DNA of 64,000 nucleotides from Actinomycetes bacterium (GTDB lineage: Bacteria > Actinomycetota > Acidimicrobiia > Acidimicrobiales > RAAP-2): assembly GCA_021828055.1 (NCBI GenBank), contig JAKATH010000002.1, positions 1 to 64,000 on the forward strand, written 5' to 3'. Every line of letters begins with the position of its first letter. Position 1 is the first letter of the stretch. Positions 1 to 64,000 of this stretch are shown here, piece after piece. The notes under the pieces are model-generated. The model was not told the DNA's origin. It saw only the letters and a list, made by a program, of their open reading frames with translations, and ran no database searches. The position numbers were made by a program, and so were the translations under genes.

Positions 1-238
1 GCAGGTCGGTGCGGGCGTTCCACTGCGCGGTCTTCGCCTTCTCGTAGAGGCGGTCGAGCCGCGGCCTCGCCCCCTTCTCGTAGTCCCACGTGAACTCGGC
101 CGGGCACGGGTCGGCGACGGCGTGATGCGCGTCGGGGTCCTCGTGGCCGACGGTCGCCAGGACCGTCGCGAGGTCCCGAAGGTCGTGGCGGCCGACGAGC
201 TCCTCGTTGCTTCGGCCCGTTGCGTCCGTTGCGGCCAT
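1..238 (-). CDS. Ferritin-like / AurF-like domain protein, N-terminal part (runs off the left edge)
   Basis: Reverse-strand reading from ATG at 238: MAATDATGRSNEELVGRHDLRDLATVLATVGHEDPDAHHAVADPCPAEFTWDYEKGARPRLDRLYEKAKTAQWNARTDL; the LYEKAKTAQWNARTDL style resembles ferritin-like oxygenases. Confidence 0.45.
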   Translation of the reverse strand, partial: MAATDATGRSNEELVGRHDLRDLATVLATVGHEDPDAHHAVADPCPAEFTWDYEKGARPRLDRLYEKAKTAQWNARTDL

Positions 239-372
239 TGCGTCGACTCCCTCTGTCACATTCTCACCCGCGGTCCCGGTCCGTCGTGCATCGCGAGCGC
301 CTGGATCCCCTGGACGCCGAACGTCGCCGCGAAGAGGCCGACGGCGGGCGAGGCGGGCGAGACGGGCGAGAT

Positions 373-485
373 GGGCGAGGCGGTCTCGGGCGGGCGAGGC
401 GGTCTCGGGCGGGCGAGGCGGGCTCGGGCGGGCGAGGCGGGCTCGGGCGGGCGAGGCGGTCTCGGGCGGGCGAGGCGGTGTGCGG
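373..485. repeat. Intergenic tandem array of about five 19-nt units (gggcgaggcggtctcgggc, t/g variant) plus a partial unit
   Basis: Units read at 373, 392, 411, 430, 449 and a partial at 468; the 19-nt period is not a codon multiple and lies between two minus-strand genes. Confidence 0.9.
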
Positions 486-536
486 GGTCGCCTCCGCGCC
501 TGCTCTCGCGCTGCGCACGCGCCTGCTCTCGCGCGA

Positions 537-1355
537 TCACGTTCCGAGCAGGGCGTCGAGCCCGACGGTGAGCCCCGGGAGGTCGCGGACCCGCCGCACG
601 GCGAGGAGGACGCCGGGCATGAACGACCGGCGGTCGTAGGAGTCGTGGCGCATGGTGAGCGACTGGCCGGCGGCACCGAAGATCACCTCCTGGTGCGCGA
701 GGAGACCCGGAAGCCGGACCGAGTGCACGCGGACGCCGCCGGGCGCGGCGCCACCGCGCGCGCCCTCGAGGACGATCTCGGTCGTCGTGTCCGAGAACAC
801 GGACGCACCTGCCCGCTCACGGGCCGCTGCGATCCGGGCAGCGGTGCCGAGGGCCGTCCCCGACGGCGCGTCGTGCTTCTGGTCGTGGTGGAGCTCCACG
901 ATCTCCACGCCGTCCATGAACGGCGCCGCGAGCTCCGAGAAGCGCATGAGAAGGACCGCGCCGATCGCGAAGTTGGGCGCGACCACGGCGTTGGCCGGAT
1001 CACCGGTGAAGGCGCGCCCGAGGACCTCGAGGTCCTCGGCGCCCAACCCCGTGGTGCCGACGACGGCGTGGATGCCCCTCTCGGCGAGCCATGGAAGGGT
1101 GCGGCGCGCCGCCTCGGCGACCGTGAAGTCGACAGCCACCTCGACGCCCGCGTCGACGAGCACCTCCGGTCGGCCCGAGATCACCGACGCCTCCCCGGCG
1201 CCGGCCCTGAGCGCCGCCGCACCACCGTCCAGCTCAGCGGCGGGATCGACGACCGCCGCCAGCGTGAGGTCCGCCGCGTCCCTGACCGCCTGGCAGACCT
1301 CGCGCCCCATCCGGCCGGCTCCGCCCACGACGCCCACGCGGATCACGGGGATCAC
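537..1355 (-). CDS. dapB: 4-hydroxy-tetrahydrodipicolinate reductase
   Basis: RVGVVGGAGRMGREVCQAV N-terminal motif, VVGTTGL, APNFAIGAVLLMRF, ELHHDQKHDAPSGTA. Confidence 0.95.
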   Translation of the reverse strand: MIPVIRVGVVGGAGRMGREVCQAVRDAADLTLAAVVDPAAELDGGAAALRAGAGEASVISGRPEVLVDAGVEVAVDFTVAEAARRTLPWLAERGIHAVVGTTGLGAEDLEVLGRAFTGDPANAVVAPNFAIGAVLLMRFSELAAPFMDGVEIVELHHDQKHDAPSGTALGTAARIAAARERAGASVFSDTTTEIVLEGARGGAAPGGVRVHSVRLPGLLAHQEVIFGAAGQSLTMRHDSYDRRSFMPGVLLAVRRVRDLPGLTVGLDALLGT

Positions 1356-1410
1356 GCTATCGGCTCACCACCCACGTCGAGTTGGGGCGCGGCCTCGGAT
1401 GGGCGCCGGC

Positions 1411-3066
1411 TCAGATGGGCCCCGGGCTCTGTACCGCGGCCTGTCCCGTGGCCTGTCCCGCGGGGTGCGCCGGGCTCTGTGCCGCGGGGTGCCCCGGGCT
1501 CTGTGCCGCGGGGTGCCCCGCGGGGTGTCCCGCGGGCTGTGCCGGGCTCGGAGCGGCGGCCGCTTTCGTGAAGTGAGCCCTTGCGGCCCGCCGACCTCTT
1601 CGCCAGCCTGAGATCACGGCCCCTTGCGGCTGGCAGCGGCTCCACCACCAGTAGGTGAACACGAGGGTGAGCGCGCCGAACGCGATCGGCCAGGGATCTC
1701 CGCCGCCGGGCGGGTTCCAGCCGGCGGTGGTCTCGGGCCGCCCCAGGCCGAACCGGAAGCGGTCGAGGGCGAGCTGGAAGTCGAACAGGTTGACGACGAC
1801 CTCACCTACGGCGGTGATCGCCGTCGCAGACCAGAGGACCCGGCTGGGACGCACCATCCTCGAGCCGCCGGCCTCGGCCGCCGCCAGCAGCACGCCGGCG
1901 ACGAGGGGGAACCAGTACCGGCCCTGGCCCAGGAACCCTTCGCGGCGTGCTTCGATCGCCACCAGGACAACCGGGAACACGAACGAGAACACGAGCAGGG
2001 CGACCACGACCGATCGCTGGCGCTTCGCCGCAGCGCGAATCCCCTCGACGGTCAAGCCCCCCATGATCGCCAGCCCGAGCGCGATGACCCACCACGGAGG
2101 CGACGTGTCCGTCCAGCCGAAGTTCCCCGGCAGCTGGAGCATGTCGTGGCCGAACCGTTGGACCGACAGCCACAGGAGCTCGAGCTCTCCCTTTCCCTTC
2201 GGAACTGCGTTCCCGACGAAGCTCAGGTTCGCCACGCCCAGCACCCACGCGCTGGTGAAGGCCGCGCACAGCCCGACCCCGGCCACGATGAGCCGCACCG
2301 AGCGGCGCCCGAGCAGCGCCCAGCTCGCACGCACGCCGTACCAGGCCACCAGGACGAGCACGATGACGCCGGCGAAGATCGGCCCGAGGTCGCGCACCTG
2401 GGTCAGCACGGCGAGGCCGACGACGAACCGGACCAGGATCGGCCGCCTCCTGGCGGGCGGCGGCCCGTTCGCGAGCGCGACGCCCGAGGTCCATGCGCAC
2501 AGCGCGCTGGCCATCTCCATGCCGCTCGGGTTGACGGTCGCCATGTAGACGAGGACGTAGGGCGTCGCGAGGGCGGCGAGCGCCGGCAGGAGGAGCGCCC
2601 GGCCCCGGGCGTCGGCGGCGGAGAGATAGGCGAGCCCCAGCAGCACCGCGGTGAGGAGCGCCGCCACGAGCCGCATGGCGTACACCGCTGCTTCGCCGTT
2701 GAGCAGCAACGACGGCCAGCCGACGACGACGTAGTAGAAGGGCGGGTAGTAGCCGACCCAGGTCGTTTCGGGCACCACCTTGGTGTCGTGCCCGAGCGGG
2801 GGCTCGCAGCCTGCCCCGACTGTGGGACGGAACATGAAGCACGGGAGGCGGTCCGGGCCGACCAGGTCCTCGGGGATCCGCACGGTGGTGTTCGGCCCGC
2901 CGGCCGGCTTGCCGACGAGCTGGCCCCTCACGCTCGCGGCGGCCTTCATCACCTGGGCGGACTCGTCGGAGAGCCCGAACATCGGCGTGGCGAACACCCA
3001 GCAGACGGTCATGCCGACGAGGAGGAGGACGACCGCCAGCCGTTTCCAGTGTCGGACGCCGCTCAC
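1411..3066 (-). CDS. DUF2142-like multi-pass membrane protein with Ala/Pro/Ser/His-rich C-terminal repeat tail
   Basis: Multiple TM segments; FATPMFGLSDESAQVMKAAASVRG and YPPFYYVVVGWPSLL resemble DUF2142; GTG start at 3066 just after the upstream M16 stop. Confidence 0.7.
   Translation of the reverse strand: MSGVRHWKRLAVVLLLVGMTVCWVFATPMFGLSDESAQVMKAAASVRGQLVGKPAGGPNTTVRIPEDLVGPDRLPCFMFRPTVGAGCEPPLGHDTKVVPETTWVGYYPPFYYVVVGWPSLLLNGEAAVYAMRLVAALLTAVLLGLAYLSAADARGRALLLPALAALATPYVLVYMATVNPSGMEMASALCAWTSGVALANGPPPARRRPILVRFVVGLAVLTQVRDLGPIFAGVIVLVLVAWYGVRASWALLGRRSVRLIVAGVGLCAAFTSAWVLGVANLSFVGNAVPKGKGELELLWLSVQRFGHDMLQLPGNFGWTDTSPPWWVIALGLAIMGGLTVEGIRAAAKRQRSVVVALLVFSFVFPVVLVAIEARREGFLGQGRYWFPLVAGVLLAAAEAGGSRMVRPSRVLWSATAITAVGEVVVNLFDFQLALDRFRFGLGRPETTAGWNPPGGGDPWPIAFGALTLVFTYWWWSRCQPQGAVISGWRRGRRAARAHFTKAAAAPSPAQPAGHPAGHPAAQSPGHPAAQSPAHPAGQATGQAAVQSPGPI
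1421..1555. repeat. GC-rich tandem repeat coding the DUF2142 C-terminal tail (about 24-nt units, gggctctgtgccgcggggtgcccc)
   Basis: Repeats read directly; encode the AQSPGHPA-like tail on the minus strand. Confidence 0.8.
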
Positions 3067-3074
3067 CTCGGAGC

Positions 3075-4361
3075 TCAAGCTGCTCTGCCCGCCAACCCCA
3101 GCGCGGCGCCGTCGAACGCGTCCGCGTCGAACGGTCCCACCGCTGCCAAGGTGCGGGGTGCCGCCGCCAGAGCCTGCGCGACCTCTCTGACAGCGTCCAC
3201 GTCCACCGCGTCGATGTGCGCGAGGACCTCGTCGATGGTCCACGCGGGACCGTAGAGCAGCACCGAGGTGCCGAGACGGCTCATCCTCGCTCCCGAGTCC
3301 TCGCACGAGAGCAGCGTCTCCGACCGGAGGTTGCCCTTGGCGACGTCGAGCTCTCGCAAGGTGACGCCCTTCGAGGCGAGGTCCTCGAGCTCGCCGGCCA
3401 CGATCCGCAGCACCTCGCCCGCGTGCTCGGGCGCGGTGCCCACGGACACCGTGGTGCACCCTGCGTCGAAGAACCCGGTGCGCTCGGACCAGATCGAGTA
3501 CGCGAGCCCCCGCTGCTCGCGCACCTTCTGGAAGAGCCGGCTCGAGAGGCCTCCCCCGAGCACCACGTTCAGCACTGCGAGCGGCCAGCGCGCCTCGTCG
3601 AACCGGGACGCCGAGCGCATCGAGAGCACGAGATGGGCCTGCTCGGTCGGTCTGCGCACCACCACCAGCGGGCTCACGTCGGGGCCGACCGGCGTGCGAG
3701 CCGGCGCCGCGCCGCCTGGTCTCGAGGCGAGCCTGCACTGGAGGGCGACCGCCACGTCCTCGTGCCGGCAGTCGCCGGCGACCGAGACGACCACGTTGCC
3801 GGGCCGGTAGTGATCCTCGAAGAACCGCCGGATGTCCGCCGCCGAGGTCGCACGGACGCTGTCTTGGGTGCCGAGCGTGTCGCGTCCCAGCGGGTGGCCC
3901 GGGAACAACGCGGCCATCGCCGTCTCTCCGGCGAGGTCCGCCGGCTCGTCTGCGTGCATGAGGATCTCGTCGAGGATGACCGTGCGCTCCGCCTCGACGT
4001 CGTGCTCGCTGAGCGAGGGATCCTCCATGATGTCGCCGAGGATGTCCAGGCCCAGGTGGAGGTGCTCGGAGAGCAGCCTCACGTAGAAGGCCGTGTACTC
4101 CTTGGTCGTGAACGCGTTGCAGTCCCCGCCCACCTCGTCGAGGGCCTCGGCGATCGACGCAGCCGAGCGCGCGGGGGTGCCCTTGAACAAGAGGTGCTCG
4201 AGGAAGTGGGACGCGCCCGCGAGCGGCTCGGGCTCGTCGCGCGAGCCGGTCCCCACCCAGAAGCCGATCGCGACCGACCGTACGTCGGGCATCGCCTCGG
4301 TCGCGAGCCGCAAGCCCGAGGTGAGCCGCTCAGTGTGGATCGAGTTGGCGCGCGGGGTCAC
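3075..4361 (-). CDS. M16 family zinc peptidase
   Basis: HFLEHLLFKGT (HxxEH) motif, GGDCNAFTTKEYTAFYVRLL, usual neighbour of pnp. Confidence 0.93.
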   Translation of the reverse strand: MTPRANSIHTERLTSGLRLATEAMPDVRSVAIGFWVGTGSRDEPEPLAGASHFLEHLLFKGTPARSAASIAEALDEVGGDCNAFTTKEYTAFYVRLLSEHLHLGLDILGDIMEDPSLSEHDVEAERTVILDEILMHADEPADLAGETAMAALFPGHPLGRDTLGTQDSVRATSAADIRRFFEDHYRPGNVVVSVAGDCRHEDVAVALQCRLASRPGGAAPARTPVGPDVSPLVVVRRPTEQAHLVLSMRSASRFDEARWPLAVLNVVLGGGLSSRLFQKVREQRGLAYSIWSERTGFFDAGCTTVSVGTAPEHAGEVLRIVAGELEDLASKGVTLRELDVAKGNLRSETLLSCEDSGARMSRLGTSVLLYGPAWTIDEVLAHIDAVDVDAVREVAQALAAAPRTLAAVGPFDADAFDGAALGLAGRAA

Positions 4362-6793
4362 CGGCGCCGCGGGCGCCGGCTGCCGCCGCCGCGGCGGCCG
4401 TCGCCTCCCTGTCCCCCGTTCCCCCCCCTCGAGGGCGCGGCGGGAACGGCCGGCCCGAGATCCCCGAGGTCGGCGACGAGCTCCGCCTCGAACGCGTCCT
4501 CGAACGACACCCGAGCCGGCTGCGGGCCCGCGCTCCGCCGCGGGCCTGCCGCGCCGCCGTCCGAGCCGCTCGCGTCCCTCGCGTCCCTCGCGTCCCTCGC
4601 GCCGCCCGCGCCGGCGAGCGACAGCGACACCTTCCCCTGCGGGTCGATGTCGTCGACGCGGACCTCGACCGGCTGACCGAGCGTGAGCACGTCCTCGGCC
4701 TGGTCCACGCGCTTGCCGCCCGCGAGGGGCGAGAGCTTGGAGATGTGGAGCAACCCGTCGCGCCCGGGAAGGATGTTCACGAACGCGCCGAACTTGGTGA
4801 TGTTCACCACCCTGCCTGGGTAGACGGTCCCGACCTCCGCCGACGGCGGTGTCAGGATCAGCGCGATCCGTCGCCGCGCCTCCTCGACGGCATTGCCGTC
4901 CTTGGCGCCGATGGTCACGGTGCCGACGACCCCGTCGTCCTCCACGGCGATGTCGGCGCCGGTCTCCTGCTGCAGGGTGTTGATGACCTTTCCCTTGGGG
5001 CCGATGACCTCGCCGATCTTGTCGATCGGGATCTCCATCGACACGATCTTCGGGGCGCTCGCTGCGACCTGCTCGCGCGGCTCGGCGATGGTCCGCTGCA
5101 TCACCCCGAGGATCGTGAGCCGCGCCTCTTTGGCCTGGCGGAGGGCCTGGGCGAGCACCTCGGCGGGGAGGCCGTCGATCTTCGTGTCCAGCTGCAGCGC
5201 GGTCACGGCGTCCGCGGTGCCCGCCACCTTGAAGTCCATGTCGCCGAACGCGTCCTCCGCGCCGAGGATGTCAGTCAGGGTGACGTAGCGGCCCTCGTCG
5301 TGCACGAGGCCCATCGCGATGCCCGCGACCGGCGCTTTGATCGGCACGCCCGCCGCCATGAGCGAGAGGGTCGACGCGCACACCGACGCCATCGAGGTGG
5401 AGCCGTTGGACGACAGCACGTCGGACACCAGCCGAAGCGCATAGGGGAAGTCCTCCTTGCGAGGGACGACCGGTAGCAGCGCACGCTCGGCGAGAAGGCC
5501 GTGGCCGATCTCCCTGCGCTTCGGGCCCCGCATGAAGCCGGTCTCTCCCGTCGAGTACGGCGGGAAGTTGTAGTGGTGCATGTACCGCTTCGACACGTCC
5601 GGAGTGATCGTGTCGAGAAGCTGGTCCATACGCGGCATGCCGAGGGTGCAGACGTTGAGGACCTGGGTCTCCCCCCGCTGGAACAGCGAGGACCCGTGCG
5701 CGGTCGGGAGGAGGTCGATCTCGGCGGAGAGCGGCCGGATGTCGGTGGTGCCGCGCCCGTCGATGCGCAATCCCTCTTCGACGATGCGCTTTCGCACGAG
5801 CTTCTTGGTGAGTGCCCGCACGGCGGCCGAGATCTCACGCTCGCGCTGTTCGAACGCGCTCGCAAGCTCGGTGACGACCGCCGCGGTGACCCCCGCGATC
5901 TCCGCGTTGCGCGCGGCCTTGTCGGCGATGCTGACGGCCTTCGCGATCCCCTCCGTCGCGATCTCCTGCACCCGCTCCCAGACGTCGTCGCCGTAGTCGG
6001 TCAACGTCGAGAACGCGATCGGCTCGATGGTCCCCCGTGCCTCGACGAAGCGAGCGACGAGCTCGCGCTGGAGGTTGATCGACTCACGGATCCAGGTCTT
6101 GGCGGCTTCGAGCCCCTGGGCGAGCACCTCCTCGGTGACCTTGGGAGCACCTCCTTCGTAGAGATCCCACGAGCGCTCGGTGCCGCCGGCCTCGACCATC
6201 ATGATGGCGATCTCGGCGTCAGGCTCGTGAGAGAGCGCCCGCCCGGCTACGACCAGCTCGAAGGTCGACTCGTCCCCCTCCTGGAAGCTCGGGTGCGGAT
6301 TCCAGTTGCCGTCGGTCGCGAACGCGATGCGCACCGCGCCGATCGGCCCGTCGAAGGGGATGCCCGAGATCATGAGCGCCGCCGACGCCGCGTTGATGGC
6401 GAGCACGTCGTGGGGGTTCACCTGGTCCGCACCGAACACGGTGCCGACGATGTGCACCTCGTTGCGGAAGCCGTTCGGGAACGACGGCCGCAGCGGACGG
6501 TCGATCAGGCGGCACGTGAGGATCGCCTGGTCCGAGGCCTTGCCCTCGCGGCGGAAGAAGGACCCGGGGATCTTCCCGGCCGCGTACGCACGCTCTTCGA
6601 TGTCGACGGTGAGCGGGAAGAAGTCCGTGCCCTCACGGACCGTCCTGGCCGCCACGGCGGTGGCGAGGACGGCGGTGTCGCCGATGCGGCCCAGGACTGC
6701 GCCGTCGGCCTGCTGGGCGAGCTTGCCCGCCTCGAACGTCATGGATCGGTCGGTGCCGCTGATCGGCGCCGTCACGGAAATGGCCTCGGCCAA
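4358..6793 (-). CDS. pnp: Polyribonucleotide nucleotidyltransferase (PNPase)
   Basis: Two RNase PH domains (FFPLTVDIEERAYAAGKIPGSFFRREGK; RGETQVLNVCTLG), KH (IGEVIGPKGKVI) and S1 (VYPGRVVNITKFGAFVNILPGRDGLLHISK). Confidence 0.97.
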   Translation of the reverse strand: MAEAISVTAPISGTDRSMTFEAGKLAQQADGAVLGRIGDTAVLATAVAARTVREGTDFFPLTVDIEERAYAAGKIPGSFFRREGKASDQAILTCRLIDRPLRPSFPNGFRNEVHIVGTVFGADQVNPHDVLAINAASAALMISGIPFDGPIGAVRIAFATDGNWNPHPSFQEGDESTFELVVAGRALSHEPDAEIAIMMVEAGGTERSWDLYEGGAPKVTEEVLAQGLEAAKTWIRESINLQRELVARFVEARGTIEPIAFSTLTDYGDDVWERVQEIATEGIAKAVSIADKAARNAEIAGVTAAVVTELASAFEQREREISAAVRALTKKLVRKRIVEEGLRIDGRGTTDIRPLSAEIDLLPTAHGSSLFQRGETQVLNVCTLGMPRMDQLLDTITPDVSKRYMHHYNFPPYSTGETGFMRGPKRREIGHGLLAERALLPVVPRKEDFPYALRLVSDVLSSNGSTSMASVCASTLSLMAAGVPIKAPVAGIAMGLVHDEGRYVTLTDILGAEDAFGDMDFKVAGTADAVTALQLDTKIDGLPAEVLAQALRQAKEARLTILGVMQRTIAEPREQVAASAPKIVSMEIPIDKIGEVIGPKGKVINTLQQETGADIAVEDDGVVGTVTIGAKDGNAVEEARRRIALILTPPSAEVGTVYPGRVVNITKFGAFVNILPGRDGLLHISKLSPLAGGKRVDQAEDVLTLGQPVEVRVDDIDPQGKVSLSLAGAGGARDARDARDASGSDGGAAGPRRSAGPQPARVSFEDAFEAELVADLGDLGPAVPAAPSRGGNGGQGGDGRRGGGSRRPRRR

Positions 6794-6913
6794 CGGTGCT
6801 CCTTTGTCCGGGGGTCAGTGCCGTGGCCGGTTCCCAGTGGTCGACCACCCCGGACATCCCGGGTGATCGGCGACTGGCAGCCGACGCTGCGGCCTGCCCG
6901 TCTCTGCTTGTGC

Positions 6914-6944
6914 AACCGCCCGACCGGGAGCCGGTCGGGCGGTT
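6914..6944. promoter_or_regulatory. Perfect 14-bp inverted repeat in the rpsO-pnp spacer
   Basis: aaccgcccgaccgg-gag-ccggtcgggcggtt read directly; no clear U-tract on the minus strand. Confidence 0.75.
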
Positions 6945-6951
6945 CGGGGTG

Positions 6952-7209
6952 CTAGCGGCGGATCCCGAGTCGTCCGATGATCGACCGGTAACGCTCGACA
7001 TCGTTGCCCCGGACGTAGTCCAGGAGCCGCCTGCGGCGCCCGATGAGCTTCATCAGGCCCCTGCGGGTGTGATGGTCGCCCTTGTGGACCTTCAGGTGCT
7101 CGGTCAGGTGCGAGATGCGGTCGGTCAGCAGGGCGATCTGGACCTCGGGCGAGCCGGTGTCGGACTCGTGGAGCCGGTGCTCGGCGATGATGACTGGCTT
7201 CTCGGGCAT
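6952..7209 (-). CDS. rpsO: 30S ribosomal protein S15
   Basis: [66 protein letters not shown]. Confidence 0.97.
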
Positions 7210-7399
7210 GTACGAACAGACCTCGGAAATTCCGTCGGGCGGCGGGCGCGGCGACCCGCGACCCCAGCGCACGTTAGCAGGCCGGCCGGCGCGACGGCAT
7301 GCGGCCGGCGACGCCACCAGATCCGGGGAGGGCCGCTCGGCAGCGCCCCCACAGCGGAGCCGTCCCTCCTACGGCGACCGGAAGGACGCGGCGGCCGGC

Positions 7400-8407
7400 T
7401 CAGGTGGCGCTGCGGTCCAGCACGCGGCGGGTCTCGGCGACGTCGGCCCACATCTGCTCGACGAGGTCTTCCATCCGGTCGAACCGACGCTCGTCTCGGA
7501 GGCGCTCGGCGAACGCGATGCCGACCCGCTCCCCGTAGAGCCCGCCGTCGAAACCGATGAGATGGGCCTCGACGAGGGGTGCGGGCGCCGTGCGGTGCGG
7601 CTCCGCGAACGTCGGACGGACGCCCACCGAGATGGCCGCGGGGTGCTGCGACCCGTCGGCCCGGCGGCACCAGCCCGCGTAGATGCCGAGGGCGGGAACG
7701 GCGATGCCTTCTTCGACCGCGACGTTCGCGGTCGGCATCCCGAGCTGCGACCCGCCCCGCCCGTTGCCGTGGACGACCTCGCCGCGGACCTCGTGGGGGC
7801 GGGCGAGAAGCCGTGCGGCGGCGGCCACGTCGCCTTCGGCGACGAGGGCGCGGACGCGGGTCGACGAGACGGCGGTGACCCCACCGTCCCCCTCCCCGCC
7901 GCGGGCGCCGCCGGGGCCATCCTGTTCGCGGCCCCCGACGACGGCCAGCCCGACGCCCACCACGCCGAAGCCCCAGATCGCGCCGAGCGTCCGGAGCAGC
8001 GCGACGTCTCCCTTGCGGCCGTGGCCGAAATGGAAGTCCTCGCCGACGACGATCACCTTCGCCCCGAGCGTGCGGAGCAGCACCTCGTCGACGAAGTCCT
8101 CCGCCGACTCCCCGGCCCGTCCGGCGTCGAAGTGCACCACCACCGTGAAGTCGACGCCGCAGGAGGCGAGGAGCTCGAGCTTCTGCTCGGTGTCCGTCAG
8201 CAGCAACGGCGCGGACTCCGGCCGGATCACCGTCGCCGGGTGCCGGTCGAAGGTCACGACGGCAGAGGGAACGCCGAGGGTGTCGGCCTCGGCGCGGAGC
8301 CGGGCCAGCAGGCGCCGATGCCCGAGGTGGACTCCGTCGTAGGTGCCGATCGTGACTGCCGACCCCGCTGCGAGCCCGGGCGTCTGCTCCGCGGTGACGA
8401 CCTGCAC
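7400..8407 (-). CDS. ribF: Bifunctional riboflavin kinase / FAD synthetase
   Basis: AVTIGTYDGVHLGHRRLL, VVGEDFHFGHGRKG, HGNGRGGSQLGMPTANV. Confidence 0.95.
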   Translation of the reverse strand: MQVVTAEQTPGLAAGSAVTIGTYDGVHLGHRRLLARLRAEADTLGVPSAVVTFDRHPATVIRPESAPLLLTDTEQKLELLASCGVDFTVVVHFDAGRAGESAEDFVDEVLLRTLGAKVIVVGEDFHFGHGRKGDVALLRTLGAIWGFGVVGVGLAVVGGREQDGPGGARGGEGDGGVTAVSSTRVRALVAEGDVAAAARLLARPHEVRGEVVHGNGRGGSQLGMPTANVAVEEGIAVPALGIYAGWCRRADGSQHPAAISVGVRPTFAEPHRTAPAPLVEAHLIGFDGGLYGERVGIAFAERLRDERRFDRMEDLVEQMWADVAETRRVLDRSAT

Positions 8408-8537
8408 GTCGATCGAGGATAGACGGCCTCGGACGCCCCCCTTACGGGCCGGCCCTGCCCGCTGCGCGTGGGGGCGAGACCGGGCGCGCAGCGCGCCGGC
8501 ACGGGCGAGATCGGGCTCCCAGCCTCTCCCCGCCCGC

Positions 8538-9428
8538 TCAGCGGGACGCGAGCACGACGGCCGGGCGGATGCGGTGCCCGACTGTGCGCTCGTAGACGGC
8601 GAGCAGCCTCCCCGTCTCGTCCACGAGCGCCCACGGGCCGTCGCCGGTCGCGCCGATCGGCACCTTGTCGAGCGGGCGCCCGAAGGCGACGACCTGCGCG
8701 ATGTCGGGGAGGACGGTCACATGGGCGAGATCACGCAGGGCTTCGGCGGGCGAGCGCAGCGACGACGCGTCCAGCGTGTCGACCGGCTGCGCCTCGTCGA
8801 CGGTGAACGACCCGACGCGGGTGCGCCGGAGGTGCCGGAGGTGGGCGCCGCCACCGAGCGCGCCGCCGAGGTCCGCGGCGAGCGAGCGCACGTAGGTGCC
8901 GGACGAGCAGGCGACCGTCGCCCGGAGGACGCCGGGCTCGCCGGTGGCCTCGAGGTCGAACCGCTGCACCCGGACGGTGCGGGCCGGACGCTCCACCTCG
9001 ACGCCTCGGCGCGCCAGCTCGTGGAGCCTCCGTCCACCCACCTTGACGGCCGACACCATCGGCGGGACCTGCTGGACCAGACCGGTCAGTTCGGCGGCCG
9101 CGGCACGCGCCTCGTCCAGCGACACCCCGGACATGTCCCACTCGGCGAGGACGTTCCCGGACGCGTCGAGGGTGTCGGTCGCTCGCCCCAGCACGATCTC
9201 CGCGGTGTACTCCTTCCCGAGAGCCGTCAGGTACCGCAGCACGCGCGTGACCCGTCCGAGCCCGACCAGCAGCACCCCGGTCGCGTCCGGGTCGAGGGTG
9301 CCCGCGTGGCCGGCGCGGCGTTGCCCGAAGACGGCGCGGACGCGCGCGACCACGTCATGGGACGTCCAGCCCGCCGCCTTGTCCACCACCACGAGCCCGT
9401 TCGGGCCCGCAGGCGCGGTTCTCGTCAC
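8538..9428 (-). CDS. truB: tRNA pseudouridine(55) synthase
   Basis: GLVVVDKAAGWTSHDVVARVR, RRAGHAGTLDPDATGVLLV. Confidence 0.95.
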   Translation of the reverse strand: MTRTAPAGPNGLVVVDKAAGWTSHDVVARVRAVFGQRRAGHAGTLDPDATGVLLVGLGRVTRVLRYLTALGKEYTAEIVLGRATDTLDASGNVLAEWDMSGVSLDEARAAAAELTGLVQQVPPMVSAVKVGGRRLHELARRGVEVERPARTVRVQRFDLEATGEPGVLRATVACSSGTYVRSLAADLGGALGGGAHLRHLRRTRVGSFTVDEAQPVDTLDASSLRSPAEALRDLAHVTVLPDIAQVVAFGRPLDKVPIGATGDGPWALVDETGRLLAVYERTVGHRIRPAVVLASR

Positions 9429-9844
9429 GGTCGGGGCCCCTCGAGATGCTCGGCGCGCTCCGCGTGGCCCGCGCGCTCGGCGCGTGCCATGCGAGCGGCC
9501 CTCTCGGCGTCGAGGCGGCGGAGGATCTCCTCGACGCGTTCCCCTTCGCGTACCGCCGGATCGACCGTGAACTGCAGGCGCGGGGTCCTTTTCATGCGGA
9601 CCTGACGACCGACTGCCTGCTGGATCTGCCCGCGGCGCTCCTCGAGCGCTGCGGCGGACTCCTCTCCCATCGTGGCGAGGAACACCGTCGCGGTGCGGAG
9701 GTCCCCGCTCACCTCGACAGAGGTCACGGTGACGAGTCGGAGACGCTCGTCTGCATCGGCGAGCCGTTCGAGCTCCTCGCCGATGACCTGGCGGAGCAGT
9801 TCGTTCACGCGCAACGCGCGGGGGTAGTCGCGGCCGGGGTGCAT
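9425..9844 (-). CDS. rbfA: 30S ribosome-binding factor A
   Basis: RALRVNELLRQVIGEELERL, VTVTSVEVSGDLRTATVFLA; lies between truB and infB. ATG at 9844 is the likely start. Confidence 0.88.
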   Translation of the reverse strand: MHPGRDYPRALRVNELLRQVIGEELERLADADERLRLVTVTSVEVSGDLRTATVFLATMGEESAAALEERRGQIQQAVGRQVRMKRTPRLQFTVDPAVREGERVEEILRRLDAERAARMARAERAGHAERAEHLEGPRP

Positions 9845-9855
9845 CCGGACCTGCC

Positions 9856-12800
9856 TCAGGTTCGCGCGATCTCGCGCTCCTCGAAGGTCTCGATCATGTC
9901 GCCCTCCTCGAGGTTCTGGTAGTCCGAGAGCCCGATGCCGCACTCGTAACCGGCCTGGACCTCTCGGACGTCCTCTTTGAACCGGCGGAGCGAGGTGATG
10001 GTGCCGCGCCAGATGACGACGCCGTCGCGCAGGAACCGCACCTTGGACCCCCGCGTGATGCTGCCCTCTCGGACGTAGCACCCGGCGATGGCGCCCACCC
10101 TCGGGATGCGAAACACCTGACGCACTTCGGCTTCGCCCGAGATCACCTCTTCGGTCTTGGGGGCGAGCATGCCGATCATCGCCGCTTCGATGTCCTCCAG
10201 CAGCTTGTAGATGATCTCGTAGGTGCGGATCTCCACGTCGGACACCGCTGCGAGGTCGCGGGCGCGGCGGTCCGGCCGGACGTTGAAGCCGATGATCGTC
10301 GCGTTCGACGCCCGCGCGAGCTGGACGTCGTTCTCGGTGACGCCGCCGACGCCGCGGTGGACGAAGGAGAGCTTCACGTCGTCGCGTTCGAGCTTGCGCA
10401 GGCTCTCGGTCACGGCCTCGAGCGACCCCTGGACGTCGGCCTTCAAGACGAGGTTCAGCGTCGCAGTCTCGCCACGTTGGATCTGCTCGAAGAGGTCTTC
10501 GAGCCGCGCGCCCGTCGCCGCCGAAGGTGCCGGCAGGTGGCCCGACAGCCGGAAGCGCTGCGCACGCGCCTCGCCGAGGGTGCGGGCGGTGGTCAGGTCC
10601 TTCGCCACGCGCAGCTCGTCGCCTGCCTGGGGGGGCTCTGAGAAGCCGAGCACCTGGACCGGCATCGACGGGAGCGCTTCCTTCACGTGGTCGCCGCGGT
10701 CGTCGACGAGCGCCTTCACCCTTCCCCATGCCGCGCCGGCCACGACCGGGTCGCCGACACGCAGGGTGCCCGATTCGACGATGACGGTCGCGACGGGGCC
10801 GCGGCCCGCTTCGAGGTTCGCCTCCAGCACGGTGCCGCGCGCCCTTCCCTCGGGAGTCGCCATGAGCTCTTCGACTTCGGCCACCAAGGTGACCTGCTCG
10901 AGCAGGCTGTCGATACCGGTGCCCTCGAGCGCGGAGACCTGCGCCACGATGGTGTCGCCGCCCCACGCCTCGGGAACGAGCCCGCGCTCGGCGAGCTGCT
11001 GGAGCACGCGGTCGGGGTTCGCGTCCGGCCGGTCCATCTTGTTGATCGCGACCACGATCGGGACGTCGGCGGCGTTCGCGTGGTCGATGGCCTCGACGGT
11101 CTGGGGCATGACCCCGTCGTCCGCTGCGACGACGAGCACCACGATGTCGGTGACCTCGGCGCCCCGTGCTCGCATCGCCGTGAACGCCTCGTGGCCCGGC
11201 GTGTCGATGAAGGTGACCAGGTGATCCTGCCATGTCACCTGGTAGGCGCCGATGTGCTGGGTGATGCCGCCTGCCTCGCCTGCGACCACATTGGTCTGGC
11301 GGATCCGGTCGAGCAGGAGGGTCTTCCCGTGGTCGACGTGGCCCATCACGGTGACGACCGGCGGGCGCGGGCGGAGATCCTCCTCGCGCTCCTCCTCGAG
11401 GTCCTCGTCCTCGAAGTACTTGGCAAGCAGCTCGGCTTCACGCTCTTCACCCGGGTCGACGAGCCGCACGTGAGCGCCGAGCTCGGCTGCGAACAGCTCG
11501 ATCATGTCGTCGCTGAGCGATTGCGTCGCGGTCACCATCTCGCCCTGGAGCAGGAGGAAGCGCACGACGTCCCCCGCGGAGCGGTTCAGCTTGGGGCCGA
11601 GGTCGCGTGCGGTCGACCCGCGCTCCACGATGATCTCGCCCTCAGGGACCGGCGCGGTCGACGGGGTGTACATGGTGAGCTGCGTCGGCTCGAGCTCTTC
11701 GAGGTTGCGCCGACGCCGTCGGACCCTCCGCTGGGGCGGGCGCCGTCCGGCGGGGCCGCCGCGCGCGGCTGCGGGAGGGCCGCTGGGAGCGGTGGACCGC
11801 CCGAAGCCGCCGCCGCGTGAAGGGAAGCCGCCACCGCCGCTCGGGCGCCCACCGCCCCCAGGTCCGGCGGGTCGCCCGCCGGTACGCGGCGGGTAGGCGG
11901 GGCGGCCACCGGCGGGGGGTGACGGTCTGCGTCCGCCCATTCCGGGCGGAGGCGGGATGGGACGGCCGCTCGGCCCGAGCGGCGGCCTGCCCGGCGGCGG
12001 CGGCACCGGCTTGCCCGACGGGCTCAGGGGTGGGCGCGCGGGGCGCTGGCCGATCGACGACGACGGCGGGCGAGGCGCGGACGGTCCGGCGGACGACGGC
12101 GGGCGAGGCGCGGACGGTCCGGCGGACACCGGCGGGCGAGGCGCGGACGGTCCGGCGGACGCCGGCGGGCGAGGCGCGGACGGTCCGGCGGACGCCGGCG
12201 GGCGAGGTGGCAGGGGGCGGGCACCCGCGGGCGGACCCGCGGCGGGAGTCGTCGCAGCCGGGGCCGTCGAGGCGGGCGCGGACGGTCCGGCCGGGGCCGT
12301 CGAGGCGGGCGCGGACGGTCCGGCGGAAGCCAGCGGTCGAGGCGCGGACGGTCCGGCGGAAGCCAGCGGTCGAGGCGCGGACGGTCCGGCCGGCGCCGGC
12401 GGTCGAGGTGGCAGGGGGCGGGCACCCACGGGCGGACCCGCGGCGGGAGCCGCCGCAGCCGGGGCCGTCGAGGCGGGCGCGGGACGTGCGGGCGGCGTGG
12501 GCGCCACCTGATGCTCCGCTGGACGGGGAACGCCGGTGGTCGCGAGCCGAGCCGGTGCGCCGGTCCCTCGACTGCTCACCAGCCGGGGCCGCTCCGGCTC
12601 GACCTCGTGCGCCGGGGCGTCCCCTGGGGCCGGGCGCCTCGGAGGAGCCGTCTTCGCCACGGCAGGAGCTGGCGGCTCCTCGGGCTGGACCGGGCGGCGC
12701 AGCCCTTGCGCGTCGGCCTTCCTCCGGACGCGGTCCGCCTGGGCCTCCTCGATGGAGGACGAGTGGCTCTTCACCCCGATCCCCAGCGCCAAGGCGAGGT

Positions 12801-12867
12801 CCAGGGCTTCTTTGTTCGTCAGGCCCAGCTCTCGGGCAAGTTCGTAGACGCGGATCTTCTTGGGCAA
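9856..12867 (-). CDS. infB: Translation initiation factor IF-2, with long Pro/Ala-rich repetitive N-terminal linker
   Basis: [54 protein letters not shown]. Confidence 0.97.
12061..12206. repeat. 33-nt in-frame tandem repeat in infB (about 4.5 units)
   Basis: Unit gacggcgggcgaggcgcggacggtccggcggac at 12061, 12094, 12127, 12160, 12193; encodes [11 protein letters not shown]-like 11-mers; related units continue to about 12500. Confidence 0.9.
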
Positions 12868-13190
12868 CGTTCCTCAGTGTCCTCAGCCGTCTCCCGCACC
12901 CCGTCGGGCGCAGCAGTGTCCATCCATCCTCGCACATCGCCGGCTCCGGTCATCAGCCGGACCAGTCCGTCGACTGCCGAGGGGGCCAGCCTGGCGCGCA
13001 GCGCCCGCTCGAAAGCCCCGCGCCTCGCCGCGCGCTCGAGGCATGCCGCCGATCCCCGGCACAGCCAGGCGCCGCGGCCGGGAAGGGCGCGACCCGTGGC
13101 GAGCGAGCCGTCGGGCGCCCGCACCACTCGGACCAGCTCCGCCCGAGGGGCGCGCCGGCGGCAGCCGACGCACGTCCGTTCGCCAGCTAT
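12819..13190 (-). CDS. YlxR-family (DUF448) RNA-binding protein
   Basis: [41 protein letters not shown] between nusA and infB; exact start unresolved. Confidence 0.85.
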
Positions 13191-14450
13191 CCGCCCGCCT
13201 CCTCTTGCGCCGCCGGTGTCCCGGCCGGCGGCTCCCCCAAGGCGGCGCCGACCTCCTCCCCTTCGACGGCCCCGTCCCCGGCCCCGGCCCCGCCAGGCTC
13301 CACGTCGCGCTGCTCGGCGGGCGTCGCGTCCGCGCCTTCGGTCTCGACGGCGTGGCTCCACTCTGCCGCCGAGATCGCCTCGCCGCCCTCGGCGGGCCGC
13401 CAGACCATCTCGCCGCGTTCGTTCTCGACCCACTCGCCCTCGGCCCATTCCTGCCCGGCGTACCCCGACTCCTCTTCTTGGAGCTGGGTCTCGCTCTTGA
13501 TGTCGATCCGCCAGCCCGTGAGCCGCGCCGCCAAGCGGGCGTTCTGCCCTTCCTTGCCGATCGCCAGGGAGAGCTGGTAGTCGCTCACGATCACCGTCGC
13601 GGTGCCCGTCTCCTCGTCGAGGCGGACCTCCCGGACGCGAGCGGGCGCGAGCGCGTTCTGGATGAACTCGACCGGGTCGTCCGAGAACGGCACCACGTCG
13701 ACGCGCTCGCCGCGCAGCTCGTTGGTCACCATGCGCACCCGTGAGCCGCGTGCGCCGACGCAGGCGCCGACCGGGTCGACGTTCGGGTCGTTGGACCACA
13801 CTGCGATCTTCGTGCGGTGGCCCGGTTCGCGGGCGGCCGCCTTGATCTCGACGACGCCCGAGGAGATCTCGGGCACCTCGAGCTCGAAGAGCCGCTTGAT
13901 GAGCCCCGGGTGCGTCCTGCTCACCACGATCTGGGGCCCCTTCGTGGTCTTGCGGACCTCGACGATGTAGGCCTTCAGGCGGGTGCCGTGCTCGTACCGC
14001 TCGAAGGAGACCTGCTCGGCCTGGGGCAGCAGCGCCTCCACCTTGCCCAGATCGAGCAGCGTGTACCGGTTGTCGGTCTGCTGGACGATGCCGGTCACGA
14101 TGTCACCCTCACGCCCCGCGTACTCCTCGTACTTCATGTCCCGCTCGACCTCGCGGATGCGCTGGAGGATGACCTGCTTGGCGGTCTGCGCCGCGATGCG
14201 GCCGAAGTCGTCCGGGGTGTCGTCCCACTCGTTGACGACGTTGCCCTCCTCGTCGAGCTCCTGGCCGTAGACGCGGATCTCCCCGGACTCCGGGTCGATG
14301 GTGACGACGGCCTCTTCCGCCGCGTTGGGGCGCCGTTTGTACGCTGCGACGAGCGCGTTGGCCAGCGCGTCGAGCAGCGTCTCGACGGAGATCCCCTTGT
14401 CGCGCGCGATCTGGCCCAACGCGTCGAGGAATTCGAAGTTGGTCTTGCTC
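13187..14450 (-). CDS. nusA: Transcription termination/antitermination factor NusA
   Basis: [82 protein letters not shown]. Confidence 0.96.
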
Positions 14451-14973
14451 ATGACGTGGTGGCCCTCTCTCTGCCTCTGGGCGCCTTGGCCCGGCTGGGG
14501 GTGGGCGCCGGCTTCGCGCCCCACTCGAACACCGTGCGTGCCCGTTCGATCGTGTCGTAGTCGAGGCGCGCGGAGCCGCCGGGCACCTCGGGGCCCTCGA
14601 CCCGCACGCCGCGCTCGTCCGCGTCCACGAGCCTTCCTTGGAGGCGGCGAACGTCGCTCGTGCCGGGCAGCAGCCGTACCGACACCAGCTCTCCGACTGC
14701 GTGTGCGAAGTGCTCCGGCCTCCGGAGCCGGCGCTCCAGGCCCGGGCTCGACACCTCGAGGGTGTAGCGGCCGGAGATCGGGTCCAGCCGGTCCAGCGCA
14801 AGGGACACCGCGCGGTTCGCGTCGGCGAGCGCGTCGAGGTCCACGCCGCCGTCGCGGTCGACGGTGACCCGGACGGTTGCGCCCGACAGCTCGACGTCGA
14901 CCAGTTCCAGCCCAAGTGCGTCGACGACCGGCGTCAGCTCGCCGTACAGCGTTTCCGCGACTGCTCCAGCCAT
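14449..14973 (-). CDS. rimP: Ribosome maturation factor RimP
   Basis: LGLELVDVELSGATVRVTVDRDGGVDLDAL; YTLEVSSPGLERRLR; directly upstream of nusA. Confidence 0.93.
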   Translation of the reverse strand: MAGAVAETLYGELTPVVDALGLELVDVELSGATVRVTVDRDGGVDLDALADANRAVSLALDRLDPISGRYTLEVSSPGLERRLRRPEHFAHAVGELVSVRLLPGTSDVRRLQGRLVDADERGVRVEGPEVPGGSARLDYDTIERARTVFEWGAKPAPTPSRAKAPRGRERATTS

Positions 14974-15074
14974 CCGCCGGCACCTCCCTTCGTCACTCGG
15001 CCCTCGCCCTGCGCTGGCTCCTCCCTCGGCCGGACCTGCGGGAACCGGCAGGCCCTACCCGCACCCAACAACCA

Positions 15075-15104
15075 CGAAAGCGTGGGCGGCGGCCCACGCT
15101 TTCG
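15075..15104 (-). terminator. Candidate terminator hairpin downstream of proS
   Basis: Perfect 13-bp stem cgaaagcgtgggc-ggcg-gcccacgctttcg between the proS stop and rimP start. Confidence 0.6.
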
Positions 15105-15191
15105 ACAGGTCCTGCAATGAGACCGGACAGCGCAGCGAGTATACCAACCTCGCGAGTTCGCCTGCCCGGCGTCGCGCGCCGCCTCCCACCC

Positions 15192-16655
15192 TCAGTACGA
15201 CCGGCCCACCACCGCCACGAGGGCGTCGTCGGGCTCACCGGGAGCCGCGAGCCCCCCGTCGCCGCGCTGGAGGCAGCGGACCGACAGCGCCCCGGCCGCG
15301 AGCTCGAGCTCTCCCTGCTCCCCGATCGCCCGCCACGGGATCCGGGCGAAGCCGGTGGCACCCGCCTCGGCCACCTCGGCGAGCGAAGCCACCGACGCGG
15401 TGCGCCCCTCTTGAAAGGCGAGCGCCTCGGCCCGCAGCTCGGCGGCGGCCCGGCGGCAGATCCGGTCCACCGCCCCGGCGACGGCACCGAGGGCCACGGG
15501 CTCCTTGGTCCGGGTGTGGCGCGTGGCGATGATCACGTCGCCTCGTGCGAGATCCCGCGGGCCGACCTCCACCCGCACGGGCACCCCTTTCAGCTCCCAG
15601 TCGACGCTCCGGCGCCCGAAGCCCGTGTCCGTCCGGTCGTCGAGGTGGACGCGCCGGCCCGCACGACGCAGCTCTTCCGCGAGCTGCGACGCGACCCGGT
15701 GGACCTGGTCGTCCTCGCGCACGCACAGGACGACCACCTCCGAAGGCGCCAGCGCCGGCGGGAGGCGGAGCCCGAAGTCGTCGCCGTGCGCCATGATCAA
15801 CGCGCCGATCAGGCGGGTCGACGCGCCCCAGGAAGTCTGCCACACGTAGCGCAGCGACCCGGTCGCGTCCGAGTACTGGATGCCGAAGGGCTTCGAGAAG
15901 TTGTCGCCGAGCTCATGGCTCGTGCCCATCTGCAGCGCCTTCCCGTCGCCCATCATCGCCTCGCACGTCCAGGTCCGAACCGCCCCTGCGAAGCGCTCTC
16001 GTGCGGTCTTGTGGCCCACGAGCACCGGGACCGCGGCGACCTCTTCCATCGCATCCCGATAGACGTCGGTGAGGATGCGCAACGCGAAGGCGCGCGCGTC
16101 GGCCTCGTCGACGTGCGCGGTATGGCCCTCCTGCCAGAGGAACTCCGTCGTCCGGAGGAACAGGCGCGGCCGCAGCTCCCAGCGCACGACATTGCACCAT
16201 TGGTTGACGATCAAGGGGAGGTCCCGGTAGCTCTGGACCCACTTCGCGAAGAAGTGGTTGACCATCGTCTCGCTCGTCGGTCGCACGACGACGGGCTCCT
16301 CGAGCTGACGGCCGCCGCCATGGGTCACGATCCACAGCTCGGGGTCGAAGCCCTCCACGTGCTCGGCTTCGAGCCGCATGAAGGCCTCGGGGATGAAGAG
16401 CGGGAAGTAGGCGTTGTGGGCGCCTGCCGCCTTGATCCTCTCGTCTACGGCCGCCTGCAGGCGTTCCCAGATCTCGTAGCCCCACGGCCTGATGACCATG
16501 GTGCCCCGCACCGGGCCGTTGTCGGCCAGCTCAGCACGCGCGACGACCTCCTGGTACCAGCGGGGGAAGTCCTCGGCGCGCGACGTCAGCGCACCAGCGG
16601 CCACCGGGCGGGCCTCCCGCCCGGCACCCTCCGTGGTCACGTCGGCGTCGGCCAT
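15192..16655 (-). CDS. proS: Prolyl-tRNA synthetase (short, archaeal/eukaryal-type)
   Basis: FPRWYQEVVARAELADNGPVRGTMVIRPWGYEIWERLQ; RPTSETMVNHFFAKWVQSYRDLPLIVNQW. Confidence 0.95.
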   Translation of the reverse strand: MADADVTTEGAGREARPVAAGALTSRAEDFPRWYQEVVARAELADNGPVRGTMVIRPWGYEIWERLQAAVDERIKAAGAHNAYFPLFIPEAFMRLEAEHVEGFDPELWIVTHGGGRQLEEPVVVRPTSETMVNHFFAKWVQSYRDLPLIVNQWCNVVRWELRPRLFLRTTEFLWQEGHTAHVDEADARAFALRILTDVYRDAMEEVAAVPVLVGHKTARERFAGAVRTWTCEAMMGDGKALQMGTSHELGDNFSKPFGIQYSDATGSLRYVWQTSWGASTRLIGALIMAHGDDFGLRLPPALAPSEVVVLCVREDDQVHRVASQLAEELRRAGRRVHLDDRTDTGFGRRSVDWELKGVPVRVEVGPRDLARGDVIIATRHTRTKEPVALGAVAGAVDRICRRAAAELRAEALAFQEGRTASVASLAEVAEAGATGFARIPWRAIGEQGELELAAGALSVRCLQRGDGGLAAPGEPDDALVAVVGRSY

Positions 16656-16755
16656 GGGGGGCGAGCGTAGACGGGCGGGCGCAGGCGGGCGGGCAGGGCG
16701 GGCGCGTGCGGTCGGGTGGGCGCGTGGGTCGGGCAGGGCGGCCGGCGCCGAGGTC

Positions 16756-18024
16756 CTATGCCCCCTCCACGCCAGGGGGGCCGTCGGCCGGCTCGGCTCC
16801 GCTCACGCGCCGGCGGATGCGGGCCACGCGCACCTCGGAGGCGTTCGGGTCCGTCCCCTTCTCGTCGATGAGCGCCCTTCGGTCCGCCTCGGCCTCCGCC
16901 TCCGCGCCGGCGTCAGCCGCGGCGAGCCGGGCCTCGACACCCTCGGCCACCAGCCGCTCCGCCTCGGTGACGAGCGCGGCGACCATCTCGGACTCAGGCA
17001 CGACGCGCACGATCTTGCCCTGGATGAAGAGATGCCCCTTCTGCTTGCCCGCCGCGATGCCGAGGTCGGCGCTGCGCGCTTCTCCGGGCCCGTTCACGAC
17101 GCAGCCCATCACCGCGACCTGGATCGGCAGGTTCCGGTCCTCGAGCGCCGCCTGCGCCTCCTTCGCCACCGCGATGACGTCGACCTGGGCGCGGCCGCAC
17201 GACGGGCACGCGATCAGGTCGAGCCCCTTTCGCTCCCGCAGCCCCAGCGACTCGAGGAGCTGGCGCCCCGCACGTGCCTCTTCCACAGGCTCGGCGGTGA
17301 GGGAGTACCGGATCGTGTCGCCGATGCCCTCGGCGAGCAACGTCGCGATCCCCGCGGTGCCCTTCACGAGCCCGGCGGGGGGTGGTCCCGCTTCGGTCAC
17401 CCCCAGGTGCAGCGGATGGTCGAAGGTCTCCGACGCCAACCGGTAGGCCGCGATCATCAACGCGACGGACGACGCCTTGACGGAGATCTTGACGTCGGAG
17501 AAACCGACCTCGTCGAAGTAGGCGAGCTCCATCTTCGCCGACTCGACGAGAGCCTCTGGGGTGACGCCGTTGTGCCTCTTGTAGAGGTCAGGGTGGAGAG
17601 ACCCCGCGTTCACCCCGATGCGGATCGGAACCCCGCGGTCCTTTGCCTCCGACGCGACGAGCTTGATCTCGGACTCCTTGCGCAGGTTCCCAGGGTTCAG
17701 CCGCAGTCCGTGGACACCCGCTTCGAGCGCGGCCAGCGCCATCTCGTAGTGGAAGTGGATGTCCGCCACGATCGGCACCGGCGAGCGGGGCACGATGCGC
17801 GCGAGCCCTTCGGCCGCGGCCTCGTCGTTGCACGTGCAGCGGACGATGTCCGCACCGCCAGCCGCGAGCGCGTAGATCTGCGCCAGCGTGCCGTCGACGT
17901 CCGCGGTCTTCGTCGTGGTCATCGACTGCACCGAGATGGGCGCGCCGCCGCCGATCGCGACGTCGCCGACATGGATCTGGCGAGTCTTGCGGCGCGGCGC
18001 GAGCAGGTCGGACGAGAGCTCCAT
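16756..18024 (-). CDS. ispG: (E)-4-hydroxy-3-methylbut-2-enyl-diphosphate synthase
   Basis: VGDVAIGGGAPISVQSMTTTKT; LNPGNLR; CPSCGRAQVDV; VAVMGCVVNGPGEARSADLGIA. Confidence 0.96.
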   Translation of the reverse strand: MELSSDLLAPRRKTRQIHVGDVAIGGGAPISVQSMTTTKTADVDGTLAQIYALAAGGADIVRCTCNDEAAAEGLARIVPRSPVPIVADIHFHYEMALAALEAGVHGLRLNPGNLRKESEIKLVASEAKDRGVPIRIGVNAGSLHPDLYKRHNGVTPEALVESAKMELAYFDEVGFSDVKISVKASSVALMIAAYRLASETFDHPLHLGVTEAGPPPAGLVKGTAGIATLLAEGIGDTIRYSLTAEPVEEARAGRQLLESLGLRERKGLDLIACPSCGRAQVDVIAVAKEAQAALEDRNLPIQVAVMGCVVNGPGEARSADLGIAAGKQKGHLFIQGKIVRVVPESEMVAALVTEAERLVAEGVEARLAAADAGAEAEAEADRRALIDEKGTDPNASEVRVARIRRRVSGAEPADGPPGVEGA

Positions 18025-18135
18025 GGCCCACCATTCTGCCGCGCCCGCCCGCCCGGAGGTGCGTCAGCTCCATACCCTCGCCCGCCGGCGAACGCTCTCG
18101 GCTGGAGGCGCGGGCCGGACCAGCGTTCGGTCGGG

Positions 18136-19623
18136 TCAGCCGAAGGGGTTCGCGAGGGGGTGGGCGATGTCGAGGAACAGCGCAGACCCCACGACCACCA
18201 GCAGAAGGGCCATGAACGCGTACGCGACGGGCAGGAGCTTGGAGACGTCCGCCCGGTAGTACGGCTTCCCCCTGCGGGTCCGGATCCGCTCGTAGACGGC
18301 GATCGCGACGTGGCCGCCGTCGAGCGGCAGCATCGGGAGCATGTTCAAGAGGCCGAGCCCGATGTTGAGCGCGATGAGGATGGAGAGGAAGTAGTACGCC
18401 CCTTTCGCCTCCGCCTGGGTCGCCAGCCGGCCGACCCCGACGAGCGAGAGGATCCGGTTCGACCGGGCCGGGTTGGCCGAGGCCTTTTCCGCCGCCTTGG
18501 TGCTCGCCACCTGGTGGAACAGCGAGCTGAGGCCACCGGGCGAGAACACGGTGCCGAGCCCGACCACGGTGAGCCGCGTGATGTCGCCCACGTCCCTCCC
18601 CGCCCAGGCGAGCGCCTGGTACGGGTTCTGAGTGGTGAAGGCCGGCGCGACGCCGACCTCGACGCCGATCAGCCACTGGCTCGTCCCCGCCGCCTTGCCT
18701 GCCCCCGTGCCCAGCACCTCCTTGCCCGCTGTCCTGCCGGACGTGATCGTGTGGCCCGCCTCCGGTTGCACGGTGAGCCTGGAACGGCGCCCGCCGCGCT
18801 CGACGACGAGACGGACCGCATGCCCCTTCGACGCCTTGATGGCCTGCGACAGCTGTGTGGTCGTGGTCACGCTCTCGCCGTCCACGGATAGGACCGTGTC
18901 GCCGGCCTTCATCCCGGCGAGCTGCGCCGCGGTCTCGCGGTGCCCCGCCCAGCGCGTGAACCCGCTGACCGTGACCTGTGTGCCAGTCGGGATGCCGATC
19001 GCGATGGCGAGCACGATCCCGAGGACCAGCGCGATCACGTAGTGCATGATCGACCCGGCGCTCGCGACGAGGACCCGGCGGCGGAAGGGCTGCTGGCGAT
19101 AGGTGCGGGCCTCGTCGGCGGGGTCCAGCTGCTCGAGGTTGGTCATCCCGGGGATCTTCACGTAGGCCCCCACGAGGATCGGCTTCACGCCGTAGTCGGT
19201 CTCGCCCCTCCGCACCGACCACAGCCGCGGCCCGAACCCGATGAAGAACTCGGTCACCTTCATGTGGCTCCACTTCGCCGTCAGGTAGTGACCCAGCTCG
19301 TGGAGGGCGACGACGGCGACGAGGGCGACGACGAAGATGAGGAGGGGCCCGAGCCCCGCCGCGAGGAGCGCCGCGACGATCAGCGCGACGGCCACCGTCA
19401 GGCGCAGGATCGCCCGGCGCGTCCCGCCGTTCGGGGACGGGCCGGGAGACGCCCCGGGGCCGGAGCCGGGAGACGCACCGGAGCCGGGAGACGCACCGGA
19501 GCCGGAGCCGGGAGACGCACCGGAGCCGGGAGACGCCCCGGGGCCGGAGCCGGGAGACGCCCCGGAGCCGGGCATGCCGGCGGGCTCCTCTGTCGGTCCC
19601 GGAAAGCCGGGCGCCCTGCTCAC
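18136..19623 (-). CDS. M50 site-2 (RseP-like) membrane metalloprotease with repetitive Gly/Pro/Ser N-terminal extension
   Basis: VVALHELGHYLTAKWSHMKVTEFFIGFGPRLWS (HExxH), PDZ-like segment, LLNMLPMLPLDGGHVA. Confidence 0.93.
   Translation of the reverse strand: MSRAPGFPGPTEEPAGMPGSGASPGSGPGASPGSGASPGSGSGASPGSGASPGSGPGASPGPSPNGGTRRAILRLTVAVALIVAALLAAGLGPLLIFVVALVAVVALHELGHYLTAKWSHMKVTEFFIGFGPRLWSVRRGETDYGVKPILVGAYVKIPGMTNLEQLDPADEARTYRQQPFRRRVLVASAGSIMHYVIALVLGIVLAIAIGIPTGTQVTVSGFTRWAGHRETAAQLAGMKAGDTVLSVDGESVTTTTQLSQAIKASKGHAVRLVVERGGRRSRLTVQPEAGHTITSGRTAGKEVLGTGAGKAAGTSQWLIGVEVGVAPAFTTQNPYQALAWAGRDVGDITRLTVVGLGTVFSPGGLSSLFHQVASTKAAEKASANPARSNRILSLVGVGRLATQAEAKGAYYFLSILIALNIGLGLLNMLPMLPLDGGHVAIAVYERIRTRRGKPYYRADVSKLLPVAYAFMALLLVVVGSALFLDIAHPLANPFG
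19441..19575. repeat. GC-rich tandem repeat in the M50 protease 5' end (18/24-nt unit mixture)
   Basis: Alternating gccggagccgggagacgccccgg units; encodes GASPGSGPGASPGSG. Confidence 0.8.
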
Positions 19624-20921
19624 ACGGCCGCCAGTCGGCGTTCCACGGCGTCCGCCGCGAGCGCACGGGCTCGGCGGTCGGCCTCCAGCACGTCGCCGAC
19701 GGAGAGCAGCGGCTCGCCGTCGCAGCGGTCGAGCACCGCGGCGTCGACGTCAGCGATGCCGAGCCAGTCGAGCCGACCGTCGAGGAAAGCGGCGACCGCC
19801 ACCTCGTTGGCGGCGTTCAGCCAGGCGGGCGCAGGCCCGGCCGCCCGCCCTGCCGCGTAGGCGAGGTCGAGGCAGGGGAAAGCCGCCCGGTCCGGCTGCT
19901 CGAATTCCAGGGACAGGGGCACGTTCCAGTCGATCGCGCCAAACGCGTGGTCGAGCCGCTCCGGCCACCCCAGCGCGTAGCCGATCGGGAGCCGCATGTC
20001 GGGCAGCGACAGCTGCGCGATGGTCGAGCCGTCGACCAGCTCGACCATCGAGTGGACCACCGACTGGGGGTGGACGACGACGTCGATCCGGTCGTAGGGG
20101 AGGCCAAAGAGCTCGTGCGCCTCGATCACCTCGAGGCCCTTGTTCATGAGCGTCGACGAGTCGATCGTGATCTTGGGGCCCATGGTCCAGGTCGGATGGC
20201 TGAGCGCGTCGGCGACGCCGACGGACTCGAGCTCGGCGCGCGTGCGGCCGCGGAACGGGCCGCCCGAAGCCGTGACCCAAAGTCGCGCCACCGACGGGTA
20301 CGGGGCGGGGCCGGCAGCCCTGCCGTCGGCCTCGGCGCCTCCGGCCGGGTCCACGCCCTCCGTCCCGCCGGCGCGCGCGGGAACCGGGTCAACCGGGTCT
20401 CCGGGCCCCACCCAGCCCCTCCCGTCCGCGCGGGGCTGGCGCACCTCGACGACGGAGAGGCACTGGTGGATCGCGCAGTGCTCGGAGTCCACGGGGACGA
20501 TCTGGGCGCCGTGCGTGCGCCGGGCGGGCTGGACGACCGGAGCCCCGGCGATGAGGGACTCCTTGTTCGCCAGCGCGAGGCGACGCCCGGCGCGGAGCGC
20601 CGCGAGGGTGACCGGCAGGCCGGCGAACCCCACGACCGCGTTCAGCACGACGTCGGCCGCCTCTGCTGCGGCCACGAGCCCCTCGGGGCCGCAGAGGAGC
20701 TCCGTGCGCGCCGGAAGCAGTGGCTCGAGCCGTCGCGCGGCATCGGCGTCGCCGACCGCGACGAGCTCCGGGCGGAGCCGGCGCGCCTGGTCGGCGAGGA
20801 CCTCCACCGAGCCGCGTGCGGCGATCGCGACGACCCGGTAGCGGTCAGGGGCGGCCTCGACCACGTCGACGGCCTGGGTCCCGATGGACCCCGTCGATCC
20901 CACCAGGCTCACGGTCTGCAT
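19620..20921 (-). CDS. dxr: 1-deoxy-D-xylulose-5-phosphate reductoisomerase with an internal insertion
   Basis: VSLVGSTGSIGTQAVDVV, NKESLIAG, PVDSEHCAIHQCL, TASGGPFR, TIDSSTLMNKGLEVIEAHELF, HPQSVVHSMV. Confidence 0.95.
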   Translation of the reverse strand: MQTVSLVGSTGSIGTQAVDVVEAAPDRYRVVAIAARGSVEVLADQARRLRPELVAVGDADAARRLEPLLPARTELLCGPEGLVAAAEAADVVLNAVVGFAGLPVTLAALRAGRRLALANKESLIAGAPVVQPARRTHGAQIVPVDSEHCAIHQCLSVVEVRQPRADGRGWVGPGDPVDPVPARAGGTEGVDPAGGAEADGRAAGPAPYPSVARLWVTASGGPFRGRTRAELESVGVADALSHPTWTMGPKITIDSSTLMNKGLEVIEAHELFGLPYDRIDVVVHPQSVVHSMVELVDGSTIAQLSLPDMRLPIGYALGWPERLDHAFGAIDWNVPLSLEFEQPDRAAFPCLDLAYAAGRAAGPAPAWLNAANEVAVAAFLDGRLDWLGIADVDAAVLDRCDGEPLLSVGDVLEADRRARALAADAVERRLAAV

Positions 20922-20975
20922 CGGCCAGAAAGCATGCCACCGGACACGCCTCCCGGGTCGCCGCGCCGGCCGCGG

Positions 20976-22886
20976 TCAGCCGTGGCCGAAGGCGCGGACC
21001 AGGTAGTAGGTGGCCGGGAGCACGAAGAGCAGCCCGTCGACCCGGTCGAGCAGGCCCCCGTGCCCCGGGAGGACCCGCCCCATGTCCTTCAGGCCGAGCT
21101 CGCGCTTCACGAGCGACTCGCAGAGGTCGCCGATCGGGCTCACGACCGCGACCACGACCCCCAGCACCGCCGCTTCCCCGAGCGTCCAGGGATGCACGAG
21201 ACGGACGACCACGACGGCGAAGACGATCGCGCCGGCCGCACCGCCGAGCACGCCTTCCCACGTCTTGCCCGGGCTCACGGCGCTCAGGGGGTGGCGACCC
21301 ACCCACGCACCGGCGACGAGCGCACCGACGTCGTAGGCGACAACGGCGATCAGCGCACCGAGCAGGTACGCGATGCCCGTGCGGTTCGGGAACAGCGAGG
21401 GCGCGAGCAAAAGCGCTGCGAACGAGCCGAAGATCCCGACCCAGGAGAACACGAGGAGGGTGGCCGCGGTGCTCCGCACCGGCTCGGCGCGGCGGTCCAC
21501 GCCGACGAGGTGCCACAGGATCGTCGCGGCGAACAGCAGGACGGCGACGACCGGCAGCGCGGCGAATGGCTCGTCGTAGCTGCCGACGATGACCCCGGCG
21601 ACCGCGACGAGCCCGAGCAACGTCGCCGGGCGGTACGTGCGGCGGAACGCCGCGTACGCCTCGACCGCCGCGGCCACGAGGACCACCGTGACGACGACCA
21701 TCGACGGCACGGTCCCGAAGTGGAAGGCGATCAGCGCGGCGCCGCCGATCACGAGGCCGCTCGCGATGGCGGCGGGGATGTTGCGCCCGGCACGCTGGGA
21801 GAGGGGGTCCTCGCCGCGCCGAGGCACTCCGGGCGGCCGGGTGCCCGGTCCCGGGCGGCGCGCGCCCGCGCGTGCCGGGCGGGACGCGGCCACGGGCGCA
21901 CCTGCCGCGCCGACGGCGGCGGCGGCCGCGTCGGCCGCGACGGCGGCGGCGTCGGCGTGCTCCCCCCGCCGGCGAGCGCGCAGCCACGTGGGTGCGGCCC
22001 GGGCGCGCCCGCGCTCGCGGGGCGTGCGCGCGAGGGAGGGGCCGACGTCGCCCGCCCCTCCCTCGACCTCTGCGGCCGCCTCGTCTCGATCCTCCAGGTC
22101 CACGACGTGCTCGAGGGGGCCTCTTGGACCGTCGGGACCCTGAAGCTCGAGCGGCGTCGCCGGCTCGCCGGCGATGCCGTCGGCGTCTTCGGCTCCTGCC
22201 CCGGCGGCGGTGCTCCCGGGTGCCCCGGCGGCGGTGCTCCCGGGTGCCCCGGCGGCGGCGGCTGTCCCGGCATTCCGACCCCGTTCCGAGTGGGCCGGGG
22301 CCGGGGTGACGAAGAGCTCGTCGGTCGCCAGGTCGTCGAGCTCGCCGGCGGAGCCGCCGCGGCCCTCGCCCGGCGTGCCGCCGGTGGCAGCGCCGCCCAG
22401 GTCGAAGCTCCAAGGCTGGCGCTCCTCCTCGCCCGCCTCGGCGAGAAGGCTCGGCACGGCGTCGTGGCCCGCCAACAGCGACGGGGCCAGCGGCTCCGCC
22501 TCCTCCCAGTCGCGCCGCTCCTCGCGCCAGGTCGGCTCGGGCAACGACGCCCAGGGGTCGCCGCCCTCGGGCTCTTCGCCGCGGGAGAGGACGGCGGGGA
22601 TCTCTCCGGTCGGAGCGTCCGTCCAGTGCAGGAGCAGCGGTTCCGCAGGCGCCGCAGCGTCCTGCGGGCCCGATTCCTCGTCCGCCGCGCCGTCATGGCC
22701 GGGCTCCGTCCCGGCACCCTCCTGCGCCTGTGCGTCGGCCCCCAGGGCGGCCTCCTGGACGGCCCCCCCGGCGCGCTCCGCCCCGACGATCCGCACCTGC
22801 TCGGTGCGAGGGGCCAGCCGAGCGCCGTCGAGCTCGTGCGGGTCCTCGTGGGTTGTGCTGCTTGTCATGACGTCCGTTGTCACCAC
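20976..22886 (-). CDS. cdsA: Phosphatidate cytidylyltransferase with a long N-terminal extension
   Basis: C-terminal SPGKTWEGVLGGAAGAIVFA, SPIGDLCESLVKRELGLKDMGRVLPGHGGLLDRVDGLLF. Confidence 0.93.
   Translation of the reverse strand: MVTTDVMTSSTTHEDPHELDGARLAPRTEQVRIVGAERAGGAVQEAALGADAQAQEGAGTEPGHDGAADEESGPQDAAAPAEPLLLHWTDAPTGEIPAVLSRGEEPEGGDPWASLPEPTWREERRDWEEAEPLAPSLLAGHDAVPSLLAEAGEEERQPWSFDLGGAATGGTPGEGRGGSAGELDDLATDELFVTPAPAHSERGRNAGTAAAAGAPGSTAAGAPGSTAAGAGAEDADGIAGEPATPLELQGPDGPRGPLEHVVDLEDRDEAAAEVEGGAGDVGPSLARTPRERGRARAAPTWLRARRRGEHADAAAVAADAAAAAVGAAGAPVAASRPARAGARRPGPGTRPPGVPRRGEDPLSQRAGRNIPAAIASGLVIGGAALIAFHFGTVPSMVVVTVVLVAAAVEAYAAFRRTYRPATLLGLVAVAGVIVGSYDEPFAALPVVAVLLFAATILWHLVGVDRRAEPVRSTAATLLVFSWVGIFGSFAALLLAPSLFPNRTGIAYLLGALIAVVAYDVGALVAGAWVGRHPLSAVSPGKTWEGVLGGAAGAIVFAVVVVRLVHPWTLGEAAVLGVVVAVVSPIGDLCESLVKRELGLKDMGRVLPGHGGLLDRVDGLLFVLPATYYLVRAFGHG
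22199..22265. repeat. 24-nt tandem repeat within the cdsA N-terminal extension
   Basis: cggcggcggtgctcccgggtgccc repeated about 2.5 times; encodes (A)AAGAPGST. Confidence 0.8.
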
Positions 22887-22957
22887 ATCCCCCCGCTCCG
22901 GGGCATGCCCCGCCTCTCGTCGTCTTCGCGGGGCGCGACGCCCCGGCTGCAGGCCGC

Positions 22958-23530
22958 TCAGACCTCGAGCAGCTCCTTCTCCTTGTGAGCCACCAGCTGG
23001 TCGACCGCCGCCACCTGCTGGTGCGTCACCTTCTCGACCTCCCTCTCCACCCTGTCCAGCTCGTCGGACGAGATGGACCCGTCCCTCTCGAGCGCCTCCA
23101 GCTCGTGGCGCGTCGCCCGTCGGAGGTTGCGGATCGCGACCCGTCCTTCCTCAGCCTTGTGGCGGACCACCTTCACGAGCTCCTTGCGCCGCTCCTCGGT
23201 GAGGGGTGGAAAGGCGAGGCGGATCACGGTGCCGTCGTTCGACGGGTTGATGCCGAGGTCCGACCCCTGGATCGCTCGTTCGATCGCGGTCAAGGAGCCC
23301 TTGTCGTAGGGAGAGACCACGAGCAGCATCGGGTCTGGCACGGTGAAGCCCGCGATCTGCCGGAGCGGCGTCGGCGTCCCGTAGTAGTCGACGGCAAGGT
23401 GCTCGACCAGGGCCGGGGACGCCCGGCCGGTCCGGACGGCGGAGAACTCGTTGCGAACGTGGTCGACGGCCTTTGCCATCTTGTCGCGGGCTTCCTCCAC
23501 GACCACTTCGACAAGGTCGTCGCCCATCAT
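22958..23530 (-). CDS. frr: Ribosome recycling factor
   Basis: AVDHVRNEFSAVRTGRASPALVEHLAVDYYGTPTPLRQIAGFTVPDPMLLVVSPYD. Confidence 0.97.
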   Translation of the reverse strand: MMGDDLVEVVVEEARDKMAKAVDHVRNEFSAVRTGRASPALVEHLAVDYYGTPTPLRQIAGFTVPDPMLLVVSPYDKGSLTAIERAIQGSDLGINPSNDGTVIRLAFPPLTEERRKELVKVVRHKAEEGRVAIRNLRRATRHELEALERDGSISSDELDRVEREVEKVTHQQVAAVDQLVAHKEKELLEV

Positions 23531-24246
23531 CGGACAAGCGTACCGATCCGCTCGCCGCCGAGCACCCGCCGGAGATTGCCCGGTTCCATGAGGTCGAAGA
23601 CCAGGACGGGCAGGTCGTTGTCCTTGCAGAACGTGATCGCGGTCAGGTCCATGACACGGAGGTCCTTGGCGATGACCTCCATGAAGGAGACCTCTTCGTA
23701 GCGCGTCGCGGATGGCTCGGTCCGCGGGTCCGCGCTGTACACGCCGTCCACCCCGCCGTGAGTCCCCTTGAGGAGCAGCTCCGCCTCCATCTCCGCCGCG
23801 CGCAGCGCGGCGGAGGTGTCGGTCGTGAAGTACGGATTGCCCATGCCTGCGGCGAAGATGACGACACGTCCCTTCTCGAGATGCCGGATCGCGCGGCGTC
23901 GGATGTACGGCTCGGCCACTTCGGCCATGTGCACGGCGGTCAGCACCCGCGTCGGCTGGTCGCGGTGCTCGAGGGCGTCCTGGAGCGCGAGCGCGTTGAT
24001 CACCGTGCCGAGCATGCCCATCGCGTCCGAGGTGGCCCGCTCCATCCCCGCTCCCGCGCCCGTCGTCCCGCGCCAGATGTTGCCGCCGCCGACCATGACG
24101 GCAAGCTGGAGATGGAGCTCGCCGAGCGCCTCGGCGATCTCGCCGGCGATCCTCTCGACGACCGACGCGTCGATGGTCTCGTCCGACGCGGACGATGCAA
24201 GGGCCTCGCCCGACATCTTGAGGACGAGACGTCTGGGTTCACCCAT
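23527..24246 (-). CDS. pyrH: UMP kinase
   Basis: RLVLKMSGEALA, VMVGGGNIWRG, DAMGMLGTVINALALQDALE. Confidence 0.97.
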   Translation of the reverse strand: MGEPRRLVLKMSGEALASSASDETIDASVVERIAGEIAEALGELHLQLAVMVGGGNIWRGTTGAGAGMERATSDAMGMLGTVINALALQDALEHRDQPTRVLTAVHMAEVAEPYIRRRAIRHLEKGRVVIFAAGMGNPYFTTDTSAALRAAEMEAELLLKGTHGGVDGVYSADPRTEPSATRYEEVSFMEVIAKDLRVMDLTAITFCKDNDLPVLVFDLMEPGNLRRVLGGERIGTLVR

Positions 24247-24288
24247 GACGGGCGGGGCCCCCGATCCTCGAGGACGCGGCCGGCGCGC

Positions 24289-25083
24289 TCAGGAGCCGAC
24301 CACCACCTGCGCGAACTGCACCACGGACGCCGGGCCGAGAAGGTCGGAGATCGACCTCTTCTCGTCGCGGACGTAGGGCTGCTCGAGGAGCACGCGCTCT
24401 TTGAACCACCCGCTCATCCGGCCCTCCACCACCTTCGGCAAGGAGGCTTCGGGCTTCCCCTCGTGACGGGAGATCTGCTCGACCGTCGCCCGCTCCGCCG
24501 CGACCTCGGCCTCGGGGACGTCCTCCCTGCGCAGGTACGAGGGCCGCGCGAAGGCGACGTGCACGGCGACCTCGTGCGCGAGCTCCTGGGCGCCCCCCTC
24601 GAGGAGCACGATGACCGCGTTCACCCCGCGGCCGGACTGCTGGTGGACGTAGGTGTCCAGGACCTGCCCCTCACCGCTCTCGAGGCGCACGACCCGGCCG
24701 ACCGAGATGTTCTCCTGGAGCGACGTGCGGAGCTGGTCGATCTCGCCCTGACGCTCGGCGACGGACTCCTCCCCCTTCGCCGCGACGAACGCGGCCAGAT
24801 CGTCGACCAGCGAGACGAACTCGGGCGACTTCGCCACGAAGTCCGTCTCGCACCTGAGCTCCACGATGGCGGCGCTCGACCCCTGACGGACCGCGGCGAC
24901 CGCGCCTTGCGACGCGTCGCGCTCGCCGCCGGCGCCGGCCTTCGCCAGCCCCTTCACACGGAGCCACTGTATGGCGTCCTCGGCGACGCCACCGGTCTCT
25001 TCGAGAGCACGCTTGGCGTCCAGCATGCCCACGCCGGCGAGCCGCCGGAGCGTTTGGACGTCCTTGGCACTGAACTCGGACAC
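24289..25083 (-). CDS. tsf: Elongation factor Ts
   Basis: SAKDVQTLRRLAGVGMLDAKRALEET, ELRCETDFVAKSPEF. Confidence 0.97.
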   Translation of the reverse strand: MSEFSAKDVQTLRRLAGVGMLDAKRALEETGGVAEDAIQWLRVKGLAKAGAGGERDASQGAVAAVRQGSSAAIVELRCETDFVAKSPEFVSLVDDLAAFVAAKGEESVAERQGEIDQLRTSLQENISVGRVVRLESGEGQVLDTYVHQQSGRGVNAVIVLLEGGAQELAHEVAVHVAFARPSYLRREDVPEAEVAAERATVEQISRHEGKPEASLPKVVEGRMSGWFKERVLLEQPYVRDEKRSISDLLGPASVVQFAQVVVGS

Positions 25084-25086
25084 TTC

Positions 25087-26202
25087 TCAGGCCTCCGTGG
25101 TGATCGAGGTGTGATCGGCTCCGGCGCGCTCGGGTGCGGTCACCGGCTCGGTGGCCGCGGCTCCGGCGCGCTCGGGTGCGGTCACCGGCTCGGTGGCCGC
25201 GGCTCCGGCGCGCTCGGCCTGGGTGGCGCCTGTGGCCGCGGCTCCGGCGCGCTCGGCCTGGGTGGCGCCTGTGGCCGCGGCTCCGGCGCGCTCGGGTGCG
25301 GTCACCGGCTCGGTGGACGGCTCGGTGGACGGCTCGGTGGACCCGGGCGGCGGCGCCGGGTCAGCCTGCGCAGATGCGTACGCGGGCTCGACTGGTGTCT
25401 CGCGGGGCGGGGCGGGATGCGAGGCGTCGACGTTCGCCCGCGGGCGCGGGCGCGGCGGCGCCGGTGCCGAGGGAGCGCCTCCGCTGGCCTCTGGGCGCGT
25501 CGGCGCGGGCCGGCGCGACGCCATCCACCGTCCCTCTGCGACGGCGTCGGCGACGACGCGGCACATGAGCGACGCCGACCGGATGGCATCGTCGTTCCCC
25601 GGGATCACGTAGTCGATGACGTCCGGGTCGCAGTTGGTGTCGACGACCGCCACCACCGGGAGCCGCAGCTTGTTGGCCTCCGTGACGGCGATGTGCTCCT
25701 TCTTCGTGTCCACCACGAAGATGGCGTCCGGCAGTCGGTCGAGGCCGCTGATGCCGCCAAGGTTCCTCGTGAGCTTCTCCAGCTCGCGCACGTGGCGGAG
25801 CGCCTCCCTCTTGGGCATCCCGTCGAAGTCACCGGCCGCCTGCATCGTGCGCAGGTCCTGCATCCGCTTCACGCGGGACGAGACCGTGGCGAAGTTGGTC
25901 AGCATCCCGCCGAGCCAGCGCTGGTTCACGTAGGGCATCCCGCAGGCCGTCGCGAAGTCGGCGATCGGACCCTGCGCCTGCTTCTTGGTCCCGACGAACA
26001 GGATGTGGCCGCCGCCGGCCACGAGATCGCGTACGAAGCCGTACGCGACCTCGATCCCTACGAGCGACTTGTGGAGGTCGACGAGGTAGATGCCATTGCG
26101 CTCGCCGAGGATGTAGCGGCGCATCTTGGGGTTCCAGCGACGCGTCTGATGGCCGAAGTGGACTCCGGCGTCCAGCAGCTGCCGCATCGTGACGACGGCC
26201 AT
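25087..26202 (-). CDS. rpsB: 30S ribosomal protein S2 with a long repetitive C-terminal extension
   Basis: [41 protein letters not shown]; core ends near [15 protein letters not shown]. Confidence 0.96.
25107..25345. repeat. Two-unit mosaic tandem array in the rpsB 3' end (42-nt and 39-nt units, then 12-nt units)
   Basis: ggctccggcgcgctcgggtgcggtcaccggctcggtggccgc and ggctccggcgcgctcggcctgggtggcgcctgtggccgc repeat; then ggctcggtggac x3. Confidence 0.9.
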
Positions 26203-26364
26203 GCAGGTCTTCCTCCAGTCGGTTGCACTTCCCCGTGCGCAGCACCCCTTCGGGGCGACCGTGGAACGCGCTCGGGTGCAGGATCAGTTGCTCGTACGGA
26301 GCCCGCCGGAGCGGCGGGCAACGAGCAGGATACCCGCTGGCGCGCCGGCCGGGCCACCCCGTGG

Positions 26365-26570
26365 CCCGAGGCGCCGGCGACCGTGTGACCCGAGGCGCCG
26401 GCGACCGTGTGACCCGAGGCGCCGGCGACCGTGTGACCCGAGGCGCCGGTCGGGCCGCCCCGTTGCCCGAGGCGCCGGTCGGGCCGCCCCGTTGCCCGAG
26501 GCGCCGGCGACCGTGTGACCCGAGGCGCCGGTCGGGCCGCCCCGTTGCCCGAGGCGCCGGCGACTGCAGC
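26365..26570. repeat. Intergenic two-unit mosaic array (24-nt A and 29-nt B units, order A A A B B A B A')
   Basis: A=cccgaggcgccggcgaccgtgtga; B=cccgaggcgccggtcgggccgccccgttg; starts at 26365, 26389, 26413, 26437, 26466, 26495, 26519, 26548. Confidence 0.93.
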
Positions 26571-26605
26571 CGCCCGGCGCTCGCGGACGCGCCGGCGGGT
26601 CGAGG

Positions 26606-27613
26606 TCAGGCCCGCGGATGGGCCCGCTCGAAGACCTCGACCATTCGCTCCCGGCTCACGTGGGTGTAGATCTGAGTCGTCCGCAGGCTCGCATGGCCGA
26701 GCAGCTCCTGGACGACGCGGAGATCGGCGCCTCCGTCGAGGAGGTGGGTCGCCATCGAGTGGCGCAACGCGTGCGGGTGCGTCGGCACGGGTGAACGGCG
26801 GTCGACGATGCGGCGGACGTCTCGTGGCCCGAGCCGCTGGGCGCGTCGGTTCAAGAAGACGGCATCCGAAGGGCTGTCCGGTCCTGCCACGACCGTGCGG
26901 CCCTCTTCGAGCCACCTCGAGAGCGTGTCCGCGCACCGGGCGTGCACCGGGAGACGGCGCTCCTTGGCGCCCTTGCCCATCACCGTCACCGTGCGGGCGA
27001 CGAGGTCCACCCCGGCCCGGTCGAGCCCGCACAGCTCGGATACCCGGATCCCTGCTGCGTACAGCAGCTCGAGCACCGCATCGTCGCGCAGGGCGTACGC
27101 GGCGGCGAGGCCCGCCCGCTGCGCAGCGCGACCACCGCCCCCCGTTGGCTGCCGGGCGCCCGCGGCGCCGTGCCCCTCCAGCAGGATCTCGAGCTCACGT
27201 GGCGAGAGGACGTTGGGCAGCCGGCCGCCGCCCGACGGAGACCCCAGCCGCCGTGACGGATCCTCGTGGACAAGCCCACGATGGCGACCCCAGCCGAAGT
27301 AAGCGCGAAGGGCCGCAGCCTTCCGGGCGACGCTCGTCCGAGCGTACCCACGGGTCGACAGGTAGGCGAGGTACCGCCGCAGGAGCACCCGATCGACGTC
27401 CGTCGGCCCGGTGCATCCGGCACGACCGGCCCACTCGCAGAAGGCCTCCAGGTCGCCGAGGTAGGCGCGACGCGTCGCGTCGGACCGGCTGAGCAGCCAG
27501 CCGCCGAATTCCCCCAGCTGCCAGCGGGCGGCGACGCTCGCGGGCGTCGGCTCCCGTCCGCCCGTGCAGGCGGGACGAAGTGCGTCCTTCGCCCCCCGGT
27601 CTCCCGCCTCCAC
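26606..27613 (-). CDS. xerC: Tyrosine recombinase XerC-like
   Basis: [65 protein letters not shown]; likely GTG start at 27613. Confidence 0.9.
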
Positions 27614-27684
27614 GCCACCACGGTATCGCCGACCACCCCGCGAGCGGGCCCATGACCCCGGAGACAAGTCGTAACCTAGACGCC

Positions 27685-28368
27685 ATGGCAAGCCGCATCC
27701 TGGTCGTCGAGGACGACGAGCGCATCCGGTCCTCCATGCGCCTCGCTCTCGAGGGCGAGGGCTACGAGGTCGACGAGGCGGCCAACGGCGAAGAGGGGCT
27801 GGAGCATTTCTCCGGCCATCCCGCCGACGTGGCGCTCATCGACCTCATGCTCCCAGGCATGGACGGCTTCGAGTGCTGCCGGGCGCTGCGGCGCCAGAGC
27901 GCGGTGCCGATCATCATCGTCACCGCCCGGTCCGACACCCACGACGTGGTGGCGGGGCTCGAGGCGGGGGCAGACGACTACGTGACCAAGCCGTTCGTGA
28001 CCAAGGAGCTGGGCGCGCGGATCCGCGCGCTGCTCCGGCGGGTGCGGCCCGCCGACGACGAGCCGACCGTGCTCGCGTTCGGCGACCTCGAGCTCGTCCC
28101 CGAAGAAGGGGCGCTGCGGCACAAGGACGGCACCGAGGTCCACTGCACGAAGACCGAGTTCCGGCTGCTGTGCGAGCTCGCGTCCAGCCCGAACAAGGTG
28201 CTCAGCCGCGAGCAGCTGCTCGACCGGGTCTGGGGCTACGACTACTTCGGTGACGGGCGCCTCGTCGACGTCCACATCCGCCGGCTCCGGACGAAGGTCG
28301 AGCCCGACCCTGCCTTCCCCCGCCACATCCTCACCGTCCGGGGCATGGGCTACAAGCTTGTGCCCTGA
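27685..28368 (+). CDS. mtrA: OmpR/PhoB-family response regulator (MtrA-like)
   Basis: [62 protein letters not shown]; winged-helix C-terminus. Confidence 0.85.
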
Positions 28369-29842
28369 GCCCCGCCGCAAGGCGCGTTCCGCCCCTCTGT
28401 GGACCCGCCTCGGACTGAGGGCACGGGTCACGGTGATGTTCGCCCTCGGCGCGCTCGTGCTGTCGGCGAGCATGGGCGCGCTGAGCTACTTCACGACTCG
28501 CCACGTCCTCGTCAGTGACAGCGACAAGGCAGACTTCCGCCTCGCGTTCGAGAACGCCACATCCGTGGCCCAGCACGTCGCCGCGACAGCCACAATCGTC
28601 CAGACCCTCACAAAGGTCACGACACCGAACTCGCACTCGCTCCTCGAAGAACGCGGGACATGGTACGAGCGGACATTCGACCTGACACAGGACGACATCC
28701 CAGTCTCGTTGCGCTCGATGGTCATCAACCACTCAACCGCGGCCTCGCAGACCTACACCCTCCACGGCAGCCCGCAGATCGCGATCGGCATCCCGATCAA
28801 GTCGATCCACGGCGCGTACTTCGAGGTGTTCAATGTCGAGGACCTCGCCCACACCTTGAGCGTGTTCGCGCTCGGCCTCTTCGTCGCCGGCATCGTGACC
28901 ACCGCGCTCGGGGCTGTGCTCGGCAGGTGGGCCAGCGGCCGCTCGCTCCGGCCGCTGGCCGGCGTCTCGCGTGCGGCGGTCGCCATCGCGGGTGGTGAGC
29001 TCGGTACGAGGCTCGGCTCGACGGGAGGCGACCCGGACCTCGCCGCGCTCACGAACTCGTTCAACCGGATGGTCGACCAGCTCCAGGAGCGCATCGAGCG
29101 CGAGGCGCGCTTCACCTCCGACGTGAGCCACGAGCTGCGTTCCCCCCTCACCACGTTGGCCGCGAGCCTCGGGGTGCTCGAGGGCCACGTGGAGTCCCTC
29201 GACCCGCCCGCACGGCGCGCCGTGGAGCTCCTCTCCGCTGACGTCCGGAGGTTCCAGCGGATGGTCGGCGACCTTCTCGAGATCTCGCGTTCGGACACCG
29301 GCTCGGCCGAGATCTCGCTCGAGGAGGTCGACCCCGCCGAGCTCGTCCGGCGCGCCGTCGCCGCCGTCCACCGCTCGCTGCCGATCGACACCCCGCCACC
29401 GACGGTGGAGGTCGACCCGGCCGTGAGCGGCACCCACCTCTGGGTGGACAAGCGGCGGTTCGAGCGGGTCATGTCGAACCTTCTCGAGAACGCTTCGCTG
29501 TACGGGGGCGGGGCCACGGCGGTGCGCGTGACGCCGGGCAACGGCAGCAGCATCCGGGGCCATTCGGTGCGGGTCTCCGTCGAAGACAGCGGCCCCGGGC
29601 TCCCGCCCACCGAGCGGGCGAAAGTCTTCGAGCGCTTCTACCGTGGGAACGCGGCGTTCCAGCGTGGTGCGGGCACGGGCACCGGGCTCGGCCTCGCCCT
29701 GGTGGCCGAGCACGTCCGTCTCCACGGGGGCAAGGTGTGGGCGGAGGAGGCCGAGGGCGGCGGCGCGCGGTTCACGATCGAGCTCCCCGGCCAACCTGCC
29801 GAGCCTGACGACGAGCTCGCAGAAGGAGACGGCGCTCGGTGA
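28358..29842 (+). CDS. mtrB: Sensor histidine kinase (MtrB-like)
   Basis: HAMP, FTSDVSHELRSPLTTLAASLGVLE (H-box), ERVMSNLLENA, EDSGPGLPPTERAKVFERFYR, GTGLGLALV; start uncertain (TTG at 28358 overlaps the mtrA end). Confidence 0.85.
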   Translation: MCPEPRRKARSAPLWTRLGLRARVTVMFALGALVLSASMGALSYFTTRHVLVSDSDKADFRLAFENATSVAQHVAATATIVQTLTKVTTPNSHSLLEERGTWYERTFDLTQDDIPVSLRSMVINHSTAASQTYTLHGSPQIAIGIPIKSIHGAYFEVFNVEDLAHTLSVFALGLFVAGIVTTALGAVLGRWASGRSLRPLAGVSRAAVAIAGGELGTRLGSTGGDPDLAALTNSFNRMVDQLQERIEREARFTSDVSHELRSPLTTLAASLGVLEGHVESLDPPARRAVELLSADVRRFQRMVGDLLEISRSDTGSAEISLEEVDPAELVRRAVAAVHRSLPIDTPPPTVEVDPAVSGTHLWVDKRRFERVMSNLLENASLYGGGATAVRVTPGNGSSIRGHSVRVSVEDSGPGLPPTERAKVFERFYRGNAAFQRGAGTGTGLGLALVAEHVRLHGGKVWAEEAEGGGARFTIELPGQPAEPDDELAEGDGAR

Positions 29843-30483
29843 GGCGCACCTTTCGGGCGCGCCGCGTGCTCGCCGCGCCCGTCACGATCGCCGTGATCGT
29901 CGCGGGCGGGCTCGCGCTCAGCGCGTGCGGGATCCCGACGCAGCGCTCGGCCAGCCCCATCTCCACAGGCGGCACCCGCATCAGCCTCCCTCACACCCAG
30001 CCGACGATCAGCCCGTGCACAAAGAGCGGCTGCGTCCCGATCGACGTCTATTTCGTGGCGGCCAGCGGGCACCTCAGGCCAGCTGGCCGGGTGGTCCCCC
30101 GCGACGCCACGCTCACGACGATCATCCGCTCCCTCCTGTCCGGTCCGACCACGGCCGAGCAGGCGCTCGGGATCCGGACGGCGCTCGGCGCCGGCATCCA
30201 GCTCCTGTCCGCGAGCGTGACAACCCACAAGAAGTCTGCGACGCTCGACTTCAACACACACTTCTTCACACTTTCCGGCACTCAGGAGGTCGTCGGCGTC
30301 GCGCAGGTCGTCTACACGGTGAACTCGATCATGCCCGGTGCCGGGGTGACCTTCGAGATCGACGGTGGGCCCATCGAAGTGCCGGTGGAGTCGGGAGCGC
30401 TCGCCACGACGATCGCGGTGCACGAGTCGCAGTACGCCTCGCTCCTCACAACCACGACGCCGACGACGACCACGACTCCCTGA
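29839..30483 (+). CDS. Short GerMN-domain lipoprotein (LpqB N-terminal-like) with Thr/Pro tail
   Basis: Lipobox LALSACG; VDVYFVA-like GerMN region (VPIDVYFVAASGHLRPAGRVVPRDATLTTIIRSLLSGPT); GTGA overlap with the kinase stop; TTTTPTTTTTP tail. Confidence 0.75.
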   Translation: MRRTFRARRVLAAPVTIAVIVAGGLALSACGIPTQRSASPISTGGTRISLPHTQPTISPCTKSGCVPIDVYFVAASGHLRPAGRVVPRDATLTTIIRSLLSGPTTAEQALGIRTALGAGIQLLSASVTTHKKSATLDFNTHFFTLSGTQEVVGVAQVVYTVNSIMPGAGVTFEIDGGPIEVPVESGALATTIAVHESQYASLLTTTTPTTTTTP

Positions 30484-30522
30484 CGGTGGAGCGTCGGCCG
30501 AGGGCGGGCAGGTGGGGCCGCG

Positions 30523-30882
30523 TCATCCCGTCGCCTCCGCACGCCAGCGCACCCGCGGCGCGGCGATCCAGAGGTGCTCGAGGTCGTAGAACGAGCGGAC
30601 GTCCTCCAAGAACACATGGACGACGAAATCCCCGTAGTCCATCAGCACCCAGCCGGCGTCCCGCAGCCCCTCGACGCTGAGCGGAGAACGCCCGTCCCGA
30701 GCCTTCACCTGATGCTCCACCTCTTCGACGAGGGTGCGCACCTGACGCACGTTCCGTCCGCTCGTCACGACGAACGCGTCCACGACGCCGAGCGCCTCTT
30801 CCATCGCGAGCACGACGGTGTCGTTGCCCAGCTTCTCGTCGGCCGCCGCTGCGGCGACGAGCGCCGCCCCGGGCAGGGTCAA
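30523..30882 (-). CDS. rsfS: Ribosome silencing factor RsfS (Iojap-like)
   Basis: DTVVLAMEEALGVVDAFVVTSGRNVRQVRTLVEEVEHQVK, GDFVVHVFLEDVRSFYDLEHLW; TTG start. Confidence 0.93.
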   Translation of the reverse strand: MTLPGAALVAAAAADEKLGNDTVVLAMEEALGVVDAFVVTSGRNVRQVRTLVEEVEHQVKARDGRSPLSVEGLRDAGWVLMDYGDFVVHVFLEDVRSFYDLEHLWIAAPRVRWRAEATG

Positions 30883-31097
30883 CGGACCATGTCCACGACG
30901 ACGACGGCCGCGAGGAGGAACGCCACGAGCACGGCGATGCCCCCGAGGGCGTACAGGAGCCGCAGGCGCCGGGCCTTGCGCCGATGGTGGCTGATCCTGC
31001 GACGGTCCGGCGACGGGGTGGGCTCCTCCCCACCCGCCTCGGACACATGCGACGCGAGCACCGGCACCTCGCCTGCGCCCATGACCGACCCTTTCAT
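30879..31097 (-). CDS. Small single-TM protein between nadD and rsfS
   Basis: ATGA overlap with the nadD stop; basic stretch then LLYALGGIAVLVAFLLAAVVVVDMV TM helix. Confidence 0.65.
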   Translation of the reverse strand: MKGSVMGAGEVPVLASHVSEAGGEEPTPSPDRRRISHHRRKARRLRLLYALGGIAVLVAFLLAAVVVVDMVR

Positions 31098-31753
31098 CTG
31101 CTGACAGCGTACAGACCGCGCGAGCAGATGCAACGGATCACCTCCTCCGGCACCAACCCGTCAACCGGCAATCCCCGTTCCAGCCGCTCGCGCACCTCCG
31201 AGCTCGACACGTCCACCGCGTCGTCGGCCACGAAAACCGTCTCCCAGCCAGGCGGGGGCAGGGCGACGCTGTGCGGGCGCGCGGCCACTGCCAGGGTGAC
31301 CGAAGCACGGAGGTCCTCGACACGCCGCCAGGTGTCGAGGCTGTCCACAAGGTCCGATCCGACGATGAGGTAGAGGTCGAGGCTTCTGCCTCGTCGAGCC
31401 GCCTCGGCTCTGAGCTGGTCCACAGTGTCCGCCGTGTAGCTGGGCCCGCCGCGATCGATCTCGATCCTCGACGGCTCCGCAGCGGGCACCAACGGCGCGA
31501 TGGCTTCGACCATGGCGAAGCGGTCCTCGGCAGGGGTGACCGACCGCAGTGGCACCTTCTGCCAGGGCTCGTTCGCGACCACGAGCAGGACCCGGTCCAG
31601 GTCCAGGGCCCGCACGCACGAGGTGGCGACGGCGACGTGCCCGCAATGTGGGGGGTCGAACGTACCTCCGAGCAGGCCGACGCGCTCGGGGCGGGTCGAC
31701 GGATGTCCAGCAAGCTGCGCGTACGCGCCCTGATCACGTGACTGACGGGGCAT
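31094..31753 (-). CDS. nadD: Nicotinate-nucleotide adenylyltransferase
   Basis: RVGLLGGTFDPPHCGHVAVA, LYLIVGSDLVDSLDTWRRVEDL, SSSEVRERLERG. Confidence 0.93.
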   Translation of the reverse strand: MPRQSRDQGAYAQLAGHPSTRPERVGLLGGTFDPPHCGHVAVATSCVRALDLDRVLLVVANEPWQKVPLRSVTPAEDRFAMVEAIAPLVPAAEPSRIEIDRGGPSYTADTVDQLRAEAARRGRSLDLYLIVGSDLVDSLDTWRRVEDLRASVTLAVAARPHSVALPPPGWETVFVADDAVDVSSSEVRERLERGLPVDGLVPEEVIRCICSRGLYAVSR

Positions 31754-31800
31754 CCGCGCAGCGTAGGCACGCAAGCACCCCCTTGCGAAGGACCTACGCT

Positions 31801-33174
31801 ATGTCGATGCCGGCGACGCAGCCGTGGGGACCCCACGGGGAATGGTGCACCAGCTCCTGGCGGCAGCTGCCGGCCGCGCAGCAGCCCGACTGGCCGGACG
31901 CCGAGGCGCTGAAGGAGGCGGAGGCCACCCTCGCCGCGCTGCCCCCGCTGGTCATCGCCAGCGAAGCCCGCCGCCTCGCCTCCGCGCTTGCCGCGGTCTC
32001 GAGAGGCGAGGCCTTCCTGCTCCAGGCGGGCGACTGCGCCGAGTCGTTCCGGGAGTTCAGCGCCGACGCGATCAGGGACAAGCTCAGGGTGGTGCTGCAG
32101 ATGGCGGTGACCCTCACCTACGCCGCCGGCGTCCCGGTGGTCAAGGTCGGGCGCATCGCAGGCCAGTTCGCCAAGCCCCGGACGTCCCCCGTCGAGCGCG
32201 TCGGCGGGATCGAGCTCGAGGCGTTCCGGGGACACATGGTCAACGACGAGGCATTCGACCCTTCGGCACGTCGCCCCGACCCCGGCCGCCTCGTGGCCGC
32301 CTACCACCAGGCGGCCGCCACGCTGAACCTGCTGCGCGCGTTCACGAAGGGCGGTTTCGCGGACCTCTCGCACGTCCACCGGTGGAACCAGGAGTTCGTC
32401 GCCTCGTCGGCCGAAGGGCGCCGCTACGAGCAGATCGCGACCGAGATCGACCGTGCGCTGCGGTTCATGGCCGCGTGCGGCATCGACCTCGTCGCGGAAG
32501 CGGGCCTCCACGCGACCGACGTCTGGACGAGCCACGAAGCGCTCATCCTCCATTACGAGGAGGCCCTCACGCGGCAGGACTCGCTCACCGGCGACTGGGT
32601 CGACACGTCGGGTCACTTCTTGTGGGTAGGGGAACGAACTCGTCAGATCGACGGGGCCCACATCGAGTTCCTCTCGGGGGTGATCAACCCAGTCGGGGTG
32701 AAGCTCGGCCCTTCCGTGACCCCCGACGAGGTACGCGCATTGTGCGCGCGTCTGGACCCCGAACGCACGCCAGGGCGGCTGACGCTGATATCTCGGGTGG
32801 GGATGAACGGGGTCGCGGACGTGCTGCCACCGTTGATCGACGCCGTTCGCGACGCCGGTCACCCGGTCGTCTGGGCATGCGACCCAATGCACGGCAACAC
32901 CTTCACCAGCGAGAGCGGCCGGAAGACCAGGCGCTTCGAGGACATCGTGGCGGAGCTGCGCGAATGGTTCCGCGTGCACCGGGCAATGGGCTCATGGCCC
33001 GGCGGTGTGCACGTGGAGCTCACCGGCGACGACGTCACCGAGTGCCTCGGCGGCGCCGAAGCAATCGTCGAGGACGACCTCGACCAGCGCTACACCACGA
33101 TGTGCGATCCGCGTCTGAACGCGAGGCAGTCGCTCGATCTCGCGTTCGACGTCGCGGAGCTGCTTCGGTCCTGA
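31801..33174 (+). CDS. Class II 3-deoxy-7-phosphoheptulonate synthase
   Basis: WRQLPAAQQPDWPDAEAL, LQAGDCAESF, KVGRIAGQFAKPRTSP, VWACDPMHGNTF, GGVHVELTGDDVTECLGG. Confidence 0.95.
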   Translation: MSMPATQPWGPHGEWCTSSWRQLPAAQQPDWPDAEALKEAEATLAALPPLVIASEARRLASALAAVSRGEAFLLQAGDCAESFREFSADAIRDKLRVVLQMAVTLTYAAGVPVVKVGRIAGQFAKPRTSPVERVGGIELEAFRGHMVNDEAFDPSARRPDPGRLVAAYHQAAATLNLLRAFTKGGFADLSHVHRWNQEFVASSAEGRRYEQIATEIDRALRFMAACGIDLVAEAGLHATDVWTSHEALILHYEEALTRQDSLTGDWVDTSGHFLWVGERTRQIDGAHIEFLSGVINPVGVKLGPSVTPDEVRALCARLDPERTPGRLTLISRVGMNGVADVLPPLIDAVRDAGHPVVWACDPMHGNTFTSESGRKTRRFEDIVAELREWFRVHRAMGSWPGGVHVELTGDDVTECLGGAEAIVEDDLDQRYTTMCDPRLNARQSLDLAFDVAELLRS

Positions 33175-33181
33175 CACATTG

Positions 33182-33215
33182 CGCGTACGGCGCTGCTCCA
33201 CATGCGCCGTACGCG
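33182..33215 (+). terminator. Candidate terminator after DAHP synthase (12-bp stem, 10-nt loop)
   Basis: cgcgtacggcgc-tgctccacat-gcgccgtacgcg read directly, starting 8 nt after the stop. Confidence 0.6.
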
Positions 33216-33360
33216 TCGGTGCAGCACGCAATCACGGATGCACCGGTCGGTGCACGACATGGCCGCGCCAAGTCCGTGCATCATGCAACGACACCTGCAT
33301 GCACGCGCTTTTCGGCGTTTCACTTGCTTGTGGCACATTCGCCGTCAACAATTCCTCCGA

Positions 33361-35721
33361 ATGGGAACGCGGCTCCGACCTCTCTCCCAGTTTCTTCGCG
33401 ATGGCACAACCGCGAGGCGCCGCAGCCCACGCCGATCCCCGCGGCGCAGCCCGCGCCGATCCCCCGCGCCGGCGGCGCTGGTCGTCGCCGTCCTCTCGTT
33501 GGCTCTCTTCTCCGGTTTCCCGAGTGCGGGGGCGACGGTGCACCCGATTGCAGGGTCTTCGGTGCTCCAGGTCGCGACCACACCGACGTCGTCCGGCACG
33601 ACACAGGGAGGGACCTCGGGCAGAGCCCCAGGTTGCTCGTCCGGCACGGGGGGCTCGACGGGGACCGGCACGGGGGGCTCGACGGGGACCGGCACATCGA
33701 CGGGGACGGGCACGGGGGGCTCGACGGGGACGGGCACATCGACGGGGACCGGCACATCGACGGGGACCGGCACATCGACGGGGACCGGCACGGGGGGCTC
33801 GACGGGGACGGGCACATCGACGGGGACCGGCACGGGCACATCGACGGGGACCGGCACGGGGGGCTCGACGGGGACCGGCACGGGCACATCGACGGGGACC
33901 GGCACATCGACGGGGACCGGCACATCGACGGGGACCGGCACATCGACGGGGACCGGGACGGGCACATCGACGGGGACCGGCACGGGGGGCTCGACGGGGA
34001 CGGGCACATCGACGGGGACCGGCACGGGCACATCGACGGGGACCGGCACGGGCACATCGACGGGGACCGGCACGGGGGGCTCGACGGGGACGGGCACGGG
34101 GGGCTCGACGGGGACGGGCACGGGCACATCGACGGGGACCGGCACATCGACGGGGACCGGCACATCGACGGGGACGCGACCAGGGTGCGCGCCCGGCGCG
34201 ACACCCTCGCACGCGAAGAAGCCCGGCACGGGCACGAAGCCCGGCGCCACTGTCCCCGTAAGGGACATGGCGTATTGGCTCGAAACCTCGACGGGTGCCG
34301 TGTACGGCTTCGGAGGCGCTCCCAACTACGGCTCCATGGTTGGCCACCACCTGAACAGACCGATCGTCGGCATGGCCGCCGTGCCCACCGGAACCGGCTA
34401 TTGGGAGGTGGCGGCCGACGGCGGGGTGTTCGCGTTCGGCTCGGCCCACTTCTATGGCTCCGAAGGCGGCAAGAAGCTGGCCTCCCCCATCGTTGGGATG
34501 GCTGCAGCGCCCACAGGGGACGGGTACTGGCTGGTCGCAGCCGACGGCGGGGTGTTCGCCTTCGGCTCGGCCCACTTCTACGGCTCCGAAGCCGGCAAGA
34601 AGCTCGTCGCACCCATCGTCGACATGGCACCGACGCTGACAGGCCACGGGTACTGGCTGGCCGCAGCCGACGGCGGGGTGTTCTCCTTCGGGAGCGCGAA
34701 GTTCTACGGCTCGTTGGGCGGCCGCGTCTTGTCGCAGCCGGTGACCGGCATGGCGACGCTGCCGAAGGGGGACGGATACTGGCTCGTCGAGAGTGACGGC
34801 AAGGTGCTCACCTTCGGCGGCGCGAGGCGCCACTACTACGGCTCGCTCGGCGGTCAACGCGTGACTCAATCGATCGTGGGCATCACGGCGCTCTACAACG
34901 GCAAGGGCTACTGGCTGACGGGAAACGCGGGCGAGGTGACCGCCTTCGGCGCCGCCGTTTATTGGGGATCCACCCCCGAGCGCATCCCCGGAAGGATCGT
35001 CGGGATCGCGACGGGTGTCGGCGACGGGGATCCAGGGCCTCCGTCGTTCCAGCCGGGAAGCTACGGCTATGACGTGTCCCAGTACCAGTGCCGCGGCGTC
35101 CTGCCGCTCGACCCGCACCAGATCGGCGTGGTCGAGATCGCCGGGTGGTCGTACGGCTCGGTCAACCCCTGCCTCGCACAGGAGGTCGCGTGGGCGGCTG
35201 GTGGGCTGAACCTCTACACGTTCCTGTCCTACGGCACCTCCCGCACACCCGAGCCGGGTTGCGCCGGCAACGCCACAGCGCCGACAAAGCCCGCCTGCAA
35301 CTACGGGTATGGCGCCGCGATTGCCGCATACCAAGAGGCGAAGGCGGTCATCGGCACACGGGTGGACGTGCCCTGGTGGCTGGACGTCGAGCAGATCGGT
35401 TTCACCTCATCGAGCCCCTCGACCGCAGCCAGTCGATCCGTAGTGGTGGGTGCCTACGACGCTCTCAGGTACACCGAGGGCATCAACACAGTGGGCTTCT
35501 ACTTCTCGCTCGCGCACTGGGAGGACATCGTCGGGCGCTACAACCCCTCGGCGCCGCTCTTCTTTGCATGGTGGACAGGCCCGACACCGGCCTTCAAGTG
35601 CTCGGTTGCGCGCTCGGCAGCACTCAGACTGCACGATACGCTGCCGTCCGGTCCGATCCAGCTCCTGCAGTACACGGACAGGGTGGGCGGCAAGCCGTTC
35701 GACGGAGACTACGCCTGTTAG
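33361..35721 (+). CDS. Secreted modular protein: signal peptide, Gly/Thr-rich linker, about six '[15 protein letters not shown]' repeats, GH25-like/DUF1906-like TIM-barrel C-terminus
   Basis: [22 protein letters not shown] signal; repeats [41 protein letters not shown]; C-terminus [24 protein letters not shown]. Confidence 0.8.
   Translation: [786 protein letters not shown]
33646..34182. repeat. About 540-bp tandem array of 18-nt and 24-nt related units in the linker of the secreted protein
   Basis: tcgacggggaccggcaca / acggggggctcgacggggaccggc units; open in several frames and on both strands. Confidence 0.95.
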
Positions 35722-35799
35722 CGGGCCTGCCTCGTCTGGTCGGCGACATACGGAAGCGGGCCGCTCGATGGATCTCGACGCCTGCGCGCCGACTGCCTG

Positions 35800-37194
35800 T
35801 TACACGAGGTCGGAGACGAACCGTTCGAGCTGGCGAAGGGTACGGCACTCGACGACACCGTCGCAGTGGACAGCATACTCGTCGACGATCGAGTCGCCTG
35901 ACCCCCAGTACTGGCGCGGCTCGGGGTTCAGCCAGTAGACGTGTCGCGCCTTGCGTCGAAGCTCCTCGAGGACCCGGGCGCCGGACGCGTGGTAGTTGTT
36001 CCTGGCGTCACCGAGCACCAGCACCGTCGCACGCGAGGTGATTTCTTCGCCCCACCTTCGGTCGAACTCCTCGAGCGCGTGCCCGTAGTCGGAATGACCG
36101 TCGAGCCACACAACGTCGGCTTCGGCGGTGATTCGGCGCACAGCGACCGAGGGGTCGTCGGCATCGTCGAAGACGTGCGTCACCTCGTCGATCCCGTCCA
36201 CGAACACAAAGCTGCGGACCTTCGAGAACTGCGTGCTGATCGCGTAGACGAGCTGCAGCGTGAAGCGAGCAAAGGATGCGACCGACCCAGAGACGTCGGC
36301 GATCACGAAGATCTCGGGCTTGGAGGGCGCCGGGTGGCGGAAGCGTGGCTCGACCGGCACGCCCCCCGTCGACAGAGATCGTCGCACCGTCGCGCGAAAG
36401 TCGAGCGGTCCACGGCGCCGGTGGCGCCGCTTCCGCCCGAGCCTGACTGCGAGCTTCCGGGACAGCGGGTGGAGCATGCGCTGAAGGGCCGCGAGCTCCT
36501 CGCGGCTCGCATGCATGACGTCGACGTCTTCGGGAAGCGAGCGCCGAACCGACTTCGCGAGCGCCTGCGCCCCGCGGTCGGCCACGAGTCGGCGCCTGAT
36601 CTCGGCTTCTATCGCCCCGCGGAGCGCTGCGATGCGTGCGCGGTACTCGTCGGCGAGGAGCCGCTCCTCGAACACCGTCAGCTCCTGCTCCCGATGCGCC
36701 TCATCGAGCAGGCGCTCGAGCAGCCCTTCGAGGTCGAGGTTGCGGAGCGTCCGGTAGAGGTAGTAGGTCCCTCCGACCGGTCGACCGGGCTCCATGCCGG
36801 CGTAGCGGTCCACCGCCGCGCGCGCGAGTGCGGCCACGAGCGTGCGATCGCCCTGGCGCATCACCCGGAGCAGCATGGCAGCGAGCTCGGCTGCGCTCAT
36901 GGGCGCTGGTCCGCCACCCGCCGGGGTTGCCGCGACGTGAGAGCTCTTCTCGGTGTCTTCGGTCGCATCGCCCTTTGCGACGTGGGGCGAGAAGTACACC
37001 TCGAACGCCGTCTCGAACGCCGGCCAGTGGGCACCCGACTTCACGAGCGTCGCGCCAAGAGCAGCCTTGAGCGCGTCACGATCTTCCAGCGGCACGTGGT
37101 GGACCGCCTGGGCGGCGTCGAGGTGCTCGGTCAACGACACGGGGAGCCCTGCGCTCCGCAGCTCGCCTATGAACCCCGACAAAAGCTCAAGCAT
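35800..37194 (-). CDS. VWA-domain CoxE-like protein
   Basis: PEIFVIADVSGSVASFARFTLQLVYAISTQFSKVRSFVFVDGIDEVT; ATVLVLGDARNNYH; MLELLSGFIGELRSAGLPVSLTEHLDA start. Confidence 0.88.
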   Translation of the reverse strand: MLELLSGFIGELRSAGLPVSLTEHLDAAQAVHHVPLEDRDALKAALGATLVKSGAHWPAFETAFEVYFSPHVAKGDATEDTEKSSHVAATPAGGGPAPMSAAELAAMLLRVMRQGDRTLVAALARAAVDRYAGMEPGRPVGGTYYLYRTLRNLDLEGLLERLLDEAHREQELTVFEERLLADEYRARIAALRGAIEAEIRRRLVADRGAQALAKSVRRSLPEDVDVMHASREELAALQRMLHPLSRKLAVRLGRKRRHRRRGPLDFRATVRRSLSTGGVPVEPRFRHPAPSKPEIFVIADVSGSVASFARFTLQLVYAISTQFSKVRSFVFVDGIDEVTHVFDDADDPSVAVRRITAEADVVWLDGHSDYGHALEEFDRRWGEEITSRATVLVLGDARNNYHASGARVLEELRRKARHVYWLNPEPRQYWGSGDSIVDEYAVHCDGVVECRTLRQLERFVSDLV

Positions 37195-38077
37195 CGGCGG
37201 CGAGGAGCTCCTTCGCGGCCCGCTCGATGTCCTGGCGGTACTTGAGGAGCACGTGCAGGGTCCCACGGACGCTTGCGGCGTCGATCGAATCGATCTCGAG
37301 CACGACGAGCGTTCGGGCCCAGTCGAGCGTCTCGGCCACCGACGGCGGCTTGCGCAGCTCGATGGAGCGGAGCGAGCGGACGATGCGAGCCACCTGGTCG
37401 GCCAGCTCCTCTTTGATGCCGGGAACGCGCCGCAGCACGATCTCCCGCTCGAGCTCGAGCTCCGGGTAGTCCATGTGGAGGTAGAGACAGCGTCGCTTGA
37501 GCGCTTCCGACAGCTCCCGGGTGTTGTTGGACGTGAGGAACACCATCGGCACCCGCGTCGCGCGGATCGTCCCCAGCTCGGGGATGGACACCTGGTACTC
37601 CGAGAGCACCTCCAAGAGGAGTGCCTCGGTCTCGAGCTCCACGCGGTCGATCTCGTCGACGAGCAAGACGGTGGGCTCGGCGCTCCGGATCGCCTCGAGC
37701 AGCGGGCGCGTGAGGAGGAAGTCCTCCGAGAAGATGTCCGCTTCGAGCTCCTGCCAGGAGGGGGCTGACGGCTCCGCCTGGATGCGGAGCAGCTGCTTGC
37801 GGTAGTTCCACTCGTACAGCGCCTTCGCCTCGTCGAGCCCCTCGTAGCACTGGAGCCTGATCAGACGGCTCCCCGACATCTCCGCCACCGATTTGGCAAG
37901 CTGCGTCTTGCCCGTCCCGGCGGGTCCCTCGACGAGCACCGGCTTGTGCAGTCGGTCCGCGAGATAGACGACGCTGGCGACGCGCTCGTCCGCGACGTAG
38001 CCGACGCGCCCGAGACCTTCACGCACCTCGTGGATCGAGCCGAGCGTGGCGCCTCCGTACGGTGTCCCTCCCGTCAT
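37187..38077 (-). CDS. MoxR-family AAA+ ATPase
   Basis: LHKPVLVEGPAGTGKTQLAKSVAE (Walker A), TVLLVDEIDR (Walker B), VFLTSNNTRELSEALKRRCLYLHMDYP. Confidence 0.92.
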   Translation of the reverse strand: MTGGTPYGGATLGSIHEVREGLGRVGYVADERVASVVYLADRLHKPVLVEGPAGTGKTQLAKSVAEMSGSRLIRLQCYEGLDEAKALYEWNYRKQLLRIQAEPSAPSWQELEADIFSEDFLLTRPLLEAIRSAEPTVLLVDEIDRVELETEALLLEVLSEYQVSIPELGTIRATRVPMVFLTSNNTRELSEALKRRCLYLHMDYPELELEREIVLRRVPGIKEELADQVARIVRSLRSIELRKPPSVAETLDWARTLVVLEIDSIDAASVRGTLHVLLKYRQDIERAAKELLAADA

Positions 38078-39321
38078 CGCCGGACGTGCCCATCGCCGCG
38101 CACGACCCACTTCACGCAGGTGAGCTCGCGCGGGCCCATCGGACCCCGTGCGTGCAGCTTCTGGGTAGAGATGCCGACCTCCGCGCCGAGGCCCAGCTCG
38201 CCGCCGTCGACGAAGCGAGTCGACGCGTTCACGAGCACCGCCGCGGCGTCGACCTCGCGGACGAATCGGTCCGCCGAAGCGACGTCCCGGGTGATGATGG
38301 CCTCGGAGTGCCCCGAGCCGTATCGCGTGACATGGGCGATCGCGGCGTCGAGATCGTCCACAATGGCGACCGCGAGCTTGAGCGCGAGGAACTCCGTCGC
38401 GAAGTCCTCCTCGGTCGCCACGCCCGCACCCGGCAGGTAGCCGCGGGCACGATCGTCGGCCACGAGCTCCACCTCCGCGAGCGAGCGGGCAAGGCGCGGG
38501 AGCAGACCGGGGGCCGCGTCTGCGTGTACCAGGAGCGTCTCTGCGGCGTTGCACACCCCGGGGCGCTGGGTCTTCGCGTTCACCACGATCTCCTCAGCCA
38601 TGTCGAGGTCAGCGGAGGCGTCGACGTACACGTGGCAGTTCCCGTCGCCGTCGAGGACGTAGGGAACGGTGGCGTGCTCGACCAACGATGCGATCAACGC
38701 CCTGCCGCCGCGGGGCACGAGGCAGTCGACCAGGCCGCGGAGCCGCATGAAGGCGACTGCCGTCTCGTGACTGGCGTCCTCCACGAGCGCGACTGCGTCC
38801 TCAGGGAGATCCACCTTCGACAACGCCCGGCGGAGCACGGTCACGACGGCACGGTTCGATGTGAGTGCCGACGACGAGCCGCGGAGGAATGCCGCGTTGC
38901 CGGCCTTCACGCACAACCCGGCAGCGTCGCTCGTGACGTTGGGTCTGTTCTCGTAGATGATCCCCACGACGCCGAGAGGCACACGCACCCGTTCGACCCG
39001 CAGCCCGTTCGGGCGGACCCACCCGTCGACCACCTCGCCGACCGGGTCGGGCAGCGCGGCGACCGCTCGGAGGCCTTCCGCCATCTGCCCGAGCCGGCGC
39101 TCTGTGAGCCGGAGCCGGTCGAGCGCAGTCGCGCCCAGGCCCTCTCCCTCCGCGCGCCCGAGGTCGGCACGATTGGCCTCGAGCACGGCCGCCGCGTCGC
39201 CCATCAGCAGATCGGCCGCAGCACGAAGGAACTCGTCTCGCACGCCTGACGGGGCGCGCGCCACCTCCCGCGACGCCGCGCGTGCTCGGCGCGCCAGGGC
39301 TTCGAGATCGGCACTGTCCAC
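38074..39321 (-). CDS. proA: Glutamate-5-semialdehyde dehydrogenase
   Basis: VPLGVVGIIYENRPNVTSDAAGLCVKAGNAAFLRGSS, AKTQRPGVCNAAETLLVH. Confidence 0.96.
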   Translation of the reverse strand: MDSADLEALARRARAASREVARAPSGVRDEFLRAAADLLMGDAAAVLEANRADLGRAEGEGLGATALDRLRLTERRLGQMAEGLRAVAALPDPVGEVVDGWVRPNGLRVERVRVPLGVVGIIYENRPNVTSDAAGLCVKAGNAAFLRGSSSALTSNRAVVTVLRRALSKVDLPEDAVALVEDASHETAVAFMRLRGLVDCLVPRGGRALIASLVEHATVPYVLDGDGNCHVYVDASADLDMAEEIVVNAKTQRPGVCNAAETLLVHADAAPGLLPRLARSLAEVELVADDRARGYLPGAGVATEEDFATEFLALKLAVAIVDDLDAAIAHVTRYGSGHSEAIITRDVASADRFVREVDAAAVLVNASTRFVDGGELGLGAEVGISTQKLHARGPMGPRELTCVKWVVRGDGHVRR

Positions 39322-39370
39322 CTCGCCAGCCTACCGGCGGCTCGGTGTGGCCCACTGCGTCAGGACCGAG

Positions 39371-40474
39371 TCACAAGAGCACGACGAGGTCGTCGCGGTG
39401 CACGGCGACGGGGGACAGCTCATCGGGGAGCTCCTCACTCCGGCGCCCCACCCACTCATCCGCCCGCTCCGAGGAGTAGCGAACGAGCCCCTTTGCAAAG
39501 ACGTCACCGTCGACGCCCGCGATCTCGACCGCGTCGTCAGGCTCGAACCGCCCGCGGCAGGTCAGGACGCCCGCCGGGAGCAGCGAGCGACCCCTCTCGA
39601 GGAGCGCTCGGCGGGCGCCCTCGTCGACGACGAGCACCCCTGAGGCCCCCAACGCGTACGCGATCCAGAGCTTGCGCGCCGGCATCCGCTCCGGCTTCGG
39701 CCTGAAGACCGTTCCCACGCCGCGCTCGCCCTCGAGCGCGCCCGCGAGCACGCCGGGACGCCGTCCGTCGGCGATCACGGTCATGACCCCCGACCGGCTC
39801 GCCATCCGCGCCGCTGCGAGCTTTGACGCCATCCCGCCGCTCCCGACCGAGCCCGGACCACCTGCGACTTCCATCAGGCGCTGGTCGATCTCCTTCACCT
39901 CTTCGATGAGCGACCCCGTGCCACCGTGCCGCGGGTCGGCGCTCAGAAGACCCGGGGTGTCGGTGAGGAGGACGAGCAGGTCCGCTCCGGCGAGGTTGGC
40001 GACCAGGGCGGCGAGGCGGTCGTTGTCGCCGAAGCGGATCTCCTCGTCGGCGACCGCGTCGTTCTCGTTCACCACCGGCAGCACGCCAAGACCCCAGAGC
40101 TGCTGCAAGGTCGTGCGGGCATGCAGGTACTGGCGGCGGTGCCCGAAGTCGAGAGGGGCGAGGAGCACCTGGCCCGCGAGAAGGCCCTCTGCGCCGAGCC
40201 CGTCCTGCCAAGCGCGCATGAGCCGTTGCTGCCCCACTGCCGAGAGCGCCTGGAGGATTGCGGGATCGGAGGGCCGCGGCCCGGGCCGCTCCAAGGCCGC
40301 CCACCCGCACGCGATGGCGCCCGAGGTGACCACCACGACACGGTGCCCTGCACGCGCGAGCGCCGCGACCTCTCGCGCCAGCTGCCCGACGGTGGCCTCG
40401 TCGACCTCCCCGCTCCGGGTCGTGACCGTCGACGACCCGACCTTCACGACGACAGTCCGCGTGGGTGCGCTCAT
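39371..40474 (-). CDS. proB: Glutamate 5-kinase
   Basis: RTVVVKVGSSTVTT, VVTSGAIACGWAALE, VNENDAVADEEIRFGDNDRLAALVA, GTGSL..GSGGMASKLAAARMA. Confidence 0.96.
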   Translation of the reverse strand: MSAPTRTVVVKVGSSTVTTRSGEVDEATVGQLAREVAALARAGHRVVVVTSGAIACGWAALERPGPRPSDPAILQALSAVGQQRLMRAWQDGLGAEGLLAGQVLLAPLDFGHRRQYLHARTTLQQLWGLGVLPVVNENDAVADEEIRFGDNDRLAALVANLAGADLLVLLTDTPGLLSADPRHGGTGSLIEEVKEIDQRLMEVAGGPGSVGSGGMASKLAAARMASRSGVMTVIADGRRPGVLAGALEGERGVGTVFRPKPERMPARKLWIAYALGASGVLVVDEGARRALLERGRSLLPAGVLTCRGRFEPDDAVEIAGVDGDVFAKGLVRYSSERADEWVGRRSEELPDELSPVAVHRDDLVVLL

Positions 40475-40560
40475 GCCGGCCGAGGGTACAGGAGGGCGGG
40501 ACACCGGTTGCCGGGCTCTCCTTCCCTCCGCGCCGCGTCGCCGGCCAGAGGCGTCGATGG

Positions 40561-41970
40561 TCACCTCCCGGCGCGCCCTCGACGTCGTCTGGCACCTCGC
40601 GCATCGCCGCGCTGCTCGCGGAGCTCGACCGGCTGGTCTTTGAACCAGGTGAAGGACAGCAGACCGACCGTCACTTCGTCGCCGTCGTGCGCGCCGGCCC
40701 GGACGAGCGCCCTGTCGACCCCGAGCCGCCGCAAGCGCCGCACCGCCTCGGCGAGCGCGGCGTCGTCGGTGAGATCGGAGAAGTTCACCGCTCGTCTGGC
40801 GTCGCGTCCCGCGACGTGCCAGGCGTGCTGTTCGGTCCTCTGGACGATCAGTCCCTCCGGAACCGGGCGGTGCACCACCACCGCACCGGTACCCGGCACT
40901 GCTGCGCCGGACACGTGCACGTCGTCCTCCGTGAGCGCCGCTGCGCCCCGCCCGCCCTCGGACCCCGCCTCGTCCGCCTTTGCGGCGCGAGCGCCCGCGA
41001 CGAGTGCTGCCATGCGCCGCATCAGCTCTTGGAGGCCTCGGCCGGTGACAGCAGAGATCTCGAGATCGAGCTCCGCGTCCGAGCCCGCGTACGCGCCGGC
41101 GACGTCGACCTTCGACCCCACCACGAGGCGCGGCCGCTCGAGGAGCCTCGGCTCGTAACGGCCCAGCTCGCCGAGGACGATTTCGAGCTGCGCGGCGGCG
41201 GAGGTCCCCGTCGCGGGGGCCAGATCCACGAGCACCACGAGCGCGCGAGCGCGCTCGGTGTGACGGAGGAAGAGGTGGCCGAGCCCCCGACCCTCCGCCG
41301 CGCCCTCCACGAGCCCGGGCACGTCCGCCACGACGAGCTCCGTCTCCTCACCCGGTCTTCCGACACGCACGACCCCGAGGTGCGGCTCCAGGGTCGTGAA
41401 CGGGTAGTCGGCGATCTTCGGACGCGCAGAGGAGATCGCGGAGATGAGCGTCGACTTGCCGGCGTTCGGGAAGCCGACCAGCGCGACATCTGCGACGAGC
41501 TTCAGCTCCAGTCTGAGCCAGCGCTCCTCTCCGTGCTCCCCCTGCTCGGCGAAGGCGGGCGCCCGGCGGGTGTTCGACAAGAACCGTGCGTTCCCGCGCC
41601 CCCCCTGTCCACCCTCGGCCGCGAGCCAACGGTCTCCCGGCGCGGACAGATCACGCAGGACGGTTCCGTCCGGATCTCGCACGACGGTGCCCACCGGGAC
41701 AGGGACGGCCAGATCGCCGCCGCGACGACCGTGACGGCGCTTGCCCGAGCCGTGGGCGCCATCGGTCGCCCGACGGAACGGGTGGTCCTTGAAGCCGAGC
41801 AACGATGCCTGGTTCGCGTCCGCCACGAGCCAGACGTCGCCGCCGTGACCTCCGTCGCCGCCGTCGGGACCGCCACGAGACACGTGAGCTTCTCGGCGGA
41901 ACGAGACCGCGCCGGCGCCGCCGTCGCCCGCTCTCGCGTGCAGCTGCGCCTCGTCGACGAACCCGGACAT
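40561..41970 (-). CDS. obg: Obg/CgtA GTPase
   Basis: FVDEAQLHARAGDGGAGAVSFRREAHVSRGGPDGGDGGHGGDVWL; VGFPNAGKSTLISAIS; Obg C-terminal domain. Confidence 0.96.
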   Translation of the reverse strand: MSGFVDEAQLHARAGDGGAGAVSFRREAHVSRGGPDGGDGGHGGDVWLVADANQASLLGFKDHPFRRATDGAHGSGKRRHGRRGGDLAVPVPVGTVVRDPDGTVLRDLSAPGDRWLAAEGGQGGRGNARFLSNTRRAPAFAEQGEHGEERWLRLELKLVADVALVGFPNAGKSTLISAISSARPKIADYPFTTLEPHLGVVRVGRPGEETELVVADVPGLVEGAAEGRGLGHLFLRHTERARALVVLVDLAPATGTSAAAQLEIVLGELGRYEPRLLERPRLVVGSKVDVAGAYAGSDAELDLEISAVTGRGLQELMRRMAALVAGARAAKADEAGSEGGRGAAALTEDDVHVSGAAVPGTGAVVVHRPVPEGLIVQRTEQHAWHVAGRDARRAVNFSDLTDDAALAEAVRRLRRLGVDRALVRAGAHDGDEVTVGLLSFTWFKDQPVELREQRGDARGARRRRGRAGR

Positions 41971-42074
41971 GCCCGTGGATCCTAGGAGATGCACGCCGAC
42001 TGGCTGCCGAGGCGGTGGGCCACCGTTGCAGCGGCTCGGCTCAGGCCTCAGCGAGCCGCCGTGCGCGAGCGGTG

Positions 42075-42767
42075 TCAGGCGTTCTGCTGGTGCGTCGTCA
42101 CGTAGAGGCGGCGGGAGAGGTCGGCGCCGATCGCCACCTTCGCACCTCCCGTATCGAGCATCAGGGTTCCGTCGGGCGCGCGGGACACCACGGTCGCGGT
42201 CGTGCCAGGCACCAACCGGTGGTCGTCGAGATAGACGAGTGCGTCCATGTCCATCTCGACGTTTTCGGTGATGCGCTCGAGCCGGACGCGGTCACCCGCC
42301 TCCACGTCGGCAAGAGCGTGCTGGGCGGCATCGGAAAAACGAGTGCGGGAGCCCGGAATCGGGTTGCCGTGAGGGCACGTCGCGGGGTCGCCCAGCAGCT
42401 GCACGAGCCGGGCCTCCACGTCGTCGGAGATGACGTGCTCCCACCGACCGGCCTCGCGGTGGACCTTCGACCACTCGAGTCCGATCACGTCGGCGAGTAG
42501 GCGCTCGGCGAGACGGTGCTTCCGAACGACCTTCTCCGCCAGCCGGCAGCCCTTGTCCGTGAGCTCCACCACACGGCCCGCCCTGCGCACGTAGCCGTCC
42601 TCGACGAGCCGGTCGAGCATCTCGGAGACCGACGGCGCGGAGCGTCCGAGGCGCTCGGCGATCCGCGCCTGGATGGGCAGAGTCCCCTCCTCCTTCAGGG
42701 AGTGGACCGTCTGGAGGTACTCCTCGACCGGGGGGTGGTAGCCGTCGTCCATCGCCGAATGCGTCAC
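42075..42767 (-). CDS. DtxR/IdeR/MntR-family metal-dependent transcriptional regulator
   Basis: VEEYLQTVHSLKEEGTLPIQARIAERLGRSAPSVSEMLDRLVEDGYVRR; HRLAERLLADVIGLEW; C-terminal FeoA-like domain. Confidence 0.92.
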   Translation of the reverse strand: MTHSAMDDGYHPPVEEYLQTVHSLKEEGTLPIQARIAERLGRSAPSVSEMLDRLVEDGYVRRAGRVVELTDKGCRLAEKVVRKHRLAERLLADVIGLEWSKVHREAGRWEHVISDDVEARLVQLLGDPATCPHGNPIPGSRTRFSDAAQHALADVEAGDRVRLERITENVEMDMDALVYLDDHRLVPGTTATVVSRAPDGTLMLDTGGAKVAIGADLSRRLYVTTHQQNA

Positions 42768-42903
42768 TCGCGTCGAGCCTATCGAGGACGTCCCCGGCGG
42801 TGAGCCCGGCGCGGGCCGCCACCTCGGCCACCGTGGCCCCCGGAAGGTGCTTGGACCGCGGGTTCGGCTCTATGGGGACTCTGCTTGGCTAGCATTTGCG
42901 CTG

Positions 42904-43827
42904 GTGCCCACCACGAGTCCTGGCGCGCCCGGCGCCAACCCCTTCGATCAGGCGCGTATCGCCGCACGGGAGCTCGGACGGATGACCGGCGCGGCCCACC
43001 ACGACGTCCTCGTCGTGCTGGGCACCGGCCTCTTCGGCGCGGCCGACCACCTCGGAGCTGGGGGCGCACCGATCGACCTCACCTCGCTGCCGTGGTTCGC
43101 CCGCTTCACGGGGCCCGGCCACCGTCCCGAGGCTTGGTCGGTGGACCTGGAGGGCAAGAGGACGCTGATCGTGGCCGGACGTCTCCACCTCTACGAAGGC
43201 AGGTCCCCGGCCGAAGTCGTCCATGCGGTGCGCACCGCGATCGCCGCGGGGACGAAGACCGTCGTGCTCACTTGCAGCGCAGGCGCTGTGAACCCGAGCC
43301 TCTCGCTCGGGGACGTCGTCGCGATCCGCGACCACCTGAACCTGACCGGAACGTCGCCGCTCGTGGGAACGACGACCGACGGCGTGAGGTCGCGCCACGT
43401 GGACATGACGGACGCCTGGTCGCCGCACCTTCGGGCGCTCGCCCGCGCGGTCGCCTCCATCCAAGAGGGTGTGTACGCCCAGATGCCGGGGCCGCAGCTC
43501 GAGACTCCAGCCGAGGTCCGCATGCTCGCGGCGCTCGGCGCCGATCTCGTGGGCATGTCGACGGTTCCAGAGGCGATCGCCGCGCGCCACCTCGGAGCAC
43601 AGGTGCTCGGGCTCGCCGTCGTCACCAACGCCGCGGCGGGTCCCCGTGCGGAACCGCTCGACGTGGACGAGGTGGTGCGGATCGCGAGCGGCTCGGCGCC
43701 CGCAGTCGCGCAGGTGGTCGCCGGCGTCGTGCGTGCGCTCGACCCTCCAGAACCGCCCGGGACGGTGCCGCACGAAGCCGGCCACGCGGCCTCTGGGGGC
43801 GATGAACCGGAGACTGCACCCCAATAG
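42904..43827 (+). CDS. Purine nucleoside phosphorylase
   Basis: HHDVLVVLGTGLFG, HLYEGRSPAEVVHAVRTAIAAGTKTVVLTCSAGAVNP, MPGPQLETPAEVRMLAALGADLVGMSTVPEAIAA, NAAAG; probable GTG start. Confidence 0.92.
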   Translation: MPTTSPGAPGANPFDQARIAARELGRMTGAAHHDVLVVLGTGLFGAADHLGAGGAPIDLTSLPWFARFTGPGHRPEAWSVDLEGKRTLIVAGRLHLYEGRSPAEVVHAVRTAIAAGTKTVVLTCSAGAVNPSLSLGDVVAIRDHLNLTGTSPLVGTTTDGVRSRHVDMTDAWSPHLRALARAVASIQEGVYAQMPGPQLETPAEVRMLAALGADLVGMSTVPEAIAARHLGAQVLGLAVVTNAAAGPRAEPLDVDEVVRIASGSAPAVAQVVAGVVRALDPPEPPGTVPHEAGHAASGGDEPETAPQ

Positions 43828-43876
43828 GCGGCTCCCGGGAAGCGTCGGGCGCCGCTCGCCGGTGACGCGGGCGCGG

Positions 43877-44128
43877 TCAGCCGGGCAGCACGTCGACGAG
43901 CTTGCGGTCCTTGCGGCTGGCGAACTTCACGACCCCGTCTGCGGTCGCGAACAACGTGTCATCCCCTCCGCGCCCGACGTTCACGCCGGGATGGAACCGC
44001 GTGCCGCGCTGCCGGACGATGATCGCTCCTGCGCGCACCGTCGTCCCATCGAACACCTTCACGCCGAGACGTTGCGCGTTCGAATCGCGGCCGTTGCGCG
44101 TCGAGCCTCCTCCTTTGGTCTTCGACAT
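43877..44128 (-). CDS. rpmA: 50S ribosomal protein L27
   Basis: [61 protein letters not shown]. Confidence 0.97.
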
Positions 44129-44152
44129 CGGTCCTCCTCGTGCTCTTCGACC

Positions 44153-44467
44153 TCAGCGGGTCGCGATGGAGACGATCTCCACCGTCGAGTAACGCTGGCG
44201 GTGCCCCCAGCGGCGCCGCTGGTTGGTCTTCGCCTTGTAGGTCATGGCGCGGATCTTCGGACCGAGCTCCTCGCCCACCACCTTCCCGGTGACCGTCACG
44301 CCGGCGAGCTGGTCCGCGCCGGCGCGTACCGACCCTCCGTCATCGACGAAGAGGACCGGCTCCAAGACGACCTCCGCCCCCACGGGCTGGCCGAGGCGCT
44401 CCAGGCGGATGCGCTGTCCCTCGGCGACGCGCTCCTGTTTGCCTCCGCTGCGGATCACGGCGTACAT
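44153..44467 (-). CDS. rplU: 50S ribosomal protein L21
   Basis: MYAVIRSGGKQERVAEGQRIRLERL, YKAKTNQRRRWGHRQRYSTVEI. Confidence 0.97.
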   Translation of the reverse strand: MYAVIRSGGKQERVAEGQRIRLERLGQPVGAEVVLEPVLFVDDGGSVRAGADQLAGVTVTGKVVGEELGPKIRAMTYKAKTNQRRRWGHRQRYSTVEIVSIATR

Positions 44468-44493
44468 GGGAACGAAAGTGTACTCCAGCGCAG

Positions 44494-46113
44494 TCAGAGA
44501 ACCGACGCGTCAAGGACGATCCCCCGACCGTGGCAGACCTGGCACTCGGAGGAGACTGACTCGATGAGGCCTTCGGAGATCCGCTTTCTGGTCATCTCGA
44601 CGAGTCCCAGCTCGGATATGTCGAAGATCTGGGTCCTCGTCTTGTCCCGGGCCAGCGCGGCCCGGAGCGCCGCAGCGACCTTCTCGCGGTTCTCCTTGAG
44701 CTCCATGTCGATGAAATCGATGACGATGATGCCGCCGATGTCCCGGAGCCGGAGCTGGCGAGCGACTTCATCGGCGGCTTCCAGGTTGTTGCGGAAGACG
44801 GTCTCTTCGAGGCTGCTCTTGCCAACGTTCTTCCCGGTGTTGACATCGATCACGGTCAGCGCCTCGGTGCGCTCGATGATCAGGGATCCTCCCGAGGGCA
44901 GCCACACCTTGCGGTCGAGCGCCTTGTGCAGCTGCTCGTGCACGTGGTAATGGTCGAAGAGCGACTGACCTTCGGCCCGTGCGTCGTAGAGCTCGACTCG
45001 GTCCGCGAGGTCGGGGCTGACCATCTCGACGTAGCCGCGTACCTGGTCGAACAGGGTCGGGTCGTCGATGATCACCCCGCGGTACTCGCTGTTCAGCTCC
45101 TCGCGCAGGATCCGGACCGCCAGCTCGGGCTCGCTGTACAAGAGGCCTGGCCCGGTCATGCGCGCAGCAGCTCGCTCGATCGACGTCCACTGCTGGAGCA
45201 GCCCTTCCACGTCGCGGCGAAGCTCCTCTTCTGTGGCGCCCTCTGCCGCCGTCCGGACGATCAAGCCGTGGCCAGAGGGACGGACGGCATCCACGATCTT
45301 GCGCAACCGACGCCTCTCGTTGTCCCCGAGCCTCTTGGAGATCCCGACGGCGTCGCTGTTCGGGACGAACACGGCGAACCGCCCCGGGAGGGACACTTCT
45401 TGGGTCAGCCGAGCCCCTTTCGTCCCGATCGGGTTCTTCGTCACCTGGCACAGGATCAGCTGGCCCGGCCGTAGGACCTCCTCGATCCTGGGCCCGGGCC
45501 CGCGGCCGCCGGAATCGACGTCGTCGGTGTCATAGCGGACGTCGCCGCGGTAGAGCACGGCGTTCTTCGGAATCCCGATGTCGACGAATGCCGCCTCCAT
45601 GCCAGGGAGCACGTTCTGGACCCGACCTGCATAGATGTTCCCGTCGATCTGCGTCGTCTCGTCCTGGGCGTGCGACACGAAGTGCTGGACCAGCGACCGG
45701 CCTTCGAGGACCGCGATCTGGGAGACTCCGGGCTGGACGTGGACGCAGATCAGATAACGGCCGGTCGAACGGCCCTTGCGCTCCCTCCCGCCTCGGCGGC
45801 GGCGTCGCTTCGACGGTGCCACGGCGAGGTCGTCCGCGTCTGCACCTGCCCCGTCGACCTCCTCCCCCAGTGGCCCAGGAGAGGAGGGGAGCGGTGCGAC
45901 AAGTGGTCGTACCACGGGTGCGGGCCTCGTGTCGCCGATCCGTGGCCGCGCAGGGGCGGGTGCCGACGCCTCCCTCAGCGTTTCTGCTTCGGTACGGTCT
46001 GGACCGTCACCCGGCCCGCGAACCGCCGACCGAACCGGCTCGTCCGTCGCCGGTGCCGCGTCGCCAACCACCGGGGGGGCCGTCGCAGCGCGCCCGTTCT
46101 CCAGCTCTTCCAT
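44494..46113 (-). CDS. rng: Ribonuclease E/G family
   Basis: GNIYAGRVQNVLPGMEAAFVDIGIPKNAVL, KVWLPSGGSLIIERTEALTVIDVNTGK, IIVIDFIDMELKENREKVAAALRAALARDKTRTQ, CQVCHGRG. Confidence 0.95.
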   Translation of the reverse strand: MEELENGRAATAPPVVGDAAPATDEPVRSAVRGPGDGPDRTEAETLREASAPAPARPRIGDTRPAPVVRPLVAPLPSSPGPLGEEVDGAGADADDLAVAPSKRRRRRGGRERKGRSTGRYLICVHVQPGVSQIAVLEGRSLVQHFVSHAQDETTQIDGNIYAGRVQNVLPGMEAAFVDIGIPKNAVLYRGDVRYDTDDVDSGGRGPGPRIEEVLRPGQLILCQVTKNPIGTKGARLTQEVSLPGRFAVFVPNSDAVGISKRLGDNERRRLRKIVDAVRPSGHGLIVRTAAEGATEEELRRDVEGLLQQWTSIERAAARMTGPGLLYSEPELAVRILREELNSEYRGVIIDDPTLFDQVRGYVEMVSPDLADRVELYDARAEGQSLFDHYHVHEQLHKALDRKVWLPSGGSLIIERTEALTVIDVNTGKNVGKSSLEETVFRNNLEAADEVARQLRLRDIGGIIVIDFIDMELKENREKVAAALRAALARDKTRTQIFDISELGLVEMTRKRISEGLIESVSSECQVCHGRGIVLDASVL

Positions 46114-46137
46114 GAGGGAGATCCCTCCTTCGACGTG

Positions 46138-46648
46138 TCATGTCGCCCGCCCTTCGGCGTGCGGGGCGACGACACCAGGCTCGCGGCCGCAAGCGGCCAG
46201 CGGCTCCACCCGGGCGCCGTCGCGCTCGATCCATTGATGCAGCCGGCAGGGCCGTAAGCGCCGCACGCCGGGGCCAAGTGCCTCCAGGAGCTCCCTCGGT
46301 CGCACGCCACTCGGCCTGGTGGCGAGCTCCGCCTCGAGCCAGGCGCGCTCACCGTGCGTCAGCTCGTCGGGCACGCCGTCGGCGTGAGGGAAGGCCACCA
46401 GGGCCAGCGATGGGGGACGCAGGTCGTCAGGTGCAGATCGCCCTTTGCGCTCCCATTCGACCAGTGCAGTCGGTGCAGCAAGCAGCCGCTCGACCCGCGA
46501 CGCCAGCTTCTCTGCTGCCAAACCGAGCACCTCCAGCTCCCAGCTGCTCGATGATACCTCGTACTGGGGCGACCGAGACCCCCATCCGCACGGCGTCGCG
46601 ATGGCTCGTGAACCGGATCTTGCCGACCTTCGAACAGCGGATGTGCAC
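46138..46648 (-). pseudogene. Remnant of TIGR03936/DUF2344 radical-SAM-linked protein: N-term and C-term in different frames, middle missing
   Basis: N-terminal VHIRCSKVGKIRFTSHRDAVR (frame of ORF 46427..46648); C-terminal VEWERKGRSAPDDLRPPSLALV...ELATRPSGVRPRELLEALG...HQWIERDGARVEPLA (frame of ORF 46138..47007). Confidence 0.8.
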
Positions 46649-46689
46649 ACGCGCCGGGGGGGTCCCGTCGCACCGCCCGCACCCCCGTC

Positions 46690-47057
46690 AGCGCCGGGCT
46701 CCCAGGAGCTGGAGGGGATGCGCCCGCCGTGCTCGAGATCCTGTCCCGTCCCCTGGCTCCCCCCGGCAGGAGGGTGGGGGAACGCCACGACGTCCTCGGT
46801 GCCGAAGCCGGTGCACGCGCCGGCGGGTGGCTCCCCACGGAGAAGAGCGGTACGCCGCCGTCCGCATTGCCGACTCCATGTCGACCCAGGGGGCGTACGA
46901 GCGTTCGGCGAACGCTCTTCGAGCACGTCCCGGCGATCGTTCGGCAGCTCGTAGAGGCCCTCGGCTCCCCCGGGACGACGCCGGGGGATCAGCGCCGGCT
47001 CCTGCACGCCGAAACGGAGCGCCTCGACCCGCGGCCGGAGTGGCTCCAGCGAGACTA
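46690..47057 (-). pseudogene. Multi-frameshift N-terminal remnant of TIGR03960 B12-binding-domain radical SAM protein
   Basis: Reverse-strand fragments in three frames, in the expected order: VSLEPLRPRVEAL, GLYELPNDRRDVLEER, YAPWVDMESAMR, GVPLFSVGSHPPAR, GFGTEDVVAF. Confidence 0.68.
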
Positions 47058-47070
47058 CGGCCGGACCACC

Positions 47071-49629
47071 CTACGGCGGCCCCCGCTCGCTCTTCGAAGA
47101 GCGCCGGCGCTCGCGCACGGTCGGCACACGTCGTGGCACGACGGTGGAGCCCGTGGCGCCGGCTGGACGAGATGTCGGCGCGGCCGTGGTGGTGGTGGTC
47201 GGCGCAGCCGTCGTGGTGGTGGTCGGCGCGGCCGTGGTGGTGGTGGTCGGCGCGGCCGTCGTGGTGGTGGTCGGCGCGGCCGTGGTGGTGGTGGTCGGCG
47301 CGGCCGTCGTGGTGGTGGTCGGCGCGGCTGTGGTGGTGGTCGGCGCGGCCGTCGTGGTGGTGGTCGGCGCGGCTGTGGTGGTGGTCGGCGCGGCTGTCGT
47401 GGTGGTGGTGGTCGATGTGGAGCTGGGCGCAGCCGTGGTGGTGGTCGACGCTGCGGTGCCCGACTTGGGAGGCGACGTGCCGGGAGAAAGCTTCGGCTGG
47501 TGCGCAGCGGTCGGCAGCTCGAGCGACGCGGACGGCGGGTGAGCGTACAGGTAGTTGAAGATCTTGGCGACTGCAGGTGCTGCGCCCGCCTCCCCGTAGC
47601 CTCCCTGGGCGACGGCGACGGCGACCACGTACTGGGTTGTCCCGTTCACAGGGCCGAACCCGACGAACCAGGCGTTCGGCGCACGTCCTGACCGTGTTGT
47701 CGCGGTTGTGGCGGTGCCGGTCTTTCCCGCGATCACGTACGAGCTCGGCACTTTCGAGTACTGCTGGAACGTCCCGTAGGCGGTCCCTTTCGGTGTGTGG
47801 GTGGCACCGACGAACCCCTGGAGCATCGCCTGGTAGTCCGTGGGTGTGAGCGAGACGTGTCCGGTCACCTTGGGCTCGACCCGCTTGACGAGTTTGCCTT
47901 CCGGGGAGACGACGGCGCCGACGACCTCGGGTTGGTGACGGACCCCGTGATCGGCGAAGGTCGCGTACGCCACCGCCTCCTCGATGGGCGTGATCACGGT
48001 CTCGCCCTGGCCGAACGCCATCTCGATGTTTGTCCCCGGGTACCAGGAGGTGTTCGGGTAGTTCTTCGGTGTGAGCTGGTGGAGCTTCTCGCGCATCCGC
48101 TGGCTGTCCACGCGGCCTTGCACCTCTCCGGGCAGGTCGATGCCCGTCAAGTCACCGTAGCCGTACTCGTGGGCCACCCTCTGGATCCCTGTGTTGCCGT
48201 AGCGTGAGCGTGAAAGCCAGAACTGAAGGCCGAGTGTGTAGAAGAAGAAGTCGTCCGACTCCGCAAGGGCCAGCCGAATTGTGATGATCCCGGCGTCGAA
48301 CGCTGTCGCGTCGTGAAACGTGCACCCCGACGTGCATGTCGGATCTCCATGTGCCCTGACTGTGAAGACTCCGGTGTCGTCCTTGGTCGACGTCGGCGTG
48401 ATGAGTCCAGTCTGCAATGCAGCGGTGGCGGTGGCGAGCTTGAACGTGGACCCGGGGGTGTACAGACCCTGGATCGCGTAGTCGTTCAGGGGGCATCCGC
48501 CTGTCGCGACGGTGCATCCCGCGCGCAACGCATCGTAATGGGCCGTCGAGATCCCGCCGACCCACTCTGTGAGGTTGTAGGAGGGGTAGGAAGCGAGCGC
48601 AAGGACGGCACCGGTCTGAGCGTCGAGCACGACGGCAGCACCGTTCGTCGCGCCGGGATGCGTCCCAGCTGTGAGCCTGGAACGGTCCGAGAAGATGACT
48701 GTGGCCAGGTTCTGCTGGACGTTCTTCTGGAGCTCACTTGTGATGTTCAGCTCCACAGTGTCGCCCTGGACTGGCCTGGTCCTGCGAAGCACTCCGACCT
48801 CTGTGCCCGTGGGCGTGACTTCGAGTGTCTCGTGTCCGGCTTTGCCGCGCAGGTAGCGCTCTTCTGCGAGCTCGACGCCCGCCTTCCCGATCACGGACGT
48901 CTGCGAATACCCACCGTTGGGATGAGCCTTGAGAAATGTCGCTGTGATGGGCCCTGTGTAACCAAGCACGTGAGTGCCAGTTGTCCCGCCCTGAGGATAA
49001 TCGCGGACCGTCACCTGAACGACTGTCACGCCAGGGAATTGGGACTGATGCGCGTCCAGGTACTGGACGACAGCGGGGGAAGCGCTCTGCAGCACTGGAA
49101 CCGGCTCGTAAGGACTGTACTGGAGGTCTGTGAGCGCGGCTCGAACCGCTGCCGGCGTGATGCCGCACAGCGCGGCCACCTTCCCGACGATCGAGGGGTT
49201 CGACGCGGCTTCAACCCGTGAGAGCACGACTTCGTTCTCCACCTTGTTGCCGGCGAGCACCGTGTCCTGACGGTCGACGATGAGCCCCCGAGGAGCCGGG
49301 ATTGTGACCGTCCGAAGCGAGTCCTGGTTGACGGCCGCCGCGTACTGGTGGCGGTCGATGACCTGGAGATCCCACAGCCGGAGCACCATCACACCGAACA
49401 GGATGAAGACGATCGCAGCCACCACGCGCATGCGCACCCGCGGACGGGCCGGCACCTCTTCGGGCGAAGCAACGAGGGCCGCGACGTTGACGCTGCGGCG
49501 CGGACGCATCCGTGGCTGGTGGGACCGGCGCCTCGCGTGAGCCCCGCCCGAGCGGGACTTCCCACGTGCGATCGCCCTCGGGAACAGCCGGCTGCTCCGG
49601 AAGGGATGGAGGAGGGAGCGACGCTTCAC
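47071..49629 (-). CDS. mrdA: Penicillin-binding protein 2 (class B transpeptidase) with Thr/Ala/Pro repeat tail
   Basis: YTPGSTFKLATATAAL (SxxK), SDDFFFYTLG (SxN-like), IAGKTGTATTATTRSGRAPNAWFVGFGP (KTG); next to mreD/mreC/mreB. Confidence 0.94.
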   Translation of the reverse strand: MKRRSLLHPFRSSRLFPRAIARGKSRSGGAHARRRSHQPRMRPRRSVNVAALVASPEEVPARPRVRMRVVAAIVFILFGVMVLRLWDLQVIDRHQYAAAVNQDSLRTVTIPAPRGLIVDRQDTVLAGNKVENEVVLSRVEAASNPSIVGKVAALCGITPAAVRAALTDLQYSPYEPVPVLQSASPAVVQYLDAHQSQFPGVTVVQVTVRDYPQGGTTGTHVLGYTGPITATFLKAHPNGGYSQTSVIGKAGVELAEERYLRGKAGHETLEVTPTGTEVGVLRRTRPVQGDTVELNITSELQKNVQQNLATVIFSDRSRLTAGTHPGATNGAAVVLDAQTGAVLALASYPSYNLTEWVGGISTAHYDALRAGCTVATGGCPLNDYAIQGLYTPGSTFKLATATAALQTGLITPTSTKDDTGVFTVRAHGDPTCTSGCTFHDATAFDAGIITIRLALAESDDFFFYTLGLQFWLSRSRYGNTGIQRVAHEYGYGDLTGIDLPGEVQGRVDSQRMREKLHQLTPKNYPNTSWYPGTNIEMAFGQGETVITPIEEAVAYATFADHGVRHQPEVVGAVVSPEGKLVKRVEPKVTGHVSLTPTDYQAMLQGFVGATHTPKGTAYGTFQQYSKVPSSYVIAGKTGTATTATTRSGRAPNAWFVGFGPVNGTTQYVVAVAVAQGGYGEAGAAPAVAKIFNYLYAHPPSASLELPTAAHQPKLSPGTSPPKSGTAASTTTTAAPSSTSTTTTTTAAPTTTTAAPTTTTTAAPTTTTAAPTTTTTAAPTTTTTAAPTTTTTAAPTTTTTAAPTTTTTAAPTTTTTAAPTSRPAGATGSTVVPRRVPTVRERRRSSKSERGPP
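47177..47430. repeat. 21/24-nt tandem repeat coding (T)4-5AAP tail of PBP2
   Basis: gtggtggtggtcggcgcggcc repeated about 11 times with length variants. Confidence 0.93.
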
Positions 49630-50144
49630 CGAATCCCGCCTGCGACGGACCCCTGGTCGGGGGGGGTGAGCGCCCAGCGCATGAGACGCACCGCCGGTCC
49701 TGCGAGCAGGGCGTTGGGGACTGCCACGACGACGACGACGACAGGCAAGTTCACGTGGAGGAACTGGGACTCCCCGAGCACCGCGCCGAGCACCGCGTAC
49801 AGCATGACCGCGACCGCGCTCGCGCCGAGCGCGACCACGGTCGGGAGCCCGCGCACCTCACGCACCAGACTTCCCGAGATCGCCCCCACCCCGAAGCCGA
49901 CGACCGTCCCGACCAGGGCGCTCAACCCGAGTGGCGTCGGCGTGAGCAGATCTGCCGCGAACCCCGCCAAGAACCCGACCGCTGCGCCCTCGACCGGGCC
50001 AGCGACCACTCCGGCTGCGATGGGCAGGAGGAACATGATGTCCGGCGACATGCCACCGAGGCGGACGTCGAGGACAACGGTCGCCTGGGCCAGAAGCGCG
50101 ACAGCGACGACGAGAAGCGCCCGGACGACGGCGCGGCCGCTCAT
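49626..50144 (-). CDS. mreD: Rod shape-determining protein MreD
   Basis: Multi-TM, LGGMSPDIMFLLPIAAGVVAGPVEGAAVGFLAGFAADLLTPTPLG; between mreC and mrdA. Confidence 0.88.
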   Translation of the reverse strand: MSGRAVVRALLVVAVALLAQATVVLDVRLGGMSPDIMFLLPIAAGVVAGPVEGAAVGFLAGFAADLLTPTPLGLSALVGTVVGFGVGAISGSLVREVRGLPTVVALGASAVAVMLYAVLGAVLGESQFLHVNLPVVVVVVAVPNALLAGPAVRLMRWALTPPDQGSVAGGIR

Positions 50145-50160
50145 CCTTCCGCTACCCCCC

Positions 50161-51012
50161 TCACGACGAGCCGGACCACAGGATCACCTCTACGTAGCTC
50201 AGGCCGTTCAGGTCGGCGAGGGGCTTCGCCCACACCTGCTTGTCGGCAGCCCCGACCACGCTGTGAACGGACGTCACCCGGGCGACCGGGATCCCCGGAG
50301 GGAGCGCAGCCCCCTGAAGGCCGCTGGTCTCGATCAGCTCGCCGCGTGAGACCGCCGCTGTCGAGGGCACGTACTGGATCTGGAGCGATCGGTTCGGACC
50401 CACTCCTTCCAAGGTTGCCTGCTGCCGGTGGCCGAACGAGACGCCGATCTCGGATTTCCCGTCGGTGAGCAGCCGGACGGTCGCGTTGCCGTGATGCACT
50501 GTCACGACCTCGCCGACGAGGCCGCCTGGGCCGACCACCGGGTCACCCAGCCGGACGCCTTGGTCGCCGCCCTTGTCGATGTTGACGGTCGCAGCGAAGT
50601 CCGAGACGTTCTGGGCTGTCACCTGTGCGACGACCGCCGGGAGGGAGACAATCGACGGCAACCTGTCGGTCGCTTGTAGCCGCTCGAGCTCGATCAATTG
50701 CCGCTGACCGGCCGCGACGGCCGACCTCTGTCCCTCGATCGCGAGGATCTCGTTCTGGAGCTTCTGGTTCTCTCGCTCGAGCGATCCGTAGTCGACCGCT
50801 CCGGCGAAGAGCCGGCCGACCGGATCGAGCACGTCGTTCACTCCACGTCGCAAGGGCGAATAGATGTCGCTCGCCAGTGACTTCAATCCGGAGGTGAAGA
50901 AGTGGGCGTGACCCGTCTCGTCGAGCGTGATGATGGTGACCGAGAGGAGCAGCAGGATGAGCAGGGTCGTAAGGGCCCTGCGCGACCGTCGGGGTCTTGC
51001 CACCCTCGCCAC
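50161..51012 (-). CDS. mreC: Rod shape-determining protein MreC
   Basis: One TM, coiled-coil, DKGGDQGVRLGDPVVGPGGLVGEVVTV. Confidence 0.92.
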   Translation of the reverse strand: MARVARPRRSRRALTTLLILLLLSVTIITLDETGHAHFFTSGLKSLASDIYSPLRRGVNDVLDPVGRLFAGAVDYGSLERENQKLQNEILAIEGQRSAVAAGQRQLIELERLQATDRLPSIVSLPAVVAQVTAQNVSDFAATVNIDKGGDQGVRLGDPVVGPGGLVGEVVTVHHGNATVRLLTDGKSEIGVSFGHRQQATLEGVGPNRSLQIQYVPSTAAVSRGELIETSGLQGAALPPGIPVARVTSVHSVVGAADKQVWAKPLADLNGLSYVEVILWSGSS

Positions 51013-51028
51013 TTCCGACCCGTGTGGG

Positions 51029-52060
51029 TCAGCGGGTCGACGAGGTGATCAAGACGCGCTTCAGCGCCTCGAACTCCTCCAGGCACTGCCCGCTGCCCAC
51101 CGCTACGCAGTTCAAGGGGTCCCTCGCCACCACGATCGACATCCCCGTCTCGTGCTGCAAACGGGACTCGAGCCCGTGCAAGAGCGCACCACCACCCGTG
51201 AGCACGATGCCCTGCTCCATGATGTCGGCGGCGAGCTCCGGCGGCGTTCGGTCCAACGTCACTTTGACGGCATCGACGATCGCAGAAACCGGCTCGTCGA
51301 TGGCGCGCCGGATCTCCTCGGTGGAGACGACGACCGTCTTGGGAAGGCCGGTCACCAAGTCACGGCCTCGGATCTCCGCGTGCAGCTCCTCTTCGAGAGG
51401 ATACGCAGAGCCGAGCGCGATCTTGATCTCCTCGGCAGTGCGCTCACCGAGCGCGAGGCTGAACTCCTTCTTCACGTAGGAGACGATCGCCTCGTCGAGC
51501 TCGTCGCCGCCGATGCGAACCGACTGGCTCGTGACGATGCCGCCGAGAGAGATCACCGCGACCTCGGTGGTGCCACCGCCGATGTCGACGACCATGTTCC
51601 CGGTCGGCTCGTGCACGGGAAGTCCCGCGCCGATAGCAGCAGCCATCGGCTCTTCGATGATGTAGGCCTTGCGGGCTCCCGCGTACTCGGCAGCCTCCAT
51701 CACCGCACGCTGCTCCACCCCCGTGATGCCGGACGGCACGCAGATGACCATCCGGGGTTTTGCGAACCGGCGCTGGTGGACTCGGTGGATGAAGTAGCGA
51801 AGCATCTTCTCGCAGATCTCGAAATCCGCGATGACGCCGTCCTTGAGCGGCCTGATCGCCTGGATGTTGCTGGGGGTCCGGCCGATCATGCGCTTCGCCT
51901 CCGCGCCGACGGCGAGCGGACGCCCGTCCTTCACGTCGACGGCGACAACCGAAGGCTCGTTCAGCACGATCCCGCGCCCACGCACGTAGACGAGCGTGTT
52001 CGCAGTGCCGAGATCGACCGCCATGTCGCGGCCGAGGAAGTTGAGACGGTTGTCGGGCAT
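51029..52060 (-). CDS. mreB: Rod shape-determining protein MreB
   Basis: [65 protein letters not shown]. Confidence 0.96.
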
Positions 52061-52267
52061 CGACCTGGGGCTCCTCTCCGAGGATCGAATCGACAGGAAA
52101 AGTCTGGTCGGCGACCTCAACAGGGTCCGCCGATCGTGGGTACCTCCCCAGAGGCTACGGGAACGCGCCATCCTGCACAAGACCGACCGGGCCAGTCCTG
52201 TCGGCCCTGCCCCCTCCTGGCGACCAGGTCGACCGGGCCGAACCTCCGAGACATCGCCTGCTCGCCC

Positions 52268-52681
52268 TCAATCCAGCTCTGGGAAGAAGAGCCCTATCTC
52301 CCGGGCTGCGGATTCGGGGGAATCCGAGCCGTGCACGAGGTTCTCCGTCATCTCGATCGCGAGGTCGCCCCGGATCGTCCCGGGTGCCGCGAGCTTGGGG
52401 TTGGTCGCCCCCATCAGGGTGCGAACGACGGCGAAGGTCTCATCGTCGGGACCCTCGACCACCATGACGAGGGCTGGGGACCGGGTGATGAACTCGACAA
52501 GGTCCTCGTAGAAGGGCTTGCCCAGGTGCTCTGCGTAGTGGCGTCCCGCGACGTCACGTGTGATCACCCGCAGCTCGGCTGCCACGAGCCGGAGGCCCTT
52601 TCGCTCGAGGCGGGAGACGACCTCGCCAGCGAGCCCACGCTCGACCGCGTCCGGCTTGACGATGACGAGCGTTCGGGTCAC
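52268..52681 (-). CDS. ndk: Nucleoside-diphosphate kinase
   Basis: MTRTLVIVKPDAVERGLAGEVVSRLERKGL; IRGDLAIEMTENLVHGSDSPESAAREIGLFF. Confidence 0.96.
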   Translation of the reverse strand: MTRTLVIVKPDAVERGLAGEVVSRLERKGLRLVAAELRVITRDVAGRHYAEHLGKPFYEDLVEFITRSPALVMVVEGPDDETFAVVRTLMGATNPKLAAPGTIRGDLAIEMTENLVHGSDSPESAAREIGLFFPELD

Positions 52682-52795
52682 GAGCGGAAAACCCTACCAG
52701 GGCCTGTCCTGGGCCTCGGCAGCACGACCGGCACGAACGGGAGTCCGAGGTTCCGAGCGCGCGGGATGCGGCGGGATGCGGCGGCGAGGGACCGG

Positions 52796-54142
52796 TCAGT
52801 GGCCCGGGGGGGCGCTCGTCGGCTGCTCGGGCCGGTCGACGAGGACCGCGCGAGCCTCCGCCACCACGTACAGGGAGCCGACGATCACGACGAGCCCATC
52901 TTCACCCGCCAGCTCCCGGGCGACCGGTACGGCCTCCTTGACCGAGCCTGCCACGACGACCTCCATGCCCGCCGCCCGCCCCGCTTCTGCCACAGCTTCG
53001 GCCGGCTGGGCTCTCGGCGACACCGGCGCGCACGCCACGAGCGCGTGGACGCCGGCGGCCGCAATGGGGCCGAGCATCGCGGAGGGATCTCGTCCGGCGA
53101 GCATCCCGACGACCGCCACGGACTTGCCGGCGACGGCGAAATCCTGGAGCGCCCTCGAGAGGACCCGGATGCCGGCGACGTTGTGGGCGCCGTCGAGAAT
53201 GCACAGGGGCCTGCGCCCCACGACCTCGAGGCGCCCCGGCACCGACACCCTGGCGAACCCCTCGGCCACCACCTCGGGGTCCAAAGGAGCCTCGAAGAAG
53301 GCCTCCGCAGCCGCCAGGGCGCATGCGGCGTTCAGCCCCTGGTGCTCGCCGTTCAGCGGCACCAACACGTCGTGATACACCGCGCCTGGAGTCCGAAAGT
53401 CCACCAAGCGCCCACCGACGGCGAGCCGGTTGTTCGTGCAGTCGAACTCCTCGCCACGCACCCACACCTGGGCGGCGCCCGCCTCTTCGGCGACTGATCG
53501 GATCACGGCGACCAGATCCGGATCTCCCTCCCCTACCACGGCGACGCTCCCTGGCTTCACGATGCCGGCCTTGTCGCGGGCGATTCCCTCCAAACTCGGG
53601 CCCAGGATGTCGGTGTGGTCGTAGCTCACGTTCGTGAGCACCGCGACGACCCCGTCGATCACATTGGTCGCGTCCCACGTACCGCCCACGCCGACCTCGA
53701 CGACTGCCGCGTCCACGGCAACGTCGGCGAACCACGAGAACCCCGCGGCCGTGAGCGCCTCGAAGCGGGTAGGACGGTCGGAGAGTGAGGACTCGACCAA
53801 CGAGAGGAGGTGCAGCACCTCGACGATGGAGGCGTCGTCGATTGGCGCGCCGCCACGCGAGATCCGCTCGTTCACCCTCTCCAGGTTCGGGCTCGTGTAG
53901 GTGCCCACCGAGAGCCCGCGTGCACCCAAGAGCGCCGTCCCCATCGCAGCGGTCGATCCCTTGCCGTTCGTGCCGGTCAGGTGGATCGCGGGGTAGGCAC
54001 GCTGGGGTTCGCCGAGCATCGCCATGAGCTCGCGCATGCGATCGAGAGTCGGCAGAGACCGCCGGCTCGGCACCTTCGACTCGAAGTCGATGTGGCCGTC
54101 GAGCCAGGCGAGCGCACCCTCGATAGAGGTGAAGGCTGGCAC
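52796..54142 (-). CDS. folC: Folylpolyglutamate synthase / dihydrofolate synthase
   Basis: IHLTGTNGKGSTAAMGTALL, GTYTSPNLERVNERIS, VLTNVSYDHTDILGPSLEGIARDKAGIVKPG, LDGAHNVAG. Confidence 0.95.
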   Translation of the reverse strand: MPAFTSIEGALAWLDGHIDFESKVPSRRSLPTLDRMRELMAMLGEPQRAYPAIHLTGTNGKGSTAAMGTALLGARGLSVGTYTSPNLERVNERISRGGAPIDDASIVEVLHLLSLVESSLSDRPTRFEALTAAGFSWFADVAVDAAVVEVGVGGTWDATNVIDGVVAVLTNVSYDHTDILGPSLEGIARDKAGIVKPGSVAVVGEGDPDLVAVIRSVAEEAGAAQVWVRGEEFDCTNNRLAVGGRLVDFRTPGAVYHDVLVPLNGEHQGLNAACALAAAEAFFEAPLDPEVVAEGFARVSVPGRLEVVGRRPLCILDGAHNVAGIRVLSRALQDFAVAGKSVAVVGMLAGRDPSAMLGPIAAAGVHALVACAPVSPRAQPAEAVAEAGRAAGMEVVVAGSVKEAVPVARELAGEDGLVVIVGSLYVVAEARAVLVDRPEQPTSAPPGH

Positions 54143-54162
54143 TGCGCTGGGTGTGCAGCCGA

Positions 54163-55446
54163 TCAGGACGCCGCCCGGCGGCTCCGGCTGGCAGCCTTCG
54201 CCGTCGACTCACCGAGCGGGACAAGGGTGGGATGCACCCGGTCGAGCACCACTGCCCGATCGACCACGCACTTGCCCACATCGCTGCGGCTAGGAAGGTC
54301 ATACATCACGTCGAGCAGGACCTCTTCGAGGATCGCGCGCAAGCCGCGTGCCCCGGTGCCACGTAGAAGCGCCTGTTCCGCGACAGCCTCCAGCGCGTCG
54401 GGCACCAGCTCGAGCTCGATCCCGTCGAGCGCGAACACCCGCTGGTACTGGCGCGTCAGGGCGTTCTTCGGCTCGACGAGGATCCGGATGAGAGCGTCCT
54501 TGTAGAGCTGGCTGACCGCTCCCACCACAGGAAGGCGGCCGATGAACTCCGGGATCAGCCCGAACTTCATGAGGTCCTCGGGCAGCACGTGGCGGAGGAT
54601 CTCGGTGCCATCGCGTTCGCTGCGCTGCCGTACCTCGGCCCGGAATCCAATGCCTTTACGCCCGATCCTGCTCTCGATGATCTTGTCGAGACCCGCGAAC
54701 GCCCCGCCGCAGATGAACAGGATGTTGGTGGTGTCGATCTGGATGAACTCTTGATGGGGATGCTTGCGACCCCCCTGGGGCGGAACGGAAGCCGTGGTCC
54801 CCTCGAGGATCTTCAACAGTGCCTGCTGGACGCCTTCCCCTGAGACGTCTCGCGTGATCGACGGGTTCTCGCTCTTGCGGGCGATCTTGTCGATCTCGTC
54901 GATGTAGATGATCCCGGTCTCAGCGCGCTTCACGTCGTAGTCAGCGGCCTGGATGAGCTTGAGCAGGATGTTCTCGACGTCCTCCCCGACGTAGCCCGCT
55001 TCGGTCAACGCGGTGGCGTCCGCGATGGCGAAGGGCACGTTCAGCATCCGCGCGAGCGTCTGGGCGAGCAGCGTCTTGCCGCACCCCGTAGGACCGAGCA
55101 GCAGGATGTTGGACTTCGCCAGCTCCACCGCGTCGTCGTCGGCCGGCGTCCCTGCCTGCACGCGCTTGTAGTGGTTGTACACCGCGACCGAGAGAATCTT
55201 CTTCGCGTACTCTTGGCCGACGACGTAGTCGTTCAGGAAGTCGAAGATCTCCCGCGGCTTCGGAAGATCCTCGAAGCTGAGCTCGGTGGTCTCGGTGAGC
55301 TCCTCGGCAATGATGTCGTTGCAAAGGTCGATGCACTCGTCGCAGATGTAGACGCCAGGCCCGGCGATGAGCTTCTTCACCTGCTTCTGCGATTTGCCGC
55401 AGAAGCTGCACTTCACCAGGTCCCCCCCCTCGCCGAACTTCGCCAC
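54163..55446 (-). CDS. clpX: ATP-dependent Clp protease ATP-binding subunit ClpX
   Basis: Zinc finger [49 protein letters not shown]. Confidence 0.97.
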
Positions 55447-55571
55447 TACCCCTCTCCTCTGCTCGAACTGCCGCTACTGCTCATTGCCTGATACTGCCTG
55501 ATCCCGACGTTCCCACGACAGGTCCGGGGTGCTCCGGCCTCCGGCTGGCTCGCCCGCCCCGTACGCAGTTG

Positions 55572-56222
55572 CTACGCGGCGCCCACCGCTTCAAGTGCTG
55601 GAGCGTCGCGCGACGTGATCACCTCGTCGATCACGCCATACGCGACGGCTTCCTCTGCGGTCATCACGAAGTCGCGGTCGGTGTCCTTACCGACCTTCTC
55701 ATAAGACTGCCCCGTGTCCGCGGCCAGCATTCCGTTCAGCAAGTCGCGCATCCGCAAGATCTCCTTGGCTTGGAGCTCGATGTCGCTCGCCTGGCCTTCG
55801 ACCCCCCCAAACGGTTGGTGCAACAGGATTCGTGCGTGCGGGAGCGCGAACCGCTTGCCGCGAGCGCCGGCACCCAGCAGAACCGCCGCCGCCGAGGCAG
55901 CCTGTCCGAAACAGAACGTCGAGACGTCAGGTTTGATGTACTTCATCGTGTCGTAGATCGCGAACAGCGCCGTGATGTCGCCGCCGGGCGAGTTGATGTA
56001 GAGGTGAATGTCCTTGTCGGGCTCCTCGGACTCGAGGAAGAGCAGCTGCGCGCACACGAGGTTCGCGACGGTGTCGTCGATGGGCGTGCCAAGGAAGATG
56101 ATCCGCTCGCGCAACAGACGAGAATACAGATCGTAGGCACGCTCCCCCCGGTTGGACTGCTCCACCACCGTGGGCACCAGATAATTCCTGGCGCGCCACC
56201 TCTTGTCTTGCGATGCGCTCAT
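55572..56222 (-). CDS. clpP: ATP-dependent Clp protease proteolytic subunit
   Basis: [82 protein letters not shown]. Confidence 0.96.
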
Positions 56223-57679
56223 GCCTCGCTCTCCCCGTAGGTCACGCGGGCGCCGGGCTCGGCAACCGCCTGCCCGGACGCCTCGTCCGCACCACCGCCG
56301 ACGCCCCCCACACCCTCCTCCGGACCCCCGGCAGAGGCTGCCGCCTCTGTGCTCTGGTCCACTCTCAAGTCGTCCCTGGAGACCGGGGCGCCTGCCTCGT
56401 CGACCATCTCGACGTGGTCGAGGAGCCACGCGAGCGCCTTGGTCTTCCGCTGCTCCGAGCGTACCGCGGCAATGCGGCCGGCGCGCGTGAGGCGTTCGCG
56501 GACGACGGAGGCTTCGAGTTGCAGCCGGGACGCCGTCGCGTCCAGCTCCGACTCGAGCTCGTCGTCGGTGACCTCGAGGGACTCCTCCTCTGCGATCGAG
56601 CGGAGCGCGAGGTCGGTCTTCACGGCCTCGCGCGCTTGGAGGCGGACGCTCGCGAGAAACTCTTCTTCGTCCTGCCCCGTCATCTCGAGGAACTGACCGA
56701 CGCTGATCCCCTGCTGCTGGAGGCGGTGACCGAGATCGTGCAGCCGCTGCTGCTCTTCCTCCTCGACGAGCACATCCGGAACCTGGTCATCCTCGACCAA
56801 TTGCGCGAGCGCCGCGAGCGCGCCCTGCCGGAACGCCAGTTGTGCCTGCACGATCTTGACACGCGCCGTGCGCTCCCGCAGATCCGCACGCAGCTCGTCC
56901 ACGGTGGAGAACTCCGATGCCTCCGCAGCCCATTCGTCGGTGACCGGCGGCAGCACCTTCTCGTGCACATCCTTCAGGAGCACGCGGAATGCGACCTCAC
57001 GGCCCGCTTCCGACGTCTGGTCCGGCACAACCGCGTCGAAGCCGAGCACGTCACCCACCTTGGAGCCACGGAGCTGGTCGTCGAGGGCCGGCACGAGCCG
57101 CCCACTTCCCACCTCGTAGAGGAGATCATCTGCGCCCACCACCTCTTCACCATCGGGCAGCGTCCCGTGCAGGTCGATCGTGACCTGGTCGCCGTCTCTC
57201 GCCGGCCGGTCCACCTCCACGAGCTCGGCGTCGGTCTCGCGCAAGCGGTCCAGCTGGGCGTCGACCTCCGCCTCGGAGACCGTCAGGGAAGGCACCGTCA
57301 CCTTCAGCCCCGCGTAGCCAGGCACAGGGACGACCGGTCGCACCTGGACGACGGCGGCGAAGGCCAGTGCTCCCGCCTCCTGGCCCGAGGTGATGTCGAT
57401 CTCCGGGGAGGAGATCGGGTCGATCTCGGCCTCGGCGAGCGCGCGCGCGTAGAAGTCGGGGATGGCCTCTCGCAGCGCCTCGACTCGCAGCGCGACGGCA
57501 CCGCCCATCCGCGCTTCGAGCACCTGGCGCGGCACCTTTCCGGGACGGAAACCCGGGACCTTGGCTTGGCGTGACAGCGTCCGGATCGCCTGGCCGAGCA
57601 CGTTGTCGACTTCCGCCTCGTCGACTTCCACCGACAGCCGGACCTTGTTGCCTTCGACCGCTTCTCTGGTGGCACGCAT
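56219..57679 (-). CDS. tig: Trigger factor
   Basis: [65 protein letters not shown]-like domain. Confidence 0.95.
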
Positions 57680-57896
57680 GGGTCCCTCACTCTACCGGGC
57701 CGCATCTGGGCCCCCGCGCCGCGCGGCCCCCCGGGGGCATCTGCGGCCTCGACGGGGCCCCAGGCGGGGTCCCATCCCCCAACGTCCATGTCGTGGCGGC
57801 TAGCTTGCGCGCCAGGATCGACGGTGGACGCGTGGGAAGCGTCGACCGGCATCCCGGGCCGTGCCCGAGGTCCGGAGATGAGAGAGGAGCCACCCG

Positions 57897-58049
57897 ATGG
57901 CGGACTACGAGGGGTATTGCGTCAAGTGCCGGGAGAAGCGGACCTTCGACGGCCAGGAAGTCGAACTGGCGAACGGTCGACGTGCTGCCCAGGGGTCGTG
58001 CCCGGTCTGCGGCACCAAGATGAACAGGATCCTCGGCAAGACGGCTTGA
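57897..58049 (+). CDS. Small zinc-ribbon protein (DUF5679-like), 50 aa, absent from the supplied ORF track
   Basis: MADYEGYCVKCREKRTFDGQEVELANGRRAAQGSCPVCGTKMNRILGKTA; paired CxxC motifs; agagaggagcc RBS-like sequence upstream. Confidence 0.88.
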   Translation: MADYEGYCVKCREKRTFDGQEVELANGRRAAQGSCPVCGTKMNRILGKTA

Positions 58050-58093
58050 GCGTGCGCGTACGCTTGGCGGACGCGTCTGGATGCCCCAGTCGC

Positions 58094-58167
58094 CGGGGAG
58101 TGGCGCAGCCTGGTAGCGCACGTGCTTTGGGTGCACGAGGTCGGGGGTTCAAATCCCCCCTCCCCGA
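58094..58167 (+). tRNA. tRNA-Pro (anticodon TGG)
   Basis: Acceptor CGGGGAG/CTCCCCG, anticodon stem CGTGC-TTTGGGT-GCACG, T-arm GGGGGTTCAAATCCCCC, discriminator A; no encoded CCA. Confidence 0.95.
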
Positions 58168-58336
58168 CTCGACTCGAAATGATCCTCATGCGCGTTGCAG
58201 CTCGAACCTGCTTGCTCGAGGCCGTCCCGGTTTTGCGAGGTGGCCGGCGGCCGGGACGTGGGAGAACGCAGCTGCGCCTATTCGCGCTGCTCGGAGACGT
58301 GGCCAGGGCCGGGCAGGGTGAGATCCGTCCGCACCG

Positions 58337-59107
58337 CTACCGGGAGGACCGGTCGCCCGGAAGTCCGGACGCGCCGGCGCTTCGGCGCCCGGACGTGGGT
58401 CGGTCCCCCCGTCCGCTCTCTCCTCCCTCCACGGGTTCGGGCTCGGGACCGTGTGCCCCTGACCTGCCGCGCTGGGCGGGATGCACCAGGGGCCCGGGGT
58501 ACGCAGCCTCCGCGCGATCCACGAGCGCCGACATGTGCCTACGCACGACGAAGAACCCGATCGCGACGAGAACGACCGCGAGGCAGGCGAACCCGATATC
58601 GAAAGGTGCCGACACCTTCGAGAGGAAGGATCCCGCGTAGTAGGCCATGAACGCGTACGCTGCCGCCCAGACGATGCCACCTGACGCATTGAAGAAGAGG
58701 AACCGGCGATAGCGCATCCGAGTGGTGCCGGCGAGGAACGCAGCGTAGGTGCGCAGGACCGACACGAACCGGCCGAAGAAGACGACGGCCCCACCGCGCC
58801 GGTCGAACAGGTAGTGGGCAACCTTGATCTTGGACTCGTCGAGCCGAATGTACCGGCCGTAGCGGTAGAGCAACCGGTAGCCGCCCTTGTCGCCGATCCA
58901 GTACCCGGTCGTGTCTCCGAGGATCGCCGCCGCCGCCCCGACGGCGAAGATCAGACCGATCTCCAGTCTGTGGGGGTGCGTCCCCGCGTAGCCTGCCGCC
59001 GCGATGAGGGCAGTCTCACCAGGGAGGGGGACGCCGAGGCTCTCGACGGCCACGAGCACGAACACGGCTGCGTAGCCGTAGGTCTCCACCTCGTGAAGAA
59101 CGCTCAC
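58337..59107 (-). CDS. DedA-family (SNARE-associated) membrane protein
   Basis: VAVESLGVPLPGETALIAAAGYAG, GDTTGYWIGDKGGYRLLYRYGRYI, FVSVLRTYAAFLAGTTRMRYRRFLFFNASGGIVWA. Confidence 0.93.
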   Translation of the reverse strand: MSVLHEVETYGYAAVFVLVAVESLGVPLPGETALIAAAGYAGTHPHRLEIGLIFAVGAAAAILGDTTGYWIGDKGGYRLLYRYGRYIRLDESKIKVAHYLFDRRGGAVVFFGRFVSVLRTYAAFLAGTTRMRYRRFLFFNASGGIVWAAAYAFMAYYAGSFLSKVSAPFDIGFACLAVVLVAIGFFVVRRHMSALVDRAEAAYPGPLVHPAQRGRSGAHGPEPEPVEGGESGRGDRPTSGRRSAGASGLPGDRSSR

Positions 59108-59220
59108 GGGTCCTGAGCTCCCGAGTCGATCGTCAGCACGGCGGGAGTCTAGGAACCATTTCCGCGAACAGGTTGGCGGAGACCCGGAGGACCTTTGGAG
59201 GTCAGTAGCGTGAGAGGGTC

Positions 59221-60558
59221 ATGGGGCGCGCATTGATCACGGACCTCTACGAGCTGACCATGGCCGCCAGCTACCTGCGCCGTGACATGACGGCCTCCGC
59301 AACCTTCTCGCTCTACGTGCGCGGTCTCCCTTCCGACCGCGGCTTCCTCGTCGCCGCGGGCATCGATGACTGCCTCGACTACCTCGAAACCTTCCAATTC
59401 GACGACCAAGACCTCGCGTGGCTCGCCCACCACGGCTTCCCCCTCGAGACGGTCGACGCCTTCCGTGACCTCCGCTTCACCGGCGACGTGGAGGCCGTGG
59501 AGGAGGGTCGGGTGGTACTGGCCGGGGAGCCGTTGATCGAGGTCACGGCGCCACTGCCCGAGGCCCAGCTCGTCGAGACCTACCTATTGAACCAGGTCAC
59601 CTTCCAGACGGCGATCGCCACCAAAGCGACGCGCTGCCGTCTCGCCGCCGGCCCGATCGAGCTCGTCGACTTCGCCTTGCGGCGCGCTCACGGGACCGAG
59701 GCGGGCATGGCCGTCGCGAGGCTGTCCGCGATCGCCGGATTCGCCGGGACGAGCAACGTCGAGGCAGCTCGGCAGCTCGGCCTCGCCGCGTCGGGAACGA
59801 TGGCTCACTCCTACGTCCAGGCGTTCCCGACCGAGGCGGACGCGTTTCGAGCCTTCGCCGAGGACCTGCCGCCCCCGTACACGTTCCTCGTGGACACCTA
59901 CGACACCCTCTCGGGGGTCGAGACCGCCGCGCGCGTCGTGGCGGCTCTCGGCCTGACCGACAGGGTCGCCATCCGACTCGACAGCGGAGACGTCGGCGAG
60001 CTTGCCCGTGCAGCCCGCGACATCCTGGACCAACGGGGCCTCTCCTACGTGCATATCTTCGTGAGCGGCTCCCTCGACGAGTACCTCCTCGAAGACCTCG
60101 CCTCCTCGGGGACGCCCATCGACGCGGCCGGAGTCGGCACCCGCTTCGGCACGGTCGCGGACGCTCCATATGTGGACTCGGTCTACAAGCTCGTCGAGCT
60201 GGGCGGCTGTCCGGTGATGAAGCTGTCTCCCGGGAAGGAGACGCTTCCAGGAGCGAAACAGGTCTGGCGCACGGAGGGCTGCCGTGACGTCCTCGCCCGT
60301 CGGAGCGAGGCGGCACCGGGCGCGGCAGAGGGGCTCCTGGTCCCGGTCTTGCGCGGCGGGCGCCGGCTTCGAGGGCGTTCGACCGTCGCACAGGCGAGGG
60401 CTCGCGTCGAGAGGGACCTCGCGTGGCTCCCCGCTGCCGCAAGACGCATCCGCACACCTGAGGTACCCGAGCTCCTCCAGTCGGCCGCGCTGAAGGAGCT
60501 CGCGGCCTCCACGCGCGCAGCAGCCGAGGGCGGCGTGCCGGTGGTGCACGACGCATGA
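59221..60558 (+). CDS. pncB: Nicotinate phosphoribosyltransferase
   Basis: LITDLYELTMAASYLRR, DFALRRAHGTEAGMAVARLSAIAGFAGTSNVEAAR, GTMAHSYVQAF, TFLVDTYDT, RLDSGDVGELAR. Confidence 0.95.
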   Translation: MGRALITDLYELTMAASYLRRDMTASATFSLYVRGLPSDRGFLVAAGIDDCLDYLETFQFDDQDLAWLAHHGFPLETVDAFRDLRFTGDVEAVEEGRVVLAGEPLIEVTAPLPEAQLVETYLLNQVTFQTAIATKATRCRLAAGPIELVDFALRRAHGTEAGMAVARLSAIAGFAGTSNVEAARQLGLAASGTMAHSYVQAFPTEADAFRAFAEDLPPPYTFLVDTYDTLSGVETAARVVAALGLTDRVAIRLDSGDVGELARAARDILDQRGLSYVHIFVSGSLDEYLLEDLASSGTPIDAAGVGTRFGTVADAPYVDSVYKLVELGGCPVMKLSPGKETLPGAKQVWRTEGCRDVLARRSEAAPGAAEGLLVPVLRGGRRLRGRSTVAQARARVERDLAWLPAAARRIRTPEVPELLQSAALKELAASTRAAAEGGVPVVHDA

Positions 60559-60750
60559 CGCAGCTCGTCCCGGCGGGGCACGCCGCGTCGAACGCACGAG
60601 CGTGCCGACTTCCACTGCTACGTCACCCCTGAAGAGCTCGTCGCAGCGGGGTCCAGCCTGCTCGTCGGCGGGCTCGTCTCCTCGGATGTGTCAGAGGGCG
60701 GCCGCCGCTCGCATTCCGCGCACTCCCGAGCTTCTCCCCCGCGTTGGAGC

Positions 60751-62178
60751 TCAGCCACCCGCGCGCCGCGGCGCCAGCTCGTCGATGAGGTTCCACAACT
60801 CGTCGACGTGTCGCTCCTGGGTCCAGGTTCCTCCGATCGAGCAGCGGATCGCATACCGACCTCCGAGGACCGTGTGGCTCAGCATCACGCGCCCGGTGTC
60901 ATTGAGATCGCGGAGCAGCTGCTCCGTCGCCGCGTCCCCGGCGACATGCGCGAACGACAAGAAGTTGAGCACCGGCGGAGCACAAAAGTCGAACCGGTCG
61001 TCAGCCTGGATGCGCTCTCGGAGGCGCGCAGCGAGCGCCACATGGTTGCGCACGTGCCTGCGGAGACCTTCAGCTCCGTACGTACGCACCACAAACCACA
61101 GCTTGAGCGCCCGGAAGCGCCGACCCAGCGGAATCTGCCAGTCCCGGTAGTCGACGACCGATCCGGAGACGGTGGCGGAGTTCTGGAGGTACTCCGGGTC
61201 AACGGACAATGCATCGGTGAGCGCCGCTCGGTCGCGCACGTAGAAGCAGTCGCAGTCGAAGTTCGTGAGCAGCCACTTATGCGGGTTGAACGCGTAGCTG
61301 TCGGCGAGCTCGAGCCCGTCGTGAAAACCTCGCAGCTCGGGACAGATCGCGGCCGATCCCGCCATGGCGGCGTCCACATGGAGCCACGTAATTTGCTCCT
61401 GGCAGATGTTGCCGATGGCCCGCAGTGGGTCGAATCCCATCGAGGAAGTCGTGCCCGCGGTGGCGAGCACGAAGCACGGGACGAATCCAGACGCACGGTC
61501 GTCGTCCATCAGGGCGGAAAGCGACGCGGGATCCATGGAGAAATCAGTGCTCACCGGCACGCTGCGAATCTGATCACGTGCAAAGCCGGCAACCTTCGCA
61601 TTCTTCGGCAGCGACGAGTGCGCTTCCGAAGTGGCGTACACAGTGAGACGGTCGAGCGACGCGCCCTCTTGGAGCGCCCGCTCGCGGGCCGCGACGAGGG
61701 CGCAAAGCATCGCCGATGACGCGGAATCCTGGATGACCCCGCCGCCCGGGCCGGCGAAACTGAAGTGCTCAGGGAGTCCGAGCAACTCGACCAGCCAGTC
61801 GAGGACGACCATCTCGAGCTCAGTGCACGCGGGGCTCGTCGACCAGAGCATCCCGTTCACCGCGAGTCCAGCGGACACCAGCTCGCCCAGAATGGACGGG
61901 GGCGACGAGCTGGCGGGAAAGTACGCAAAGAACCCCGGGGCCTGCCAGTGGGTGATCCCGGGCACGATCACGCGCTCGACGTCGGCAAGGATCGCGGCGA
62001 AGGGCTCGGGATCTTCGGGCGCGTGCGCCGGCAGACGTGCCACGATGCCACCGGGGACGACGGATGGCGAGACGGCACAGCTCTCGAGTCGTTCGAGATA
62101 GCGCGCAACCCACTCCAGCGCCATCATCCCGTCATCGCGAAATCCCGCAGACGACACGATGCCGGTGACGTCGTTCAT
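60751..62178 (-). CDS. PLP-dependent aromatic-L-amino-acid decarboxylase-like protein (group II)
   Basis: HWQAPGFFAYFPASSSPPSILGELVSAGL, ATAGTTSSMGFDPL, WLHVDAAMAGSAAICPELR, SYAFNPHKWLLTNFDCDCFYVRD (PLP Lys). Confidence 0.93.
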   Translation of the reverse strand: MNDVTGIVSSAGFRDDGMMALEWVARYLERLESCAVSPSVVPGGIVARLPAHAPEDPEPFAAILADVERVIVPGITHWQAPGFFAYFPASSSPPSILGELVSAGLAVNGMLWSTSPACTELEMVVLDWLVELLGLPEHFSFAGPGGGVIQDSASSAMLCALVAARERALQEGASLDRLTVYATSEAHSSLPKNAKVAGFARDQIRSVPVSTDFSMDPASLSALMDDDRASGFVPCFVLATAGTTSSMGFDPLRAIGNICQEQITWLHVDAAMAGSAAICPELRGFHDGLELADSYAFNPHKWLLTNFDCDCFYVRDRAALTDALSVDPEYLQNSATVSGSVVDYRDWQIPLGRRFRALKLWFVVRTYGAEGLRRHVRNHVALAARLRERIQADDRFDFCAPPVLNFLSFAHVAGDAATEQLLRDLNDTGRVMLSHTVLGGRYAIRCSIGGTWTQERHVDELWNLIDELAPRRAGG

Positions 62179-62336
62179 CCGTCGAGCTTAGATCCGGACG
62201 AGACAGTCCCCGGCTCCGTCTCGCGGTGCCGCGGACACACGTATGCGCTGTGCGTCCTCGCCTGGTCTCGGCGGGGTTCGCGCTCGGCGAGGGACAGCTC
62301 CGCGCTGCAGACCGCGAGATCGTCGCGAAGGAGTCT

Positions 62337-63632
62337 TCAGGAGCCCGTCAGGTCCACGTAGCATTCTGCGAACCACCGACATAGGCCGGCGGAGCGTACG
62401 AGGTGATCCAAGCGGGCGAGCTGGAGCCGATTGCCGAAATCGTCTCCCCCAAGGGGGTGCAGCATCGTCGTCATGTACGACGAGAACTCCTGAGCGCGCC
62501 ACGCGCGTCCGAGGCTGCGCGTCGAGTACTCGTCCACAAGATCCTCTTCGGCTTTGGTGAGCATCCTCACCAGCGCCTCAGCCAGCTCCCGAACGTCTGC
62601 AACGGCGAGGTTCAGGCCCTTGGCACCCGTAGGCGGGACCACGTGGGCGGCGTCCCCCGCGAGGAACAGTCGCCCATGTCGCATCGGCTCGACCACCGCA
62701 CCCTGCATTGTGGTCACTGACCGTTCGAGTATGGGTCCCTCGGAGAGGGACCAGCCGTCGTCGGTCGTCAGCCGGTCTCGAAGCTCTTGCCAGATCAGCT
62801 CATCCGGCCAGCGGTCCAGTGGCTCGCCCGGTGGCACCTGAAGGTAGAGGCGGCTGATCTGCGGGGTCCGCATCGAGTAGAGCGCAAACCCGCGTGCGCT
62901 TCGGCAATAGATCAGCTCCTCGGTTGACGGCGGAGCCGCCGCGAGGATGCCGAGCCACGCATAGGGGTACTCCCGCACCTGCACCCTGGATCGCTGCGCC
63001 ACCGCAGTGCGCGCGATGCCGTGAGCGCCGTCACAGCCGGCGATCACCTGACAAGCCACAGTTCCGGGTTCGCCTTCGAGGGTGCGAAAATGGATACGCG
63101 GGCCGCCGGTCGAGCTGGCCAACGCCCCTCCTGACCAATGGTCGAACCCCTCGAGGCCGGTCACCTCGGTGTCGAACCGCAGATCGCCGCCGACCGCGAG
63201 GCGCGCAGCGATGAGGTCCTTCACCACCTCCTGCTGGCCGTAGACAACCAGTGACCGTCCCCCGGCGAGCTCCGTCAAGGGCATCCGATGACGCTCACCC
63301 GCAAAGCGCAGTTCGATGCCGTGGTGAACCATGCCCTCGCGTCGCATGCGCTCTCCGACACCGCATTCGACCAGGAGCTCGGCCGTGCTGTGCTCGAGGA
63401 CCCCTGCCCTCACCCGTTGCTCGACGTAGTCGCGGGAGCGGCGCTCCAGGACGATGGACTCGACTCCCTCCTGGGCGAGCAGATGGGAGAGCAGAAGCCC
63501 CGCAGGCCCGGCGCCGACGATCCCCACCTGCGTCCGCAGCTGCTGCACACCACTCTCCCATCGCCAGGGTTCCTGTTGGGGTCCACACCCGACATTCTCA
63601 CCGACTTTGACGAGCTTGCCGGACGTTGTCAA
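62337..63632 (-). CDS. pobA: 4-hydroxybenzoate 3-monooxygenase-like FAD hydroxylase
   Basis: VGIVGAGPAGLLLSHLLAQEGVESIVLERRSRDYVEQRVRAGVLEHSTAELL, VIAGCDGAHGIARTAV, LFLAGDAAHVVPPTGAKGLNLAVADV; a GTG start near 63555 is possible. Confidence 0.92.
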   Translation of the reverse strand: MTTSGKLVKVGENVGCGPQQEPWRWESGVQQLRTQVGIVGAGPAGLLLSHLLAQEGVESIVLERRSRDYVEQRVRAGVLEHSTAELLVECGVGERMRREGMVHHGIELRFAGERHRMPLTELAGGRSLVVYGQQEVVKDLIAARLAVGGDLRFDTEVTGLEGFDHWSGGALASSTGGPRIHFRTLEGEPGTVACQVIAGCDGAHGIARTAVAQRSRVQVREYPYAWLGILAAAPPSTEELIYCRSARGFALYSMRTPQISRLYLQVPPGEPLDRWPDELIWQELRDRLTTDDGWSLSEGPILERSVTTMQGAVVEPMRHGRLFLAGDAAHVVPPTGAKGLNLAVADVRELAEALVRMLTKAEEDLVDEYSTRSLGRAWRAQEFSSYMTTMLHPLGGDDFGNRLQLARLDHLVRSAGLCRWFAECYVDLTGS

Positions 63633-63846
63633 TCATCCCCGCGAGGCGCTGCCGGCGCTCCTGCTCCCCCTTTGCCCATGCTCGGCTGCTCGGTCCCCTC
63701 TCTCGCCCTCTGGGAGCAGAGGCGGTCCGAGGCTCGAGAGCTTCGCTCAGCTCTCGGCGAAGCCTTCTGTCGGCTGCCGAGCGTGGGATCGCGTCGGTGA
63801 AGCGACCGCGCGAATGCGCTTGTGCGGCACGACGGAAGGTCGGAGG

Positions 63847-64000
63847 TCAAGAGCGCAGGCGGCGCCACACAGCGCCCGCGCGGGACCCAGGCCCGTTCGA
63901 GCCTGCTGCGGAGCCACCATCGAGCAGCTGAGCCTGTGTCACCAGTCCCCGCGCTCCCCCGTGGAGCCGGTAACCGACGGGGAAGAGCTCGATCCCGGTG
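63847..64000 (-). CDS. C-terminal end of an unidentified protein (runs off the right edge)
   Basis: Reverse reading TGIELFPVGYRLHGGARGLVTQAQLLDGGSAAGSNGPGSRAGAVWRRLRS* looks coding; family not recognised. Confidence 0.35.
   Translation of the reverse strand, partial: TGIELFPVGYRLHGGARGLVTQAQLLDGGSAAGSNGPGSRAGAVWRRLRS

Follow-up and report, generated by a model that had tools for sequence, protein, structure and literature searches.

TIGR03960 (NCBIfam rSAM_fuse_unch) comprises B12-binding radical SAM proteins, and TIGR03936 (NCBIfam sam_1_link_chp) is a family of radical SAM-associated proteins. TIGR03960 is present in nine of the 12 genus-mates of the genome studied here, and intact genes of both families stand at the same locus in those genus-mates whose contigs span it. 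A search of a limited library for TIGR03960, TIGR03936 and DUF2344 gave nothing useful on what the intact pair does. The radical-SAM pair is conserved yet, as far as the literature searched tells, uncharacterised, and it is dispensable.

In the window (the whole stretch of 64,000 nucleotides that was analysed), the same place holds the remains of both genes. The N- and C-terminal stretches of the TIGR03960 relic match, in the same order, the intact gene that the genus-mates carry at this locus. In contrast to a TIGR03960 protein, however, the relic has its core deleted, its frames broken and its start codon lost, and it is not a functional member of the family. The TIGR03936 relic is likewise recognisable by its N- and C-terminal parts and adjoins rne as in the intact relatives, but its middle is deleted, it is cut off from any start and it evolves neutrally. 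This is almost certainly a two-gene pseudogene, TIGR03960 together with TIGR03936, which was lost in a clade, has been eroded by frameshifts and deletions and codes for no functional protein.

The relic between mrdA and rne

The interval between mrdA and rne on the minus strand measures 957 bases, in which neither the list of open reading frames nor the sequence offers a credible gene. The window genome (G000) is a draft assembly of 154 contigs, 84% complete. Both neighbouring genes are intact. Upstream lies mrdA (47071..49629, minus strand), an 852-aa ORF named from its sequence as a PBP2-type transpeptidase, the DNA of which is 92% identical to that of G008 across most of the gene length. 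Downstream, the rne/rng-type ribonuclease gene (44494..46113, minus strand; 539-aa ORF) begins with an ATG at 46113, with AAGGAGGGA upstream of the ATG, and its omega between genomes of the genus is 0.04-0.08. The C-terminal tail of MrdA (window 47170-47460) consists of a T/A/P-rich repeat array of TTTTTAAP units that varies among the genomes of the genus; part of this array reads as N in G008 (L041). In an order-level relative (G039, L138 3203-4417), a candidate RodA/FtsW-like frame, named from sequence, follows mrdA and precedes rne, and it has no counterpart at the same place in the window.

The segment 47075-46114 (minus strand) was compared with the intact proteins of G005, a genome of the same genus (locus L044), by a purpose-written frameshift-aware local alignment. 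The score for TIGR03960 was 306, with none of 10 shuffled sequences exceeding 72. The first part of its relic (46813..47046, minus strand), also seen in DNA matches to G005, G006 and G012, spans residues 23 to ~122, spread over several frames; codons 1-22, among them the start codon, are gone, as are ~32 internal residues. The last ~44 residues (623-666) are found at 46691..46821 (minus strand), with one more frameshift. The two parts meet at a deletion junction (46813..46822, minus strand), where overlapping matches to G005 and G006 share 7-10 bases that can be assigned to either side. The deletion measures 1,501 bp from either of these genomes and took out the radical-SAM core, ~500 residues being absent between ~122 and 623. 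This core is required in a functional TIGR03960 member, and the alignment finds none at the locus. When five short peptides of the relic are joined by hand, they match TIGR03960 with an E-value of 2.1e-4 at 20 bits, which does not reach the curated cut-off of 462.3 bits for full-length membership.

These five peptides had been picked out in a sequence-only reading, which placed them on the minus strand in changing frames and in a given order; the sequence and the frameshift-aware alignment confirm all of this. It had taken them to come from the TIGR03960 N-terminus. Their order is indeed that of TIGR03960, but the last one, GFGTEDVVAF, lies at ~residue 627 of an intact protein of 666 aa and is therefore C-terminal. 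The reading was also right that the radical-SAM core is missing, although it put the loss before the next remnant after GFGTEDVVAF, whereas the deletion relative to G005 and G006 falls between GVPLFSVGSHPP and GACTGFGTEDVVAF. Finally, the span that it gave, 46690-47057, stops short: beyond 46690 the fossil continues through TIGR03936, a second gene of the same fossil that had been missed, to the stop codon of that gene at 46138.

Against the intact G005 protein, TIGR03936 reached a frameshift-aware score of 610, compared with a maximum of 91 in shuffles. Its N-terminal relic (RVHIRCSKVGKIRFTSHRDAVRM; RVHIRCSKVGKIRFTSHRD) was located by this alignment at 46583..46660 (minus strand), and the peptide RVHIRCSKVGKIRFTSHRDAVRM alone matches the start of the family weakly (E 0.034). 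Overlapping matches to G005 and G006 place the junction of a ~0.3-kb deletion inside the gene at 46579..46605 (minus strand). The C-terminal third (46138..46580, minus strand) then runs in a single frame to the stop and is neutral in four fossil genomes.

Decay in the clade and loss across the family

The sequence-only reading had explained the scraps by frameshifts and deletion and had proposed a frameshift-aware search for TIGR03960, a comparison with close relatives and a genome-wide search for an intact copy. Each of these bears the explanation out: the alignment is significant (306 against at most 72), the intact gene stands at exactly the same place in genus-mates, and TIGR03960 has no match anywhere in the 84%-complete assembly at E <= 0.001. 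TIGR03936 has no match elsewhere in this assembly either, the incompleteness of which leaves some probability to a distant second copy.

Three further genomes of the genus (G008, G009 and G010) lack any match to TIGR03960 genome-wide, and none of them reaches the cut-off for TIGR03936. The locus is wrecked differently in each: in G008, residues 3-88 of TIGR03960 survive, interrupted by frameshifts and a stop; G009 retains only scraps; and G010 retains only pieces of TIGR03936. In a FastTree tree of concatenated neighbour genes, these three and the window genome form one clade (support 0.978), within which the window genome, G008 and G009 are grouped at 1.000; G006, with the intact pair, is the sister of the four-genome clade. 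A tree of rne only also supports the three closest genomes and does not place G010 (support 25-37). No inactivating lesion common to all four fossil genomes was identified, and repeated loss within the clade is therefore possible.

Selection was assessed on 138 codons of the C-terminal TIGR03936 relic by comparing omega = 1 with free omega under two codon models. Among the four fossil genomes, omega = 1 was not rejected (2dlnL 0.03 and 0.07). It was rejected for eight intact orthologues (2dlnL 136 and 107) and also for four close ones (25 and 16). Pairwise omega is 0.69-1.45 among fossils, versus 0.26-0.62 among intact genes. A neutral relic beside constrained intact orthologues marks the gene as dead. 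The locus thus combines the features by which a pseudogene is tested, namely homology to an intact gene at the same place, disabling lesions and the loss of purifying selection.

In the genus ancestor, the B12-binding radical-SAM gene and its linked partner would have formed a two-gene unit between mrdA and rne. Its function was probably lost once, as the simplest course, in the ancestor of the four genomes, after which frameshifts and deletions would have eroded each lineage separately. What the window genome retains, after deletions of 1.5 kb and ~0.3 kb, which may have arisen at short homologies, and several frameshifts, is a pseudogene of ~0.9 kb.

The pattern extends beyond the genus. A draw of 150 genomes of the family contains 61 with TIGR03960 and 59 in which TIGR03936 exceeds its cut-off, with nearly complete overlap between the two sets. 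In more than half of the draw the pair goes undetected, a proportion inflated somewhat by incomplete genomes. The two genes have thus been lost together, and repeatedly, across the family.

Elsewhere, a separate TIGR03936 relic lies between mrdA and rne in G015, a genome of another genus (L137 3660-4181; score 131 versus a shuffle maximum of 94), and is accompanied by no TIGR03960 remnant. In a third genus, a weak match to the C-terminal part of TIGR03936 only (G125:C16:5657-5884, profile 123-204) is possibly another relic. The locus is also present in G021 and G039, with no detectable relic.

The retained 3' end and the open reading frame

Besides being a fossil, the relic may owe its surviving 3' end to the rne promoter, which is proposed to lie inside. 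Selection would then keep this end for a promoter or leader with TATCAT (46551..46556, minus strand) as a candidate -10 element, and rne would be transcribed from a dead gene; we give this slightly less than an even chance. The hexamer is retained in all four fossils, as TATCAT in the window genome and TAACAT in the other three, and all 23 intact genes compared from eight genera, a set defined after inspection, have TANCAT. In the intact genes, it is formed by the codon GTA followed by TCA, ACA or GCA, and is thus conserved despite three different second residues (Ser, Thr or Ala). Third positions in these genes are mostly 11-28% A/T, and relatives outside the family mostly have G/C-ending codons at the site. 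A block at 46478..46549 (minus strand) contains, just downstream of the hexamer, a run of 65 bases that does not vary among the window genome, G008 and G009 (permutation p 5.5e-4). The interval 46562-46477 is less variable than the remainder (Fisher p 0.004 for three genomes, 0.0017 with G010), and the deletions end upstream of the hexamer in all four fossils.

Against an embedded promoter, none of the 14 genomes from a further four genera of the family has the hexamer, and a sigma-70 scan found no consensus match and no -35 element at 16-18 bases. The retained block has no Rfam match, and the 32 base pairs predicted for its RNA receive no support from covariation (term +0.75 kcal/mol). TANCAT is most simply read as the -10 box of a candidate rne promoter within TIGR03936. 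That promoter function fixed the rare GTA-NCA codons in eight genera, and now bounds the deletions in a clade that has no gene, is a proposal built on sequence comparison that we consider nearly as likely to be right as wrong.

An ORF caller would report a 289-aa protein at 46138..47007, conceivably a truncated TIGR03936 partner that has gained a new N-terminus. No stop interrupts the frame, about half of which (46580-46138) is in-frame TIGR03936. The first half, however, follows the reading frame of neither parent gene, and the product scores 14.4 bits for TIGR03936, below the curated cut-off of 71.9. Moreover, omega does not fall below 1 across the four fossil genomes, a one-base insertion precedes the stop in G008 and G009, and the relic of G010 is interrupted by a stop. 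A real protein is thus very improbable, being ruled out by the mixed frames, the neutral omega and the low family score, as the sequence-only reading had anticipated. The ORF is spurious, an accidental fusion of an out-of-frame relic with an in-frame TIGR03936 relic, and as called it should stay out of databases as a protein.

That an assembly or sequencing error in the 154-contig draft broke an intact gene pair is hardly credible, even though frameshifts are a common error in GC-rich sequence, since three other genomes of the clade carry different wrecks at the same locus, the flanking genes are intact, and the relic shows neutral substitution, which errors cannot produce.

Comparison with unitary pseudogenes

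The two-gene pseudogene is of interest in that four related genomes catch decay at different stages. Joint loss across the family supports TIGR03960 and TIGR03936 acting as one unit, and the contrast between family genomes with and without the pair offers a natural route to its function. The fossil itself is an ordinary pseudogene, well resolved. Like unitary bacterial pseudogenes, it combines frameshifts with deletions that have a few shared bases at the junction, and it shows relaxed selection and clade-wide loss. Nothing essential sets it apart from them, except that its 3' end may persist through an embedded promoter.
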